A stretch of DNA of 64,000 bases. Origin: Acidobacteriota bacterium. GTDB taxonomy: Bacteria; Acidobacteriota; Terriglobia; Bryobacterales; Bryobacteraceae. Location: positions 1 through 64,000 of the forward strand of contig JANXSF010000042.1 of NCBI GenBank assembly GCA_025352795.1, given 5' to 3'. Positions within the stretch are counted from its first letter, which is position 1. Every line of letters starts with the position of its first letter. The notes under the pieces are model-generated. The model worked only from the letters and a program-made list of their open reading frames with translations. It was not told the DNA's origin and searched no databases. This document shows positions 1 to 64,000 of this stretch, one piece after another. The translations under genes and the position numbers were made by a program.

Positions 1-59
1 ATTCCCACATTCCCACCGCCTCGACTGCGGTTGTGTTGTGCCTTTACCAATCCAAACAA

Positions 60-118
60 CAAAACAAGAAAACAAGAAAACACAAAGGAGCCCGGTCTAA
101 AGGCCGACCTTCAGGCTC
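60..118 (-). terminator. Probable rho-independent terminator of the leftward cluster
   Basis: Read on the minus strand, GAGCC pairs with GGCTC (118-114 with 92-88) around an inner GGTC/GACC helix (109-106 with 97-94). A T-rich tract follows at 87-60. It lies about 20 bases beyond the stop of the PHP gene ending at 138, which fits a transcription end. The helix is interrupted, so the call is moderate. Confidence 0.45.
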
Positions 119-137
119 ATCCTTCGATGAGAATATG

Positions 138-1478
138 CTAAGAACCACCGTGAACAAAAAACAATACCGGCAAGTTGGATTTGCCCTTGGAGGCATATAC
201 GTCCAGTTTTTGCTTTGATTTGTCTGTGGCGTTGCCTTGCATGTACTCAATTCCCTTGGTTCTGGAAATATCATCGGCAATGGAATTTGCGGGCAACTGC
301 AATTCTCCATCGGCTGGTTTACGGACAAATACAGGGTTGGAATAGATCCACGGGCGCTCTTCACCGTCTAAGGTAAGCCAGGCTTCAAAGCGGAACGTTC
401 CGGTTGATTTTGTATCGTAAGCTACTTTTTCCCCTTGGCCTTCGGCAATCTGTTTTCCGTTATGAATGATTTTCCAATGAGCGGCAATGGGCAAAAATGC
501 AATTAACTTGGTTGTACCTGCGTGGGGAATTTTATCGCCCACTTCGTAAACTCCCAAATTATTTTGAGCTCCAAAATAGAATCCGGTAGGGTCACAAAGC
601 CAATCGTGAGCCACATAGGCGCGACCTTCCCGCAATGATTTCCGAATCGCGGGCTCAGTCAACTCCGCTGCCAGAATATGAGTAGACACATCGCGGAAGC
701 TGATTTCATAGGGATCAAAAGCGGTGCCCTGGTAAACCTGATTGCGATGGGCATCGTTGGCGGCTAAACCGGTGAATGGCCCATTGGCCGTTTCTTTATC
801 CCATCGTGCAAACAGCTCTGGCCAATAATCCTGATGGGCACCAAACATTTCTGCAGGATAGTTTTTCTGCCGTTCGACTAAAGTGGCCCATTCCGCTGGC
901 TTCTTCATTGCTGCTTTGAAGTAGTCGTAGAATTCGGGTTCGTCTTTGGCATCGGCATGGCGATTGTAGATTTCCATTCCGGCATAGCCAGCGGACAGTT
1001 TTTCCGGAGCTTCTTCCAGATGGGAAAGCACCAGCAAATCGGCACCCGGTGAGGGCCAGCGAAGCTGATTGCCTTCATCTTCAGATCCGGCTATGAACAG
1101 AACTCCGTCCTGAAGTCCGGTCCAGGTGGCTGGCTTCGGACCACGATGATCTGTCCAAAGCACTACTTTAACTTCAGCTTTTTTGGCACCTTCCAGGACT
1201 TGAGCTCGGGTGCCCTGAGTATGTTCGGCATCTTCGGCATGGACGTGCAGAACGGATCTGAAATCCTGATAGATGGTTAGAAGAGGCATTGTCTTGCGAA
1301 CTTTGGCGAACTCTGCCCGAGCCTGCTGCACTGCGGCAAGATGTGTAGGCTCAATGCGCTCCAGCGTGGACAGCTTACGGAGCGCCTTGCCTTCATGATT
1401 GATGGCAACAGGTGTCTGGCTGGATAAAACAAAGGCCGCCGTAGCAGCCAGAATGGTTAACGAAATAGTTCTGGACAA
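138..1478 (-). CDS. Secreted PHP-domain metal-dependent hydrolase (CehA/McbA-like)
   Basis: The 446-residue product begins with a signal peptide (about residues 1-20). It then carries PHP-family metal-binding motifs: HVH at 78-80 with His86, TDH at 109-111, and a late DAH in a GLAANDAH context. PHP proteins hydrolyse phosphoesters or related bonds with a two- or three-metal centre, and the signal peptide places this one in the periplasm. The second half looks beta-rich, as in CehA-like proteins. The start is TTG at 1478, because no upstream ATG gives a signal peptide. It is the last of three leftward genes, 24 bases after the methyltransferase-like gene. The substrate cannot be told from sequence. 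Confidence 0.72.
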   Translation of the reverse strand: MSRTISLTILAATAAFVLSSQTPVAINHEGKALRKLSTLERIEPTHLAAVQQARAEFAKVRKTMPLLTIYQDFRSVLHVHAEDAEHTQGTRAQVLEGAKKAEVKVVLWTDHRGPKPATWTGLQDGVLFIAGSEDEGNQLRWPSPGADLLVLSHLEEAPEKLSAGYAGMEIYNRHADAKDEPEFYDYFKAAMKKPAEWATLVERQKNYPAEMFGAHQDYWPELFARWDKETANGPFTGLAANDAHRNQVYQGTAFDPYEISFRDVSTHILAAELTEPAIRKSLREGRAYVAHDWLCDPTGFYFGAQNNLGVYEVGDKIPHAGTTKLIAFLPIAAHWKIIHNGKQIAEGQGEKVAYDTKSTGTFRFEAWLTLDGEERPWIYSNPVFVRKPADGELQLPANSIADDISRTKGIEYMQGNATDKSKQKLDVYASKGKSNLPVLFFVHGGS

Positions 1479-1502
1479 TTACTTTTTATCTTAAATAATC
1501 AG

Positions 1503-2045
1503 CTAATTTTTTTCAACGATATAAAGGTAGATCTTGTGCATACGGTTGTGGGCATACACTTCTTCCACCATCTGCGGCTTCCAACCCTTTACAGGATAAT
1601 CGTGTGACACCACACGCGTTCCCGCCTTCAAATTTTCCTGCAATTTGGGACGAAGCGTTTCATTGGCGGAAGTTGTTAAATACAGCGTGACCACATCGGC
1701 TGGGCTAAGGTCCACATCCATGGCATCGGCCTTGAGAACTGTGGCACGATTGCGCAAACCGAGCTTATTTACAATTTCAGATGCGGATTGAGCCAGCTTA
1801 GGGGAAATTTCAATTCCCACTGCTTTGGCTCCGAATTTTTGAACGGCAGTGATCAGGATTCGGCCATCTCCGCAACCAATGTCATAAACCATTTCTCCGC
1901 GCTTCAGTTGGGAAACTTCCAGCATGCGGTCAATGATATCTTGTGGCGAAGGAACATACGGGGCTAGCTGATGGCCTTCTTTTTGAGCCAGCGCAACCAT
2001 GCTTAAGCAAGCCATGCTGAATAAGAGCGTTGTTCGTAACTTCAT
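1503..2045 (-). CDS. SAM-dependent methyltransferase-like protein with signal peptide
   Basis: This 180-residue protein has a clear class I methyltransferase core. Motif I is DIGCGDGR at residues 55-62, followed by the acidic GIEI strand end at 77-80. A hydrophobic signal peptide ending ALA-Q near residue 20 precedes the core. That is odd, because S-adenosylmethionine is cytoplasmic; the segment may instead be an uncleaved anchor. The gene starts with ATG at 2045, five bases after the upstream gene stops, so the two are probably co-transcribed. The substrate is unknown. The fold call is firm; export is inferred only from the N-terminus. Confidence 0.75.
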   Translation of the reverse strand: MKLRTTLLFSMACLSMVALAQKEGHQLAPYVPSPQDIIDRMLEVSQLKRGEMVYDIGCGDGRILITAVQKFGAKAVGIEISPKLAQSASEIVNKLGLRNRATVLKADAMDVDLSPADVVTLYLTTSANETLRPKLQENLKAGTRVVSHDYPVKGWKPQMVEEVYAHNRMHKIYLYIVEKN

Positions 2046-2050
2046 ATTAC

Positions 2051-3283
2051 TTACTGCCCTCCACCGGCAGCCGAAGCGGCGCGGTTATTTTTCTGCTTCA
2101 CAATACTTTCCACCATTTCTGACGTCGCAAACCACAAATCTCTAGGCTTGGAAATGGTGAATTCCTGCCCTTTGAAATATTTAACCGCGTGGGAGATAGC
2201 ATCCCTCCATGGTGCGGCTTGCGGGAACAAGTTGTAATTCAAATAGTAGACCGGATAGGTCAATGCGCCCAACTCCTTTAAGACATCGGGCTCAATCTTG
2301 GCGTCAACCATTGCTTTGGGTCCGGCGAACACAATAGCATCGGGCCGATCTGTGCGGGACAATTCCGATTGCACCAGCCCGGACAGAAAGGAAATTTCGC
2401 CCTTCTTCTGGCCCAGGCGAGTAAGATCCACCGTTGCTAATTTCACTTTACTCACAGCCTCACCCAAACTTGGGAAGTCGATAGTTTCGGCATTTTCCTG
2501 GCGAAACAAAATACGTTGCTCATGTAAATTAAAGGCGACCAACGAAAACTTACCGATGCGCGGGTCGCGAAAAATGCTGCGCAAAATGGAGACCAGCGCC
2601 GTAATATCGTGAGGGCGCATGGCTGCTGAAGCTGAATTTTGCGGGGCATAGTTCAATAACACCTTGACATTAATAGGAGCCGCAGGGGTACGCTCAACGG
2701 CGGGTTCCTCACGGAAATATTCCAATTCAACCGGCCTAACTTCTGATTGCGGGATCGCTACAGTAAGTGACGTATCCTTTGGCGGTAGGGTTGCTTCAAC
2801 ATCCCAATAAAATGAGCAGACTCGTTCGGCGCGGTCGCGCATTAGCCAGTCCACATGATATTTCCCGGCGCCCAAATCGAAGCCACCCTCCAGGCTAGCC
2901 TCGCCTTTAGCATCGTCTTCAATGGCCGGAACCTTTACCTTTTGGATGAAATAGGAGGACTCTTCCACCTTGTCTTTGGCGGTGACGCGGAAAAGAATGG
3001 TTAGCAGATTTTCAGAACCGGCCAGTTCACGAAAAGGAACATTCACTTCAAAACCGGTATGAAATTTAAGATCGAAACCCAGGGGTGCCTTGGATGGAGT
3101 GACTTTACAGGGAAGATCGTTACGCACTTCCTGCATCTCAAGCACTGCCGAATCGGTGGGAATCATGCGAACCAAATTGCCTGCGGAACCCATGGGGGTT
3201 TGGCCGCACAACATAGGCATATGGGCTAAAGCCCAAAGCAAGTACGCCGGAATGGTCGTAAAACAATGCTTTTTTATCAGCAT
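2051..3283 (-). CDS. Secreted protein of unknown function, possibly VWFA-related
   Basis: I do not recognise a firm family for this 410-residue protein. It has a hydrophobic N-terminus (about residues 1-27, ending near LCGQ), a beta-rich N-terminal half and an alternating alpha/beta second half. Strands reading LVAFNLHEQ and AIVFAGP resemble the von Willebrand A-type fold found in many acidobacterial secreted proteins, but no MIDAS motif (DxSxS) is visible. The ATG at 3283 is preceded by a good GGGAGA ribosome site. It is the first gene of the three-gene leftward cluster and is divergent from ssb across 184 bases that should hold both promoters. Confidence 0.6.
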   Translation of the reverse strand: MLIKKHCFTTIPAYLLWALAHMPMLCGQTPMGSAGNLVRMIPTDSAVLEMQEVRNDLPCKVTPSKAPLGFDLKFHTGFEVNVPFRELAGSENLLTILFRVTAKDKVEESSYFIQKVKVPAIEDDAKGEASLEGGFDLGAGKYHVDWLMRDRAERVCSFYWDVEATLPPKDTSLTVAIPQSEVRPVELEYFREEPAVERTPAAPINVKVLLNYAPQNSASAAMRPHDITALVSILRSIFRDPRIGKFSLVAFNLHEQRILFRQENAETIDFPSLGEAVSKVKLATVDLTRLGQKKGEISFLSGLVQSELSRTDRPDAIVFAGPKAMVDAKIEPDVLKELGALTYPVYYLNYNLFPQAAPWRDAISHAVKYFKGQEFTISKPRDLWFATSEMVESIVKQKNNRAASAAGGGQ

Positions 3284-3467
3284 GCTCTCCCTCAGGAATG
3301 CACGGTTACTTGGTGTGCCGATGATTCACGGTGGTGAATTTCCGGCACAGAGTGACTACGCGCTATTATCTACTAAAAATAAGATCTTTGGAACTGAAAA
3401 ATACTCTTTGAAGGAAAATTCATAAAAACGCCAGCGACTCAGGAAACCGCTGTGCTACATTGCCCAT

Positions 3468-3974
3468 ATGGCGAGAAGCTTAAATAGAGTGATGTTGATT
3501 GGGAATCTCGGTCGCGATGCGGAAACGAAATTCACCCCGGCCGGTGCGGCTCGGACTACATTTTCAATAGCCACCACGCGTAAGTGGAAGGATCAGGCAA
3601 CGGGCGACTGGAAAGAAGAGACAGACTGGCACAATGTTATTTTGTGGCGGAGTGAAAACCTTGCCAACTACCTATTAAAGGGTAAACAAGTTTACATTGA
3701 GGGTCGTCTACAGACTCGGAACTACGAAGATAAGGACGGCAAAAAAGTTTACGCAACCGAAGTGGTTGCTGAAGAAGTGATGCTGTTGGGCGGTCGAGCT
3801 GAAGGGGAAGGTGCCGGTGCGGGTGGCGGCGGATTCCAGCAGGAACGGGGAGCGTCATCGGAACGCAGCGGTGGTCCAGTGTCCATGCCTCGTAGTGCCA
3901 GGGCGGCACAACCAGCAGCGGCAGCATCGGAAAGTTTCGATCAGGGAATTACTGACGACGACGTTCCTTTTTAG
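3468..3974 (+). CDS. ssb: Single-stranded DNA-binding protein SSB
   Basis: SSB coats single-stranded DNA during replication, recombination and repair and recruits partners through its C-terminal tip. The 168-residue protein opens with the canonical N-terminus (RVMLIGNLGRD) and has the OB fold over about residues 1-110, including WHNVILW and the GKQVYIEGRL strand. A Gly/Ser/Ala-rich linker follows, then the acidic tip DDDVPF that binds partner proteins. Length and layout are normal. It stands alone rather than beside rpsF/rpsR, where many bacteria keep it. A long palindrome follows 46 bases after the stop. Confidence 0.95.
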   Translation: MARSLNRVMLIGNLGRDAETKFTPAGAARTTFSIATTRKWKDQATGDWKEETDWHNVILWRSENLANYLLKGKQVYIEGRLQTRNYEDKDGKKVYATEVVAEEVMLLGGRAEGEGAGAGGGGFQQERGASSERSGGPVSMPRSARAAQPAAAASESFDQGITDDDVPF

Positions 3975-4020
3975 AGTAGTTTTGGTAGGACTCTTCAACC
4001 TTCGTTGGGATATCCTGTGG

Positions 4021-4101
4021 TAAAAACACTGGTCCCTCGCGGTCACGGCTCGGTAGAATCAACATGTTACCAAGCCGTGACCGTAAGGGAGCGATGTTTT
4101 T
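4021..4101. repeat. Long palindrome made of two inverted REP-like units
   Basis: The arms run from TAAAAACA to TGTTTTTA. Each contains the unit CCCTCGCGGTCACGGCTCGGT or its inverse with a few changes, around a loop of about 14 bases. The same unit recurs at 38256 and twice at 55530-55613. It lies between ssb and the converging gene at 4117. The outer T-runs mean it could also end transcription from both sides. Confidence 0.8.
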
Positions 4102-4116
4102 ACAGGCCTTAACACA

Positions 4117-6270
4117 TTACTTCCACTCCGTCACCATGTTGTCATCCGTTACCACCTTGAGCATTGCGGTTCGCTTTAGCAAGATGTCCCTGGTCTCCAT
4201 CTTTTCGTCATCTAATGGAAAGCCGGGGAGCGTGTCCACGTAGCCCAGAATTTCGTTCAATCGTTTCACCCCTTCCGGCTTTACAAGATCCAACGCGGGT
4301 TTCCCTTCCAGCCGATAGTTCACCAGCACCTGACGCCAACGATCTTTGTCAATCACAATGGGACTATCGCTGACTGCCATCATGGGGCCGAAGCGGTAGG
4401 CATAGGGGAATTTCACTGCACCGGTGCGTTGTGCTTCTTCGGAATATGTTGAGTTGTAATACAGCACTCCGCCGGGCTTCAGCCGTTCTCTGGCTAAATC
4501 CATCATTTCGACAGAAAGCAAATTGGTGGCATGGGCTCGATGATGATAGATGGTGTCCATCACGATGAAATCGAATTTTCGATCTTTGTTGCGAAACATC
4601 CAGCGGCGTCCATCGTCGATGATAATTTGCACTTTCGGATTCGTCAACATGGGTGCCACATCGGCGTAGCGAGGGATCAGTTCCAGATAGCCGGGATTGA
4701 TTTCGATTGCAGTCACCCTTTCCACATGCGGGTTATTGGCGATCACCTGCGTCCAGGCACCACCGGAAAGTCCGATCATTAAAACTGCTTTAGGGTTGGC
4801 GTGGAACAGGCTTACAGCAAAGGCGCGCTCCAAAATTTCCGTCTGCAACAGATTGGTACTGAGCATGCCATCGTAAATGCCGCTGCCGTAAATGCCGTGC
4901 GCTTCGTCCACGCTGATGACGCCGCTGCGATTTTCAACAATATCTATGATGCGAGTCCAGTGCTTACCAAAGTCTCCCTTTGATTGCAGTTCGTCGTACA
5001 CAGGGGCAAATAGCGGGCCAGAGGAAACCAGCAGTATGGTGCAAAGCGCAACGCCAGCCAGGGCGTTCCGTTTACTGGCTCCAAACAGGAGCGCGGCTAC
5101 GGCAACACCAAGCAGAGCTAAAAGCAATGAGATGGAACGTAACGAAAAGTAATCCATCAGCACGAAACCAACCAGCCAACTTCCGGCGGCTGATCCGATG
5201 ATGTTGCTAAGGTAAAGATAGCTGAGCCCCTGGCCCGCATCGTCATTGGGGCGCACGGAAATGTGGCACATCAGCGGGAACGTTGCACCCAATAGCCCGG
5301 CGGCAATGGCCACCAGCGGAAGAGTCCAAACATAATCCATGTAGCGGACAAGGAATGCTACAGCCGGAACAATGCAAAAGCCAACCAGATTGGCGAACAG
5401 CACCAGCACACCAATGGAGTGGACAGAAGCAGTCTTACACAGGCGTCGTCCAAGAAGGGATCCAAAGGCGATGCCTGTAAGAAATGTTCCCAGTACAAAA
5501 GCGAAACACTGGGCGGTGCCTTCACTGGCAAAGGAATAGAGCCGATACCAGACAATTTCATAACAAAGTGCAATGAAACCGGACGCCGCAGCCAACATCA
5601 TGGCCACTGGAAAAGGAATCATCTGGACAGCATCAGATGTCTCTGTGAGCGGTTGGTTATCGGCCATTAAACCTCGCCATTGGAAATGGAGAAGCAGTAC
5701 GACCAAGGCCGCAAGAACGTTGAGTGCCACGGCGACGGCAATGGACCCGGACATACCCAAGTTGCGCATGAGAAACAAACCTGCGGCAAAGCAGGCCACG
5801 GCTGATCCTAGAGTGTTCACAAAGTACAACGTGCCTACAGAGCGGCCAACGTTGCCGGAGAGTCGTACCAACTGGGCCACTAACAGCGGTAAGGTGGCAC
5901 CCATCAGGACCGTAGGAATCAACACCAGTGCAAACGATATAAGTCCCGTTTCAAGAGGCGGTGCGCCAGCGGTGAAGTTCGCCACCCAGTGAAACAAGGG
6001 CAGAGATACAGATCCGAAAGCGGCAACCCCCAATTCCACAGCGGCGAATAAAAGTAGTAATGGGGCGGAAGGGTTTTTGGAAATTCTGCCGCCAGCAAGA
6101 CTACCCAGTCCCAGACCAAGCATGAAGGCACTGACCACCATTGTGACCGACTCAATATTGACGCCGTAGATAGCAAATAGCGTGCGTTGCCAAACAATCT
6201 GATAGATGAGCGCGGGGAAGCCGGATAAGAAAAACAGGGCATAGAGCCAACGAAATGCGGATTGATGCAT
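4117..6270 (-). CDS. Fused MFS-like membrane domain and spermidine synthase-like domain
   Basis: The first roughly 430 of 717 residues hold about 11-12 hydrophobic helices, opening with a membrane segment that contains PALIYQIVWQR, a signature of membrane-fused spermidine synthase homologues. The remainder is a Rossmann aminopropyltransferase-like domain with IGLSGGAW (nucleotide-binding loop), an acidic strand TAIEINPGY, and DDGRRW. In soluble spermidine synthases the loop reads GGGDG, so the altered loop makes true aminopropyl transfer uncertain. The protein should sit in the inner membrane. It is transcribed towards ssb and is divergent from the gene at 6415. Confidence 0.8.
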   Translation of the reverse strand: MHQSAFRWLYALFFLSGFPALIYQIVWQRTLFAIYGVNIESVTMVVSAFMLGLGLGSLAGGRISKNPSAPLLLLFAAVELGVAAFGSVSLPLFHWVANFTAGAPPLETGLISFALVLIPTVLMGATLPLLVAQLVRLSGNVGRSVGTLYFVNTLGSAVACFAAGLFLMRNLGMSGSIAVAVALNVLAALVVLLLHFQWRGLMADNQPLTETSDAVQMIPFPVAMMLAAASGFIALCYEIVWYRLYSFASEGTAQCFAFVLGTFLTGIAFGSLLGRRLCKTASVHSIGVLVLFANLVGFCIVPAVAFLVRYMDYVWTLPLVAIAAGLLGATFPLMCHISVRPNDDAGQGLSYLYLSNIIGSAAGSWLVGFVLMDYFSLRSISLLLALLGVAVAALLFGASKRNALAGVALCTILLVSSGPLFAPVYDELQSKGDFGKHWTRIIDIVENRSGVISVDEAHGIYGSGIYDGMLSTNLLQTEILERAFAVSLFHANPKAVLMIGLSGGAWTQVIANNPHVERVTAIEINPGYLELIPRYADVAPMLTNPKVQIIIDDGRRWMFRNKDRKFDFIVMDTIYHHRAHATNLLSVEMMDLARERLKPGGVLYYNSTYSEEAQRTGAVKFPYAYRFGPMMAVSDSPIVIDKDRWRQVLVNYRLEGKPALDLVKPEGVKRLNEILGYVDTLPGFPLDDEKMETRDILLKRTAMLKVVTDDNMVTEWK

Positions 6271-6414
6271 TGAGCTTTATCGTACTCTGAAAAGCACTTG
6301 ATGCGGTGGTGTTTGAATCCACATGTTAGGCTCAAAGGTTTACCTCTAGGCACAAGCTAATCTTCCTATGATGGGGCTAAGATGTGGTGAGGCTTAGATA
6401 TTTTGATAGTACCC

Positions 6415-8673
6415 ATGCGCAACTCCTCCCTCCTTGTTTGTCTGTTGTCATTCCTGCTGGTTCCTTCCATGGAAGCTCAATGGGACGAACTGCGATCCAA
6501 AAATCCCGCAGGGAAAAACCCCCAGTTACTGCTGGTGCAGCCTCACGATTATCGCCAGGGGGAACTGATCCAATTGGAACGATCGTTTCCGCAGATCCCT
6601 GGCGTAGCTGGAGCCCGACCCCAGGAGCAGTGGCAGGCAGCCGGATTTCTGTTGTACCCCGGCCCGGATTGCGGTTCGTTGCAAACTCCATGTAACGGGA
6701 ATACCCGGTTTCGGCTAGTGAACGCCCGATACAGTGAAGGTTCCCAACACATCGCGCTTAACTCTTTTGCGCCCGCACTGCCGCCAGGCCATTATCGAAC
6801 GACTGCACTATGGCGCAAGCTGGTGCTCATCAGCCGGGATCCAATGTCGGCGTCGTATGGCTACCCCACGCCTCAACAATATGTGGTCTCGAACGACGTG
6901 GAGTTCGATGTTGTGCCTGCTTCCACGGCCTGGATTCGCCAAACACTGGCGGCCAGTGTCGCAATTCTTAGAGCGCCGCTGTCCATGGGTGTTGAAGGTT
7001 ATGTCAAGCGACAAACGGCCGCGCAGCAACTCGGGTTTCTGAACGACCCCGTTGCATGGCGTGCCGCCCTGGACCTTCTACCGCAGGAAGAAAACAATTT
7101 ACTGTCTACGCTCTCTACACATGATCCTGTGCGCCTTTGCCAGTTAATGCAATCTCGGATTGCCGCGCCGGAGCAAGCGGTCTCATCAAATTACCTGTCT
7201 ACAATGATGCAGGTGTGTGAACTGGCCTATCTGGCACCCCCACCGATAATTTCGTCAGCAAGTAAGGCAGTAGTGGGGGCCGTTTTCTCAGCAACGCCAC
7301 CCCCGCGAGTTGCTGTTCCCATTGATCCTCAACTGTCGGCCTACTTTCAGAAGCAAGCCGTGTATCGTCGCAGTTTCATGAACGAAGCCGCCAAGACGCT
7401 GGGTGGGAGCCTAACGAAAAAGAAGTCCGAGCCGAAGACTATCGCCTTGGCAACACTGCTCAATCACATTCAGCAAGTTCGTTATGCTCAGCCGCCTGAA
7501 CCTGATCCGGCATGGGCTCCTATCATGAAGCGTGAATTCATTCAATCTTTTTCCAACATAGAAGTTGCTCCACAACAATTTCTGCTCAGTATGTTTGTGG
7601 GACTGTTCCCATCCCCGGAGATTGTGCCGCTGCTTGAAGCGATACTGGACAGGTGGAAAGCTGGGGCCGCTTACGAAACAGCTCACGCAGCCCTGCGCGC
7701 TCTGAACAAAATCGATCCCAAGCGGGCGCAATCGCGAATGGTTGCCGAGTTGGGCAAGGATAGAACTTGGCTGGATACTCAGTTGCTGGACCTTTTGCCT
7801 GCTTCTGCAGTTCCTTCTATGGACGATGCGCTGATTACATCTCTGGCTCTTGCCCAGCTTTCCGGTGGCTGGAATCCGACTTTACGCATGGCTGCGCTGG
7901 CAAAGTACGCCACTGCTCAATCCCTACCCAGACTAAAAGCAGTGTACGAATCGCAGCAGTCTTGTCAGCCGGAACTGGTGGCCTACTTCGTTCGTGCCGA
8001 CCCGGCATATGCCGATAAGTTATTTCGCAGCAGTCCGTGGAACATGCAGAAACCGGTCCCGCGTTGCGCTGTAGACATTTTTCTGCGGACGTCGCCTTTG
8101 GCAATGCACCCTGTGCTGGAAAAATATATGGTGGCCTATTTGATGCATAGCGAGGTCCACGTAAAAACTGTCGCAGCACAAGCGCTGGGGCGGTACGGAT
8201 CGAAAACCGTCCAATTGCCATTGTGGGATTCATTCCGCTACTTTCACGAGTATTGGAAAGGCAAGGAAGCGCAACTGGCGGTCAATGGTGAAGGCGTGGT
8301 TCTTGAGGCTGAGTTACGCAACGCAATTGCGAGAGGTCGCAATTGGCTGACGACAGACACTGATCTGCGGACGATAGCATCGCTATGCATTTCCGAACGA
8401 TGCCGCGCCGACACGGCGGGGGATTTACGAACTTGGCTGAAACCGCTACGGATCGAAATTATGGATCCGCCAAATGGTTCGACAGTAGCGCAGTATTACG
8501 GGCTGGAAGGAGTTGAAGCAGTAGAAGCCAAACTTAGCCAATTTCCCACAGGCACGCAATTCGTTTTGACGGCTAGGATACAAGATGCCAGCGCGCAAGC
8601 CGACCGCATTCGCGCATTTGCTTCAGGGCATGGGTTAGTGGTCACGCTTGTTGGTAGGGATGTAAAACCCTGA
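6415..8673 (+). CDS. Large secreted protein of unknown function, helical-repeat-like
   Basis: I do not recognise a named family. The ATG at 6415 gives a good signal peptide (hydrophobic to residue 20, then MEAQ); an in-frame TTG at 6403 would only add four residues. The first 160 residues look beta-rich. The middle, about 200-620, is dominated by amphipathic helices with Ala/Leu spacing like HEAT-type repeats. The final part ends in a region resembling a small domain after a Ser/Cys-rich segment. The gene is followed after 41 bases by the DUF1549 gene, so it may lead that cluster and act with those secreted proteins. Confidence 0.55.
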   Translation: MRNSSLLVCLLSFLLVPSMEAQWDELRSKNPAGKNPQLLLVQPHDYRQGELIQLERSFPQIPGVAGARPQEQWQAAGFLLYPGPDCGSLQTPCNGNTRFRLVNARYSEGSQHIALNSFAPALPPGHYRTTALWRKLVLISRDPMSASYGYPTPQQYVVSNDVEFDVVPASTAWIRQTLAASVAILRAPLSMGVEGYVKRQTAAQQLGFLNDPVAWRAALDLLPQEENNLLSTLSTHDPVRLCQLMQSRIAAPEQAVSSNYLSTMMQVCELAYLAPPPIISSASKAVVGAVFSATPPPRVAVPIDPQLSAYFQKQAVYRRSFMNEAAKTLGGSLTKKKSEPKTIALATLLNHIQQVRYAQPPEPDPAWAPIMKREFIQSFSNIEVAPQQFLLSMFVGLFPSPEIVPLLEAILDRWKAGAAYETAHAALRALNKIDPKRAQSRMVAELGKDRTWLDTQLLDLLPASAVPSMDDALITSLALAQLSGGWNPTLRMAALAKYATAQSLPRLKAVYESQQSCQPELVAYFVRADPAYADKLFRSSPWNMQKPVPRCAVDIFLRTSPLAMHPVLEKYMVAYLMHSEVHVKTVAAQALGRYGSKTVQLPLWDSFRYFHEYWKGKEAQLAVNGEGVVLEAELRNAIARGRNWLTTDTDLRTIASLCISERCRADTAGDLRTWLKPLRIEIMDPPNGSTVAQYYGLEGVEAVEAKLSQFPTGTQFVLTARIQDASAQADRIRAFASGHGLVVTLVGRDVKP

Positions 8674-8714
8674 GCCCCCTTCTGTTCAGCCAAAAAACAG
8701 TATAGAATCTTCGC

Positions 8715-10538
8715 ATGCGCTGTCTACTGATCTTTGTCTGCCCACTCGTGCTGTTTGCGCAAAAACAGTTGAAGGAAGAATCTCTGCCCATGGAGCGATT
8801 CTCGGAAATCCATGCGCCCATTCTTCAGCCAAGCAAAACCAATCTGCCGGGCACACTCACTGAAACTATTTCCAAATCACTGCCACCGACGAAGGCGAAT
8901 CACTTGGCAATCGCCAAGCGAAATTTTGTCGATGCGCGTATCTTCGGCAAGATGGAGCGCGACAATATCCCGCATTCCGAACTTGCTTCCGATCTTGAAT
9001 TTCTGCGACGAGTTTCGCTTGACCTTACCGGACGTATTCCATCCCCTCAAGATATTCGTGAGTTCACCGCCAGCAACGATGCCGCCAAGCGGGACAAGCT
9101 GGTTGACAAATTGCTGGCCTCCGATGCCTTTGTGGATAAGTGGAGCTACTTCTTTATGGACCTGTTCCGAGCCAATGGCAAAATGGGCCGTGGGCAGGAC
9201 CTGTTCCACTATTGGATGAAGGAAAACCTGAGTGTGGATCGACCGTATGACGATGTAGTTCGCGACATCATTGCTGCTTCTGCAAAATCGAATCACGTGG
9301 TGGCTGCCTCAAACGTTATCGCTCGGGAACATGTGCAAGGTAAACCCCAGCCAGACGATGGTCATGACATGGGTATGATTCACCAAATGGATACTCACGA
9401 TGAACTGGCAGTGCTGTATAACAAGGTGTTTTTGGGCATCAACACCAGTTGCGTTTCCTGCCATGATGGCAAAAGTCATCTGGAAAAAGTGAACGTCTAT
9501 CTTTCGACGAAGAAGCGCACAGAGTTCTACGGCAACTCGGCATTTTTGGCCAACTCGCGCTACTTAATGTATTGGGAGGACGGTAAACCGCAATCGGGCG
9601 AATTTCTGATTGATGATGGCAACCCTGGTTACGACACCAAGGGCAAAAGTATGATCCGCGTGCCGCGCTTCGGTGGTGCTGGCCAACCGTCGTTTATGTT
9701 GACTGGTGAAAAGCCGCGACCGGGGGTTGAGCCTCGGGTTGAGTTTGGACGCATGCTTACGGCGCATCCGCAGTTCGCGAGGGCCACCGCCAATCTGTTC
9801 TGGGCCAAGCTGATGGGGCAAGGCATTGTGGAACCATTCGACGAATTCGACCTGGCCAGACAAGATCCACACAACGTTCCCAAAGGTTGGGATCTGCAGC
9901 CATCGCACCCTGAATTATTGGAAGACTTAGCTGCCGGGTTCCGAACTCACAATCACAGCTTGAAGTATTTATTTCGCACCATAACGCAATCTTCCGCCTA
10001 TCAGCTTTCCGCTCGTTTCAATGGCGAATGGAAAGATAGTTATTCCAAATACTTTGCCCGGAAATTTGTCCGTCAATTAGGTGCTGAAGAAATCCACGAT
10101 TCCATTGCAACGGCCACCAGTCGTCCAGGAGCTTTCAAACGCGGCAAGGAAAATATGCCCATGGCGATGCAGGTTTCGGGCCCTGCCGGTTCTGGCGATT
10201 CCAAAACATTGCTGGCTGCGTTTGGACAATCGAACCGTAGCAATCCACCGAAAGATCCTACTGGTTCCCCACTGCAACCGTTATTGATGATGCAATCGGG
10301 CGTGGTCAATGATCGGGTGATTGCGGCCAAGGATAGCCGCGTGCAAAGGCTGCTGGATACTTACCCCAGTGACGATGCAAAGGTTGTGGAAGAGCTGTTC
10401 CTGGGTACGCTTTCCCGTTGGCCCAGCGGTGCAGAACAGACCGTGGCCAAAGATGCTATGAAGACGGATCGAAAGCGTGGTGCGGAAAATTTGCAATGGG
10501 CGTTGCTGAACCAAGTGGAATTTCTGTTTAGCTATTAA
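8715..10538 (+). CDS. DUF1549/DUF1553 secreted protein with a haem-type CxxCH
   Basis: The 607-residue protein has a short signal peptide (CPLVLFAQ) and a DUF1549 region at about 70-270 containing the hallmark LRRVSLDLTGRIP. A DUF1553 region follows at about 340-600, with PQFARATANLFWAKLMG, HPELLEDL and a TQSSAYQLS stretch. A CVSCH motif near residue 247 could bind one c-type haem. These proteins are abundant in Planctomycetes and Solibacteres and usually sit next to DUF1501 genes, as here. Their biochemical role is unknown; an extracellular role in degradation of complex material is often suspected. The gap to the next gene is 10 bases. Confidence 0.85.
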   Translation: MRCLLIFVCPLVLFAQKQLKEESLPMERFSEIHAPILQPSKTNLPGTLTETISKSLPPTKANHLAIAKRNFVDARIFGKMERDNIPHSELASDLEFLRRVSLDLTGRIPSPQDIREFTASNDAAKRDKLVDKLLASDAFVDKWSYFFMDLFRANGKMGRGQDLFHYWMKENLSVDRPYDDVVRDIIAASAKSNHVVAASNVIAREHVQGKPQPDDGHDMGMIHQMDTHDELAVLYNKVFLGINTSCVSCHDGKSHLEKVNVYLSTKKRTEFYGNSAFLANSRYLMYWEDGKPQSGEFLIDDGNPGYDTKGKSMIRVPRFGGAGQPSFMLTGEKPRPGVEPRVEFGRMLTAHPQFARATANLFWAKLMGQGIVEPFDEFDLARQDPHNVPKGWDLQPSHPELLEDLAAGFRTHNHSLKYLFRTITQSSAYQLSARFNGEWKDSYSKYFARKFVRQLGAEEIHDSIATATSRPGAFKRGKENMPMAMQVSGPAGSGDSKTLLAAFGQSNRSNPPKDPTGSPLQPLLMMQSGVVNDRVIAAKDSRVQRLLDTYPSDDAKVVEELFLGTLSRWPSGAEQTVAKDAMKTDRKRGAENLQWALLNQVEFLFSY

Positions 10539-10548
10539 AGGGGCAACT

Positions 10549-11943
10549 ATGAAGACAATTGGTGAACTGTTCCCCTCGCGTCGCGAACTATTGGATTGGG
10601 GTGGGCGTGGAATTCTGGGTGCCTCGGCGTTCGGGAATTGGCCGCTGAAGGCAGCAGCTTCGGGTACAAAGGTGAATCCGCGTGGCACGGCTCGCAACGT
10701 GATTTTCTACGAAATTTCCGGGGCCATCAGCCATATTGAATCGTTCGATTTCAAAGAGTCGAAAGGCTTGCCCAAGGATCTGGACATTGTGAAGCAGGCC
10801 AGTGGCGTGCACCTTTCGCAACGCCTGTTTCCACGAACGGCAAAGCATTTGGATAAGCTGGCCATCCTGCGTTCACTGCATAGTCACGAAGAAGTTCATT
10901 TTCGTGGTCAGTATTATCAGCAGACCGGACGACAACTGAATCTTGCATTCGCCAGGGAAATTCCAGCCATTGGATCAGTGATTGCAAGTGAGCTGGATTC
11001 GCGTCGCAGAGCCACCGACACGTTCCCCACTTACCTTTCTTTCTATCTTGAAAAAGGTGCTGCGGGGGCGCTATCTACCGGATTTCTGGAACCTCGTTTT
11101 TCGGTTGTGGACATTAATCCAGAATCAGCGGCCAAGGGCAAGGCGCTGGATCAAAAAGCCATGGAGTTGATTGAAGAACGCTGGCGTTTGCTGAAGGCGT
11201 TGCGTGATGCGCAGGGCAACAAAGCCTCCTTGCTGGGTAAATCAATGGCTGGTTACGAAGACTATTACGATACAGCTCATCGTCTACTGAGTGATGCCCG
11301 TTGGCCTGCTGCATTTAACATTCCGGAAGCAGATCGAAAACGCTACGGCAACAATCCAGTGGGCATGTCGGCAATTCTGGCGCGCAATGTTTTAGCTGCC
11401 GATGGGGGAGCGCATTACATTCACATTTGCCACCCCGGTTGGGATCATCACGTGCAGATTTGGGATAAGAAGGCACCTTCAAACCACTACAAATTGTGTG
11501 ATGAATTTGACCCGGCCTTTTCCAGTTTGCTGGAGGATTTGGCGGCCACCCCATCGAAGATGGACCCTACCCGCACACTGTTGGATGAAACGCTGGTGGT
11601 CTGCATGGGTGAATTCGGTCGCACTGTAGGAGCACTCAACAACATGGATGGTCGTGACCATCACAACAAGTGTTACCCGGCCATGTTCGCAGGCGCGGGA
11701 GTAAAAGGCGGCCGCGTGCTGGGCGCGTCTGATAAAGATGGTGCCTTGTGCGTGGATACCGGCTGGCATCGCAAAGAACAACCGCGTATGGAAAACGTTC
11801 TGGCCACCATGATGTCGGCATTGGGCATTGACTGGACGAAGGAAATCCGCAACACACCATCCGGACGGACCTTTGCCTATGTGGATCCGCTTGGCCCCAA
11901 TGGATACATTCCCACTGATGAGATTTCGTCTATTTACGGTTAG
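10549..11943 (+). CDS. DUF1501 family secreted protein
   Basis: The 464-residue protein begins with a twin-arginine-like stretch (PSRRELLDWGGRG), suggesting Tat export. It has DUF1501 landmarks: RNVIFYEISGAISH, a late CMGEFGRT and DHHNKCYPAMFAGAGVKGG. These resemble the metal-binding pattern of the alkaline phosphatase/sulfatase superfamily. The start ATG is preceded by AGGGG. It follows the DUF1549 gene by 10 bases and overlaps the FGE-like gene by 26 bases, so translation is probably coupled. Substrate and reaction are unknown. Confidence 0.85.
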   Translation: MKTIGELFPSRRELLDWGGRGILGASAFGNWPLKAAASGTKVNPRGTARNVIFYEISGAISHIESFDFKESKGLPKDLDIVKQASGVHLSQRLFPRTAKHLDKLAILRSLHSHEEVHFRGQYYQQTGRQLNLAFAREIPAIGSVIASELDSRRRATDTFPTYLSFYLEKGAAGALSTGFLEPRFSVVDINPESAAKGKALDQKAMELIEERWRLLKALRDAQGNKASLLGKSMAGYEDYYDTAHRLLSDARWPAAFNIPEADRKRYGNNPVGMSAILARNVLAADGGAHYIHICHPGWDHHVQIWDKKAPSNHYKLCDEFDPAFSSLLEDLAATPSKMDPTRTLLDETLVVCMGEFGRTVGALNNMDGRDHHNKCYPAMFAGAGVKGGRVLGASDKDGALCVDTGWHRKEQPRMENVLATMMSALGIDWTKEIRNTPSGRTFAYVDPLGPNGYIPTDEISSIYG

Positions 11944-12688
11944 TGTTTTAGTCGCCTGCTGCCTTACCGCTGCTGAACCGGGAATGGTTTTCATTCCTGG
12001 TGGAGAATTTCTGCGCGGTCGATCCCACACGTTGCCAGATGACGGATTGCAATGGGTGCCCGATCTGGTGAAGGACGATCAGCCAGTGAAGCTGATCCAA
12101 GTGGCACCGTTCTACATGGACACGCATGAAGTGACCAACGTTGATTATGCCCGATTCGTAAAAGTTACCAATCATAGGGCACCGTACAATTGGCCTGAAG
12201 GTAAACTGCCTGTTGGGAAAGAAAAGTTCCCGGTAAGTGGAGTCAGTTGGAACGATGCGGAAGCCTATGCCAAGTGGGCGGGCAAGCGCTTGCCCAGCGA
12301 AGCGGAATGGGAACGCGCATGCCGCGGCCTGACGGAAAAAGCGAAGTATCCGTGGGGTGAAAAAGCACCCACCGATAAGGATGCAAGGTTCGGGGTAATG
12401 AGCGGTCCACAGGAAACCGGTAAGTGCGCAGCCAACAGCTTCGGACTGTACGATATGGCAGGAAATGTGTGGGAATGGACGGCGGATTGGTATGATCGTG
12501 ATTACTATCAGAAGGCTGTTGCAGAAAATCCTAAGGGGCCGGATACGGGACAATATAAAGTATTGCGTGGCGGTTCGTGGGCTGATGTGCCGAAGTATTT
12601 GACTTGTGCCTACCGCAGTTGGGCACGGTCGGCAGAACGCAGCCCGAATATTGGATTTCGTTGTGCAAAAGACTTCGGCAGGAAATAG
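11918..12688 (+). CDS. FGE-sulfatase (SUMF1/EgtB/PvdO) family protein
   Basis: The ATG at 11918 gives a signal peptide ending near TAAEPG, directly followed by the family opening [14 protein letters not shown]. Further landmarks are [53 protein letters not shown] and the closing IGFRCAKD, over 256 residues. In true formylglycine-generating enzymes a pair of copper-binding cysteines lies just before the closing motif. Only one, in [12 protein letters not shown], is visible here, so sulfatase activation is doubtful. The gene overlaps the DUF1501 gene by 26 bases and the pseudouridine synthase start by 26 bases. Confidence 0.85.
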
Positions 12689-13241
12689 GAATCATATTCT
12701 CTTTTACAAACCATACGGCGTGCTAACCCAATTCACCGGCGATCCCGGCGAAAAGACGCTGAAAGATTTCATCAACATTCCCTACGTCTATCCAGTCGGT
12801 CGTCTGGACAAGGATAGTGAAGGCCTTGTGCTGCTTACCGACGATGGCGTGGTGCAGTATCGGCTGAGCCATCCCAAGTTCGACAAAGACAAGACCTATT
12901 GGGTGCAAGTGGAAGGGGCCATGACTGAGGAGGCCCTGGACAACCTGCGTCGGGGAATCGCCATTCAGGATTACGTCACCAAAACGGCTAAAGCGAAGTT
13001 GATTGATGAACCCAACGTGCCACCACGCGAGCCGCCCATTCGATTTCGGAAGGATATCCCGACAAGTTGGATTGAAATCACGATCACGGAAGGGAAGAAT
13101 CGACAAGTGCGCCGCATGACGGCAGCAGTAGGGTTCCCGACGTTGCGACTGATCCGCATCGCCATTGGCCAACTGCGTCTGGACGGTCTGGCTCCAGGGG
13201 AGTGGCGTATGCTGACACCCAGTGAAATGTCGCGGTTGTAG
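12663..13241 (+). CDS. 23S rRNA pseudouridine synthase, RluE/RsuA family
   Basis: The protein has the small catalytic domain of the RsuA/RluE branch without an S4 domain. Landmarks are [13 protein letters not shown], the catalytic motif [14 protein letters not shown] with its Asp, and [15 protein letters not shown], ending in [14 protein letters not shown]. It converts a uridine in large-subunit rRNA to pseudouridine; RluE is the closest match in length and lack of S4. The start is uncertain. GTG at 12663 gives 192 residues and a 26-base overlap with the FGE-like gene; an earlier GTG at 12606 would add 19 residues of poor similarity. Confidence 0.85.
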
Positions 13242-13267
13242 GGGCGGCGAAGTTCGTTGCAACTACA

Positions 13268-13531
13268 ATGAGAAGAATGAAGAGCAAGACGAGTAAGAAT
13301 CTTTCCTATTCGGTTTTCTACGAACAAGCTCCTGATGGCGGTTACGTAGCATACGTTCCGATTCTGCCCGGTTGTCACACGCAAGGTGAAACCCTGGAAG
13401 AGGCGGAACTAAGTATCAAAGAGGCAATCGAGTTGTATTTGGAAAGTTTGGCGGCTCACGGAGAAACCATTCCAGAAGAGGGGCGGTCCTTTCAAGGAAG
13501 GGTAGTTGTTCCGGTGTCTATCCCTGCTTGA
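13268..13531 (+). CDS. hicB: HicB family antitoxin
   Basis: The 87-residue protein has the HicB partial RNase H fold: FYEQAPDGGYVAYVPILPG, CHTQGETLEEA and IKEAIELYLESL. It ends in a short basic-poor tail without an obvious helix-turn-helix or ribbon-helix-helix DNA-binding part. HicB neutralises the HicA mRNA interferase. The order here is hicB then hicA, the reverse of the classic hicAB arrangement. The downstream hicA starts three bases after this stop but is broken, so this antitoxin seems to be an orphan survivor. Confidence 0.85.
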   Translation: MRRMKSKTSKNLSYSVFYEQAPDGGYVAYVPILPGCHTQGETLEEAELSIKEAIELYLESLAAHGETIPEEGRSFQGRVVVPVSIPA

Positions 13532-13534
13532 TCT

Positions 13535-13751
13535 ATGGCAAAGTTGCCCTCATTAAGTGCACGGAAAGTTGTACGGGCACTTAAGCGTGCCGGATTCAAC
13601 AAAGGGGGAGCCATCTGGTATTGATTCACCTGAGACGAAGGACAGGACCGTAGTCCCAATTCATTCCGGTCGAACCATTAGTGAACCACTTCTACGTGCA
13701 ATTATTCGGGACGCAAGCCTTACCGTTTACGATTTTCTGGAGTTACTTTGA
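13535..13751 (+). pseudogene. hicA: Frameshifted hicA toxin remnant
   Basis: Pieces of a HicA mRNA interferase lie in three successive frames. The frame from ATG 13535 gives MAKLPSLSARKVVRALKRAG and F. A second frame near 13606-13630 gives the catalytic GSH and LVLIH. A third frame to the stop at 13751 gives TKDRTVVPIHSG and then LLRAIIRDASLTVYDFLELL. Only 8 bases lie between the GF and GSH codons, where roughly 18 would be usual, which fits a small deletion. No single frame encodes a toxin; the 5' frame stops at TGA about 29 codons in. Either decay or sequence error would produce this. Confidence 0.85.
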
Positions 13752-14033
13752 ACTTCTGAATGCTTATTACCTGCAAGGCGTGTCCTTCTTTTATTCTGTA
13801 GGGATCTGGAGGATTCATCGAATTCGAGTCAGCCTGAAAGAGCGGAATGTTGACTAACCTGAATATAAAATCGCTCCCAATTGAGTTCCCTGGCCATCTT
13901 TTCAAGGCTTGAAACGATCATAGAGCGACAGCATTGTTCACATTTAGGGGAGGTCAGGCAGGATGCCTATCCCACTTAATGTTAACGTCAATCGCCCAAA
14001 CTGCCGATCTGTGATCAGGATAAATGATCAGCA

Positions 14034-15572
14034 ATGGCTGCGGATACACATCGTGCGAGTTGGTGGAAGCCGTCGATGACGGACTATTTCTTCCTTGCAG
14101 TAATGGCTTGGAGTTTCCTTGCCAGCCCCAATGGTTGGGCTCGATTCCTTCTTGATGGCGATGTCTTCATGCACACCCGCCTGGGTCAACGGATGATCGA
14201 AACCGGCGCAGTGGCTACTACCGATCCCGCTTCATTCGCCATGCCTAGCGGTTCCACCTGGTATGCCTTTGAATGGCTCACCGAAATCCTGTATGCCGTT
14301 CTTGCCATGCGCTCCGGGATGGGGGCTATCGCGCTGCTTTCAGGAACGCTGGTGGGACTCACAATTGCACTGCTCTATTTCGATACCTTGCGGCGCGGCG
14401 GACATCCCCTGATCACCACTTTCCTTATCCTACTTGCTACCAACGCCCTCAACATCAACTTCCATGCGCGTCCTGTGCTGTTCACTTACTTGTTTCTGGT
14501 AATCAGCATGATTTTGCTGACTCGCGATCAGGAATCGCCCAGTTGGACTGTATGGCTGCTACCTTTTCTGGTTGTCTTGTGGGTGAACTTGCACCCTGGA
14601 GTTGCCGTACTGTTTCCATTGATCGCGATTCTGGGAATCAGTTGCGGCACTTGGCAAGGCTTTGTGCGATACGCCGGGCTGGGAGTGGCTTGCGCTGTAG
14701 CGACGCTGTTCAATCCCTACGGAATTGGGCTGCACAAGCATCTGGCAGCGACGCTTTCCTCGGAATGGATTCTGAACAATGCCATTGAATATAAATCCCC
14801 AGAATTCCGTGGGGAATTCATGTTTTGCTTTGCGATTCTCTTCCTGCTAGGCATCGCGTCCATTGGATTATTTTTACGCCAACGGAAGTACACCGAATCG
14901 TTATGGATTCTGTTCCTGGCCTACAGCACGCTAGTTTCACGACGTCATGGAGCAATTTTCCTACTAGTGGTAACGCCACTTGTGGTGATCCAGCTCAGTG
15001 CCTTATGGAACGAGTTTGTTGCGGGAAAAGGCAAGAAATCTGCTGCTGGAATCCTTGACAGCCTGTGGCGCGGTGTGGCCTTCGCTCCTACAATATGGCT
15101 ACCGATTTTTGCGTCAGTGATCGTGATATTCAACCCCATCCCGATTGACGGCAAGCCTTCCTCTGAGATTTACCCCACCGGTGTGGTGGAACATAATCGC
15201 GACCTGGTGCAACGATCGCGCACCTTCACAACCGAACAGTGGGCCGATTTTCTTTACTACATCAACTACCCCAAACAGAAGGTCTTCATGGACCCTCGTC
15301 ACGATCTTTACGCAGCCAAGCTGGGCGATGATTATCTGCAAATTCTCAGCGGCACTCCATCCTGGAAGAAGCTAACCGAACGCTATGGCATTGACCTGAT
15401 GCTGGTCAAGCCCGGGATGACTTTGGTCAGCCTGCTGAGTTCCGATCCTGACTGGGAAAAAGTGGACGAAGATAAAGTTGCCATTCTGTACCGTAAACGC
15501 CAAGCCAGTGTTATGATTCAGTCGAATGAAATTCGCACTGCTTCTACTCTTACTGCTGCCCACACTCGCTAG
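14034..15572 (+). CDS. Polytopic membrane protein, possible GT-C-like glycosyltransferase
   Basis: The 512-residue protein has about 10 hydrophobic segments and a periplasmic C-terminal domain of about 120 residues. Near the N-terminus GDVFMHTRLGQRMIETG and then DPASF resemble the first-loop acidic motif of GT-C type lipid-linked sugar transferases and related acidobacterial membrane proteins. No specific substrate is indicated. The ATG at 14034 is chosen because it leaves a short cytoplasmic N-terminus before the first helix. The 282 bases upstream, after the hicA remnant, hold no other gene that I can see. Its end overlaps the ceramidase-like gene by 47 bases. Confidence 0.6.
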   Translation: MAADTHRASWWKPSMTDYFFLAVMAWSFLASPNGWARFLLDGDVFMHTRLGQRMIETGAVATTDPASFAMPSGSTWYAFEWLTEILYAVLAMRSGMGAIALLSGTLVGLTIALLYFDTLRRGGHPLITTFLILLATNALNINFHARPVLFTYLFLVISMILLTRDQESPSWTVWLLPFLVVLWVNLHPGVAVLFPLIAILGISCGTWQGFVRYAGLGVACAVATLFNPYGIGLHKHLAATLSSEWILNNAIEYKSPEFRGEFMFCFAILFLLGIASIGLFLRQRKYTESLWILFLAYSTLVSRRHGAIFLLVVTPLVVIQLSALWNEFVAGKGKKSAAGILDSLWRGVAFAPTIWLPIFASVIVIFNPIPIDGKPSSEIYPTGVVEHNRDLVQRSRTFTTEQWADFLYYINYPKQKVFMDPRHDLYAAKLGDDYLQILSGTPSWKKLTERYGIDLMLVKPGMTLVSLLSSDPDWEKVDEDKVAILYRKRQASVMIQSNEIRTASTLTAAHTR

Positions 15573-16872
15573 CGCCAAATCGTGGAAAGTCGGTCTGGCC
15601 TCGGTGGACATCTCGCCTACCGAACCGATTTATCTCAACGGCTATGGGAATCGCACCCACCCATCCACTGGTGTGAAGCAGCAACTTTGGGCCAAGGCCA
15701 TTGCTTTGGAAGACAACAAGAGGCAGCGAGTGGTGATTGTCACAACCGATCTGCTGGGCATTCCCGGTGCCGTTTCCGACGTCATTGCTGCGCGCGTTGC
15801 CAAGCAGTACGGCCTCAAGCGAAGCCAGTTACTGCTGAACTCCTCGCACACGCACGGAGCCCCCATGGTGGAAGGCAATCTGGGCACCATGTTCGCACTC
15901 ACCCCCGCCGAGCGGCTGGCCATCCACAACTACACCGAACGCCTGAAAGATCAAATCGTGAATGCAGTGGACCGCGCGTTGGCCGATCTGAAACCTGCCC
16001 AACTGGCCCTGGGCCATGGCAAAGCCACTTTCGCCATCAATCGCAGAGTTCTTTCGAAAGACGGCACCTATATCATTGGCACCAACCCCAATGGCCCAGT
16101 GGATCACGACGTCCCGGTGCTGCGCATTTCCTCACCCGATGGCAAACTGCTCGCCGCATTGTTCGGCTACACCTGCCACAACACCACCATGGGCGGCGAT
16201 ATTTACGAGGTCCATGGCGACTACGCCGGTTATGCACAACTGGCATTTGAAAAGGAGCATCCCGGAGTGCAGGCCATGTTCTATCTGCTGTGTGGAGGGG
16301 ATCAAAACCCCAGCCCACGCGGCAAATTTGAGCTGGCTGAAAAGTATGGCAATGAGTTGGCTGCGGCAGCATCCGCAGTGATCACTGGCAAAATGCAACC
16401 GTTAACGGGACCACTGCGCACGGCCTTCCGAATGACTGACCTCAACTTAAAACTGCATTCCAGAGAGCAGTTTGAAGAGGAGTTAAAAGATAAAATTCCG
16501 GCCAAGGTACGTCGTGCGGAATCTATGTTATCGCTCTACAATCAGCAGCGTCCCATGCGCAGCGTGCCGTATCCGGTGCAAGCCATCCGCTTCGGCAAGC
16601 AGTGGACTCTAGTGGCCCTGGGCGGTGAAGTTGTGATTGATTACCAACTGCGCATCAAAAAAGAATTTCCCGGCGAGGATACCACTGTTGCCGGCTATTC
16701 CAACGATGTGATGTGTTACATTCCATCCCTTCGCGTTCTGAAAGAGGGCGGCTACGAAGCAGATTCCAGCATGATTTACTACGGCAAGCCAGGGCCATTT
16801 GCCGAATCTGTTGAAGAACAATTGATGGCCACGGTGGATAAGGTGATGCGGGATGTTGGTCGAAATAAATGA
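15526..16872 (+). CDS. Neutral/alkaline ceramidase N-terminal domain hydrolase
   Basis: The 448-residue secreted protein (signal peptide ending ASAKS near residue 19) has the opening typical of the neutral/alkaline non-lysosomal ceramidase N-terminal family. The landmarks are VGLASVDISPTEPIYLNGYG, VIVTTDLLGIP and the metal-binding SSHTHGAP, followed by FGYTCHNTTMGG and CGGDQNPSP. Family members hydrolyse amide bonds with zinc. The short form lacking the C-terminal domain is common in Acidobacteriota and Planctomycetes and may act on other amides. It overlaps the membrane protein gene by 47 bases, and its stop overlaps the pxpA start as ATGA. Confidence 0.8.
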   Translation: MKFALLLLLLLPTLASAKSWKVGLASVDISPTEPIYLNGYGNRTHPSTGVKQQLWAKAIALEDNKRQRVVIVTTDLLGIPGAVSDVIAARVAKQYGLKRSQLLLNSSHTHGAPMVEGNLGTMFALTPAERLAIHNYTERLKDQIVNAVDRALADLKPAQLALGHGKATFAINRRVLSKDGTYIIGTNPNGPVDHDVPVLRISSPDGKLLAALFGYTCHNTTMGGDIYEVHGDYAGYAQLAFEKEHPGVQAMFYLLCGGDQNPSPRGKFELAEKYGNELAAAASAVITGKMQPLTGPLRTAFRMTDLNLKLHSREQFEEELKDKIPAKVRRAESMLSLYNQQRPMRSVPYPVQAIRFGKQWTLVALGGEVVIDYQLRIKKEFPGEDTTVAGYSNDVMCYIPSLRVLKEGGYEADSSMIYYGKPGPFAESVEEQLMATVDKVMRDVGRNK

Positions 16873-17543
16873 TGGACATTAATTGCGATATCGGCGAATT
16901 GGTGGAACTGATTGAAGACGGATCGCAGGAAGCGCTAATGCCGTTTCTGACGTCGGTAAACATTGCTTGCGGCGGTCATGCGGGGGGTAGCCGGATGATG
17001 CAGATCTCGGTAGACCAGGCAATGCAGTATGGGTTGAAGATTGGCGCGCATCCAGGATATGCAGACGCTGCAAACTTCGGACGGCTGGAACTGGACATGC
17101 CCTTCCCTGCCGTGGAGCAGATCGTCTACGAACAGATTTGCGCCTTGGCCGCAGTGACGAAACATATTTCCCACGTGAAGCCGCACGGTGCTTTGTATAA
17201 CCAGGCGGTGAAGAATCAGGGATTGGCGCAAGCCATTGCCCGTGGGACAGCGCGCTTCAGTCGGGAAGTTACTCTGGTTGGGCTGGCCGGTTCACAGATG
17301 CTGGTTGTCTTTCAAGAGGAAGGATTTAGAGTGGCCGCTGAGGCCTTTGCCGATAGGCGTTATGAAATAGATGGTACTTTGCGATCAAGAAAATTTGCTG
17401 ATGCTTTGATTCTGGATCCTGAAGAGGCAGCACGCCAGGCGGTGCGGATCTCACAGTCGAAAATGGCCGATACGATTTGTATTCACAGCGATACTCCGGA
17501 TGCCTTGGCGATTGCGACTGCTGTCGCCAAGGCACTGCGGTGA
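16869..17543 (+). CDS. pxpA: 5-oxoprolinase subunit A (LamB/YcsF family)
   Basis: PxpA works with PxpB and PxpC to hydrolyse 5-oxoproline (pyroglutamate) to glutamate at the cost of ATP. The product shows the LamB/YcsF pattern: MDINCDIGE at the N-terminus, NIACGGHAGG, GAHPGYAD and HVKPHGALYNQ, with a closing DTICIHSDTP. At 224 residues it is somewhat shorter than the usual 245-255. The usual partners pxpB and pxpC are not in the window. The start overlaps the upstream stop by four bases, implying coupled translation with the ceramidase-like gene. Confidence 0.9.
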   Translation: MMDINCDIGELVELIEDGSQEALMPFLTSVNIACGGHAGGSRMMQISVDQAMQYGLKIGAHPGYADAANFGRLELDMPFPAVEQIVYEQICALAAVTKHISHVKPHGALYNQAVKNQGLAQAIARGTARFSREVTLVGLAGSQMLVVFQEEGFRVAAEAFADRRYEIDGTLRSRKFADALILDPEEAARQAVRISQSKMADTICIHSDTPDALAIATAVAKALR

Positions 17544-17547
17544 GACC

Positions 17548-18873
17548 CTATGCTACAGGAGGTTTTTCGACGATCTGGAATTTCTTTTCGTCGAAGTAAA
17601 GCACCTTGCCTCGACGATAGCTTTCCACAGCCATGGTAATTGTGACCTGAGCTCTAGCGGCAATTTCCACGTTGAGCGTAGGTGTTTCTCGTGTGCGAAT
17701 ACATTTCAGGAAGTTGTCCACATGGCGTTCCATGGCGCTGAAATCTTCCACAGGAATCTTCACGTCTTCCATGCCGAATTTATAATCAGGACTGATATTT
17801 TTCTTCGCATTCTCACGGCCCACAGTTTCAGGCTTCATGGTGAGGTTGGGAGAAAATCCTTCAAAACGGCCATGTTCCACCATCACCAGCGTACCTTCAT
17901 GACCGCGGATCAGGCCAGGAATATGCTGTGAATTGGCCATTGAGGAAGTGAGCACCAAAGAATGACCTTTGGCGTAATCAGCCATGAAATGGAAGGTATC
18001 GGGCACTTCGCGCTTTTCTTTGAAGACATAGATGCCGCCACCAGCCATCACTTTGTGCGGGAACTGTGCTTCGCCCCAGCAAATATTCATGGGCGCAACC
18101 ACGTGGAAGAATAAGTCGGTGGCAATGCCGCCCGAATAATCCCAATACTTGCGGAAACGGAAGAAACGATCGGCGTCGTAGGAACGCTTGCTGGCCGAAC
18201 CCAGCCACATTTTCCAATCCAAATAATCTTCACCCTTGCCGTCAGGACCGGCGTTGGGTTCAATCGTGTAGTTCCATTCGCCTTCAATCGAATTGCGATG
18301 GTAGGAACCCTGGCTGAGCAACATTTTACCCAGCATTCCATCGGCAATAGCTTTCTTCGCTTTGTGCCATTGGTCGCCAGAAGTGGTCTGCGAACCAACT
18401 TGCATCACACGCTTGGTTTCTTTGACCGTGTCCACCAACCGCTTCACTTCGGCAATGGTGTGGCACATTGGCTTTTCGCAATAGACGTCTTTGCCTGCGT
18501 CCATGGCGGCCAGGGCAATGGGGGCATGCCAATGGTCTGGAGTGGCGACAATCACGGCGTCCACATCCTTGCGGGCAATCACTTCACGCCAGTCAAGGTA
18601 GCCTTCGGCCTTGTACCGATCTGCGGCACGTTTCTTACGTTTTTCGTAAACGTCGCAAACGGCTACTATCTGGCAGTTGTTATCGCGTTTGCCAGCTTTT
18701 TCAAACTCGCTGGCCACATAAAAACCACGACCACCGACGCCAATTACGCCAATGTTGATCTTGTCGTTAGCACCTAGCACGCGACCCTGGCCACCTTTCA
18801 CAGCCTTGGCAGCAAATGCGGTGGTGGCGGCGCTGAGGGCTGAAGCGCTTTTCAGAAAATCTCTACGATCCAT
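17548..18873 (-). CDS. Gfo/Idh/MocA family oxidoreductase, Tat-exported
   Basis: The ATG at 18873 is preceded by a strong GGAGG and gives a twin-arginine signal ([20 protein letters not shown]). The NAD(P)-binding Rossmann fold follows with [10 protein letters not shown], then the family signature [12 protein letters not shown] and a substrate-domain [12 protein letters not shown]. Such exported oxidoreductases are numerous in Solibacteres and Planctomycetes and may carry their tightly bound cofactor through Tat. They usually act on sugars or inositols. The gene converges on pxpA with a 4-base gap. A possible hairpin lies just upstream at 18922-18964. The exact substrate is unknown. Confidence 0.85.
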
Positions 18874-18921
18874 GGAAGGACCTCCTGGTTGACGCGGGCG
18901 TGGTTCTGACAATCAGCCTAG

Positions 18922-18964
18922 CCTACGGTTTGATTCAATAGTTCAGGATTGAACCATCTGTAGG
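18922..18964. terminator. Imperfect inverted repeat between lipA and the oxidoreductase
   Basis: CCTAC at 18922 pairs with GTAGG ending at 18964, and the inner GGTT pairs with AACC with some mismatches. It sits downstream of lipA and upstream of the oxidoreductase on the same strand. It could therefore attenuate read-through or be an operator. It lacks a clear T-run, so the role is uncertain. Confidence 0.3.
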
Positions 18965-18999
18965 TAGTTTACTTCAGCCAGGAAAAAAATGCACACACA

Positions 19000-19863
19000 T
19001 TAAACCTGGTCGCTAGCGTGATACGAGCTTCGCACCAGTGGCCCAGATTCCACATGAGCAAAGCCCATCGCTTTCCCTTGCACCTTATATTCCGCAAACT
19101 CTTCGGGATCGACGTAGCGCAGAATCGGGAGATGCTTTGGTGATGGCCGTAAGTATTGCCCCAAGGTCAAAATGCTGACTCCATGCGCGCGTAAATCGCC
19201 CATCGTCTGCAGCACTTCCTCTTTGGTTTCGCCCAACCCCAGCATCAACCCGGATTTCGTTGGAATGGTGGCGTCCAGGCTCTTGGCATAGGCCAACATT
19301 TCCAGTGACCGTTCATAGCGTGCGCCCAGGCGGACCGTCCGATACAGTCGGGGCACCGTCTCAGTATTGTGATTCAACACATCGGGCCGAGCTGCCATGA
19401 CGGTTCGCATGGCCGGGTGCGACCCTTGAAAATCGGGCACCAGCACTTCCACTTTGCAACCGGGAACGCGCTCACGAATTTGCTGAATGACCATGGCGAA
19501 AATTTCCGCCCCGCCATCTTTTTGATCATCGCGGTTCACACTGGTCACCACGGCATAGCGCAGTCCCAGTGCCTCAACTGCTTCCGCAACACGGCGCGGC
19601 TCGTCGAAATCCATGGCCAGCGGAACACCTTTTTGCACCGCGCAAAATCCGCAACGACGGGTGCACACGTTCCCTAAAATCATGAATGTAGCCGTGCGTT
19701 GATTCCAGCATTCCCCCACGTTTGGGCAGGCAGCACTTTCGCACACCGTGTGCAGGCGCAACCGCTGCACCAAGCCCTTTAATTCACGATAATTGTCGCC
19801 GACCGGGGCTGGAGCCTTTAGCCATTTTGGCCGCTCCTGCTTTGATTCAATGGTAACCAGCAC
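19000..19863 (-). CDS. lipA: Lipoyl synthase
   Basis: LipA is a radical-SAM enzyme that inserts two sulfur atoms into octanoyl groups on lipoyl-carrier proteins. Both iron-sulfur cluster sites are intact. The auxiliary cluster ligands are Cys41, Cys46 and Cys52 (CESAACPNVGEC). The radical-SAM motif CTRRCGFC gives Cys67, Cys71 and Cys74. The C-terminus carries the conserved RSSYHA. At 287 residues the length is normal. The start is GTG at 19863, six bases after the formiminotransferase stop, so lipA is probably the third gene of that operon. No lipB is seen in the window. Confidence 0.95.
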   Translation of the reverse strand: MLVTIESKQERPKWLKAPAPVGDNYRELKGLVQRLRLHTVCESAACPNVGECWNQRTATFMILGNVCTRRCGFCAVQKGVPLAMDFDEPRRVAEAVEALGLRYAVVTSVNRDDQKDGGAEIFAMVIQQIRERVPGCKVEVLVPDFQGSHPAMRTVMAARPDVLNHNTETVPRLYRTVRLGARYERSLEMLAYAKSLDATIPTKSGLMLGLGETKEEVLQTMGDLRAHGVSILTLGQYLRPSPKHLPILRYVDPEEFAEYKVQGKAMGFAHVESGPLVRSSYHASDQV

Positions 19864-19869
19864 TTGTCT

Positions 19870-21231
19870 TTATTGTAGCGCCCAGATGCGCGCCGTCAGT
19901 TCCTTGCGAGTCTCTTCCGATTGGATTCGGCTAAGGTTCGGCTGAATGCAGGTGATGGCCGCTTGAATCGCCGACCGACATAAATACAGAGAAGATTCCA
20001 CATCGGTCTGAAACTCCGGATGCGCTTTTGCCCGCAGATCCTCCATGCGCTTCACCAGTTGGTGGGCCCGGGTGGCCACTTCAATGGGTAACCGAGTGGC
20101 TGCCACCCAATCCACTTCTTCGCCGGTTTCCAGTGCCCGGTCAAAAACTACTGCGTCGCGAACTGCCGCTTCCGCCAGCCACACTTTATCGGCAGTAATT
20201 TCGTCATGGTTCAACCCTGAAATGCGGGCCATCTTTTCACCCACCGCCGCTGCCATGGCCGCTGTAGCTGCAGCGGCACGGCCAGGGCTCAGGTCAGTCA
20301 AAAAATCGGCTAGCGGATCAGCCGGAAACTCTTCCAGTAACCTGTTTTCTAAAACCATTCCTTCACGGAAATGTTCCACCTTCATTAAGCGGGCGCCTGC
20401 TTGATCCAACGCCTGCCGCGGAACCAGCCCGATCAATTCCGTGGATTTCACTTTCACCCCAAGCTTTGTCGCTTCCCGTTCCACGGCATGAAACAGTTCC
20501 CCCAACGACGTCCGTTCGTAGTCAGTAAGATTCACCGAAACCTGCGCCAACTTGCGCGATTCCAGATATAACCCCAATGCCCTTACGGAAGCCAGGCCCC
20601 CAGACGATTCCCGAATGGCCGCCGCAATTAGCTTCGCCACTTTCACATCTTTGGTTTCCAAATGAAAGTTATAGGCAATCAGAAATTTACGCGCCCCAAC
20701 TGCCACCGCCCCGGCTGTGGGATGCAAGCTGGCATTGCCAAAATCTGGCTTCTTTTCAGGATTGGTTTTCACTTCTTCGCGCAGCCCTTCAAATGCTCCT
20801 TTGCGAAGATTGGGCAAAGCCGCCCGTTCCGGATTCTTCGCCGCCGCACCGTACAGGTAAACGGGAATTTGATAACGTTTCCAAATTTGTTCACCAGCCT
20901 GTTCAGCAAGTAGCGCGCATTCATCCAAGGTGATGTTTTCAACGGGAATGAAAGGCACAACATCGGCTGCACCAATTCGAGGATGAACTCCCTTGTGGTG
21001 GTTTAAGTCAATCAGCAAAGAAGCTTCGCCCACGGCCTTGATGGCTGCTTCAACCACCGCCTTGGGTTCGCCTGCAAAGGTCAGCACGGAGCGGTTATGG
21101 TCCTGATCCATTTCCTTATCTAACAGCCGCACCCCCTTCACACTGAGGGCTGCCGCTGCAATGCGGTCCACCACATCCGCGCGACGACCTTCTGAAAAAT
21201 TCGGAACACATTCCACTATGCGCCTAGCCAT
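19870..21231 (-). CDS. ftcD: Formiminotransferase-cyclodeaminase fusion with altered second domain
   Basis: The N-terminal formiminotransferase (about 1-290) is well conserved: RIVECVPNFSEGRR, the active-site region HKGVHPRIGA with His83, VYLYGAAAK, GARKFLIAYN and LIGLVPRQAL. It transfers a formimino group from formiminoglutamate to tetrahydrofolate. The C-terminal part (about 305-453) aligns with the cyclodeaminase domain (DPLADFLTDL, then Ala-rich helices), but the usual PGGGS loop reads only PGRAA. The fusion is shorter than the animal enzyme (541 residues). It overlaps the HutI-like gene by 16 bases and lipA follows closely. Cyclodeaminase activity is doubtful. Confidence 0.88.
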   Translation of the reverse strand: MARRIVECVPNFSEGRRADVVDRIAAAALSVKGVRLLDKEMDQDHNRSVLTFAGEPKAVVEAAIKAVGEASLLIDLNHHKGVHPRIGAADVVPFIPVENITLDECALLAEQAGEQIWKRYQIPVYLYGAAAKNPERAALPNLRKGAFEGLREEVKTNPEKKPDFGNASLHPTAGAVAVGARKFLIAYNFHLETKDVKVAKLIAAAIRESSGGLASVRALGLYLESRKLAQVSVNLTDYERTSLGELFHAVEREATKLGVKVKSTELIGLVPRQALDQAGARLMKVEHFREGMVLENRLLEEFPADPLADFLTDLSPGRAAAATAAMAAAVGEKMARISGLNHDEITADKVWLAEAAVRDAVVFDRALETGEEVDWVAATRLPIEVATRAHQLVKRMEDLRAKAHPEFQTDVESSLYLCRSAIQAAITCIQPNLSRIQSEETRKELTARIWALQ

Positions 21232-22355
21232 TGGGGCTCCAGTTGTTGAAACAGAATCTCGCCATGTAAGATCACCTTTGAAACCAAGTTGATTCCCAAA
21301 TGATATGGGATTTCACGGTAGTCTGGGACATCCAAAATTAGAAGGTCGGCCCGCTTGCCAGGTTCCAGAGATCCGGTGACTTCTTGAATCCCCATGGCAT
21401 GGGCCGCATTAATGGTGGTTGCAGTGATGGCTTCTTCAATAAAAAGCCCCATTTGTGCGCAGGCCAGGGAGACGACGAGTTGCATGCTGGCCGCACCTCC
21501 CAGCCCACAATTCGCTCCAGTTGCCAAGGCCAGGGCTACGCCCGCATCAACCATTTCCCGCCATTGTTTGCGGGAACGATCGTGCCGCAGGCTTTCGAGG
21601 GGCATACCCAAAAGTACCCAGCTTTGGTTGGCCGCCCAATCTATTTCTTCAACAGTGGCGTCACCTTCCCAACAAACTTGCTGCACCGGCAAATTGCGAC
21701 AACTGCTCATTGCGCTGGTCCTGATCTTCATCAGGCAGCCAAGGCCCGCAGCGTGTTCCATCCAACTGCGGGTTTCCTCTTTATTGAACTCCGTGGCAGT
21801 GGATGGAATTTCTATAAATTGGAATAGCTCTTTCTTCAGCAGTTTGGGCAATTGCGCATCGTAGACTTTTTCTGGAACATAGGTAGAAATCAGATTGGGA
21901 TTGGATAGGCTTAGCTGACGATTTGCCTGAAGCTGCCGAAATTCTCCGGCATAATCGGCCATCGGACCTGCCTGGGATTCCATTGCCAGCGTTCCACAAG
22001 CGGTAACTTGCGAAATTTTTCGACGCGACACTTCCAGCGACTTTTTAGCTACCGAACTCTTTTTCCAAAGGGGTGGGTTGCTGGGAAGCAACCGGCAATC
22101 GGAATCAATGAAACCGGGCATGACCACTTTGCCCGTTGCATCAATAACGCGCACATCTCGTGTTTGGGCCAGATTCGCTAGCCGACGGGTAGGGCCGACG
22201 GATTGAATGGTGCCCTTGGAAATCAACACGGCGCCATCTTCAATAATTCCGAGATCGGAAAGTTTGGCACCACGGCGGGGTCCTGCAGGGGAGCTTGCTG
22301 TGTCACGCAAAGTTAGCAACTGGCGCGCTCCCTTAACCAAAAGTGGGTGGGACAT
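21216..22355 (-). CDS. Imidazolonepropionase-like protein lacking all metal ligands
   Basis: HutI opens the imidazolone ring in histidine degradation using one metal ion. This 379-residue protein keeps the HutI scaffold: VVMPGFID, LISTYVPE, ATTINAAHAMG, GSLEPGKRADLLI and YREIPYHLGIN. The metal-ligand motifs are replaced. The usual HTH after PGFVD reads DCR (86-88), KIHAD reads KIRTS (210-214), and ATDFNPG reads ATGANCG (278-284). The His of the DHL region is also missing. The reading frame is intact and it overlaps ftcD by 16 bases. It looks like a catalytically dead homologue under continued translation, or one with a new role. Confidence 0.85.
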   Translation of the reverse strand: MSHPLLVKGARQLLTLRDTASSPAGPRRGAKLSDLGIIEDGAVLISKGTIQSVGPTRRLANLAQTRDVRVIDATGKVVMPGFIDSDCRLLPSNPPLWKKSSVAKKSLEVSRRKISQVTACGTLAMESQAGPMADYAGEFRQLQANRQLSLSNPNLISTYVPEKVYDAQLPKLLKKELFQFIEIPSTATEFNKEETRSWMEHAAGLGCLMKIRTSAMSSCRNLPVQQVCWEGDATVEEIDWAANQSWVLLGMPLESLRHDRSRKQWREMVDAGVALALATGANCGLGGAASMQLVVSLACAQMGLFIEEAITATTINAAHAMGIQEVTGSLEPGKRADLLILDVPDYREIPYHLGINLVSKVILHGEILFQQLEPQWLGA

Positions 22356-22491
22356 GATGTAGGTGAGGTTGGTGAAACTGGTACCAATAGTATCAGTTTG
22401 CCGTGTTTCGAAATCTCAATTAAAGGCGGAAACACCGGGCTGTCACCATATAAAAGCACCTGGAAACGTTGTATTTCAATTCGTTGTGTTG

Positions 22492-22529
22492 TCTTATCTG
22501 CGTGCATCTGCGACATCTGCGGATAATAT
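22492..22529. repeat. Dispersed repeat of the ATCTGCG type
   Basis: The divergent intergenic region contains consecutive near-repeats built on ATCTGCG: ATCTGCGTGC, ATCTGCGAC and ATCTGCGGATAA. From memory, this block (often misread as a peptide like PQMSQMHADK) recurs between genes in many environmental bacteria. Only one copy is seen here, so the dispersed nature rests on recollection, not on this sequence. Confidence 0.5.
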
Positions 22530-22632
22530 TGAATGATTGGGCTACGTCGCGATTGACGCAGGCCGACTGAGATGGTAGTTTTGATTCTCCCCCACAGTGA
22601 GTGCAAGTAACGAACAATAGGAGATTAAGAAT

Positions 22633-22881
22633 TTGTTACATCTAATTTATCAGTGCATCATCGGCGTGATTGTCGGAGCCGTGGCCAAGTTCGTCATGCC
22701 GGGCAAAGAACCTCCTGGTGGAATTTTTGTGACCATGCTACTTGGAATTGCGGGCTCTATTGTGGCCAACTATCTGGGTAAGATGTTGGGCTTTTACCAA
22801 TCAGGGGAAGCCGCTGGGTTCATTATGTCGGTGATTGGCGCGGGCATCCTGATGGTGATCTACAAGTTCGCTACCAAGTAG
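22633..22881 (+). CDS. GlsB/YeaQ/YmgE family small membrane protein
   Basis: The 82-residue protein has three hydrophobic segments in the pattern of the YeaQ/YmgE transglycosylase-associated family: IIGVIVGAVAKFVMPGKEP, GGIFVTMLLGIAGSIVANYLG and GFIMSVIGAGILMVIY. Members are small stress-associated inner-membrane proteins with unclear biochemistry. The start is TTG at 22633, preceded by AGGAG about eight bases upstream. It stands 21 bases before the DUF4126 gene and may be co-transcribed with it. The 277 bases upstream are shared with the divergent HutI-like gene and include the ATCTGCG repeat. Confidence 0.85.
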   Translation: MLHLIYQCIIGVIVGAVAKFVMPGKEPPGGIFVTMLLGIAGSIVANYLGKMLGFYQSGEAAGFIMSVIGAGILMVIYKFATK

Positions 22882-22902
22882 TGCGACCGTTCAAAGGGGA
22901 TT

Positions 22903-23850
22903 ATGCTTGAAACTTTGTCCAGCATTCTCGGCTTGTCGTTTGTGTCGGGTATCAATCTTTATGCGGCAGTCCTGACCGTCGGCCTGGGAATTCGGTTTGG
23001 CTGGCTGTTAGGATTGCCGCAAGAGATGCAAGTACTGGCCAATCCCCTTGTGCTGACTTTGGCGGCAGCAATGTATTTAGCGGAATTTGTTGCCGATAAA
23101 GTTCCATTCTTTACTCCCATCTGGGATGGCATTCATACCTTTATTCGTCCTCTGGGCGCAGCCATCCTGGCCATGGAAGCGGCTGGGAAATTATCCCCTA
23201 CTGCTCAAATTCTTGCGGCTTTGGCTGGTGGTTCCATTGCTTTGGGAACCCATTCCACCAAGGCGGCAGCCCGTCTGATTGCCCACGCCAGCCCCGATCC
23301 GGTAGCCCATTCGGCGATGAGCATAGTGGAAGACTTCAGCGTGGTGGCGTTGTTGATCCTCTCCTACAAACATCCGGAAATCGCTGTGCCGCTGTTGGTG
23401 GCATTGATCATCGGCGTTTTTATTTTGTTGCCTGTGCTGCTGCGAGTTCTGCGATTTACACTGGCGGGCATCGGTGGCAGAATTTCCTCCTGGACCAGTG
23501 AATCTAGCAATACGGACGTGCCTCAATGGGCCATGCTGGATACTGCAACCGGATTGCGATGCTATTTCCGCTCAGGGGGTCGCATGCGCAGATTGAAAGA
23601 AGCTTACCTTTTGAAAAAAGGTCATTCCTGGACTCTTACTGAAAAAAAGCTGTTTAAGCCCACAAATGAAAGTCTACTGGTTACATCCACCTCCGTTGCA
23701 CAGGGTTTGCTCTACGACACGATTACCCTGCGCAACGGCAATTCTGAACAAAGCTTCTACATAACTAAAGAATGGGCCGGGCAATGCCGAAAGATGTGTG
23801 GAGAGCAGTCTTTCGCCAATGCCGTCCAGGTCACATCTTCACTCAGCTAA
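22903..23850 (+). CDS. DUF4126 membrane protein with C-terminal extension
   Basis: Residues 1-190 hold about five membrane segments with the DUF4126 opening (LGLSFVSGINLYAAVLTVGLG) and the loop VPFFTPIWDGIHTFIRP. The function of the family is unknown. Residues from about 205 form an extra soluble domain of roughly 110 residues with no membrane segment, beginning near AMLDTATGLRCYFRSGGR. That domain is not usual for the family. The ATG at 22903 follows AAAGGGGAT. The stop is 57 bases before purS. Confidence 0.75.
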   Translation: MLETLSSILGLSFVSGINLYAAVLTVGLGIRFGWLLGLPQEMQVLANPLVLTLAAAMYLAEFVADKVPFFTPIWDGIHTFIRPLGAAILAMEAAGKLSPTAQILAALAGGSIALGTHSTKAAARLIAHASPDPVAHSAMSIVEDFSVVALLILSYKHPEIAVPLLVALIIGVFILLPVLLRVLRFTLAGIGGRISSWTSESSNTDVPQWAMLDTATGLRCYFRSGGRMRRLKEAYLLKKGHSWTLTEKKLFKPTNESLLVTSTSVAQGLLYDTITLRNGNSEQSFYITKEWAGQCRKMCGEQSFANAVQVTSSLS

Positions 23851-23906
23851 TTCCTCCTTGTCAAAAGGAGTTGCACTATGGGCCTGGAGTTCGAAACAAT
23901 GAACTA

Positions 23907-24149
23907 ATGACAGCCCATGTGTACGTCACGCTAAAGCGCACAGTTCTAGATGCCCAAGGCCAAACGGTTCAATCCGCGCTGCGCGGCTTAGGCCACGCCT
24001 CCATCGCCGATGTCCGGCAAGGTAAGTTTTTTGAAATACAGATGAACGGGGTGAGCCGCGAACAGGCTCAAACAGAAATTGATCTGGTAGCCCGTGAAGT
24101 TTTATCCAACCCGGTCATTGAAGACTATCGGGTTTTGATTCTTGAATAG
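23907..24149 (+). CDS. purS: Phosphoribosylformylglycinamidine synthase subunit PurS
   Basis: PurS is the small subunit that joins PurL and PurQ to form FGAM synthase in purine synthesis. The 80-residue product shows the family pattern: [36 protein letters not shown], then [15 protein letters not shown]. The ATG at 23907 is chosen because it gives the family's usual length and start. purQ and purL are not adjacent and not in the window. It lies eight bases before glmS, so the two are probably on one transcript. Confidence 0.92.
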
Positions 24150-24157
24150 AGGGAACT

Positions 24158-26011
24158 ATGTGTGGAATTGTTGGCTATATCGGTAGTAGAAAGACTGTGC
24201 CCATTATTTTGGATGGGCTCCGCCGATTGGAATACCGGGGCTATGACTCCGCCGGCTTGGCCGTTTTCGGTGAAGATGGGGAATTAATCATCCGCCGGGC
24301 CTCAGGCAAATTGCACAATCTGGAAGAAGCAGTGAAGTTGAACCCGGTAGAAGGATCCTATGGAATTGGCCACACACGTTGGGCGACCCATGGGCGTCCT
24401 ACCGAGGAAAATGCCCATCCGCACACTGGACCCAGCCGTAGCGTGGTGTTGGTTCACAACGGCATCGTCGAAAATTATTTGGACCTGAAACGCGAGTTGG
24501 AAGCCGAAGGGCATGTATTCCGCACGGAAACCGATACCGAAGTGATCGCCCACCTGGTGGAAAAATACATTGATGGAAATCTGGAACAGGCTGTTCAAAA
24601 AGCCGTGAAACGAGTTTCCGGTGTGTTTGCCCTGGCCGTGATGTCAAAGAAAGATCCAGGTAAAATTGTTACCGCACGCAGTGGTCCTCCGGTGGTGGTT
24701 GGTTTGGGTGAGGGCGAGTATTATGTGGCCTCCGACGTCCCAGCGATCCTTAGCCATACCCGAGACATGTTCTTTCTGAACGATGGCGACATGGCAGTGT
24801 TGACAGCTGATGGCGTCAAACTGATGGATTTTGAAGGCAACCCCGTAAAGCGCCAGGTGACCCATATTTTGTGGGATCCCATTATGGCGGAAAAGGGCGG
24901 CTACAAACATTTCATGCTCAAGGAAATTTATGAACAGCCGCGCGCTGTTCGTGACACCTTGCTGGGCCGCGTCAGTCAGGACACCGGCAAAGTGTTTCTT
25001 GAAGAAATGAACATCACTCCTCAAGAATTCGCTGCCTTCAAATCGATCAAAATTGTGGCCTGCGGCACCAGTTGGCACGCTGCCCTGGCAGGCAAATTCA
25101 TGATTGAAAAGCTGGCCAGAATTCCCGTGGAAGTGGATTACGGAAGCGAGTTCCGCTATCGTGACCCTATTCTTGGCCCGAAAATTTTGGTGGTGGTAAT
25201 CTCCCAATCGGGGGAAACTGCCGATACAATTGCCGCCCAGCGCGAAGCCAAGCAAAAGGGCTCAAAAACACTGGCGATCTGCAACGTAGTGGGTTCCATG
25301 ATCCCACGGGAAGCCGATGGCACCATCATCACCCATGCTGGTCCGGAAATTGGCGTGGCATCAACGAAAGCGTTCACTTCGCAGCTTACAGCCTTGTTTG
25401 TTCTGGCCCTGTATCTGGCGCAACAACGAGGAAAGATCAGCGAAGAGGAATCCCGCAACATCGCTCAGGAATTAATGCGACTGCCGGGCAAGCTGGAAGC
25501 GCTGCTGCAAAAAGATATGCGCTACGACGAAATGTCGCGGACACTTTCCAAAGCTCACGATTTTCTGTATCTGGGCCGTGGCATCCATTTTCCGATGGCA
25601 TTGGAAGGTGCTTTGAAGTTGAAGGAAATCTCCTACATCCACGCCGAAGGCTATCCCGCCGGGGAAATGAAGCATGGTCCGAATGCTCTAATCGATGAAA
25701 ATCTGCCGGCAGTTGTGCTTGCCGCCTACGATCCTAACGATGAAAGCAGCCGCGTCCGTTACGAAAAAACACTGTCCAATATTCAGGAAGTGAAAGCCCG
25801 CGAAGGCGTGGTGGTTGCCATTGTCAATGAAGGGGACCGGGATGCTGCTGGCATGGCCACCCATGTCTTAGAAATCCCCATCACCCATGAACTGTTGCTG
25901 CCCATTATTGAAGTGGTGCCGTTGCAGTTGTTGGCCTATCATATTGCTGTCCGGCTGGGCAAAGATGTGGATCAACCTCGTAACCTGGCCAAAAGCGTCA
26001 CCGTGGAATAA
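24158..26011 (+). CDS. glmS: Glutamine--fructose-6-phosphate aminotransferase
   Basis: GlmS makes glucosamine-6-phosphate from fructose-6-phosphate and glutamine, the first step to UDP-GlcNAc. The 617-residue protein has the N-terminal glutaminase with nucleophile Cys2 (MCGIVGYIG) and GHTRWATHG. Two SIS sugar-isomerase domains follow, with [24 protein letters not shown], a mid [27 protein letters not shown] and the C-terminal [11 protein letters not shown]. Length and motifs are normal. A GAGGGA site precedes the ATG. I see no glmS ribozyme-like leader, since only eight bases separate it from purS. Its end overlaps the converging gene by 14 bases. Confidence 0.97.
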
Positions 26012-27374
26012 CCGGAGACTGGCGCAGGCGAAGCCCGAACTTGCTTTTCGGAGTAAGCTTCCAAGGCAAAATGCCGCCCGCGTCAGTTTTCTTTTCTTCC
26101 AACTCCCTGTCATCCGATTCCACGTCGTATGCGGTATTCGGTTTCAACCCCAATAAATAGATGGTCTCCCCAGCTTCCGATTCCAGGTCCAGCCGAAAAT
26201 TGTCGTGATAGAAGTAGATCATGGTTCCGGCAATTTCAATTGGCTTGGGGGCCGAACCCAGTTTCAAATCTTTGCGCACCCCGCCTTCAAACATCTGCGC
26301 CTGCATACCTGAAAAATGAAACCAGGAGGCATCATCGTCCCAACTAGACCGCAACACCAGCGTTCCTGATGCCGAATGATGCTGAAACAGCGGTAGATGG
26401 TAATAGCTCAACCCCGGCTGATATGGGTTCGCCCAAAGAAATTCGTAGGTGATACCGAATACACCGCGCATCGTGAAGCGGTCATGAATCAGCCAGCTTT
26501 GCACAAACTGCGTTTCCTGGGCATTGGTATCGTAGGCGACCATCGCCAAATCCCCTGCCCTGCTCAGTGCTGCAGTCTTTAGATCCGGTTCGCCATCGGC
26601 TGTGTAAAAAGGAATGCGATATTCGTTTTCCGCAGCCGGAAAAATGGCCGGATAGTAACTAAGAATGTGGTAGGCCGGAAGTTCCTTGAAATACTTGGCG
26701 GCGTCCTGCCGAAGTTCCACGTTGGTGCTGTCGCGCAAGGCATGGAGCATCTCAAACATGGCGTAACTATCCTGGCGGGGAACTTCTTTCGACCCAGTGC
26801 GCAGCCCCGGTGCCATCTGTTTGCGCCACCATTCGTTCACCACCACCTTCAACTGTTCCTCAGTGTTCTTTGGACCATGCCCCACTAGCGCAATCAGGGC
26901 CAACACGCGATCGCGAACCTGGGGAATGGCCGGGCCTCCCTCCAGCGCCGCCGCACCGCGCACCAGCTTGCCAGCTAGCACCTTGGACTGTGCCTCGGAA
27001 AGCAGCGGCTGGCACCAATCGAAAACCAGGGCCAACTGTCGCAGATCTTTCGATTGGGGGTTCAGCGCCCAATCCACCGCCTGCTTGCCGAACTCCTTGG
27101 CACCGGAAACCTGATAGTAGAGGGCCCAGGCAAACCCCGGTTCGGGCATGGCGGCTTTGCCGACAATGAGGGTTTCCATTTGGCGGAAGCGTGAGGAATC
27201 CCGTTCCCTCTCCCGCTGCAAAAGACGCAAGCGTCGAGGAGGCAGCAAAAGTCGCGGATGTTCAGTTGATACGGAAATATCTTCTTCCAGCAGTTTCTCC
27301 ACAGGGTTGTTTTCCTGGGGAAGCAGCGGTAAGGCGGTGAATAGGAGGAGTGCCAGACAAGGAAGCCGACTCAT
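25998..27374 (-). CDS. Secreted heparinase/alginate-lyase-like protein
   Basis: The ATG at 27374 gives a signal peptide ([14 protein letters not shown]). The opening [19 protein letters not shown], the central alpha-helical region to about 300 and the beta-rich C-terminal part with [20 protein letters not shown] resemble heparinase II/III-like polysaccharide lyases, which have an alpha/alpha toroid followed by a beta domain. Catalytic residues cannot be assigned, and at 458 residues it is shorter than typical lyases (600 or more). It is transcribed towards glmS with a 14-base overlap. Substrate unknown; an anionic polysaccharide is the family expectation. Confidence 0.6.
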
Positions 27375-27499
27375 GAAGTATCTTGACCTAATTGTGTCAC
27401 ACCGACACACCCTGGGACATATATGACCCTTAATCAAACTTTCTTTGGGGAAAGACTTGATTTCTTTTCAATGGTTTGGTGCAATATGTTCGTTGGTGG

Positions 27500-27895
27500 C
27501 TTACATGCTACACAACAAGTGAACTTGAGGAAGTTCAATTTTAACCACCCCTCTGGGGCAATGGAACAATCTAGAAGAAGCGAGTGGGCTGAATGACAGC
27601 GTGCTTGCGGGAGCCGGTAAACATTTTAGAACCGCTCCTTCTACTGATTGCAAATTGCATCAGAGGGAATTTTTTCGATCCTCACCAATTTTGAGTTGTA
27701 AACGTGGAAACCCACCAGTGGGTAGTAAGCTCCGGGTAAGAGTGACTTTCTGGTTCTGAAATGTTTGGACGCGGGACGGATTCAGGAAGCGAATTTTATC
27801 AGTCTCCCGGCGCAAGCAACCCCCGCCCGCCTTGGGCGGGCCGTATCGGAAACAGGTTCCCTAGACTACCAACCCTGTTTCCGATACGGCTTTTT
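27500..27895 (+). ncRNA. Candidate structured RNA ending in a strong terminator
   Basis: No protein gene fits here. On the plus strand there are successive hairpins: GAACTT/AAGTTC (27521-27536), CCCC/GGGG (27548-27558), GGAGC/GCTCC (27610-27638), ACCCA/TGGGT (27710-27723). A CCGGG/CCCGG pair (27732-27736 with 27806-27810) encloses a TTCTGAA/TTCAGGAA helix. A second GC-rich hairpin (27822-27840) and a terminator follow. The next plus-strand gene starts at 28260, well beyond the terminator. The identity is unknown. I could not match it to tmRNA, RNase P, SRP or 6S RNA, and the 5' end is a guess. Confidence 0.35.
27840..27895 (+). terminator. Strong rho-independent terminator
   Basis: A perfect 17-bp stem is formed by GCCGTATCGGAAACAGG (27840-27856) and its complement (27874-27890), with a 17-base loop, followed directly by TTTTT. 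No protein gene on the plus strand ends here, since the nearest upstream plus-strand gene (glmS) stops at 26011. This argues for a transcript in the 27.4-27.8 kb gap. Confidence 0.85.
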
Positions 27896-27926
27896 CTCCA
27901 ACGACTAGAATCGTTGGAAACCGGTG

Positions 27927-28196
27927 TTACCAGCTTAATGTGCCGGTACGTGGCGCTTCTGACAGATTTGGCAGATACAGCGTCTTACACTTCTCGCATC
28001 GATAGACCTCGGCATCGGCGCCGTAAGTCTTCTTAATTTCTTCCCCAAAAACAAACCAGCGCTTCAAATGGCCAACGCACAGCTTGCCTTTTTCATTCCT
28101 CTCACTGCAGGCCCGCATACGAGGAACTCGCCGCAACACTTTCGTGCCGTCAGCTAAAGTCATCAAAAGCTCAGCAGGGGCAGTTGGAATCTCCAT
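27927..28196 (-). CDS. Small conserved-looking protein with CxxC
   Basis: I do not recognise this 89-residue protein. The ATG at 28196 starts MEIPTAPAELLMTLADG. The protein has RACSERNEKGKLC in the middle and a zinc-ribbon-like YRCEKCKTLYLP near the end, so four cysteines could bind a metal. It has no signal peptide or membrane segment. It is divergent from the cyclophilin gene with 63 bases between the starts, which must hold both promoters. The ORF could be a real small zinc-binding protein; coding support is its well-spaced cysteines and basic/hydrophobic balance. Confidence 0.6.
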   Translation of the reverse strand: MEIPTAPAELLMTLADGTKVLRRVPRMRACSERNEKGKLCVGHLKRWFVFGEEIKKTYGADAEVYRCEKCKTLYLPNLSEAPRTGTLSW

Positions 28197-28259
28197 AAAA
28201 TGATGAAACGATAATTGTAGCAAACTGGTACTATGCACTGTTTAGTATTGCTAAAGCTA

Positions 28260-28892
28260 ATGCCGCGAAAGCTACTGCTCCCTGCCCTGCTGCTGTTGTC
28301 CTGCGGTCGCGATTACAGCAACCTGCAGCAACCATCGAAGCTCACCAGCACTTCCCCCGCCACCTACCTTGCCCAATTCGATACCACGCAAGGACCGTTC
28401 ACCATCGAAGTGCATCGCGACTGGTCGCCCCTTGGAGCTGACCGATTTTATCAACTGGTGGACAATGGCTTCTACGATGGAACGCGCTTTTTCCGAACCA
28501 TGCCCAAGTTCGTGGTGCAGTGGGGCATTAATCCCAACCCGCTAGTCTCGCAAGCCTGGAAGCACGGCACAGCCATCAAAGACGATCCTGTTCTGCAAAG
28601 TAATCTTCGCGGATTTGTAAGCTTTGCCACCGATGGGCCGGACACTCGCACGACACAGATTTACGTCAACATGGCCGACAACGCCCGACTGGATGCAAGG
28701 GGCTTTTCCCCATTCGGCAAAGTGAGTTCAGGCATGGAAGTGTTCAGCAAACTATATGCCGAATACGGCGAAGGTCCGCCGAAGGGTGCCGGTGCGGATC
28801 AGGACAAGATTGAAGCCGAAGGCGATGCCTATCTGGCCAGGAATTTCCCCAAGCTGGATAAAGTGATCAAAGCGCGAATTACTGGGAAGTAA
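28260..28892 (+). CDS. Cyclophilin-type peptidyl-prolyl isomerase lipoprotein
   Basis: The enzyme speeds cis-trans isomerisation at proline bonds. Starting at ATG 28260, the 210-residue product has a lipoprotein signal with lipobox LLSC near residue 15, so it is membrane-anchored outside the cytoplasm. The cyclophilin domain follows with FTIEVHRDWSPLGADRFYQL, the active-site stretch FFRTMPKFVVQWG (Arg, Phe, Gln) and TRTTQIYVN. A longer reading with an upstream ATG at 28233 is possible but spoils the lipobox. It converges on the aminotransferase with a 14-base overlap. Confidence 0.88.
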   Translation: MPRKLLLPALLLLSCGRDYSNLQQPSKLTSTSPATYLAQFDTTQGPFTIEVHRDWSPLGADRFYQLVDNGFYDGTRFFRTMPKFVVQWGINPNPLVSQAWKHGTAIKDDPVLQSNLRGFVSFATDGPDTRTTQIYVNMADNARLDARGFSPFGKVSSGMEVFSKLYAEYGEGPPKGAGADQDKIEAEGDAYLARNFPKLDKVIKARITGK

Positions 28893-30225
28893 TCTCAATA
28901 CACTCTTCTAAAATATCCATGGCAGTCTTGGCTTGAGCCTTGGTAACAATCAACGGCGGCGTCAGGCGAATGGTATTTTCCCCCGCACCCAGCAACAGCA
29001 AACCGCGCGCAAAAGCCAGATCTACAATGCGATCCCGTTCCGTCGGGGCAGGCGTTTTTAATGCCTGATCGCGCACAATCTCCACCCCAATCATCAAACC
29101 CCGTCCGCGAACATCGCCCACCATCCGGTGCTTCGCAATCCAACCTTGCATCCGCTCCATCATGTAGCGGCCTGTCGATTCGGCATTGGCCATCCCCTCT
29201 CTTTCAAGGACGTCTATCGTCGCCATGGCCGCTGCCAGACATACCGGATTTCCTCCGAATGTGGAGGCATGCGAACCAGGCACCCAATCCATGATTTCCG
29301 CCCGGCTCATGCAGACGCTTAGCGGCATGCCCGAAGCAATTCCCTTGGCCATGGTCACAACATCGGGATGCACGCCGGAATGTTCAATGGCGAACCATTT
29401 ACCGGTGCGGCCCGCGCCAGATTGCACTTCGTCGACAATCATCAGAATTCCGTGTCGGTCGCAAATGCGGCGGATCTCTTGCAGAAAAATGGTGGGGGCA
29501 ACCACATAGCCGCCTTCACCTTGAATGGGCTCCAACACAATGGCGGCAACTTCCTCTGGTGGAAGCGTGGACCGGAACAATTTTTCTTCTATAAATCGTG
29601 CGCAGCCCAAGGCATAAGCTTCCTGTTCTTCAACCCCACCGGAACAGCCGCGATACACGTTAGGATAGGGCACGTGGGTCACCCCAGGAAGCATTGGGGC
29701 AAAGCGTCGGCGCTGCTGCGGTTTGGATGCGGTCAACGAAAGCGCGCCCATCGTTCGTCCATGGAATGCGCCAAAAAAGGCAATGATGTTTTGCCTGCGC
29801 GTGTGATAGCGTGCCAGTTTAATCGCGCACTCCACCGCCTCCGCCCCGGAATTACCGTAATAGAACTTGTGCGGACCTGGCATGGGCGCAACCGCCGATA
29901 GACGCTTGGCCACATCCGTCATCTGCCGATAGTAAAAATCGGTCCCCGACATATGGATCAGTTCAGCCGCTTGATGTTGAATCGCGGCAACCACTTCAGG
30001 GTGACAGTGGCCGGTGGATGTTACGGCAATGCCCGCCGAAAAATCCAGGAACTGATTGCCATCTACATCTTCAATCACCACCCCCCGACCCTTTTTCACC
30101 ACCAGCGGATATCCGCGAGTGTAGCTGGGTGACATCAACAGTTCGTCATCGGCAATAATGCGTTTTGCGTTGGGGCCGGGCAATGCCGTTTTGATGTTAG
30201 GAATTTTTGGCGCGCGCCTAACCAA
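28879..30225 (-). CDS. Class III PLP aminotransferase (GABA/lysine/acetylornithine type)
   Basis: The fold-type I class III signature is clear: VSPSYTRGYPLVV-like opening (here LMSPSYTRGYP), VEDVDGNQFLDFSAG-like strand, YGNSGAEAVECAIKLAR, EPIQGEGGY, IVDEVQSGAGRTGKWFA and the PLP lysine in TMAKGIASGMPL (Lys294 from this start). It moves an amino group from an omega-amino acid to a keto acid. The start is a judgement. TTG at 30225 gives an N-terminus like relatives (PNIKTALPGPNAKR) and overlaps the upstream ALDH stop by 8 bases. The pairing with an ALDH7-type dehydrogenase points to lysine or a similar omega-amino acid. Confidence 0.88.
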   Translation of the reverse strand: MVRRAPKIPNIKTALPGPNAKRIIADDELLMSPSYTRGYPLVVKKGRGVVIEDVDGNQFLDFSAGIAVTSTGHCHPEVVAAIQHQAAELIHMSGTDFYYRQMTDVAKRLSAVAPMPGPHKFYYGNSGAEAVECAIKLARYHTRRQNIIAFFGAFHGRTMGALSLTASKPQQRRRFAPMLPGVTHVPYPNVYRGCSGGVEEQEAYALGCARFIEEKLFRSTLPPEEVAAIVLEPIQGEGGYVVAPTIFLQEIRRICDRHGILMIVDEVQSGAGRTGKWFAIEHSGVHPDVVTMAKGIASGMPLSVCMSRAEIMDWVPGSHASTFGGNPVCLAAAMATIDVLEREGMANAESTGRYMMERMQGWIAKHRMVGDVRGRGLMIGVEIVRDQALKTPAPTERDRIVDLAFARGLLLLGAGENTIRLTPPLIVTKAQAKTAMDILEECIEITSQ

Positions 30226-31765
30226 CTTCGAAATTGACGCCCTGCGCAAGTGGTAGGACGTCTCCGTAATTGACGGTGTTTGTGGCCCTGCGCATATAAG
30301 TTTTCCAGACGTCTGAGCCAGATTCACGGCCGCCACCAGTTTCTTTTTCGCCACCGAATGCTCCTCCAATTTCAGCCCCGGAGGGCCCAATGTTGATGTT
30401 GGCAATCCCACAATCAGACCCTTCGGCAGAAACAAATAATTCCGCCTCGCGTAGATCGCTGGTAAAAATACAGGAAGATAAACCCTGCGGAACATCATTG
30501 TTCAAAGCAATGGCATCGGCCAAACGGCTGTATTTCATCACGTAGAGGATGGGGGCAAAAGTTTCCCGCTGCACCAGTGCCGTTTGCGATGGCATCTCCA
30601 CCAAAGCCGGTCGCACGTAATAGCCTTGCTCACAGTTTTCTATGGGAACGCGCTGTCCGCCGGTCACCAATCCGCCGGAAGCCATAGCCTGGGCCAGTGC
30701 CGCCTGCATGGCATCGAACGCCGAACCGTCAATCAACGGACCAATAAGAATAGCCGAGTTCCGCGGATCACCAATGGAAACCGATTGATACACATTTTTC
30801 AACCGCGCAATCAGAGCATCGTAAATATCTTCGTGGACAATCAGGCGGCGCAAGGTTGTGCAGCGTTGCCCGGCTGTGCCCATGGCCCCAAATGCAATGG
30901 CCCGCACGGCAAGATCCTGATCGGCACTGGGGCAAACGATTCCGGCATTGTTACCGCCCAGTTCCAGCAATGCTCTTCCAAATCGGGAAGCGACTACCGG
31001 TCCCACATTGCGACCCATAGTCGTGGAACCAGTGGCCGATATCAGCGGCACTCGTGGATGATTGGCCAGTGCTTCGCCCACGTCCACGCCTCCCAACAAC
31101 ACCGTGGAAAGTCCCGGCGGAACGCCCCCGAATTTCGCTGCGGCCCGATCAAACAAGGCTTGGGTAGCCAGTGCCGTGAGCGGAGTTTTATGAGATGGCT
31201 TCCAAACCACGGAGTTGCCGCAAACCAGCGCCAGCGCAGCATTCCAGCACCAGACGGCCACTGGAAAATTGAAGGCAGTGATAACACCCACTACTCCCAG
31301 CGGATGCCACGTTTCCATCATTCGATGCTGCGGACGTTCCGACGCAATAGTCAGTCCGTAGAGCTGCCGCGAAAGTCCACAAGCGTACATGCAGATATCG
31401 ATCATCTCCTGTACTTCGCCCGCACCTTCGGAAAGAATTTTACCGGCTTCCAGCGTGACCAGTCGTCCCAGAATGCGTTGATGTACTCGAAGCTCTTCGG
31501 CAAACAGGCGGACCAGTTCACCGCGTCGTGGGGCAGGCACTTTTCTCCAGATGAGGAACGCGGCATGCCCCTGATCAATGCTGGCTTGGGCTTCAGCGGG
31601 ACTTACAGATGTTACGAAACCGATCAACTCTCCGCTGATGGGACTGCGAACTTCAATGTTTCCAGGGAATGAATAGCTTTCCTCAGGGACACCCAAGCGC
31701 CGCAATATACTTGCTGCGTCAATAGCAAGGGGAGAGGCTTCGCGCCAAGAGGAGGTCGGATGCAT
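30218..31765 (-). CDS. Aldehyde dehydrogenase, ALDH7 (aminoadipate semialdehyde) type
   Basis: The 515-residue protein is an NAD-dependent aldehyde dehydrogenase with PLGVVGVITAFNFPVAVW, LELGGNNAGIV carrying the catalytic Glu, and GQRCTTLRR with catalytic Cys302. The NNA and CTTLRR forms and the closing GGEKETGGGRESGSD are characteristic of the antiquitin/ALDH7 branch, which oxidises alpha-aminoadipate semialdehyde. With the overlapping aminotransferase it would convert lysine to aminoadipate in two steps. The ATG at 31765 starts MHPTSSW. Substrate assignment is by family and context only. Confidence 0.9.
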   Translation of the reverse strand: MHPTSSWREASPLAIDAASILRRLGVPEESYSFPGNIEVRSPISGELIGFVTSVSPAEAQASIDQGHAAFLIWRKVPAPRRGELVRLFAEELRVHQRILGRLVTLEAGKILSEGAGEVQEMIDICMYACGLSRQLYGLTIASERPQHRMMETWHPLGVVGVITAFNFPVAVWCWNAALALVCGNSVVWKPSHKTPLTALATQALFDRAAAKFGGVPPGLSTVLLGGVDVGEALANHPRVPLISATGSTTMGRNVGPVVASRFGRALLELGGNNAGIVCPSADQDLAVRAIAFGAMGTAGQRCTTLRRLIVHEDIYDALIARLKNVYQSVSIGDPRNSAILIGPLIDGSAFDAMQAALAQAMASGGLVTGGQRVPIENCEQGYYVRPALVEMPSQTALVQRETFAPILYVMKYSRLADAIALNNDVPQGLSSCIFTSDLREAELFVSAEGSDCGIANINIGPSGAEIGGAFGGEKETGGGRESGSDVWKTYMRRATNTVNYGDVLPLAQGVNFEVG

Positions 31766-31833
31766 CGCATCTTAATTGAAGCATGGGCAATGGTGAAGGT
31801 AAATGGCCCATCGGTCCCACGACTCTTAGACTT

Positions 31834-32324
31834 TTAAGCAGTTGCCTGAAGACTCTCCAGAAACTTCACTACAGCCTCCGCCTCGCTGCCGCCTTTTTTA
31901 GCATGGGCGATGAGTGGGATCTTGTGCGGACCTGCTACCTTGTGAATTCCAGGGAAGGCTGCACACGCTGCTTTGATTATTTCCAACTTACCCAACATGG
32001 CTGCCGCAAACACATCCATCCGGGCGCCTTTTTCTAACAACAATTGAGCAATTTCCCGACGCCCCATATGCGACGCGCCGCCCAACGCTGTTTCGAAGTC
32101 GCCGCCACCCCAATCCCAAGTCGCGTTGATCAGCATCGGCTGTGCAGTCAACATGGTCTGCGTCTTTTCCAGACTGCCATGGGCCGCTACCACGAAATCT
32201 TTCACCAGAGTTGTGTCAATCGCCGGGCCACGATCGGGGATTTTCGCAGTTTGGCGACCAAAGGAACTGCAAGGGGAACAGCCAGCCCGAAAGCAAGAAA
32301 ATCGCGCTTTGAGATATTTGCCAT
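31834..32324 (-). pseudogene. Ankyrin-repeat protein broken by a frameshift
   Basis: An ATG at 32324 opens a Tat-like signal (MANISKRDFLAFGLAVPLA) whose frame ends at a TGA at 32204-32202. The body of the protein lies in the -1 frame, reading DRGPAIDTTLVKDFVVAAHG and then LLEKGARMDVFAAAMLGKLEII, with ankyrin-like helices, to the stop at 31834. The switch falls near 32231-32245, around runs GGGG and TTTT, and a one-base change would fuse both. A GTG at 32205 could start the body alone without a signal. Either a disrupted gene or a sequence error explains this. Confidence 0.7.
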
Positions 32325-32346
32325 TGCTTAAGATTAGCTCTTGTTC

Positions 32347-32985
32347 CTAGGGCTGAAGCGCTACCGTCGCTTTCCCTGCCGGACCGTTATAGATCAGTTC
32401 AATCGACTGAAGGCCCGTGGTCTTGCCGCGATATTGAAAGAAAATCAGCCCCGCCTGTGGCAGCGTGCGGTCTCCCTCTGCAAGGGTGGCCTTCTGCACT
32501 CGCTGTTGCATTGCCCGACGCACCTCAATGGGGATTGGCGGTGGTGAAGGAGGAGGATCATTTTTATCCCCTCCGCCCCCGCCACTACTCATGCCGCCTT
32601 TGGATTTCTTATCCACCGGAACTGCCGGTTGCCATTCTGGATCCTTTAAGGAACTGAGTACCGCCCCATAAGGCTGGCCAGACAAGGGAGTTTTCTTGCC
32701 ATTAATGCGCAGTGAAAAATCGTCGAAGGATAATTTGAGTTTTGCGTCTGCATCGCCGAAAAATGCCGTTTCCACCACCACGTAGTCTTCCGTGGTCAGC
32801 GGCCCTTGCGCGGTGGGAACGGAATGTCCGGTAAACTCCGCTGCAATGGTCACATTTCCTGCCTTAACCCCTGTCTTAACCATAGACTGATAATCAGTGG
32901 GTGCCGCCCTGGGTGGAATTCCCTGAGCTTCCTTTGTTTGCCCGTGGATACACAGGCAAAATGCAGTGACCAATAAGAAATTCAT
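32347..32985 (-). CDS. Secreted protein of unknown function
   Basis: I do not recognise this 212-residue protein. The ATG at 32985 gives a signal peptide (MNFLLVTAFCLCIHGQ). A beta-rich first half follows, with AEFTGHSVPTAQGPLTTEDYVVVE and FDDFSLRINGKK. A Gly/Ser-rich then Pro-rich linker lies at about 130-150, and a C-terminal region ends in FFQYRGKTTGLQSIELIYNG. The layout suggests two small domains joined by a flexible linker. It is divergent from the NHL/Ig protein with 112 bases between the starts. Confidence 0.55.
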   Translation of the reverse strand: MNFLLVTAFCLCIHGQTKEAQGIPPRAAPTDYQSMVKTGVKAGNVTIAAEFTGHSVPTAQGPLTTEDYVVVETAFFGDADAKLKLSFDDFSLRINGKKTPLSGQPYGAVLSSLKDPEWQPAVPVDKKSKGGMSSGGGGGDKNDPPPSPPPIPIEVRRAMQQRVQKATLAEGDRTLPQAGLIFFQYRGKTTGLQSIELIYNGPAGKATVALQP

Positions 32986-33097
32986 TTTCAGGTGAAGGAT
33001 GCTTCGCATGTCTGCTATCAAGTTAGCATACGAAATTCGCGGATTCTCACAATTGGTTAAAGAAGATCGCTCTTTCTGCCGAACAATTAGATGCGGC

Positions 33098-35839
33098 ATG
33101 ACCAACCTTCAAAATTCCCTTTATCAAGCCTTTCTGGCCTCGGTCCTTGTAATTTGCACCAGCACCGGGTTCGCCCAAAGCGGTGGCGTCTATGCCGGCA
33201 ACGGCCAATTCTCGCCCTATTCTGGCGATGGCGGATCTGCGGCAGCGGCGGTTCTATCCGGTCCAACGGGCATGTCTTTTGATTCGTTTGGGAACGTCTA
33301 TATCGCCGAGCGTGGTCATATCCGCCGTGTAGATGGATTGACCAAACAGATCAGCACGGTGGTGGAAGGATCGGGGCTGTCCCTTTCTATAGAAGATGGG
33401 ACGGATTACCCCTACGACGTGAAGTTGGATGCAGCCGGGAATCTTTATTGGAGCGACACTGCGGCCCACATCGTCAGGAAGCGGGATGGCATTACCGGCG
33501 TGATCACCACGGTTGCCGGGCGCGGTTCGTCAGGATACAGCGGCGATGGTGGATTGGCGACGGAAGCGGAATTGAGCTTGCCGACGGGACTTGCGCTCGA
33601 TGTTGACGGGAATATTTACGTGGTGGATTCGGGCAACCATACGCTACGCCGAGTGGATCGAATTACCGGCGTGATCACCACACTGGCGGGCACTGGGACG
33701 CCCGGTTTTTCAGGCGACGGCGGTTCCGCACCGGCGGCCAAGCTCAATTCTCCGGTGGGCATCGCCATTGATCGTTCGGGAAACTTTTACGTGTCGGAAA
33801 TGCGCAATCATCGCATCAGGCGCATTGATGTGTCCACAGGTTCCATTGATAGCGTCGCCGGAACTGGCATGGCCGGATACAATGGCGATGGCCTCTCCGC
33901 AGCACAAGCCAATCTGAAAATGCCTGGACTAATGACCTTTGACAACGCTGGAAACCTGATCTTTGCCGATGTTTTGAATAATCGGGTGAGAATGCTTGAG
34001 ATTTCTTCCGGGCTTATCTGGACAGTGGCGGGGGGAAGGCCGCTGAGCATGAAGGCTCCCGCCGGAGTTGCGATTTCAAGTGTGGGAACACTTTTGATTT
34101 CCGAAAGCCGTGGTCATGTTGTGCGCAACTTGTCATTCCCCAGTTCCACTGTTGTGACTGGTCTGAAACTCTCCACCGCAGCGGGTCGAGTTCCCATCAC
34201 CATTCCGCTTTCCGTAACCGCTTCTTTGGCCACTGGGAACAACCTGCCGAAAAATGCTACGGGAACTGTGAACTTTTTTTACGGACCCACTTCCGACGGA
34301 ACCTATGGACAATTGGGCACGGCATCGCTTCTCAACGGCGAAGCCACACTCACTACCCCTTTGTGGGATGTCGGTGCGTGGCGCATTAATGCTGAATATT
34401 TGGGCGATACCGTCTTTGCTCCTACGGCCACTTCAATTTCAGGGGAAACAGGCGGGCAGGATCTGGCTTTGACCGTCACTCCGCTGGTGAAAATCGGTGT
34501 CTCGCCAGCTTCTCCGGTGAGTGGGGAAGCGGTTGCTTTCACTGCATCCCTAACCCCTGGTAGCCAGGCCGGAACCATTGAATTTCGCGATGGGGAAACG
34601 GTCCTTGGCGAAGCAGTTGTAACCAACGGATTAGCCACCCTATCGGCCCCCGCCCCGGCTGCTGGGGTACGCTCTATCGGTGCAATTTACCGCGGCGACG
34701 CCATTTTCGGACCAGTCCCCGCCGAAGATCTCCCAGTCAAAGTGAAGCGCAGCAGCTACGCACAAGTGATTTCTTCCCGCAATCCTTCAGGACAAGGAAC
34801 CACCGTCACCTTCTTCGCTCTGGTTGCTCCCGCAATTAATACTGGGACAGTAGCTTTTTACGATAACGGCGTGCTGGTTGGCAACGCCAGCGTCAATGCT
34901 GATTTCCCAGGAACCAGTACATTCACCACCTCATCACTGGCTCTTGGGACTCACAGCATCACGGCAAAATATGCCGGTGATCTGGATACAGGCGCAACCA
35001 TTTCGGCAAGTGTAGTGCAATCCATACTTGGCGCTGCCACGGTCAGCCTTTTTTCCAATCCGGCCACCCCTGCCCCTGGCCAAAGCGTCACGTATACGGC
35101 CATCGTGAATCCGGCAGCGGCAACGGGGCTGGTTCAAATTTTTGATGGGGAAACTCTCCTTGGCTCCGCTAATTTGGTGGCTGGATCGATATCTATTTCA
35201 CTGGCTGGCCTAACCTTGGGGACGCATTCCATAAAGGCAGTATATAGTGGCGATTTCAATCATTCTGCCGCCTCCAGCAACGTGCTTTCCCAATCGGTCC
35301 TGAAGAAGAATATTACGCTCACTCTGAGTTCCAACTTGAACCCATCGGTCACCGGCCAATCGGTACAGTTGTCGGTCACCGTCAGCCCGGCAACGACAAG
35401 CGGCACGGTGCAGTTATTCGATAAAGGGGTGTCCTTGGGCACAATCACCTTTCGAAACGGAACCGCCAGCTTTATCACCAGTTTCTTGAGCGCGGGAATG
35501 CATTCTTTGCAAGCGGTTTATGGTGGCGATGCGCAATTCAACGCTGGTTCATCAAACGTTATTACCCAACAAACCAAACGGGCAACTTCAGTAACGCTGA
35601 GTGCCATCGTCAACCCTGCGCTGGTTTTAACCGCCGAAGTGGATCCCCACTCAGCAAGTGGCTCCGTCCAATTCTTCGACGGCCAATTGCTGATTGGGTC
35701 AGGAACGTTGGTTGACGGAAGGGCAAGTTTAGCCATCAGCGGCTTAGTTTCTGGCACGCATTCCTTTAAGGCCTACTATCTGGGCGATCCCACACATGCC
35801 ACCAATATTTCCGCCGCATCGTTAGTGCTCATTCCATAA
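33098..35839 (+). CDS. Large secreted NHL-repeat plus Ig-like repeat protein
   Basis: The ATG at 33098 gives a signal peptide ending GFAQSGG and a 913-residue product. Residues about 30-350 are NHL-type beta-propeller repeats, marked by recurring GYSGDGGLATEAELSLPTG and VAGTGTPGFSGDGG units and DSGNHTLRRVD. From about 365 to the end come about six Ig-like repeats of roughly 95 residues with GTVQFFDKGVSLG and HSLQAVYGGDAQF motifs. This layout is typical of Solibacteres surface or secreted proteins, possibly for adhesion. No C-terminal sorting or anchor motif is visible. A terminator hairpin follows. Confidence 0.8.
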   Translation: MTNLQNSLYQAFLASVLVICTSTGFAQSGGVYAGNGQFSPYSGDGGSAAAAVLSGPTGMSFDSFGNVYIAERGHIRRVDGLTKQISTVVEGSGLSLSIEDGTDYPYDVKLDAAGNLYWSDTAAHIVRKRDGITGVITTVAGRGSSGYSGDGGLATEAELSLPTGLALDVDGNIYVVDSGNHTLRRVDRITGVITTLAGTGTPGFSGDGGSAPAAKLNSPVGIAIDRSGNFYVSEMRNHRIRRIDVSTGSIDSVAGTGMAGYNGDGLSAAQANLKMPGLMTFDNAGNLIFADVLNNRVRMLEISSGLIWTVAGGRPLSMKAPAGVAISSVGTLLISESRGHVVRNLSFPSSTVVTGLKLSTAAGRVPITIPLSVTASLATGNNLPKNATGTVNFFYGPTSDGTYGQLGTASLLNGEATLTTPLWDVGAWRINAEYLGDTVFAPTATSISGETGGQDLALTVTPLVKIGVSPASPVSGEAVAFTASLTPGSQAGTIEFRDGETVLGEAVVTNGLATLSAPAPAAGVRSIGAIYRGDAIFGPVPAEDLPVKVKRSSYAQVISSRNPSGQGTTVTFFALVAPAINTGTVAFYDNGVLVGNASVNADFPGTSTFTTSSLALGTHSITAKYAGDLDTGATISASVVQSILGAATVSLFSNPATPAPGQSVTYTAIVNPAAATGLVQIFDGETLLGSANLVAGSISISLAGLTLGTHSIKAVYSGDFNHSAASSNVLSQSVLKKNITLTLSSNLNPSVTGQSVQLSVTVSPATTSGTVQLFDKGVSLGTITFRNGTASFITSFLSAGMHSLQAVYGGDAQFNAGSSNVITQQTKRATSVTLSAIVNPALVLTAEVDPHSASGSVQFFDGQLLIGSGTLVDGRASLAISGLVSGTHSFKAYYLGDPTHATNISAASLVLIP

Positions 35840-35860
35840 AATCGCACCTCCAGCTTGCGC

Positions 35861-35900
35861 GGGTTACCCAGAGTGCCAAGTTTTTCACTCGTAACCCCTT
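35861..35900 (+). terminator. Terminator hairpin after the NHL/Ig gene
   Basis: GGGTTAC (35861-35867) pairs with GTAACCC (35891-35897). The inner GAGTG (35871-35875) pairs with CACTC (35886-35890) around a T-containing loop. A short C/T-rich run follows. It starts 22 bases after the stop of the NHL/Ig gene. The T-run is weak, so the efficiency is uncertain. Confidence 0.55.
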
Positions 35901-36131
35901 TCCTGAAGCTATTCCAAACACCCCATTCCGGTTGGAATTAAATTGTGATACGATTCTTTCCCTGGTAGTTCAAAAAGTGTAGCGCAAGGGCTCAGCGGCC
36001 CCAAACGAGTCTGTAACTCGTGAAATCCTTTCAGCCGCCACAGCTTTGTTTTGCGCAAGTTGCTATGCAGTAAGAACGGTCGACTTTGAGGCCGGCCGTG
36101 AAGCGTTTGCGCAACAAAGGAGTGCATCCGT

Positions 36132-38204
36132 ATGAAGGTTTACGAAGGCAAGGACATTCGCAATGTGGGCTTAGTGGGCCACCTGCATTGCGGCAAGACA
36201 TCGCTCACCGCAGGCATGTTATTTACCGCTGGCGCAACCAACAGACTCACACGAGCCGATGAAGGCAATACCCTCACCGACTATGACGAGGAAGAAATTG
36301 CGCGGAAGATCACAATCTCCACCGGACTAGCCGTTGTGGAGTGGCAGAAACAGAAAATCAACCTCCTCGATACTCCCGGTTTCAACATCTTCATCAATGA
36401 CACCAAGGCTTCCCTAGTCGCTGCTGATGCGGCATTTGTGGTGGTCGATGGTGTTGCCGGAGTCGAGGTGCAGACCGAAAAAGTTTGGAACTTTTGTGAC
36501 GAATTCGGCCTTTCGCGAGCCATCATCATTAACAAACTGGATCGCGACCGCTCCAGTTTCTACCGGACCATGGAAAGTATCCACGCAACTTTCGGCAAGT
36601 CCGCAGTTCCGCTGCAGTTGCCCATTGGCTGGGAACGGGATTTCAAAGGAATTGTCGATCTGGTCACCATGAAAGCCTACACCTACACACCCGATGGCAA
36701 CGGGCGTGGCCAGGAGTGTCCTATTCCAGACAACTTAGTGGAAGAAGCCAATGCAGCGCATGAACTCTTAGTGGAAGCCGCTGCCGAAGGCGACGATCAA
36801 CTGATGGAAGAATTTTTCGCCGAAGGAACCCTCCCCGTCAACCACATCATCGACGGAATTAAGGAAGGCATTCGCGATAAACGCCTGGTGCCAGTGCTCT
36901 GCGCATCGGCACTGCATAACATTGGTACTGACCAGATTCTGAATTTTGCCGCTGACATCTTTCCATCGCCACTGGAGCGCGGCAACATTAAAGGCCGCAA
37001 AATTTCCGATTCTGAACATCCCGCCGCCTTTATCTACAAGACCATGGCAGACCCCTTTGCCGGTCGTGTCAGCTACTTCAAAGTCATGTCGGGCATCCTT
37101 CGTAACGACGCCCATCTAGTGAACGCTTTCACCGAAACAGACGAGCGTTTGGCCCATATTGGAGTCATGTCCGGCAAGACAATTCTTCCGGTGACGGAAC
37201 TTCATGCTGGCGATCTTGGGGCGGTGGCAAAGTTGAAAGACACACTCACCGGCCATACGATTTACGAAAAAGGTCATGCCATTGCCTATGAGCCAATCGT
37301 ACTGCCAGAACCTTCCATTGCCTTCGCTATTCAAGCCAAAACACGTCAGGATGAAGATCGCGTGGGGACGGCTATCCATAAAATCATGGAAGAGGATCTG
37401 TCTCTGCGCTTCGGTCGTGATCCGCAGACGAAAGAATTCCTGCTCAGCGGTTGTGGTCAACAGCACATTGAAATTATTGTCAGTCGCCTGAAGAAGCGCT
37501 ATCAGGTTGACGTAGCGCTGCATTCCCCAAAAATTCCCTATCGGGAAACTATCCGCGGATCGGCGGACGTGCAAGGCCGTCACAAGAAGCAGACCGGCGG
37601 ACATGGGCAATTTGGCGATTGCTGGATCAAGATGGTTCCGCTGGAACGTGGCAAGGGCTTTGAATTCGCCAATGAAACCTTCGGAGGCTCGGTGCCACGC
37701 AATTTCATTCCGGCAATTGAGAAAGGAATCGTTGAAGCTTCGCAGAACGGACATCTGGCGGGCTATCCCATGGTCGATTTTCGAGTGGTTGTCTACGACG
37801 GCAGTTATCACGATGTAGACAGTTCAGAAATGAGCTTCAAAATGGCCGCCCGCAAGGCCTACAAGGCAGCTTTGGCGGTAGCTAAGCCCGTGCTGCTGGA
37901 GCCAGTCATGAAAGTGGAAGTACAGGCGCCCGTCGAATACGCTGGCGACCTGATGGGTGACATGAACGGTCGCCGAGGCCGCTTGTCGGGTATGGATACC
38001 AAAGGTGCCACTCAAATAGTGAAAGCCATGGTTCCTATGGCGGAAATGCTGACTTATCAGAATGACCTAACATCCATGACGCAGGGTCGAGCCACGTTTT
38101 CCATGGAGTTTGATCATTACGACTACGTGCCATCGCTACAAGCAGATAAAATCATCGCCGCAGCCCAAGCCGCCCGTGCCGGCGAAGTGGAGGAAGACGA
38201 ATAA
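36132..38204 (+). CDS. EF-G paralogue (FusA2-like translational GTPase)
   Basis: The 690-residue protein has EF-G domain order: GTPase domain to about 270, domain II, then domains III-V. GTPase motifs are GHLHCGKTSL (P-loop), ARKITIS (switch I), DTPGF (G3) and NKLDRD (G4). The canonical EF-G reads GHIDAGKTT and RGITI, so the GHLHCGKTS and RKITI forms mark it as a divergent EF-G paralogue rather than the main factor. No ribosomal protein genes are nearby, which also argues against it being the principal EF-G. The C-terminus has a short acidic tail. RBS AGGAG lies nine bases before the ATG. Its exact cellular role is unknown. Confidence 0.85.
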   Translation: MKVYEGKDIRNVGLVGHLHCGKTSLTAGMLFTAGATNRLTRADEGNTLTDYDEEEIARKITISTGLAVVEWQKQKINLLDTPGFNIFINDTKASLVAADAAFVVVDGVAGVEVQTEKVWNFCDEFGLSRAIIINKLDRDRSSFYRTMESIHATFGKSAVPLQLPIGWERDFKGIVDLVTMKAYTYTPDGNGRGQECPIPDNLVEEANAAHELLVEAAAEGDDQLMEEFFAEGTLPVNHIIDGIKEGIRDKRLVPVLCASALHNIGTDQILNFAADIFPSPLERGNIKGRKISDSEHPAAFIYKTMADPFAGRVSYFKVMSGILRNDAHLVNAFTETDERLAHIGVMSGKTILPVTELHAGDLGAVAKLKDTLTGHTIYEKGHAIAYEPIVLPEPSIAFAIQAKTRQDEDRVGTAIHKIMEEDLSLRFGRDPQTKEFLLSGCGQQHIEIIVSRLKKRYQVDVALHSPKIPYRETIRGSADVQGRHKKQTGGHGQFGDCWIKMVPLERGKGFEFANETFGGSVPRNFIPAIEKGIVEASQNGHLAGYPMVDFRVVVYDGSYHDVDSSEMSFKMAARKAYKAALAVAKPVLLEPVMKVEVQAPVEYAGDLMGDMNGRRGRLSGMDTKGATQIVKAMVPMAEMLTYQNDLTSMTQGRATFSMEFDHYDYVPSLQADKIIAAAQAARAGEVEEDE

Positions 38205-38255
38205 GACGTTGCAGCACATTGGCGTGGAGACGCACGAGGAGGCGACACCTCAAAC

Positions 38256-38282
38256 ACCGCTCCCTCGCGGTCACGGCTCGGT
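38256..38282. repeat. Single REP-like unit
   Basis: This 27-base stretch is one copy of the palindromic unit seen at 4031 and 55530 (core CTCCCTCGCGGTCACGGCTC). It lies 52 bases after the EF-G paralogue stop. No inverted partner is visible nearby, unlike the other two loci. It partly reads as peptide in the plus frame, but no gene is supported here. Confidence 0.8.
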
Positions 38283-38372
38283 TTCGATGCTACTGCGCTC
38301 GGATTTCCGCGATTCGCCTGCATTTCTACGAATCGATCACGTTAAGTTCCCCAGCCTGCTAACTTGGTAGTG

Positions 38373-38870
38373 ATGCAAGGCCGCATTCTACAAATTAATG
38401 TTTCCAATGGGGGTGTGCCCAAATACCCTGTTCCAATGGCCATCACCACTCGCTTAGGACTGGAAGGGGACCATCATGCGCATCCTAAAATTCATGGGGG
38501 CCCCCATCAGGCGTTGCTCCTCATCACATCTGAAGCTATCGAAGAGTTACGCTCCCAAGGCTTCCCCGTTCAGGCCGGATCGTTAGGTGAGAACATCACG
38601 ACACTAGGAATTGACCGCAAGCGTCTACGCATTGGTCAGCAATTTCGGTTAGGAGAAGTGATCATTCAGCTGACCAAGGTCCGCGCCCCGTGCCTGCAAC
38701 TAGACGTCTATGGCCCCGCAATTAAAGACGCCATGTACAACAGGGCGGCCACCAAACTCAACGACACCAGTTCCCCCACTTGGGCCATTAGCGGCTTCTA
38801 CGCAGAAGTCGTTTCCTCAGGAACCGTGCGCGTTGGTGACCCCATCCTGTTACTCAGTGAATCTGCCTAA
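38373..38870 (+). CDS. MOSC domain protein
   Basis: The product (about 165 residues from ATG 38373) is built almost entirely of a MOSC domain: GRILQINVSNGGVPK, GLEGDHHAHPKIHGGPHQALLL, GSLGENITT and KVRAPCLQLD with the conserved Cys. MOSC domains bind molybdenum cofactor or carry sulfur in sulfur-transfer and oxidation reactions. An in-frame TTG at 38364 would add three residues. The nearest molybdoenzyme in the window is the SoxC-like protein at 56150-57373, but the two are far apart. It ends 21 bases before glnE. Confidence 0.88.
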   Translation: MQGRILQINVSNGGVPKYPVPMAITTRLGLEGDHHAHPKIHGGPHQALLLITSEAIEELRSQGFPVQAGSLGENITTLGIDRKRLRIGQQFRLGEVIIQLTKVRAPCLQLDVYGPAIKDAMYNRAATKLNDTSSPTWAISGFYAEVVSSGTVRVGDPILLLSESA

Positions 38871-38891
38871 TCATCGCCATGTCAGCGAATC

Positions 38892-41750
38892 ATGCCCACC
38901 TTAACTGAAGGAATGCCATTCCGCCACCTGGACCGCGCGCTACAAAACTTGCGTGCTGTTTCCAACGATCTCAGCGAAGCTTCCCTAACCACGGTGCGCC
39001 TGCTGCTGGCCGATTCTCCCGATCCCGACGCTGTCATCCACTATCTGGAAAAACTTCGAACCAGTTCCCCAGTAGATTTTCAAAGTCTGTTAAATAACGA
39101 TGCCGCATCTCCTTGCCTGGCGGTCGTTTTCGCCCATAGCCAATTCTTGAGCGAAGAAATTCTTCGCCGTCCTTCGTTGATTGACGCCTTGCTTATATCA
39201 GGCGACTTGTACCGCGGCCTCAGCCTACATGAAATGATTGCTCAGTTGGAACAGGAATGCCCTGAAGGCCTGCCCAGTCCGTTGCTGTTAGCCACCTTTC
39301 GACGACGCCAGATTTTACGAATTCTGCTGCGCGATGTCCGCGGATTAGCCTCCCTTTCAGAAACCACTACAGAACTTTCAGACCTTGCCAGCGCGATTCT
39401 GCAGGTTGCCTATCGCCACGTGCTCAACCAGTTCCGACTGCGCTACGGAACGCCCCATTTCATTGCCGATGACATAGCCCAGCCCTGCGAATTATCCATC
39501 ATTGCCCTGGGAAAGTTAGGCGGCCAGGAGTTGAATTACTCCTCCGACATAGATTTAATGTTCCTCTATTCTGCCAACGGAGAAACAGACGGGGAACGTT
39601 CCATTGACAATAAAGAATTTTATAAGCGATTAGCCAATGCCCTTACGGAACTGCTTTCCACTTACACCAGTGAAGGGATCTGCTACCGCGTGGACCTTCG
39701 CCTTCGGCCCGACGGAAAGCTGGGTGAACTGTGCCTGCCCCTTGCTGGTGCGAAGGCGTATTATGAAACTCGCGGTCGCGATTGGGAATTGCAGATGCTG
39801 ATTAAGGCTCGCGTAGTGGCCGGTGAAAAGGGTCCAGGTGCAGGGCTGTTGGATTACGTTGAGCCGCTGATTTACTCCACAACGTTAGATTTCGGGGCGG
39901 TAGAAGCAGTTTCCGTCACTCGTCTACGCATTGGCGAACAGTTGGCGCAAAAACGAGGTGCATCCAATGAACTGGATATTAAGCTGGCCCGTGGCGGCAT
40001 TCGCGATATTGAATTTTTAGTGCAATGCCTGCAAAGACTACATGGCGGTCGTGACCCCTGGGTTCGTCATGGTGGAACGATGCTGGCCCTTTCCCGTCTG
40101 CGCGATAAGGCCCTGTTGAGCCCTGTGGAATACGCAAAACTTTCCGCCTCCTACCAGTATTTGCGCCACATGGAACATCGTCTGCAATATTGGGATGATC
40201 GTCAAACCCACACTATTCCCAAAGATCCTGGAGATCTGGATCTGCTGGCCCGACGGATGCCTGCCTGGCAAACCGGTGCCCGCGCATCTGGCATGCGCTT
40301 GGTCAAGCAACTGAATTTTCATCTGGAAGAAGTGCAGGAAATTTACGAGCGCGTCATTCATGCTCAGCAACCCGTCTACTACAAGATGGCCGTAAATAAT
40401 TCGTCCGGTACGAATGAAGAGCCGTCCAGCAACTTAGTGCGTTTTCTCGATGAAAAAGCGCCTCGCTTTGCTGCCCTGCTCGAAAGAAAACGGATGAAGC
40501 GTGGGGTGGCCAATTTAGATCTGTTTCTGGAAAAGATCCTGGATCAGCCAACAGCCATGAATGCGTTGGATGCCGATCCTCTGTTTGCCAGCTATTTACT
40601 GGACCTCTTCGAATCTGGCCCCTATCTGGCAGAACAATTGATCCGCACGCCAGATCTACTAGACGAATTTTTCCGCTTCGGCGCTGGCTTGAATTTTCGA
40701 GATTATTTTGAAGATCCGGTGGAGTTGCGTCGCTTCTACCGTCGTGAAATGTTCCGCATTCAAGCGGAGAGCATATGCTTGCGCCAGCCTATTTTTCACA
40801 CCTTAGATCAAACCAGCCAGCTAGCCGAATTCGCCATTGAATCGGCCTATCGCGCCTCCATCCAACAAATCCAGGAAGCCCGCCCACCGGCATCACCGCA
40901 ATATGTGCCTCGCGATCAGATGATGGTCATCGCCCTCGGTCGTTTGGGTATGCGTGAATTTGATTTGGGTTCCGATGCCGATCTGGTGTTTGTATTGCCT
41001 GACCACGATGCCCAGGAAATGAACTTCTGGCGGCGAGTTGCAGAAAGGCTGATCGACATTGTTTCAGCCTATACAGGCGAAGGAATGGTGTTTGCGGTCG
41101 ATACCCGCCTGCGCCCGTCGGGCCGTGAAGGCGACCTGGTGCAACTGGAATCAGCCTATATTGACTACTTCGATAAAAGCGCCCAGGCCTGGGAAGGCAT
41201 CACTTACATGAAGGCCCGTGGAGTGGCTGGCAACATTGAAAAAGCGACTGATTTCTTGAATCGCTTGCAGGAAGTGGATTGGCGACGCTATGGGCAAAGC
41301 GGCCGTTCGCAGCAGGAGTTGCGCAAAATGCGCATGCGCCTGGAAAAAGAGCAGGGAGAAACCAATCCACTAAAAGCCGGAGTGGGTGGTTATTACGACA
41401 TTGATTTTTCACTGATGTATTTGCGGCTGAAAGGAGCTGGCATGTTCTTCAAACTTTTGAACACTCCAGCGCGTATTGACATCATCGAAAAAATGGGACA
41501 CCTGGAACGGCCCGATGCAAATTTCTTGCGCGATGCGGCCACTTTTTACCGATCCATTGACCATGCTATGCGGCTGTTCACTGGCCACCCGGAAGGGAGC
41601 CTGCCCAAAGCTCCTGGGCAATTAAGCATTCTCGCTGAACTGATAGAAAGTTGGGTTCCAGAACATTTGTGCGATCAACCATTGATGATTGAACATGCCC
41701 AAATTCAGGATCGTACCCGCGAATTTTTCAACCGCCTTTTCCCCGGTTAA
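38892..41750 (+). CDS. glnE: Bifunctional glutamine synthetase adenylyltransferase/adenylyl-removing enzyme
   Basis: GlnE adds and removes AMP on glutamine synthetase in response to nitrogen status. The 952-residue protein has two nucleotidyltransferase domains, each with the G-S-D-x-D type motif. The first reads SIIALGKLGGQELNYSSDID near residue 200-220, the removing half; the second reads VIALGRLGMREFDLGSDAD near 675-700, the adenylylating half. RIRPSG/RLRPSGREGDL-like stretches and helical linkers complete both halves. Length is normal. No glnA, glnB or ntr gene is present in the window. It ends 16 bases before the next gene. Confidence 0.95.
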   Translation: MPTLTEGMPFRHLDRALQNLRAVSNDLSEASLTTVRLLLADSPDPDAVIHYLEKLRTSSPVDFQSLLNNDAASPCLAVVFAHSQFLSEEILRRPSLIDALLISGDLYRGLSLHEMIAQLEQECPEGLPSPLLLATFRRRQILRILLRDVRGLASLSETTTELSDLASAILQVAYRHVLNQFRLRYGTPHFIADDIAQPCELSIIALGKLGGQELNYSSDIDLMFLYSANGETDGERSIDNKEFYKRLANALTELLSTYTSEGICYRVDLRLRPDGKLGELCLPLAGAKAYYETRGRDWELQMLIKARVVAGEKGPGAGLLDYVEPLIYSTTLDFGAVEAVSVTRLRIGEQLAQKRGASNELDIKLARGGIRDIEFLVQCLQRLHGGRDPWVRHGGTMLALSRLRDKALLSPVEYAKLSASYQYLRHMEHRLQYWDDRQTHTIPKDPGDLDLLARRMPAWQTGARASGMRLVKQLNFHLEEVQEIYERVIHAQQPVYYKMAVNNSSGTNEEPSSNLVRFLDEKAPRFAALLERKRMKRGVANLDLFLEKILDQPTAMNALDADPLFASYLLDLFESGPYLAEQLIRTPDLLDEFFRFGAGLNFRDYFEDPVELRRFYRREMFRIQAESICLRQPIFHTLDQTSQLAEFAIESAYRASIQQIQEARPPASPQYVPRDQMMVIALGRLGMREFDLGSDADLVFVLPDHDAQEMNFWRRVAERLIDIVSAYTGEGMVFAVDTRLRPSGREGDLVQLESAYIDYFDKSAQAWEGITYMKARGVAGNIEKATDFLNRLQEVDWRRYGQSGRSQQELRKMRMRLEKEQGETNPLKAGVGGYYDIDFSLMYLRLKGAGMFFKLLNTPARIDIIEKMGHLERPDANFLRDAATFYRSIDHAMRLFTGHPEGSLPKAPGQLSILAELIESWVPEHLCDQPLMIEHAQIQDRTREFFNRLFPG

Positions 41751-41766
41751 AATAGTGGTGTACCTC

Positions 41767-42573
41767 ATGAATAGACGGACATTTCTATATTCGACTCTTG
41801 CCGCCTCGGCATTAGCCACAACCAATATCGACCAGGCATTTGTGCGCCTCTACGAATTCGATTTTAAAGGTGTGCATGATGTTACGGCAGCTCACTTAAA
41901 TGATCCGCTGACACGCGGGGTCAGGGCGGCGGCCATCTTATTCAGCGAGTTTGTGCAACTGAACATTTGGGAAGGGGAAGATTTTTTTGAGACCGGTAAA
42001 CGGAGCAGGGCCAAGCCCAACCTGGCCGTCAGGAACTCCTTTTTTGAGGAACTTCAGACAGCGCGTCGTTTGGCGGATGAAGCTCTTCGCGTGAACTCGA
42101 AAGATACAAATGCGCTGTTCACCCAAACCATGACGTATGGTTTGGAGACTGATTATTTAGCCTTTGTGGAACGTCGCTCCATTGCCAGTTTTGAACCCTG
42201 CCGGACCAGCCAGCGCTGGGCCGATAAGTTGTTGGCCGTCGACCCATCTTTTCACGACGCTTACCTCACAACCGGCGTAAACGAGTTCATGTTGGGTGCC
42301 CTGCCCGGTGTTTTGCGATGGGCCATTAAAGTAGAGACCACCAAAGGCGACAAGCGCCAGGGATTGCAACATCTGGAAATGGTGGCCAAGGGTGGGCGCT
42401 ATTTTCCTGGGTTCGCCAAACTATTGCTGGCCGTTTTTTATGAACGGGAAAAACAACCCACTCGTGCTGAAGCCATGCTGCTGGATCTATCGCGCATCTA
42501 CCCAGGCAACCAACTGTTTCAACGGCAGCTTCGTCGGCTTCAATCCAAAGTGGAAAAGACCATTTCGCGATGA
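41767..42573 (+). CDS. Secreted TPR-like protein of unknown function
   Basis: I do not recognise a specific family. The ATG at 41767 gives MNRRTFLYSTLAASALATT, a twin-arginine-like signal, and a 268-residue product. The rest is helical with tetratricopeptide-like spacing, for example ARRLADEALRVNSKDTNALF, ADKLLAVDPSFHDAYLTTG and AEAMLLDLSRIYPGNQLFQRQ near the end. The protein is probably periplasmic and may bind other proteins. It starts 16 bases after glnE, and the next gene begins 59 bases downstream. Confidence 0.6.
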   Translation: MNRRTFLYSTLAASALATTNIDQAFVRLYEFDFKGVHDVTAAHLNDPLTRGVRAAAILFSEFVQLNIWEGEDFFETGKRSRAKPNLAVRNSFFEELQTARRLADEALRVNSKDTNALFTQTMTYGLETDYLAFVERRSIASFEPCRTSQRWADKLLAVDPSFHDAYLTTGVNEFMLGALPGVLRWAIKVETTKGDKRQGLQHLEMVAKGGRYFPGFAKLLLAVFYEREKQPTRAEAMLLDLSRIYPGNQLFQRQLRRLQSKVEKTISR

Positions 42574-42632
42574 TTCCATTCGCCAAGGAAACCTTTGGCC
42601 GGCTAAGTCCGTCTTGTGTCATAGTGATTATC

Positions 42633-43280
42633 ATGCCCCTTGTCCGGATGCTTGCGGTGTGTCTGCTGGTTTGCTGCATGCAAAATTCGGCCCTGGCCCA
42701 GGTGATTGAGTTTGAATCTGGCGGCTTGATTTACCAAACACTCACTCGCAATGGCTTGACGGTGATGTTCGCCCAACTTCCAACCCATATCCGTGAATAT
42801 AGTGTGGTGCAAGTTGCAGTCTCCAACGGATCGCCCAAGCCCTACATTTTAAAGCTGGACGATTTCACTTGGGTACGTGCCGACGGTTCTGTAATGCGTC
42901 CGGCGATTCCGCGCGACGTGGTCCAGGAATTCCTCGAAAAAGCGGGTCGAACAGAGGTAGTTCGCCTGGTATCGGCCTATGAACAGGCTCTATACGGAAT
43001 CAAAAATCTGCGCTCCACCAGTGGCTATGAGCAACGTCGTTTATCGGCTTTGGCGGAGGTGAGTTCGGCAAAATTGAAAGCCGCAGCGGCCGCCAGTGCC
43101 ATTGCCTTTGTCCCGTCTAAACTGGCTCCCGGTGAAAGCACCGATGGCGCGTTGTTCCTGGTAACCAACAATAAGCCGTTGGGTTCTGGAAAGCTTAGCG
43201 TGCTTACCAATGGTCTGTTATTTCAATTCAATCTGACCGACGAACAGCCCAAAGCATCCGGCAAATCGGACGCACATTAA
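42633..43280 (+). CDS. Small secreted protein of unknown function
   Basis: The 215-residue product starting at ATG 42633 has a signal peptide (VRMLAVCLLVCCMQNSALAQ); an ATG at 42648 is also possible. The mature part has a beta-rich opening (VIEFESGGLIYQTLTRNGL), a helical middle with an Ala-rich stretch, and a beta-rich end (APGESTDGALFLVTNN). I cannot assign a function. It follows the TPR-like gene by 59 bases in the same direction and may be its partner. The 215 bases after its stop hold only the probable promoter of the DUF481 gene. Confidence 0.5.
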   Translation: MPLVRMLAVCLLVCCMQNSALAQVIEFESGGLIYQTLTRNGLTVMFAQLPTHIREYSVVQVAVSNGSPKPYILKLDDFTWVRADGSVMRPAIPRDVVQEFLEKAGRTEVVRLVSAYEQALYGIKNLRSTSGYEQRRLSALAEVSSAKLKAAAAASAIAFVPSKLAPGESTDGALFLVTNNKPLGSGKLSVLTNGLLFQFNLTDEQPKASGKSDAH

Positions 43281-43495
43281 AGAAAGGAATCTTTTCTGCT
43301 ACATTGCAAATATTCCCGCTAGGTAATCCAGCAGCGATAAGAAACACCTTCCAAACAGCTTCAAGTCATTGAAAACTTGTGCGACTAACATTTGGTGCAA
43401 CGGTTGCATCAGAAAGTGCATCCAACGTTGCGTAATTGTCTCAGCATTGGACGGCAGGAACTCCCCAACAATATTTGTATCAATTAGGAGAACGA

Positions 43496-44572
43496 ATGAG
43501 TTTCAAGTTTAAAATCCGGCAAGGTTTGCCGATGGTTTTGGTTTTGCTCACCTCTACATGCATCTGGGCTGACCAGATCGTAATGAAAAATGGAGACAAA
43601 GTAACCGGAAGCGTTGTGAAAAAGGACGCCAAAACAGTAACCATCAAAACGGATAACTTTGGTGTGGTTACACTCGATTGGGAAAAAGTGGCGTCGGTGA
43701 ATGTGGATACGCCCATCAACGTTGTTTTAGGCGACGGGAAGACCGTGCAAGGCACCTTGGCAACTGCTGGTGAAAAAGTGGAGGTCACCGGAGCAGGCGC
43801 AAAACAAGCCGTCGCACCGGCAGATATTGTGACCCTGCGCAACAGCGTCGAACAGGCAGCTTATGAACGTTTGCTGAAGCCACGCTTTAAGGATTTGTGG
43901 ATTTTTGCTGGCAATATTGGCCTGGCTGGAACTTCTGGCAACGCCAAAACTACTTCGTTTATTACACCCATCAGCGGGACTCGGGTAACCAACACGGATA
44001 AGACAACCATCTATTTCAACTTCATTAAGGCATCGGCTGATGTGAACGGTGTGAATTCCCCAACCGCACAAGCGGTGCGCGGCGGATGGGCTTACAATCG
44101 CAACCTGAAACCTCGCCTGTTCGTGAATACTTTTAACGATTACGAATACGACAAATTCCAGAGCCTTGACCTGCGCGCAGTCTTTGGTGGCGGCTTGGGA
44201 TACATTGCCTGGAAAGCCGAGCGTGGTCGTCTGGACCTGTTAGGTGGTGCCGATTACAACCATGAAAAGTTCGATCCGGGTAAGCCCGCATTGCCCTTCT
44301 CCAGAAATTCCGCAGAAGCCTTTTGGGGTGATGATTTCAACTATAAACTGAATAGCCGGGCCAGCTTGTTTCAGAATTATCGGATGTTCAACAACCTGAG
44401 CGACACCGGCACCTACCGTCAAAACTTCGACGCAGGCATCAGCGCCAAGTTGACCAAATACCTGACATGGAACGCAGCATTTGGAGATCGTTACTTAAGC
44501 AAACCCTCACCAGGCCGGCTCAAGAACGACATTCTGTACACCACAGGGTTGGGTTTTACTTACGCTAAGTAG
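43496..44572 (+). CDS. DUF481 outer-membrane beta-barrel protein
   Basis: The 358-residue protein begins with a signal peptide ending STCIWADQI. It then has a small SH3-like N-terminal region with IVMKNGDKVTGSVVKKD and VTIKTDNFGVVTLDWEKV. The C-terminal DUF481 barrel runs from about 160 with LAGTSGNAKT, YDKFQSLDLRAVFGGGLGY and a final aromatic-containing strand GLGFTYAK typical of outer-membrane proteins. DUF481 proteins are porin-like or salt-induced barrels (YdiY). ATG 43496 is chosen for its RBS (AGGAGA) and signal. A hairpin follows 8 bases downstream. Confidence 0.8.
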   Translation: MSFKFKIRQGLPMVLVLLTSTCIWADQIVMKNGDKVTGSVVKKDAKTVTIKTDNFGVVTLDWEKVASVNVDTPINVVLGDGKTVQGTLATAGEKVEVTGAGAKQAVAPADIVTLRNSVEQAAYERLLKPRFKDLWIFAGNIGLAGTSGNAKTTSFITPISGTRVTNTDKTTIYFNFIKASADVNGVNSPTAQAVRGGWAYNRNLKPRLFVNTFNDYEYDKFQSLDLRAVFGGGLGYIAWKAERGRLDLLGGADYNHEKFDPGKPALPFSRNSAEAFWGDDFNYKLNSRASLFQNYRMFNNLSDTGTYRQNFDAGISAKLTKYLTWNAAFGDRYLSKPSPGRLKNDILYTTGLGFTYAK

Positions 44573-44580
44573 TTTTCTTT

Positions 44581-44604
44581 GGGGGGCCATGTCATGGCTC
44601 CCCC
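44581..44604. terminator. GC-rich hairpin between convergent genes
   Basis: CCAT pairs with ATGG and the flanking G-run pairs with the C-run (44581-44604), with a 3-base loop. It lies between the DUF481 gene and the converging toxin gene. There is no good T-run on either strand, so I treat it as a possible terminator or RNA stabiliser only. Confidence 0.45.
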
Positions 44605-44612
44605 GCTTTACT

Positions 44613-44939
44613 CTAAAGCTTCTGGAATTGTTTTTCCTGCTTCAAAATCCTTCGCACGTCGCGCTTGCTATGCAGAATTCTGACCATTCGCAGACAACCT
44701 GCAACTGCAACGTAATAGATACGTATTTGCTCAAAGCCTTTTAAGTGCCATGAACGTAGGCCTGGGATAGACCCACTAATCATTGAACCCATTCGCGGAT
44801 GAACCTTAAGCTGCCCAATACTTTCTATAACAGATTCGCGAAATGAGAACGCCATGGAAGGCGTATCTTGGTCCACAAGGTAGTATCGAAACTGTCGAAT
44901 AATATCGTCTTTAGCGCGAGGGTAGATCTCAATTCTCAC
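44613..44939 (-). CDS. RelE/ParE superfamily toxin
   Basis: The 108-residue protein has the RelE/ParE fold pattern: IEIYPRAKDDIIRQFRYYL, then MGSMISGSIPGLRSWHLKGF, and IYYVAVAGCLRMVRILHSKRDV ending in a basic tail. The YLV and LRSW features fit the ParE branch, whose members poison DNA gyrase, but a ribosome-dependent RelE activity cannot be excluded. It overlaps the upstream antitoxin gene by 11 bases, the usual coupled antitoxin-toxin order. All expected core strands are present and the frame is intact. Confidence 0.85.
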   Translation of the reverse strand: MRIEIYPRAKDDIIRQFRYYLVDQDTPSMAFSFRESVIESIGQLKVHPRMGSMISGSIPGLRSWHLKGFEQIRIYYVAVAGCLRMVRILHSKRDVRRILKQEKQFQKL

Positions 44940-45216
44940 GGATGTGTTTCCGTGATTGATGCTCCACTGCCATCGCGTCGGTGGCCGATCTCAATTTATC
45001 CCAGAAGCTTTCATCCGCTTCTACCGCCGTGCCGGAATTAAGGCCATCGAGTAGAAGTTCTTGCAGTTCCTCTTGGGTCCCGTCAAAGTCGGGGGCGGCA
45101 GCCATCTCCACGGCGGCAACAGCTGCGTCAAGCGCTTCTTCGGCGGAACGATACGCCCCTGCGTTGACTACATTCCGAATTCGATGTTCCTGTTCGGGAG
45201 TGAGTTGGATAGACAT
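44929..45216 (-). CDS. ParD-like ribbon-helix-helix antitoxin
   Basis: The 95-residue product from ATG 45216 has an N-terminal ribbon-helix-helix pattern, IQLTPEQEHRIRNVVNAGAY, followed by RSAEEALDAAVAAVE as in ParD antitoxins. An acidic C-terminal tail then wraps the toxin (DESFWDKLRSATDAMAV). It would bind its own promoter and neutralise the overlapping ParE/RelE toxin. A longer upstream reading is unsupported because it lies in the CysH region of the other strand and lacks a domain. Confidence 0.82.
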   Translation of the reverse strand: MSIQLTPEQEHRIRNVVNAGAYRSAEEALDAAVAAVEMAAAPDFDGTQEELQELLLDGLNSGTAVEADESFWDKLRSATDAMAVEHQSRKHIREN

Positions 45217-45319
45217 GGCGTATTCCCAGAGTACACCTTCAGCGAACCCATATAACTTCACCCACAGCCCCCTCCAACTCGCCTTTCCCACCGCGCGACG
45301 ATACAATGGTATTTCCACC

Positions 45320-46057
45320 ATGAATTTTCCGCCGGACGTTCCGAGTTTCGAACCGGAACAACTGCTTTCCTGGGCTATCCAACAATTCGGACAGCGCTTT
45401 GCAGTTGTCACCAGCTTTCAAAAAGAAGGCATGGTATTGGTCCATATGGCTGTCCAAATATTTCCGAAAGTCAGGGTTCTCACCATTGACACCGGTCGCA
45501 TGCCCGAAGAAACTTACGCCATGATGGAAACCGTCCGCCAGCACTATAACATTTCCATTGAAACGCTTACTCCTGATGCAACGGAATCTTCGCGACTCGT
45601 GACACTGCATGGTCCTAACTTGTTCCGCCAATCCGGTGCGCTGCGTAAGCTCTGCTGTGAAGTGCGCAAAGTACGTCCATTAGCCAGGAAAATGACCGAA
45701 TTGGATGCCTTCGCCGTAGGATTGCGACGCGGTCAATCGGAAGAACGTGCCCATGTGGAAAAGGTTGCCGTCGATGGTCCAAGGTTGAAGTTGAGTCCAC
45801 TGGCCGATTGGGACGAAGAGCAGATCGAAAAATACCTTACTGAACATCAAGTGCCAGTGCATCCGCTTTACGCACAAGGATACGCCACCGTTGGTTGCCA
45901 CTGCTGTACGCGAGCCATTCAACCGGGGGAAGCGTTACGAGCCGGTCGTTGGTGGTGGGAAAACGAAGGCGACAAAGAGTGCGGCTTGCACGTTACGCCC
46001 AAAGGCCAATTGAAGCGTGAACTGGACGTGTTGCTTGAGGAGATTACGGCAAGTTGA
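45320..46057 (+). CDS. cysH: APS-type (adenylyl-sulfate) reductase
   Basis: CysH reduces activated sulfate to sulfite using thioredoxin. The 245-residue protein has the PP-loop ATP-sulfurylase-related core ([28 protein letters not shown]) and the terminal ECGLH with the catalytic Cys221. It also carries the four cluster cysteines: CC at 112-113, and C193 and C196 in [13 protein letters not shown]. The cluster and the RWWWE tail mark the adenylyl-sulfate (APS) reductase type, rather than the cluster-free PAPS reductase. The gene leads a coupled cysH-cysC-PHP cluster. Confidence 0.93.
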
Positions 46058-46584
46058 AGCATAAGGGATTTACATTGTGGTTTACAGGACTTTCCGGCGC
46101 GGGGAAATCCACCCTATCGGAACGTGTCTTCGAGAAGCTGAAACTCGTCGGAGCGAAGGTCGAACTGCTGGATGGCGATGAAGTGCGCACGCACCTTTCC
46201 AAAGGTCTGGGATTCAGCAAAGAAGATCGCGATGCCAACGTGCATCGCCTGGGATTTGTGTGCCAGTTGCTTTCGCGTAACGGCGTCATTGCCATTGTTG
46301 CCGCCATCAGCCCGTATCGCGAAACACGCGATGAAGTGCGGGCCAAGATTGAAAACTTCGTTGAAATTTACGTTCACTGCCCAATTGAAGTGCTAGCCGA
46401 ACGCGATGTGAAAGGGCTCTATAAGCGCGCTTTAGCAGGTGAAATTGCACATTTTACCGGTATCAGCGATCCTTACGAGCCGCCCACCTCACCGGAAATC
46501 ATCGTCGACAGTTCCCTGGAAACATTGGAACAAAGCGAAGCCCGCGTCTGGGCCAAGCTCAAAGAATTGGAGCTATATTCCTAG
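46054..46584 (+). CDS. cysC: Adenylyl-sulfate kinase
   Basis: CysC phosphorylates APS to PAPS. The 176-residue product has the P-loop GLSGAGKST (12-20), the DGDEVR strand, [17 protein letters not shown] and an [15 protein letters not shown] segment. It ends in a normal C-terminus. It starts with TTG at 46054, overlapping the cysH stop by four bases, and its own stop overlaps the next gene start by one base. Having an APS kinase beside an APS reductase is notable, because the reductase does not need PAPS; the kinase may serve sulfation or a backup route. Confidence 0.93.
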
Positions 46585-47432
46585 TGATTGATCTACATTC
46601 CCACACCAATGCCAGCGATGGAACGCTGAGCCCCACGCAACTAATCGCGCTGGCCCAACAACAGAAGTTGGAAGCGCTGGCCATTACCGATCACGACACG
46701 TTTGAAGGTTATGACGATGCCCTGCCCTTGGCCCAGGCCGCTGGCTTAGACCTGGTTTGTGGCATTGAAGTAAGCACCCGTTTTCGTGCCAAAAGTGTCC
46801 ATTTGCTGGGTTATTTTCTGAACGGGAACCCTTCAGAAGATTTCCGCACCTGGCTGCTTTTGCTGCAGGAAAGCCGTCGGGAACGTAATAAAGAAATGGT
46901 GGTTAAGTTGAACGCCATGGGCATTGGCATCAAGTTGGCTGAAGTGGAAATGCTGGGGCGCAGCATCACTGGTAGACCTCATTTTGCCCGCGCTATGGTG
47001 CAACAAGGCTACTGCAAGACTACTGAAGAGGCATTCAAAACTTACCTGGGTGAAGGGGCTCGAGCGTATGTGGAACGTCGGGAAATTATGCTGCCCGATG
47101 CCATTGCTTTGGTTCGCGAATCGGGTGGCGTTCCTGTATTGGCGCATCCAATCCGTTTAGGTAAGGAAGACCGCACCATAGAAGAAAAGTGGATTTCAGA
47201 AATCGCCGATGCTGGCCTGTTGGGTCTGGAAGTATTTCATTCGGACCACGCCCCAGCCGATGTGGAACGCTATCAGCGCTACACCCGCAAATTGCAATTG
47301 GCACCCACCGGCGGCAGCGATTATCATGGCGATAACAAGCCCGATATTCAATTGGGAGAAGGCCGCAAGAAGAACTTAAACATTCCCTTCGCTGTTCTTC
47401 AAAACCTGCGCGACAGCTTCCCCAACCAGTAA
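46584..47432 (+). CDS. PHP-domain phosphatase, RNase AM/YciV-like
   Basis: The 282-residue protein has the PHP metal-binding set: MIDLHSHTNASDGT at the start, AITDHDTFEGY, GIEVST, GRPHFARAMV and a final GGSDYHGDNKP. YciV/TrpH-type PHP enzymes hydrolyse 3',5'-nucleoside bisphosphates such as pAp and also trim RNA 5' ends. The coupled start (GTG at 46584, overlapping the cysC stop by one base) puts it in the sulfur-assimilation operon. That suits removal of the pAp left after PAPS use. The 3' end overlaps converging ygfZ by 57 bases. Confidence 0.85.
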   Translation: MIDLHSHTNASDGTLSPTQLIALAQQQKLEALAITDHDTFEGYDDALPLAQAAGLDLVCGIEVSTRFRAKSVHLLGYFLNGNPSEDFRTWLLLLQESRRERNKEMVVKLNAMGIGIKLAEVEMLGRSITGRPHFARAMVQQGYCKTTEEAFKTYLGEGARAYVERREIMLPDAIALVRESGGVPVLAHPIRLGKEDRTIEEKWISEIADAGLLGLEVFHSDHAPADVERYQRYTRKLQLAPTGGSDYHGDNKPDIQLGEGRKKNLNIPFAVLQNLRDSFPNQ

Positions 47433-48308
47433 CGGTGCTGCCGGGTTGCGCACAATCTCAGCGCGCACAAAGCCGTAAGCAAGCACCTTGCCTGCCTTAG
47501 GGGAAAATGCCGCGCTAGTGATTTTGCCGACTCGAACTGCGTCCGAAAAGATCTCTGTTTCAGCAGCAGGAACCACGGTGCCTTCAATTGAAAGCGGCAC
47601 CAGCAAGCGGTTCACCAACCCCCGCGACCGAACCCGTTCCACAATTTCCTGCCCCAAGTAACAACCCTTGGTGAAATGAATGGCGCGCATCTGGTTGGTT
47701 TCCTGCGGAATATGCTTGTCACTAAAATCCACCCCATAGGTTGGGCGCTGCTGTTCCAAATGGTAGACCAACAAGTCTTCAGGGCTGGCGTTCACCACGC
47801 CTGCATTGCTTAGCTTGGCCAACACTTCATCCTTTTCATGGATCGGACAGAAGATTAGAATCGACTGGTTGTGGCTGATAGCAGTGCCGTTGAACTCAAT
47901 GATTTCGTTTACAAGAGGAACAGTAAACCCTGCTGCTTCTAGAGCCGCTGTTGAGGAAGGGCCTTCCACAGAAATTGAAGCTGTTGGATCGGTCTCGTTA
48001 TTCAAAGTCACGTCATCGGCAATGATGAACTTGTCCAGATGATCAAACACCAGTTGAGCTGTAGATGCTTCGGTATCGAGCAGAAACGATTCCCCCATAT
48101 TCCAAATATTGACGTCGGCCAGAATGCGCCCCTGATTGTTGAGGAAAAACGCATATAAGCCATGACCCGGCTGCAGATCATTTACGTGATTGGTGGTCAT
48201 GGCGTGCAGCAAACGTGCCCGATCTTCGCCGGACACACGAATCTTGCCCCGACCTGTAAGGTCGGTTAGAGCCGCGCCTTCGTGAAGTGCTTGGTAACCA
48301 GGGGTCAT
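47376..48308 (-). CDS. ygfZ: Folate-binding protein YgfZ
   Basis: YgfZ is a folate-dependent protein of the GcvT fold that helps assemble or repair certain iron-sulfur proteins and the tRNA enzyme MiaB. The 310-residue product has the GcvT-like N-terminus (ALTDLTGRGKIRVSGEDR) and the diagnostic KGCYLGQEIVERVRSRG motif with its Cys. The C-terminal barrel domain is present. The product is cytoplasmic. It overlaps the membrane-protein gene upstream by four bases (ATGA) and converges on the PHP gene with a 57-base overlap, which is unusually large. Confidence 0.92.
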   Translation of the reverse strand: MTPGYQALHEGAALTDLTGRGKIRVSGEDRARLLHAMTTNHVNDLQPGHGLYAFFLNNQGRILADVNIWNMGESFLLDTEASTAQLVFDHLDKFIIADDVTLNNETDPTASISVEGPSSTAALEAAGFTVPLVNEIIEFNGTAISHNQSILIFCPIHEKDEVLAKLSNAGVVNASPEDLLVYHLEQQRPTYGVDFSDKHIPQETNQMRAIHFTKGCYLGQEIVERVRSRGLVNRLLVPLSIEGTVVPAAETEIFSDAVRVGKITSAAFSPKAGKVLAYGFVRAEIVRNPAAPLLVGEAVAQVLKNSEGNV

Positions 48309-48697
48309 GATATGGATCGCATTGTGGCCGAGAGCAACAGAATCACCAGACCTGATATAGCGGCTCCGGTTAGCAGCCGGGCTCGCTTGTCATCGGTTAC
48401 ATCGGGCTTAGCGGAAATCAACATCACTGCGGCAACGTGCATCACTAACAGGAATTTAATTCCAAAGATCGCATGGTACGTCGGGGGCGCACCCTTCATT
48501 TTGGACATCAATTGATAAATTCCGGCCAGAAGAATGGCCACAATAAACGGCAGCACCTGCGCAGCGGTCCAAGGGGCACCTTTCAGCTTCCCCTGCCGCG
48601 CAAGGAAAGCGGCATAACAGGCACCACCAATCAAAATTACAGCGGAGCTGATGTGCACCCAGCGAACCAGAATTGCAGCTAACGAGGAAATATCCAT
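48305..48697 (-). CDS. Small four-helix membrane protein
   Basis: The 130-residue protein has four hydrophobic helices: residues about 5-30 with LVRWVHISSAVILIGGACYA, then 48-65, 78-96 and 108-126. The opening RWVHISSAV resembles CopD-like or related integral membrane proteins in which a histidine near the start may bind haem or copper. I cannot name a family. Its stop overlaps ygfZ by four bases, so the pair is co-translated. It is divergent from the MBL-fold gene by 24 bases. Confidence 0.6.
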   Translation of the reverse strand: MDISSLAAILVRWVHISSAVILIGGACYAAFLARQGKLKGAPWTAAQVLPFIVAILLAGIYQLMSKMKGAPPTYHAIFGIKFLLVMHVAAVMLISAKPDVTDDKRARLLTGAAISGLVILLLSATMRSIS

Positions 48698-48721
48698 TCC
48701 TTCATTCTACAATTGACCTAT

Positions 48722-49354
48722 ATGATCCACGAGATGATTCCGGTGGGAATGTTGCAGTGCAACTGTTCTATTTTCGGTGACGAAACCACGCACGACGCCA
48801 TTGTGATTGACCCAGGCGACGATATTGCAGACGTTGAAGCCATCCTTGAAAAGCATCAGTTGAAGGTGACAGCGATTGTTATCACCCACGCCCATATTGA
48901 TCACATAGGGGGCGCGGCCAAGTTGAAGAAATCTACCGGAGCCCCGGTTTATATGAACGAAAACGACCAAGGTCTGTATGATGCAATGGAAATGCAGGCT
49001 GGCTGGCTGGGCATTGAAACGCCGGAGCAGACCGAAATCGACTCCAATGCTGCCGATGGTCGAATCTTAAAACTGGGCAACGCCGATTTCCATGTTTTGC
49101 ACACCCCAGGACACACCCAAGGCAGTTCCAGCTTGTGGATTCCATCGGAAAAGAAAGTGGTGGCTGGCGACACTTTGTTTCGCGATTCCATTGGCCGTAC
49201 CGATCTTCCTGGCGGCAACAGTCGACAGATTCTGGTTTCGATTCAAGACAAACTGCTGCCGCTGCCTGAAGAAACAATTGTTATTCCGGGCCATGGCGGA
49301 CTTACGACGATTGGCCGGGAGAAGGCTCGAAATCCCTTCCTGGTTGGGTTGTAG
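48722..49354 (+). CDS. MBL-fold metallo-hydrolase (glyoxalase II-like)
   Basis: The protein has the metallo-beta-lactamase metal motif THAHIDHIGG, then HVLHTPGHTQGS, VVAGDTLFRDSIGRTDLPGG and the last His in VIPGHGG. Together these fit the glyoxalase II-like branch of small single-domain hydrolases (about 210 residues). True glyoxalase II members have an extra C-terminal helical domain, so the substrate may be another thioester or a persulfide. ATG 48722 is preferred; an in-frame TTG at 48713 would add three residues. Confidence 0.85.
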   Translation: MIHEMIPVGMLQCNCSIFGDETTHDAIVIDPGDDIADVEAILEKHQLKVTAIVITHAHIDHIGGAAKLKKSTGAPVYMNENDQGLYDAMEMQAGWLGIETPEQTEIDSNAADGRILKLGNADFHVLHTPGHTQGSSSLWIPSEKKVVAGDTLFRDSIGRTDLPGGNSRQILVSIQDKLLPLPEETIVIPGHGGLTTIGREKARNPFLVGL

Positions 49355-49360
49355 CATTTC

Positions 49361-49612
49361 TTACTTGCCTGCCGCAAGCTGCATGGCGTCGCGCACCAAT
49401 TCCTTGGCATCGGCAATTTCTTTCAGCACCAGTTGCAGATCCATAGCAGGTTTGGCTGGGTTCCTGGCACTTGTGCAATAAACGCCGTGCTGGCCGGTCA
49501 TCGTCAGGGCATCTGTCAAAAGATCAAGAGTCATCGCCAACTTCCCTCGAATGGGGCCATACTGAAATTCGTACCGTTCAATCTCTTCGCGACGTTCAAC
49601 GTAAATGGACAT
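49361..49612 (-). CDS. Small cytoplasmic protein of unknown function
   Basis: The ATG at 49612 gives MSIYVERREEIERYEFQYG and an 83-residue product that is mostly helical with a central Cys (HGVYCTSARN). It has no signal peptide or membrane segment. I do not recognise it. It lies seven bases after the stop of the MBL-fold gene on the other strand and is divergent from the DegT aminotransferase gene, with 29 bases between starts. Coding is supported only by intact frame and sensible composition. Confidence 0.5.
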   Translation of the reverse strand: MSIYVERREEIERYEFQYGPIRGKLAMTLDLLTDALTMTGQHGVYCTSARNPAKPAMDLQLVLKEIADAKELVRDAMQLAAGK

Positions 49613-49641
49613 GGATTCCTTTATTGTAGAGGTATAGCCTG

Positions 49642-50751
49642 ATGCAGATACCGAATTGGCCCGTAGCGGGCGAACGTGAGCTGGAACTGATCCAGAAGGT
49701 GCTCCAGAGTCCCCAATGGGGCGGATACCACCCGTTAGTGACACAGTTTGAAAATCAGTTTGCCGCTTTGCAACAAGTGGAACATTGCATTAGCGCAATG
49801 AACGGCACCATCACGCTGGAAGTCTTACTGGCGGCGGCGGGGATTGGTGCTGGCGATGAGGTGATTGTGCCAGCCATCAGCTTTGTGGCCACTGCCACCA
49901 GTGTTTCCCGCCTGGGGGCAACTCCTGTATTTGTAGACATTGAACCATACAGCTTCAATGTCGATCCCGCTTGTGTGGAACGGGCCATCACGGCCAAAAC
50001 GAAGGCCATCATTGTGGTGCACTTTGGTGGTCCTTTGGCGAATATGGATCGGTTGGTGGCATTGGCTGAGGATCGCAAAGTACTGCTGATTGAAGATGCG
50101 GCGCATTCGCAAGGGGCGTCCTGGCGGGGGCGTGGTGCGGGAAGTTTTGGTTGGGCTTCGTCATTCAGCTTTCAAAACGGCAAGGTATTAACGGCGGGCG
50201 AGGGCGGTGCCATGACCACCAATTCCGCCGATCTGGCTCGTAAGCTGCGCTGCCTGACCAATATTGGACGCAAGGAAGGAGAGAACTTTTTCTTCCATTA
50301 TGAATTGGGAACCAATGCCCGCATCAGTGGATTTCAGGCGGCAGTGCTGGTGGCGCAACTGGAACGTTTGCCATCGCAGATTGCGTTACGATCCAAAAAT
50401 GCAGCCGCGATCATAGATGCCACGCAAGGCGTGAAGGGGCTGACGTGGCAACACATTCCAGCAGAGGTGACGGCCAATAGCTGGTACCTGATGCTGGGGC
50501 GGATTGACGCGGCTGCCTTTGGCCGAACACGCGATCAGTTGCACAAAGATCTTACGGCGGCGGGAATCCCTTGCACTCCGTTTTATCCTCATACTTTGTA
50601 TCGCAATCCGCTGTATATAAGAGGCGGTTGCCGGGTGGAACCATGTCCCAACGCCGAGGCTTGCGTTCAGGATGCTTTCTGGTTGCCGCATCGGGTTTTA
50701 ATGGGGGATGAATATTTGACCCAAGCAATTGCCTCAAGTCTTGGACGCTAA
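49642..50751 (+). CDS. DegT/DnrJ/EryC1/StrS aminotransferase
   Basis: The 369-residue protein is a PLP sugar aminotransferase of the DegT family. Landmarks are NGTITLEVLLAAAGIGAGDEVIVPAISFVATATSV-type opening, VVHFGG, LIEDAAHSQGA, then SFQNGKVLTAGEGGAM carrying the PLP Lys181, and GTNARISGFQAAV. Family members aminate nucleotide-linked sugars for polysaccharide or glycan building. No other nucleotide-sugar genes lie beside it. It ends 145 bases before the TonB receptor start. Exact sugar unknown. Confidence 0.88.
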   Translation: MQIPNWPVAGERELELIQKVLQSPQWGGYHPLVTQFENQFAALQQVEHCISAMNGTITLEVLLAAAGIGAGDEVIVPAISFVATATSVSRLGATPVFVDIEPYSFNVDPACVERAITAKTKAIIVVHFGGPLANMDRLVALAEDRKVLLIEDAAHSQGASWRGRGAGSFGWASSFSFQNGKVLTAGEGGAMTTNSADLARKLRCLTNIGRKEGENFFFHYELGTNARISGFQAAVLVAQLERLPSQIALRSKNAAAIIDATQGVKGLTWQHIPAEVTANSWYLMLGRIDAAAFGRTRDQLHKDLTAAGIPCTPFYPHTLYRNPLYIRGGCRVEPCPNAEACVQDAFWLPHRVLMGDEYLTQAIASSLGR

Positions 50752-50896
50752 GACCAAGATTAAAAGTTGTGAAGTTATCGTTTACCTTTTGTTAATTCAC
50801 ATTGTAAAGAATTGCAAAAGTTTGCGTTCAACACACAACTGTAATATTCTTTACCTAGCTGATTTCTTCGGGTCAAGTTTTCCTCTGGGAGTGTTT

Positions 50897-53800
50897 GTGA
50901 AATTACTATCAACTCTATTTGTTGCTTTGGTGTGTATGGGCTCGTTAGCCAACGCCCAAACCGCCGCTGGTTCTATTTCCGGAACCGTGCAAGACATTCA
51001 AACTGCATCGCTTGCTGGTGCAACGGTTACGATTACAGATCAGGAAAAGAAGTCCTCATTGAAAGCCACAGCCGACAATGCTGGCCGTTTTACCTTCCCA
51101 CAATTACAACCAGGGAACTATACAATCGTCATTGAGGCTAAGGGCTTCCGCAAGATTGAACGCAAAGATATTGTTCTTAATGCCAATGATAAGATCGCTT
51201 TGCCGCCTTTTGTAGCCGAAATCGGCTCGGTGGATCAAGTTATCGAAGTGGCGGCCCAGAGCCAAGAATTACAAACGGAAAGTGCTGAGCGCGGTGCGGC
51301 GATCACAGGTAAGCAGTTGCAGAATGTGGCCGTCAACGGGCGCGGCTATCTGGCCTTGGTGGGCTTGGCACCGGGCGTTGTAAGTACGGTAAATTTGCAG
51401 ACAGCCGGTAGCGGCGGCCTGGGATCGATATCCGCCAACGGTGCGCGCACCAGCCAAAATAACCTTACCTTGGATGGCATTGGCAATGTGGATACCGGTA
51501 GCAACGGTGGTCAGTTGGCCACTGTCAGTCTGGATTCGGTCCAGGAGTTCAAGATTCTCACCAGTAACTACCAGGCGGAGTACGGACGATCTTCTGGTGC
51601 CCAGATTAGCGTTGTGACGAAGAGTGGAAGTTCCGCATTTCACGGCAGCGCATATTTATTCCATCGGCATGAAGGTTTGAACGCCAACAATTGGAAGAAC
51701 AATCGCGACGGAATTCAGCGTAACAAATACCGCTACAATGACCCTGGTTACACTATTGGCGGTCCAGTTTTTCTTCCCAAGATTTTCAATACGAACAAAG
51801 ATAAACTCTTCTTCTTTTTCAGCCAGGAATTTCAGAAGCAGTTGGTTCCACAAGGTACTCGCAACGTAACCATGCCCACGGCTCTGGAACGCAAAGGTGA
51901 TTTTTCGCAGACGGTGGATAACAACGGCAACCTGTTCCCTTACATTAAGGACCCACTTTCCACATCCCCCTGCAATGCGGGCAATCAGTTGGGATGCTTT
52001 GCCGATGGCGGTGTTTTAGGTCGTATTCCAGCTAGCCGATTGTATGCACCAGGTTTGGCAATTCTGAACTTCTACCCACAGCCTAACGCGCAAGTGGCAA
52101 CGAACAGAGGATTTAACTTCCAATCGCAGTTTTCCGACACTCAACCGCGTCGGGAAGACCTTTTGCGCGTCGACTACAACATCAGCTCCAAGTGGAAGGT
52201 TTTTGGTCGTTTAGTGCAGAATACCGACATCCTCTCAACCAATTACGCATCCTTTGTGTTGAATGGCAACTTCGCTTCAGGAACCCAGCATGTAGATAAA
52301 CGTCCAGCCAAGAGCGTGGCATTTACGGCAACCACTTTGATCAGCCCCACCATGACCAACGAAGCTACCTTCGGAGTAGGCGGGAACAAGATCAATATTG
52401 ACGCCAACAACGACGGTCTATCGCGAACAAAAGCAGGGTTGAGTAACCTTCCTCAGTTGTATCCGAGCGCTGTTCAAAATGATTACTTGCCGGGCTTCGG
52501 TTTTGGCGGATCGCGCCTTGCTAACAGCCCTGCCCGGAACACCCCGGATGCGCCGTTTGTGAACTACAACACCACCATTGACGCGATCGACAATTTGAGC
52601 AAGGTGTGGCATGCCCACACACTCAAGGTTGGAATGTACGTCAGCCGCAGCCGCAAGGATCAATCCTCATTCGCACCATTTAATGGCAACTTCAACTTTG
52701 GCGATAACGCCAGTAACCCGCTGGATTCCGGTTACGGTTACGCCAATGCCGCACTGGGCGTTTTCCAAACGTTCCAGCAAGCATCGCAATACGCCAATGG
52801 CATGTATCGTTACACACAGGCAGAAGGCTACATACAGGACAACTGGAAAGTTACCCGCCGTTTGACACTGGACTACGGTTTACGCATGAACTGGATTCAA
52901 CCGCAGTTCGATGCCGGTCTGCAAACTTCCACGTTTCTTCCTGATCGGTTCGACCCGTCTAAGGCTTCCAGACTTTGGCGGCCAGCGTTCAACGCCGCAG
53001 GAGCCCAGATTGCTGTTGACCCGCTGACGGGTGCGACGAACCCGGTTACTTCCGTTGGCCGCATTATCACAGGTTCGGGCAACATTCTAAATGGAATCGC
53101 GCAAGCGGGTAAAGATGTTTCCAAGTACCTGATGGAAAATCGTGGTATCCATTGGGGCCCCCGGTTTGGATTTGCCTATGATGTAACGGGCAAGCAAAAT
53201 TTCGTAGTTCGCGGCGGTGGTGGTGTTTTCTATGATCGATTTCAAGGCAACGAAGTTTTTGCCATGCTGCAAAATCCGCCGACTACATTCGCTCCAACAC
53301 TTTTCAATGGCTTCATAAAGGATATTGACCCGAAGAGCGCGTTGCTGGCCCCTCCCAGTTTGGACGCTTTCAGCTTCGATGGTAAGGTGGCCACGGTTTA
53401 CAACTTCAACTTTGGCATACAAACCAAACTGCCGGGCGGCTTTGTGCTGGATACGGCTTATGTGGGCTCACTCGCTCGCCATTTGCTTCAGCGCTTAAAT
53501 ATCAATGCCATTCCTTACGGTGCAACGTTTCTTGCCAAGAATCAGGATCCAGTGAAAGTTGCCAGTTCCCCAACAGCATTGCTGGGAAACAACGCGTTCA
53601 ATCAGGACTTCTTGCGTCCCTATCAGGGATTTGGCAATATTAATCTGCACCAGATGGGTGGCACCTCGAATTACAATTCGTTGCAAGTAAGTCTAAACCG
53701 TCGATTCTCACACGGCCTTTTATTTAACCTCGCATATACGTGGAGCAAAGCTTTAACAACGTCTAGTGGGGATGGCGGATTCTTCCGTATTGACGAATTC

Positions 53801-54448
53801 AACCGCAAAGCAAATTATGGCTTGGCTGACTTCCATAGGAAGCACACGCTGGTGATGAACTACGTTTACGAAATCCCAAGTATTGCCAAGCATATGGGAG
53901 ACAAAGGTTGGATGAAGACAGCGATTGATGGATGGCAGCTCTCGGGAATCACAGTCTTCCAGACCGGTCAGCCTTTTGGTGTGGGCATGAGCATTCCAGG
54001 CGTTGGCAACCAGAATCTTACTGGTTCCTATACCGAAGGTGCCCGAATCTCACTGATTGGAAATCCGGTTGTTGGAGGGGGTGACATTTACCGCTTTCTG
54101 AATCCGGCAGCCTTCACTGTTCCTCCCGTGGGAACGCTTGGCATTACCGCACCAGTCAACTACATCATCCGTCCTGGCATCGCCAACTTTGACTTCACGC
54201 TGCAGAAGACCTTTGCAGTGAAAGAGCGTGTTCGCTTGCAGTTGCGTGCGGATGCCTTCAACGTGTTTAACCATGTGCAATTCAATGGAATTAACAGCAC
54301 GTTGAACTTCACCAGCCTGACCAACGCCACCCCGACCAATCTTCCGTTTAATGCTGATGGCACCCTGCGCGACAAGAATGGATTCGGAACAGTAAGTGGA
54401 GCACGCGATCCGCGCATACTGCAATTAGTTGTGCGCTTTCAATTTTAG
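50897..54448 (+). CDS. TonB-dependent receptor, Oar-like, with carboxypeptidase regulatory domain
   Basis: The 1183-residue protein begins with GTG at 50897 (GGGAG upstream) and a signal peptide ending SLANAQ. Residues about 25-105 are a CarbopepD_reg-type beta sandwich (GSISGTVQDIQTASLAGATVTI, GRFTFPQLQPGNYTIVIEAKGF). A plug domain (SVDQVIEVAAQ to TSNYQAEYGRSSGAQISVVTKSG) and a large beta barrel follow, ending in an aromatic residue (VVRFQF) as outer-membrane proteins do. Oar-like receptors are abundant in Solibacteres and probably import or sense glycans or peptides. No TonB/ExbBD is present nearby. Confidence 0.9.
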   Translation: MKLLSTLFVALVCMGSLANAQTAAGSISGTVQDIQTASLAGATVTITDQEKKSSLKATADNAGRFTFPQLQPGNYTIVIEAKGFRKIERKDIVLNANDKIALPPFVAEIGSVDQVIEVAAQSQELQTESAERGAAITGKQLQNVAVNGRGYLALVGLAPGVVSTVNLQTAGSGGLGSISANGARTSQNNLTLDGIGNVDTGSNGGQLATVSLDSVQEFKILTSNYQAEYGRSSGAQISVVTKSGSSAFHGSAYLFHRHEGLNANNWKNNRDGIQRNKYRYNDPGYTIGGPVFLPKIFNTNKDKLFFFFSQEFQKQLVPQGTRNVTMPTALERKGDFSQTVDNNGNLFPYIKDPLSTSPCNAGNQLGCFADGGVLGRIPASRLYAPGLAILNFYPQPNAQVATNRGFNFQSQFSDTQPRREDLLRVDYNISSKWKVFGRLVQNTDILSTNYASFVLNGNFASGTQHVDKRPAKSVAFTATTLISPTMTNEATFGVGGNKINIDANNDGLSRTKAGLSNLPQLYPSAVQNDYLPGFGFGGSRLANSPARNTPDAPFVNYNTTIDAIDNLSKVWHAHTLKVGMYVSRSRKDQSSFAPFNGNFNFGDNASNPLDSGYGYANAALGVFQTFQQASQYANGMYRYTQAEGYIQDNWKVTRRLTLDYGLRMNWIQPQFDAGLQTSTFLPDRFDPSKASRLWRPAFNAAGAQIAVDPLTGATNPVTSVGRIITGSGNILNGIAQAGKDVSKYLMENRGIHWGPRFGFAYDVTGKQNFVVRGGGGVFYDRFQGNEVFAMLQNPPTTFAPTLFNGFIKDIDPKSALLAPPSLDAFSFDGKVATVYNFNFGIQTKLPGGFVLDTAYVGSLARHLLQRLNINAIPYGATFLAKNQDPVKVASSPTALLGNNAFNQDFLRPYQGFGNINLHQMGGTSNYNSLQVSLNRRFSHGLLFNLAYTWSKALTTSSGDGGFFRIDEFNRKANYGLADFHRKHTLVMNYVYEIPSIAKHMGDKGWMKTAIDGWQLSGITVFQTGQPFGVGMSIPGVGNQNLTGSYTEGARISLIGNPVVGGGDIYRFLNPAAFTVPPVGTLGITAPVNYIIRPGIANFDFTLQKTFAVKERVRLQLRADAFNVFNHVQFNGINSTLNFTSLTNATPTNLPFNADGTLRDKNGFGTVSGARDPRILQLVVRFQF

Positions 54449-54474
54449 GCTGAAATGTAAAAGATGAACCAAGT

Positions 54475-54511
54475 GCTGCCCTATGCTTACCAAGCAGCGG
54501 GCAGTATTTTT
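54475..54511 (+). terminator. Rho-independent terminator after the TonB receptor
   Basis: CTGCCC (54476-54481) pairs with GGGCAG (54499-54504), with GCTT/AAGC inside, followed by TATTTTTGTT. It starts 27 bases after the receptor stop and precedes the sugar isomerase-like gene at 54532. It fits intrinsic termination. Confidence 0.75.
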
Positions 54512-54531
54512 GTTGTATAAGGAATGTTGTT

Positions 54532-55503
54532 ATGTTTACCAGAAGAGACTTTTCAAAAATAGCCTTAAGTGCAGTGCCAGCGGTTAACGCCATGGCTGCT
54601 GTCAACAGCAAGATTAACGGCGTGCGCGTGGGCGTGCAGTCCTACAGTTTCCGTCAGATGACTTTGGACGATGCCATTAAGGCCATGGTGGATTGCGATC
54701 TGCATGAATGCGAACTGTTCGCACAGCATGCCGAACGTGCCGCAGGTGCGCCTGGCGGTGGACCTGGCCCTGGTGGCCCCCGACCTCCACAACCTCCGGC
54801 TGGTGGACCTCCTGCCGCTGCTGGTGAGCAGAAAAAGAAAGGCGGCGGGTTCCGTCCGAATCCCGAAGCACGTGAGGCCATGCGCAAGTGGCGCTTGTCG
54901 GTATCGATGGATGCTTTCAAGGACATTCGCAAGAAGTTCGATGCGGCAGGCATTATGCTGCATGCTTTTAACTTGAGCTTCCGTGAAGATTTCAGCGATG
55001 AAGAAATTGACCGTGGTTTTGAAATGGCCAAAGCGTTGGGGGTGAAAGTGATCACCGCATCGTCAACAGTAAGTGCGGCGAAAAAGCTGGCACCGTTCGC
55101 CGATAAACACAAAATGATTGTGGCGATGCACAACCATTCCAACTTGAAGGATCCCAATGAATTCGCCAAACCGGAAGCTTTTGCGGCGGTCATGGCGATG
55201 TCAAAGAATTTTTACGTGAACCTGGACATTGGCCACTTCACTGCGGCTGGGTATGATCCGATTGCTTATCTGAAAGAGAATCATAAGCGGATCACCAATA
55301 TTCATATTAAGGATCGGAAGAAAGAAGACGGGCCGAATACGATTTGGGGTGAAGGCGATACCCAGATCAAGGGCGTGCTGCAGTTGTTGAAGAAGGAAAA
55401 ATATCCCATTCCGGCTGACATTGAATATGAATATCAGGGTGCCAGCGATTCTGTAACGGAAGTGAAAAAATGTTTGGCGTTTATGAAGACGGCGCTAGCC
55501 TAA
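54532..55503 (+). CDS. Sugar phosphate isomerase/epimerase family protein, Tat-exported, with Gly/Pro insert
   Basis: The 323-residue protein starts with a twin-arginine-type signal ([20 protein letters not shown]). It then has the AP-endonuclease-2/xylose isomerase-like TIM barrel with [58 protein letters not shown] and [12 protein letters not shown]. Metal ligands of this fold are present in HNH, DIGH and HIKD. Residues about 71-107 are a Gly/Pro/Ala-rich insert that interrupts the early barrel. The family acts on sugars; substrate unknown. Confidence 0.82.
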
Positions 55504-55504
55504 A

Positions 55505-55613
55505 CCGCAAGGGAGCAATGGTACGTTCGATACCGAGCCGTGACCGCGAGGGAGCGGTCTTTGCGGCTAAAGCCAACAACTAACCGACTCCCTCGCGGTC
55601 GCGGCTCGGTATC
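55505..55613. repeat. Inverted pair of REP-like units plus degenerate third
   Basis: A reversed unit (55532-55558) and a forward unit (55583-55610) of the family seen at 4021 and 38256 form an inverted repeat whose outer edges are GATACCGAGCC and GGCTCGGTATC, with about 24 bases between. A weaker third copy (CCGCAAGGGAGCAATGGT) lies at about 55505-55525. The element starts right after the isomerase stop. Confidence 0.85.
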
Positions 55614-55632
55614 AAAATCGCATGCCCCTTCG

Positions 55633-56163
55633 TCAACGATTGCGATTCACGTCGGGACGCGCGTCTTTAATGAACCCATTTTTATTGGGCATTTGGATCT
55701 TAGAAAGTTCCGCAGCGTTCAACTCTGCTGTCTCATCCCACAGTCCATTGAGATTCAAAATATATGCCACCACTGCGTAAACCTGGTCTGGAGCTAAGCT
55801 GCCAGGATCTTTGAAGGGCATTGCCCGATTTACGTAATCCCAAATTCCCGGAGCGTGCGGCCAATAACTGCCCACAGTGCGCAACTCTTTGGGCTTACCC
55901 AGCGACCCTATGCCACCGGCCAGCGCGGCATCATCGGCACCTTCCGCTTTTTGACCATGACAGCGGGAACAGCGGCGTTCAAAAACCAACTTCCCTTCAA
56001 TCGCCGTGCCCTTACCGGCAGGGAGACCTTTGCCTTCCGGCGTGATGAATTTGTCTTGTTGGGCAATTACTTTTTCGGCAGCCCGATGCCCAATTTCCAA
56101 CCGCCTCTGCGCCTGCATCAGCATCGGCAGAAGAATGAGAATGAGTAGGCTATGCTTCCACAT
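55633..56163 (-). CDS. c-type cytochrome, SoxD-like partner
   Basis: The 176-residue protein has a signal peptide ending MLMQAQ, a haem site CSRCH (65-69) and the later GSYWPHAPGIWDYVNRAMPF stretch, whose Met may be the axial ligand. The C-terminal QMPNKNGF resembles the end of the SoxD N-terminal haem domain. Classical SoxD has two haem domains and about 380 residues; this form carries one. Its start overlaps the SoxC-like stop by 14 bases, so the two are likely a complex. Confidence 0.85.
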   Translation of the reverse strand: MWKHSLLILILLPMLMQAQRRLEIGHRAAEKVIAQQDKFITPEGKGLPAGKGTAIEGKLVFERRCSRCHGQKAEGADDAALAGGIGSLGKPKELRTVGSYWPHAPGIWDYVNRAMPFKDPGSLAPDQVYAVVAYILNLNGLWDETAELNAAELSKIQMPNKNGFIKDARPDVNRNR

Positions 56164-57373
56164 GTGTCACGCTCCCTTCAGCCCCCACTTGCCACACTTT
56201 GATGCCATTGAAATGGTAGTGCGAGTTTGCACCCCTGACCGCAAGCAGCGAATCCCGACTCGGTTGGACATAACCGGTTTCGTCCACTGCCCGGGAGGCG
56301 ATTTGCGTCGCCAGGCCATCCCACATCCAATCGAAACGAAAGCGTGTAAACGCATTTGCCAAACGAGGTTCCTGTAACTTGGCCCGCTGCCAGGATTTAC
56401 CGCTGTCGGTGGTTATCTCCACCGCATCAATGCGACCCTTGCCCGTCCATGCCAAGCCGGTGATTTCCACATAGCCTCGTTTAAGGATGCGCTGACCGCC
56501 GGAAGGTGCCGTGATTACAGACTTGGCTTCCATATCGAACGTGTATTGCCGAGCCTTACCATTGGGCATCATATCGGTGTATTTCGATGTCTCCTCACGG
56601 CTGGCTAACGGTTCAGCAGTGACCTTGAGTTGACGAAGCCACTTCACACATACGTTGCCTTCCCAGCCTGGAACAATCAATCGCAGCGGGTAACCTTGCT
56701 CAGGTCGAAGCGCCTCGCCATTCTGTCCATAGGCCACCAGAATATCTTTCAAGGCCTTATCAATGGGGATGCTGCGGTGCATACGGCAGGCGTCGGCCCC
56801 TTCGGCAATCACCCATTTCCCTGCTGGTTTTAAACCCGCTTCCTGAAGCAGGCTGGACAGCTTCACGCCAGTCCATTCACTGCAACTAGCCAGACCGAAG
56901 CCCGTTTGCACATCAGCCGACACTTTCGCCGACCATTCGCGACCACTGTTTCCAGAACACTCCACAAAGTTGATTTGCGATGCCGATGGAAAGCTTCTCA
57001 AATCATTCAACGTGAAAGTCAACGGTTCAGCAACCAAGCCATGCAGCAGCAGTTCATAACCGGCTTCCTGCAACGTTGGGATTCCTGCATGGTGCCTCTC
57101 AAAATGCAATGCCGACGGGGTGATGATCCCCATGGTTTGGGCCAGCGGCGTTAGGCTGGAACTGGCTTCTAAATGTTTATTGGTTCCGGGAAGGCGGGTG
57201 ATTTTCTGATCGGGTGATCGCTCTCCATATTTACTGACCACTCGGCCCAGCAGGTTGACCACGTCTTCTTCCTGCCCTGGGGGCTGGTTTGTGTTTGGTG
57301 TGCAGCCAGTTAGCAACCCACCCACTGCGGCACTATACTTCAGCCAACGCCTGCGGCTAGAATCCGAACTCAT
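56150..57373 (-). CDS. SoxC-like molybdoenzyme (sulfane/sulfite dehydrogenase)
   Basis: SoxC binds molybdopterin and with SoxD oxidises sulfane sulfur or sulfite. From ATG 57373 the 407-residue product has a Tat motif (SSRRRWLK), a cysteine at 24 that fits a lipobox (LTGC), and the sulfite-oxidase-family fold. The Mo-ligand Cys139 lies in FVECSGNSGREW. Further landmarks are GWEGNVCVKWLRQLKV, DMEAKSVITAPSGGQ, TDSGKSWQRA and FRFDW. The SoxC-type lipobox and the missing soxXYZAB neighbours are unusual. Earlier starts at 57412 and 57427 are also possible. Confidence 0.87.
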   Translation of the reverse strand: MSSDSSRRRWLKYSAAVGGLLTGCTPNTNQPPGQEEDVVNLLGRVVSKYGERSPDQKITRLPGTNKHLEASSSLTPLAQTMGIITPSALHFERHHAGIPTLQEAGYELLLHGLVAEPLTFTLNDLRSFPSASQINFVECSGNSGREWSAKVSADVQTGFGLASCSEWTGVKLSSLLQEAGLKPAGKWVIAEGADACRMHRSIPIDKALKDILVAYGQNGEALRPEQGYPLRLIVPGWEGNVCVKWLRQLKVTAEPLASREETSKYTDMMPNGKARQYTFDMEAKSVITAPSGGQRILKRGYVEITGLAWTGKGRIDAVEITTDSGKSWQRAKLQEPRLANAFTRFRFDWMWDGLATQIASRAVDETGYVQPSRDSLLAVRGANSHYHFNGIKVWQVGAEGSVTHVEA

Positions 57374-57461
57374 TTGTTGAACACTCCGTTGTTGCTGACA
57401 AGTTTGATCCATAAGACTGTTGTCCATGAGACCATCTAATTTTATATTGAGGTTGGAACAA

Positions 57462-58175
57462 ATGTACAAACTTGTTTTTGCAGGATTGGTGGTTACCTCG
57501 CTTTGGGCCGAAGGTCCGGGCCGGATTGAGAGCGTTTATTCTTCGACGCCAATTGTGTTGAGTGCCGATCCCACCACTGCCCACTGGCGAACCATTGCCC
57601 CCACCATTTCCGATAAGGATCACTTTGGAAAGCCTATAGCAGGGCATAGAACAGAAATCCGGTCGCGATGGACGGATAAGAATCTGTACTTTCTATTCAC
57701 TTGCCCGTATGAACAACTGAACCTCAAAGACGACCCCAAGACGCAAGAGGAAACCAATAAGTTATGGCAGTGGGATGTTGCCGAAGTGTTCATTGGCAGC
57801 GATTTTGAACATATCTGGCAGTACAAGGAACTGCAAGTTTCACCACAAGGCGAATGGGTGGATTTGGATATCGACCGCAAAACCCCTTTGCCGGAAGGTG
57901 GCTGGAAGTGGAACTCCGGCTTTAAGGTGAAGGCGCGCTTGGATCGTGAAAAAAAGATTTGGTACGGGGAAATGGAAATTCCACTGGCCGCGATTCACGC
58001 GGGCCAAGTGCACGAAGGGAGTGAGATGCGCTTGAATGTCTTTCGAATTCAAGGTGCCAAAGAAAATAAGAAATACGTTGTATGGCAGCAGACCGGGGTG
58101 TTGAACAATCATGTGCCGGAAGCGTTTGGACGCATCTCATTGGTTAAGAGCAACTTGGTGAAGAGCAAACAGTGA
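57462..58175 (+). CDS. CBM9-like carbohydrate-binding secreted protein
   Basis: The 237-residue product from ATG 57462 has a signal peptide (MYKLVFAGLVVTSLWAEG) and a single beta-sandwich domain of the carbohydrate-binding family 9 type. Landmarks are TEIRSRWTDKNLYFLFTCP, LWQWDVAEVFIGSDF, WKWNSGFKVKA, WYGEMEIPLAA and LNVFRIQGAK. Such lone domains are common in Solibacteres and may bind sugars or haem. A GAGG site lies upstream of the ATG. The stop overlaps the next gene start by four bases. Confidence 0.78.
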   Translation: MYKLVFAGLVVTSLWAEGPGRIESVYSSTPIVLSADPTTAHWRTIAPTISDKDHFGKPIAGHRTEIRSRWTDKNLYFLFTCPYEQLNLKDDPKTQEETNKLWQWDVAEVFIGSDFEHIWQYKELQVSPQGEWVDLDIDRKTPLPEGGWKWNSGFKVKARLDREKKIWYGEMEIPLAAIHAGQVHEGSEMRLNVFRIQGAKENKKYVVWQQTGVLNNHVPEAFGRISLVKSNLVKSKQ

Positions 58176-59539
58176 GCACGGGTAAAATTCTTCGAATTTC
58201 TCAAGTAGGATTGCGCGGCGTGGTAGGCCGTGGATTGAGTGCCAGCCATGTGATGGATTTCGCATCGGCCTTTGGCACATTCCTTGAGCCTGGAAGACCT
58301 GTGGTTGTGGGTCGCGATCCACGGGCCAGCGGCTGCATGATTCGTGAAGGAGTGGTGGGTGCGCTGATGGCCTGTGGACACGACGTGGTGGATTTGGGTG
58401 TGGTGTCATCGCCAGTGATTCAACATGCCATTGTCCGAATGGATGGGGCTGGTGGCATTTCCATATCGGCCAGCCATAACGCTGCGGAATGGAATGCACT
58501 ACGTTTTTTTGGCCCCAGAGGCGTGTACCTTTCGTCAGCTGAATCCAGTGAACTGCTGGATATTTATCATTTGAAAAAATTCCGATATCAGAATTGGGAT
58601 CAGCTAGGGTCGCTACGTGAGGATGCATCGGCACTGGATGCCTACCTGGATGATTTGGCTCGTGTTTATGAGCTGGATAAGTTACGGCGCTTCAAGGTGG
58701 TTGTGGATTGCTGCAACGGGACGTCTTCGTTAATCTTGCGCAGAATGAATGAACGGTTCGGCTTTCAATTGATTCTGATCAATGAAAAGCTGGGTTCCGC
58801 AACGTTTGCCCATGAACCAAATACTTCATCCGCAACGGTTGCGCTGCAACTTGCACCGCTGGTAAAGCCGTTGGGTGCCGATGCCGGATTCCTCTTCGAC
58901 GCCGATTCTGATCGAATTGCATTTGCCACTGAGGAAGGCGTGCCCGTATCGGAAGAAGTTGTGTTGCCCTTGCTGGCCGATTATTTACTGCCGAAAGCAG
59001 CGGGGAAATTGGTGATCACCAATCTTTCATCCACCATGTTGCTGGAAGAAATTGCGGCCCGTCATAGTGGAAAGGTGATTCGCGTCCCAGTTGGTCGGCA
59101 AGCGGCAATTGATGCCTTATCGGGATACCGTCCGGAACAAATCGCGTTGGCTGGAGAAGGAACAGGCGCAGTGATGATGCCGCAGTTCCGCTTTGTATAC
59201 GACGGCATTGCTTCCATGCTGGCCATTCTTTCCATGATGGAAGAACGCCGCCAAACCTTGTCGCGAATTCTGGCCAGCTATCCACCGTATTCAATTTTGA
59301 AAGGGGAACTGCCCATTTCCAGTTCGCGCATTCCGGCATTGATGATGGACCTTCGTAACCGCTACGCCAGTGGCACTGTGGATTCAACCGATGGGCTGCG
59401 CGTATCGTGGCCAGACCACTGGTTTCATGTGCGTGTAAGCCAGACCGAACCCATTATCCGCGTGATTGTGGAACAACGTGGCGATGCCCCGGTGGAGCTG
59501 TTTGAAAGCCTGATGGACCAGGTAAGGAGCCTTCGCTAA
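58172..59539 (+). CDS. Phosphohexomutase, GlmM-like, with altered metal loop
   Basis: The 455-residue protein has the alpha-D-phosphohexomutase layout: phosphoserine loop SASHN (99-103), metal loop at 243-248, and a C-terminal SQTEP phosphate-binding motif. The metal loop reads DADSDR, where most members have DPDGDR, and the sugar-binding loop reads GEGTGAVMMPQ. These changes may alter or slow activity. Likely activity is interconversion of glucosamine-1-/6-phosphate or another hexose phosphate. The start is GTG at 58172, overlapping the CBM9 stop by four bases. A second mutase follows immediately. Confidence 0.8.
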   Translation: MSTGKILRISQVGLRGVVGRGLSASHVMDFASAFGTFLEPGRPVVVGRDPRASGCMIREGVVGALMACGHDVVDLGVVSSPVIQHAIVRMDGAGGISISASHNAAEWNALRFFGPRGVYLSSAESSELLDIYHLKKFRYQNWDQLGSLREDASALDAYLDDLARVYELDKLRRFKVVVDCCNGTSSLILRRMNERFGFQLILINEKLGSATFAHEPNTSSATVALQLAPLVKPLGADAGFLFDADSDRIAFATEEGVPVSEEVVLPLLADYLLPKAAGKLVITNLSSTMLLEEIAARHSGKVIRVPVGRQAAIDALSGYRPEQIALAGEGTGAVMMPQFRFVYDGIASMLAILSMMEERRQTLSRILASYPPYSILKGELPISSSRIPALMMDLRNRYASGTVDSTDGLRVSWPDHWFHVRVSQTEPIIRVIVEQRGDAPVELFESLMDQVRSLR

Positions 59540-60895
59540 ATGGCCCGTGAACATCTATTGAAAATCGGCGTTTCCGGCGTGCGTGGAGTTGTTGGAGATT
59601 TTCTGACGCCGGGCCTGGCACTGTCTTTCGCACAAGCGTTTGGAACCTATGTGGGCCGCGGCAGGGTAGTGGTGGGTCGTGATACGCGGACCAGTGGACC
59701 TATGCTGCAACATGCTGTTGCATCGGGACTGCTGGCAGCTGGTTGCGAGGTGATTAATGTTGGTGTGATGCCTACCCCCACCATTCAACTTTATATCGCC
59801 CATACAGGGGCCAAAGGCGGCATATGCTTAACGGCTTCGCACAACCCGCCGGAATACAATGCGCTGAAGCTTTTCAATAAGGACGGATTCTTTTTCAATC
59901 AATACGAACGTACGGAATTAATTGATCTCTATCACCAAAGCAGTTTTGATGAAGCGATGAATCATGAAATTCGTGAAGTGCGCAAGCAAGGTGCCACGGC
60001 CCAGAAAATTCATGCCCAGCGTGTGCTTTCGTTTGTAGATGTGGATTTGATTCGTTCCAAAAAGTTTCGTGTAGCGCTTGATTCTGTGAACGGTGCAGGG
60101 TCGGTGATGTCGCCAGAATTTCTTACCGCGCAATTGGGTTGCGAACTGCATGCCATTGCCATTGATCCCACCAAAGTATTTCCACGCATCGCCGAACCCC
60201 GTCCCGATACGTTGGGCGATCTTTCAGAACTGGTGAGGAGCACCGGCGCGGCCATTGGGTTCGCCCAGGATCCGGATGGGGATCGGCTGGCCGTGGTGGA
60301 TGAACGTGGTGAGGTGCTGGATAACGATGATGTGCTGGGGCTAGTCGTCAAGCACGTGCTGCCGCGTTTTCCAGGGGACGTTGTGGTGAACCTGACCACA
60401 TCTTCGGTGATGGAAGATCTGGCTGCCGCCAATGGTCGCAAAGTTTTCAGAACCGCAGTAGGCGAGGCCAATGTGGTGGACATGATGTTGGCCGTGAAGT
60501 CTGCCATTGGCGGGGAGGGGTCGAATGGGGGGGTGATTTTTCCCGGGGTTCACTATTGCCGTGATAGCTACACGGGCATGGCTTTTCTTTTGGAATTGAT
60601 GGCACAAACTGGAAAATCAGTTACTGAACTGGTGGCCCAATTGCCGCGTTACTATCGCAAACTGGGTAGAGTCACTTTCGAGCATGGACGATTGGGAACA
60701 TTGATGCAGGCGCTGGAAGAACAATTCCCTGGAGTAGTTGCAGACCGTACCGATGGGTTGAAACTGATTTGGCCCGATGCCTGGATTCACGTTCGCGCAT
60801 CGAATACGGAACCCCTGTTGCGCTTAGCGGCGGAGGCGAAAAGTGCCCAGCGCATGGAAGATTTATATGCTCAAGTAACGCAGCTTTTAACGTAG
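59540..60895 (+). CDS. Phosphohexomutase GlmM-like, canonical active site
   Basis: The 451-residue protein has all the family motifs in their standard form: TASHNP with the phosphoserine at residue 100, metal loop DPDGDR (244-249), sugar-specific GGEGSNGGVIFPG and a SNTEPLLRL phosphate site. The GGEGSNGG form resembles the archaeal-type GlmM/PMM branch. It probably makes glucosamine-1-phosphate or an equivalent hexose-1-phosphate. The ATG at 59540 directly follows the upstream stop. It converges on rmuC with a gap of four bases. Confidence 0.88.
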   Translation: MAREHLLKIGVSGVRGVVGDFLTPGLALSFAQAFGTYVGRGRVVVGRDTRTSGPMLQHAVASGLLAAGCEVINVGVMPTPTIQLYIAHTGAKGGICLTASHNPPEYNALKLFNKDGFFFNQYERTELIDLYHQSSFDEAMNHEIREVRKQGATAQKIHAQRVLSFVDVDLIRSKKFRVALDSVNGAGSVMSPEFLTAQLGCELHAIAIDPTKVFPRIAEPRPDTLGDLSELVRSTGAAIGFAQDPDGDRLAVVDERGEVLDNDDVLGLVVKHVLPRFPGDVVVNLTTSSVMEDLAAANGRKVFRTAVGEANVVDMMLAVKSAIGGEGSNGGVIFPGVHYCRDSYTGMAFLLELMAQTGKSVTELVAQLPRYYRKLGRVTFEHGRLGTLMQALEEQFPGVVADRTDGLKLIWPDAWIHVRASNTEPLLRLAAEAKSAQRMEDLYAQVTQLLT

Positions 60896-60899
60896 CCGC

Positions 60900-62447
60900 T
60901 TATTGTTTGAAGTTCAACGTTACTTGATCTACCGGTTCAAGCAGGCGTGGCTTCAATTCAGGCACCTGGAAAAGTCGCAAGGCAGTTTCCACTGGTTGTG
61001 GAGATGAGATTTCACCGGTACCTGCACCCAGTTCATTGAGCTTACGCGCGGAAACCAGCACTCGCGATTCCAACGTTCCTACGGCCTTATTAAAGGCTTG
61101 ATTGGTACGATCCAAATGCTTGTGAATATCGTCAAAGTGCTCTGCCAGCGTGCGAATACGATTATACAGAGACTTGCCTAAATCGCGAATTTCTGCGGCG
61201 TTCACGGAAAGCTTTTCCTGCTTCCATCCATATGCCACAGCCTTTAACAGCGCGATCAAGGTGGTAGGGGTGGCCAGAATAACCCGCCGCTCCACCCCGA
61301 ATTCAATCAACGACGGATCTTGTTCCAGCGCCGCTGAAAAGAAAATCTCTCCAGGCAGAAAAGCCACCACAAACTCTGGCGATTGGTCGAACTGGTCCCA
61401 ATAATTCTTTGAGGCTAGGCGTGTGAGATGGGTGCGAATCTGTTGGGCATGGGCCTTAATACGGTCGGCACGAATTTCTGGGGTAGGGGCGTCAATCGCT
61501 TCCAGGTATGCCGATAACGATACTTTTGAATCCACCACCACCATGCGTTCATTGGGCAACTTAATGCTCATATCGGGCCGCAAACGTCCCTGTTCCGTGG
61601 TTACGCTTTCCTGCTGCAAAAAGTCGCAGTGTTCCAGCATGCCAGCCATTTCCACTACGCGCCGCAACTGGATTTCACCCCAGCGTCCACGGGTTGCCGG
61701 TGCGCGCAAAGCGTTTACCAAGTTGGCAGTCTCTGCCTGCAACTTCACTTGTGCGGTGGCCATTGCCTGCACTTGTTGCGACAATCCGGCATAGGCCCCA
61801 ACGCGAACCTTTTCCAGGTCCAAAATGCGCGTATCCACCTTTTCCAGCGATTCCCGGATGGGCCGCATGACTTCCACAATTGCGTTCTGACGAATCTCTA
61901 AGTCTCCCTTAGCCGATTCTTGAAAGCGCGACAGAGTCTGATGAGCCAGATCCAAAAATGTTTGGTTGTTGTTGGTTAAAGCATCCGCCGCCAGCGCCTG
62001 AAAGTTCGCCATCAATTTTTTGTGAGAATCTTCTAGCGCCTGCACTTTTTCTGATGAATTTGTATTCGCTGCATCCATCCGTGCAGCAAGGTCTGCTGCT
62101 GTGGATCGCAAGGACGAGTTGGCTTCGCTCAACTGCTGGGCGTTCATTTTCTCCGCACTAAGTTGCGTATCGAGTGTAGTGACTTGTGCATCCCAGGCCG
62201 TGTTCGCTGAATCCAGCCGAGCGGCAAGGTCTGCCGTTGTCGATCGTAGGGACGAGTTCGCTTCATTCAACTGCTGGGCGTTGATTTTCTCCGCAAGAAG
62301 TTGCGTATCGAGGGTAGCGATTTGTAAATCCCTGGCCCGCAACCGCTCACACAGCTGAGCCATGGCTGCAGTGGCCCGCAGGCGCATTACAAGATAGACA
62401 ACGACGGATCCGAACAATAGACTAGCGAACGCCAGAATGAATTCCAT
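60900..62447 (-). CDS. rmuC: DNA recombination protein RmuC
   Basis: RmuC is a nuclease-like protein that limits inversions at short repeats. The 515-residue protein has an N-terminal membrane anchor (about residues 5-22), a long coiled coil to about 200 and the C-terminal RmuC domain with [38 protein letters not shown] and a mid [18 protein letters not shown]. The coiled coil contains a tandem duplication of 46 residues (see separate entry), which explains the greater length. Active-site residues are in the family pattern. Confidence 0.92.
62058..62315. repeat. Tandem 138-bp duplication inside rmuC coiled coil
   Basis: Codons for residues 45-90 and 91-130 encode nearly identical blocks, sharing [29 protein letters not shown] and ANT at the same spacing. 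The period is 46 codons (138 bases), and the second copy is a few residues shorter. The heptad phase continues, so the change lengthens the coiled coil by about 7 nm without breaking it. Confidence 0.85.
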
Positions 62448-62457
62448 AAAACAAAAA

Positions 62458-63252
62458 TTAATCCTTCTGTTTTATTGTAGCCTGATGATTCACTGGTCCC
62501 GACCCATGCCCCAGGCCAGGATGGGTGCGGATGGCTTCGGCAATAAACAACTTGGCCGCACGCACAGCATGTTCCAATTCCTGCCCACCGGAAAGGCCTG
62601 CCGTAATCGCTGCGGAATACGTGCAGCCAGTGCCGTGCGTGTGATTCGTATCGGTACGTTCCGCTTCCAAGATCAGAAAGCCTTTGGAACTCAGCAGCAC
62701 ATCGGTCGCGCTGCCAACCAGGTGACCACCCTTCACCAGCACCGCTTTGCAACCGAACGATAAAATTCGTTCCGCCGCACGTTTCATGGAATCAATGGAA
62801 TCCACTGTAAATCCTGCCAATAAGGAAGCCTCGTGCAGGTTCGGTGTAACTAATGCGGCGCAGGGTAAAAGTTGCTGCACCAGCACTTCTCGCGCGTCTT
62901 CGGCGATTAAGGAGGCCCCGTGCTTGGAAATCATCACCGGGTCCACAATCAATGGGATCAACGGATGCCTACTCCAAACCCGTGCCACCGTTTCGATGAT
63001 GGCGGCATTGCCTAATGCTCCGGTTTTGGCTGCTTGGGCAGGCATATCTTCCAACACCGCTTCCAATTGCTCCCGCACCAATGCCGGATCAAGACAATCC
63101 ACCCGGCTCACTTTGACCGTATTTTGAACCGTCAGCAGGGTGATTACTGCCTGTCCATAGACTCCAAATTGGTGAAACGTTTTCAGGTCGGCCTGAATTC
63201 CCGCACCACCGCTGGGATCTGAGCCAGCAATACTCAGTGCGACGGGAATCAT
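62458..63252 (-). CDS. thiD: Hydroxymethylpyrimidine/phosphomethylpyrimidine kinase
   Basis: ThiD phosphorylates HMP and HMP-phosphate in thiamine synthesis. The 264-residue product has the ribokinase-family signatures: [48 protein letters not shown] and the catalytic [10 protein letters not shown] with its Asp/Thr region. The start ATG overlaps the preceding gene by four bases, and no TPP riboswitch is visible here because the upstream sequence is coding. No other thi gene is present in the window. Confidence 0.95.
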
Positions 63253-64000
63253 TGCAGCTTGATCCGGTCGGTCTTGGTGATGGCAATCGAATTGGCCATT
63301 TGTACAGAGACAGCGGAGATGGCAGAGGTGTCGCCAGTGAAGGGGAACACTGCTTTCAATTCAAAGATTCCCCCAGCTTTGCTCTGCGCAAACAAAGATT
63401 GAAACTGATCCTGTAACAGGCCCTTGCTATAGGCCCCTTCGGGCAAGGCAACGTCATTGCGGTCGTAAAAAGTGAAGAACACTTCGCGGCCAGCGGTACG
63501 TGTATTGTCGAATCCGGAGATCACTACTTCCAGTGTAGATGGCGCACGGACGGCCCGGGCGGAATCAATTTGGATGCCCATTGGGGCTAGCGTTAGGGGC
63601 AAATAGTCTGACCGATTTGCGACACGAAACGATAGCGTGCCGGACCATGCCGTGGTCCCCGTCTGCAAGATCACTGAGGAAGAGGAACCAAACTGCGCAC
63701 TACGTATGCCCTTGCGCACTTCAAAAGAAATGGACTGCTTTCCACTGGGCAGAAATTGAATTGCCTGATCAAAGCCCAAGCTATTCGTCAGCAGACTCAA
63801 GGAAAGATTTCCGGTGGCATCGGCAGGTGGGTCCTGATCAAAAACAATGGAAATCGCCGCCTGGTTGCCGCTGCGTAACGCGGCGCTATTCACCACAAAT
63901 CGACCGATAGGTAACATTGGATCAATGAATTTCGCAGTTAGGGCTACTTGCCGGTTCCCAACAATAAGCATGGCGGAACGGTCAACAGCGGCATCCGATG
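63249..64000 (-). CDS. C-terminal part of a secreted-type protein, cut by the window edge
   Basis: The frame is open to the right edge at 64000, so the true start lies outside the window. The visible 250 or so residues are beta-rich, with RFVVNSAALRSGNQAAISIVFDQ and VVISGFDNTRTAGREVFFTFYD, resembling the Ig-like or fibronectin-like repeats of acidobacterial secreted proteins. Its stop overlaps the thiD start by four bases. Function cannot be told from the part visible. Confidence 0.65.
   Translation of the reverse strand, partial: SDAAVDRSAMLIVGNRQVALTAKFIDPMLPIGRFVVNSAALRSGNQAAISIVFDQDPPADATGNLSLSLLTNSLGFDQAIQFLPSGKQSISFEVRKGIRSAQFGSSSSVILQTGTTAWSGTLSFRVANRSDYLPLTLAPMGIQIDSARAVRAPSTLEVVISGFDNTRTAGREVFFTFYDRNDVALPEGAYSKGLLQDQFQSLFAQSKAGGIFELKAVFPFTGDTSAISAVSVQMANSIAITKTDRIKLQ

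Follow-up and report, generated by a model that had tools for sequence, protein, structure and literature searches.

The closest described relative of the protein analysed here is imidazolonepropionase (HutI; family TIGR01224, structures 2bb0 and 2g3f), with which it has in common the whole predicted fold (28% identity over 360 residues), the chain ends and the hutI–ftcD gene order, but from which it differs in lacking the four metal ligands and most pocket residues, in scoring below the family cut-off, and in belonging to a genome in which our searches found neither hutU nor hutH (see below). Dihydroorotase is a member of the amidohydrolase superfamily. In Pseudomonas aeruginosa, an inactive dihydroorotase (pDHO) is required for ATCase activity (PMC7053772). 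It is thus a catalytically inactive chain of this superfamily linked to a transferase, as a dead HutI would be to FtcD; pDHO differs in deriving from dihydroorotase, in having ATCase as its partner and in forming a proven complex, whereas a complex of a HutI-like protein with FtcD is postulated here. Formiminotransferases of COG3643 can replace 5-formyltetrahydrofolate cycloligase (5-FCL), as indicated by comparative and complementation work (PMC3223725), and FtcD is likewise kept in the present bacteria where 5-FCL is missing; the excerpted text of that source mentions no HutI-derived companion, in which respect the present locus differs. We found no prior description of a degenerate HutI-like pseudoenzyme in the open-licence papers searched, a scope outside which most subscription papers fall.

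The window (the whole stretch of DNA analysed, 64,000 nucleotides) carries a cluster with the following features:

21216..22355, minus strand: gene for a HutI-like protein of 379 aa, read as a pseudoenzyme (ORF, TIGR01224 match, 2bb0 alignment, AlphaFold2 model)
21216..21231, minus strand: 16 nt common to the end of the HutI-like gene and the beginning of ftcD (ORF coordinates; such an overlap recurs in relatives)
20332..21231, minus strand: FtcD formiminotransferase domain, intact by family score (TIGR02024, 352.8 bits)
19870..20331, minus strand: degraded cyclodeaminase domain of FtcD, GGGS loop absent (Pfam FTCD_C and loop inspection)
19000..19863, minus strand: gene for lipoyl synthase (lipA), which comes after ftcD in the cluster (gene neighbourhood)

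The first-pass annotation had described the HutI-like gene as intact and placed in an operon with ftcD, and we found the ORF to be open throughout from its ATG start, overlapping ftcD and followed beyond it by lipA. Its best NCBIfam family was TIGR01224 (hutI), at 141.2 bits and thus below the cut-off of 298.15, and its closest solved relative by sequence was Bacillus subtilis HutI (2bb0, E 2.5e-28). An AlphaFold2 model built from 40 sequences (mean pLDDT 91.1, pTM 0.92) superposed on HutI 2g3f with Z 46.5 and an rmsd of 2.1 Å across 360 residues. Since the top five structure matches were all HutI entries and Z dropped to 35.7 at the first non-HutI row, the HutI fold is kept as far as a predicted model can say, in line with the original description of a well-kept fold. 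In the neighbouring FtcD, residues 4–300 matched TIGR02024 well above its cut-off of 221.25, and the cyclodeaminase part matched Pfam FTCD_C at 42.9 bits (cut-off 24.5) over the last 73 positions only, with no GGGS loop, so that the loop had rightly been called degraded. A plus-strand ORF at 16869–17543, which seems to resemble LamB/YcsF (5-oxoprolinase subunit A), lies just past the oxidoreductase-like ORF that comes after the cluster. In the window genome (G000, 96.6% complete), neither hutU nor hutH was found at E 1e-20, and a second, intact hutI was rejected as there was no match at E 1e-15. These searches had been suggested at the outset, and their outcome, together with the degraded cyclodeaminase, agrees with the shift away from histidine use proposed then.

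The HutI ligands are H80, H82, H249 and D324 (B. subtilis numbering), and all four are present in all 37 HutI-like ORFs of our sample with hutU in the same stretch. The window protein keeps none of them in the alignments to 2bb0 and to the family. Its altered positions, together with an arginine pair considered further below, map as follows:

22182..22187, minus strand: R57-R58, near-invariant in degenerate HutI-like proteins (alignment rows)
22092..22100, minus strand: D86-C87-R88, replacing the metal-binding HxH of H80 and H82 (2bb0 and family alignment)
21720..21722, minus strand: R212, replacing metal ligand H249 (2bb0 and family alignment)
21669..21671, minus strand: W229, replacing active-site H272 (family alignment)
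21516..21518, minus strand: G280, replacing catalytic Asp/ligand D324 (family alignment)

Within the HxH motif, H80 corresponds to D86 and H82 to R88. The three motif regions, reported from the letters as DCR, KIRTS and ATGANCG, read PGFIDSDCRL, KIRTSA and ATGANCG in the ORF translation. Elsewhere in the pocket, Y152 is replaced by P131 and a deletion has removed the segment carrying H185, while N326 is retained as N282. Neither alignment places a histidine of the window protein at any ligand position, and substitution by other histidines, which had been named as grounds for abandoning the idea of a pseudoenzyme, was thereby rejected.

We examined the spread of these losses in 140 regions, mostly of the window's GTDB family with a few others, picked by match score and not at random. 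From these, 136 HutI-like ORFs were tabulated, 37 with hutU, that is, with a hutU ORF inside the same fetched stretch (not a census, as several further hutU-linked matches were skipped), and 99 without; four of the latter, none longer than 330 aa, were set aside as fragments or split genes (G004, G010, G053), leaving 95 from 54 genera. At least one ligand was missing in 89 of these 95, the number kept being zero in 16, one in 20, two in 15, three in 38 and four in six. Five of the six with four ligands had lost other pocket residues, and the sixth (L065 of G028) is a nearly intact HutI of a second type, with H185 already gone and no hutU in its genome, which may mark the beginning of decay. 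Those relatives in which ligands and pocket residues are all retained have hutU alongside. The ligand losses recur across relatives, as the first-pass annotation had asked to be checked, and are therefore beyond chance. Twelve examined genomes had both a hutU-linked four-ligand copy and a degenerate one. Across 237 genomes of the family, hutU was present in 89, and an alignment of degenerate HutI matched 196 at E 1e-30, a count that includes active copies and a threshold that misses some degenerate ones (e.g. G008). Two HutI-like genes beside ftcD were split in two ORFs (L086 of G053 and L044 of G010) and are likely true pseudogenes or assembly errors. A subgroup of 28 rows from 12 genera (L032, L057, L070, L081, L182, L209 and others) lies apart from ftcD, keeps HxH, H249 and H272 with mostly N at D324 and C at Y152, and is often divergent to what is presumably a pseudouridine synthase-like (rsuA-like) gene; its genomes usually also have hutU, and it may have a separate function.

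The whole cluster hutU-hutI-ftcD-lipA was found in, for example, G012, G013, G027 and G029, and is probably ancestral. In a tree of 132 rows, made by a quick method without bootstrap, most degenerate copies fell in one group of 85 with no hutU-linked row (SH-aLRT 94), separate ligand losses were placed with active relatives (including G044/G049, G197 and G171), and the tree called for no fewer than 10 changes of ligand state. When the association of ligand loss with the hutU neighbourhood was examined by a sign test along the tree, six independent pairs on supported branches were obtained, three to four as expected and none against (median p 0.125), which is not significant and indicates direction only.

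We then asked with codon models how these copies evolve, a check also proposed with the original annotation. For the window gene paired with the orthologue from its own genus (56% identity), omega was 0.185, with 2dlnL 127 against omega = 1. In 16 sets of degenerate copies, which cover 15 genera and include the detached subgroup, values were 0.040–0.214 and omega = 1 was rejected in each (2dlnL 55–1822). Degenerate copies are therefore not pseudogenes. Wide pairs are near synonymous saturation, which makes single omega values rough but not the rejection of omega = 1; two-row sets were run with one row repeated, genera g14, g19, g28 and g49 were left out, only the whole-length omega counts for set g34b (23 codons in its middle part), and can_g27 has no regional values. 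The lowest value came from the seven species of genus g5, six of which have M or L instead of H82 and all of which have G instead of D324. For comparison, hutU-linked HutI gave 0.029–0.094 (five sets) and FtcD 0.013–0.118 (six sets, with one pair, g1, reaching the length limit). Relative to rpoB, the median distance ratio was 10.2 for degenerate HutI versus 5.4 for hutU-linked HutI, that is, about twice as fast, and for FtcD 5.9 beside degenerate copies versus 2.9 beside hutU-linked ones.

To locate the constraint, we compared alignment columns, with one row per genus, between hutU-linked HutI (17 genera) and degenerate ftcD-linked copies with at most two ligands (30 genera). Twenty-one columns at least 95% constant in the former dropped below 50% in the latter, including H80, H82, Y152, H185, H249, H272 and N326, the last being retained in the window protein. 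D324 is not among them because glycine, found there in 23 of the 30 degenerate genera, passes the half mark. Another 45 columns were constant in both groups, with 16 in residues 1–84, 20 in 298–365 and nine between, so that 36 lie at the ends. Shared constraint lies mainly in the chain ends, which according to the model pair as a composite domain, and in the final helices of the barrel. Moreover, R57 was present in all 47 degenerate rows and R58 in all but one of them; among the family's 22 hutU-linked rows, the figures were 11 and 17. Common ancestry may explain part of the shared conservation, R57 and R58 included.

Several explanations other than a selected pseudoenzyme have to be weighed against these data. 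The window genome is a draft of 140 contigs, which might make one suspect a sequencing, frameshift or assembly artefact, but the same-genus orthologue (55–56% identity) has the same losses, and strain KBS 96, the record of which carries no MAG label, has a homologue that lacks all four ligands; these relatives rule out an artefact, to which we attach practically no likelihood. Scarcely more credible is the view that the protein still works as an imidazolonepropionase by way of unusual ligands. Although fold and family match are those of HutI, all four ligands and most pocket residues are replaced, and hutU and hutH, whose products supply the substrate, were not found in the genome. A decaying relic, kept only by translational coupling to ftcD through the overlapping genes, could account for the stop/start overlap in 36 of 60 degenerate pairs, for an evolution faster than that of active HutI and for the few short or split copies; coupling, however, requires an open frame and not particular amino acids, whereas each of the 16 sets has an omega far below 1, copies detached from ftcD persist under the same constraint, and 24 of the 60 pairs have no overlap. 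Decay or coupling alone is accordingly disfavoured by omega and by the detached copies, and we consider it improbable.

The most serious of these alternatives, although we judge it unlikely, is that the protein is still an enzyme or a ligand-binding protein, independent of FtcD, with a metal-free or rebuilt pocket. It would be in keeping with genus g5, where barrel and ends are equally constrained (omega 0.032), with glycine for D324 as the one recurring pocket change, and with the detached subgroup, whose residue pattern is coherent. In the window type, however, no residue reaches half of the genera in the 21 lost columns, most known pocket residues among them, and between genera constraint lies mainly at the chain ends. 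We therefore read the window gene as, with high confidence, a selected pseudoenzyme of HutI origin. As this soil bacterium and dozens of related genera conserve the protein under strong selection without its metal site, often joined to ftcD, it has very likely been put to a use different from the old catalysis.

The adjacent FtcD has changed in parallel. For its counts, eight of 100 ORFs without the N-terminal motif were dropped and FtcDs cut at a region end (3/60 and 2/26) were excluded from whole-gene counts. Beside a HutI-like gene without hutU, 52 of 57 whole FtcDs were single-domain proteins of less than 370 aa, which therefore have no room for a cyclodeaminase, and five were longer, including that of the window; with hutU, 23 of 24 were long and one was single-domain. 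The GGGS loop was found in 2 of 57 versus 22 of 24, respectively. As the model for cyclodeaminase profile scores was built on long FtcDs of hutU genomes, these loop and length counts are the fairer test. FtcD itself was present in 220 of 237 family genomes (146 of 148 good genomes), whereas 5-FCL exceeded the cut-off in only one of the 237, and in none of 61 genomes of a wider set as against 11 of 14 control genomes; the window genome has FtcD and no match to 5-FCL (PF01812). With FtcD near-universal and 5-FCL nearly absent, FtcD has therefore probably been redeployed to 5-formyltetrahydrofolate recycling, for which the cyclodeaminase would no longer be needed. The window genome also encodes an N-formylglutamate amidohydrolase (PF05013; G000:C79:4228-4845), present too in its genus mate and rare elsewhere in the family sample, which could remove the formylated product that FtcD makes. 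A fixed tie to this deformylase was rejected, given PF05013 in 23 of 61 genomes, G000 and G001 included, but in 6 of 37 of the window's family, with no clear link.

The first-pass annotation had suggested that the dead enzyme took on a new role, perhaps as a partner of the formiminotransferase. The new role has gained from a dead site under selection and from losses common to relatives, but for the partnership itself the evidence is divided. In its favour are the adjacency of the two genes and the change in FtcD that accompanies the degenerate copies. As in a pDHO-type activator, the gene is joined to that of a transferase in the window and in the 36 overlapping pairs, but not in the detached copies. 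With hutU, an overlap occurs no less often (17 of 22), and it may therefore be inherited. In partial Mantel tests, which are lenient, distances of the dead HutI and FtcD covaried once rpoB was controlled for (r 0.33, p 0.01, n = 29 genera); HutI with rpoB given FtcD was near zero, and FtcD with rpoB given HutI gave r 0.41. This rpoB control replaced LipA, with which HutI and FtcD gave r 0.53 (p 0.0005, n = 25), the new figure being weaker but better grounded. Active HutI showed such covariation too (r 0.52, p 0.0125, n = 13), and the covariation may reflect only common time since loss of the hut pathway. No ORF matched both the HutI and the FtcD models, that is, there were no fusions. At six loci (e.g. 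in G024) FtcD had no HutI-like gene in the stretch, and genomes of g24, g53, g55 and g59 have FtcD but no match to the degenerate-HutI alignment at E 1e-30, a threshold that some true copies fail. A HutI-like partner thus seems not to be generally needed for FtcD. Overall, a physical or regulatory partnership between the dead HutI and FtcD has, in our estimate, roughly an even chance.

The scheme that we propose builds on what is directly supported, namely the fold (by the model), the loss of the site, selection, the link with hutU and cyclodeaminase loss, and the gene overlap. In the order of events that we infer, the ancestor would have been the HutI of a hutU-hutI-ftcD-lipA operon, and loss of hutU, or a takeover by a second hut cluster, would have released the metal site and substrate pocket while the protein fold stayed under selection, above all at the chain ends that would form the composite domain. 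In parallel, FtcD would have shed its cyclodeaminase and been kept for 5-formyltetrahydrofolate recycling by formyl transfer to glutamate, because almost all these bacteria are without 5-FCL. The dead HutI would then, most likely, bind FtcD non-catalytically and stabilize or regulate it. Taken whole, a dead HutI that is probably a non-catalytic partner of a redeployed FtcD is our best explanation, held at slightly under even confidence. More speculative, and in our view rather doubtful, is its extension to family-wide folate damage repair by a two-part formyltransferase with a dead hydrolase, bound via the RR-motif face of the composite domain, in which the pseudo-HutI would have become a scaffold or gate while FtcD was losing the cyclodeaminase, and in which site death and reuse would have occurred more than once, in a series from four ligands to none. 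If this is true, the birth of a pseudoenzyme could be traced step by step along the ligand series.

With dozens of genera keeping between zero and four ligands, and a candidate partner changing alongside, the question of what selection keeps a fold after its chemistry is lost becomes testable, for which active hutU-linked copies in the same genome (the 12 examined cases) and at least one strain record not labelled as a MAG are resources. For the bacteria themselves, a HutI annotation in Bryobacterales is often not evidence of histidine use, and for the family as a whole the data point to a role of FtcD in folate repair.
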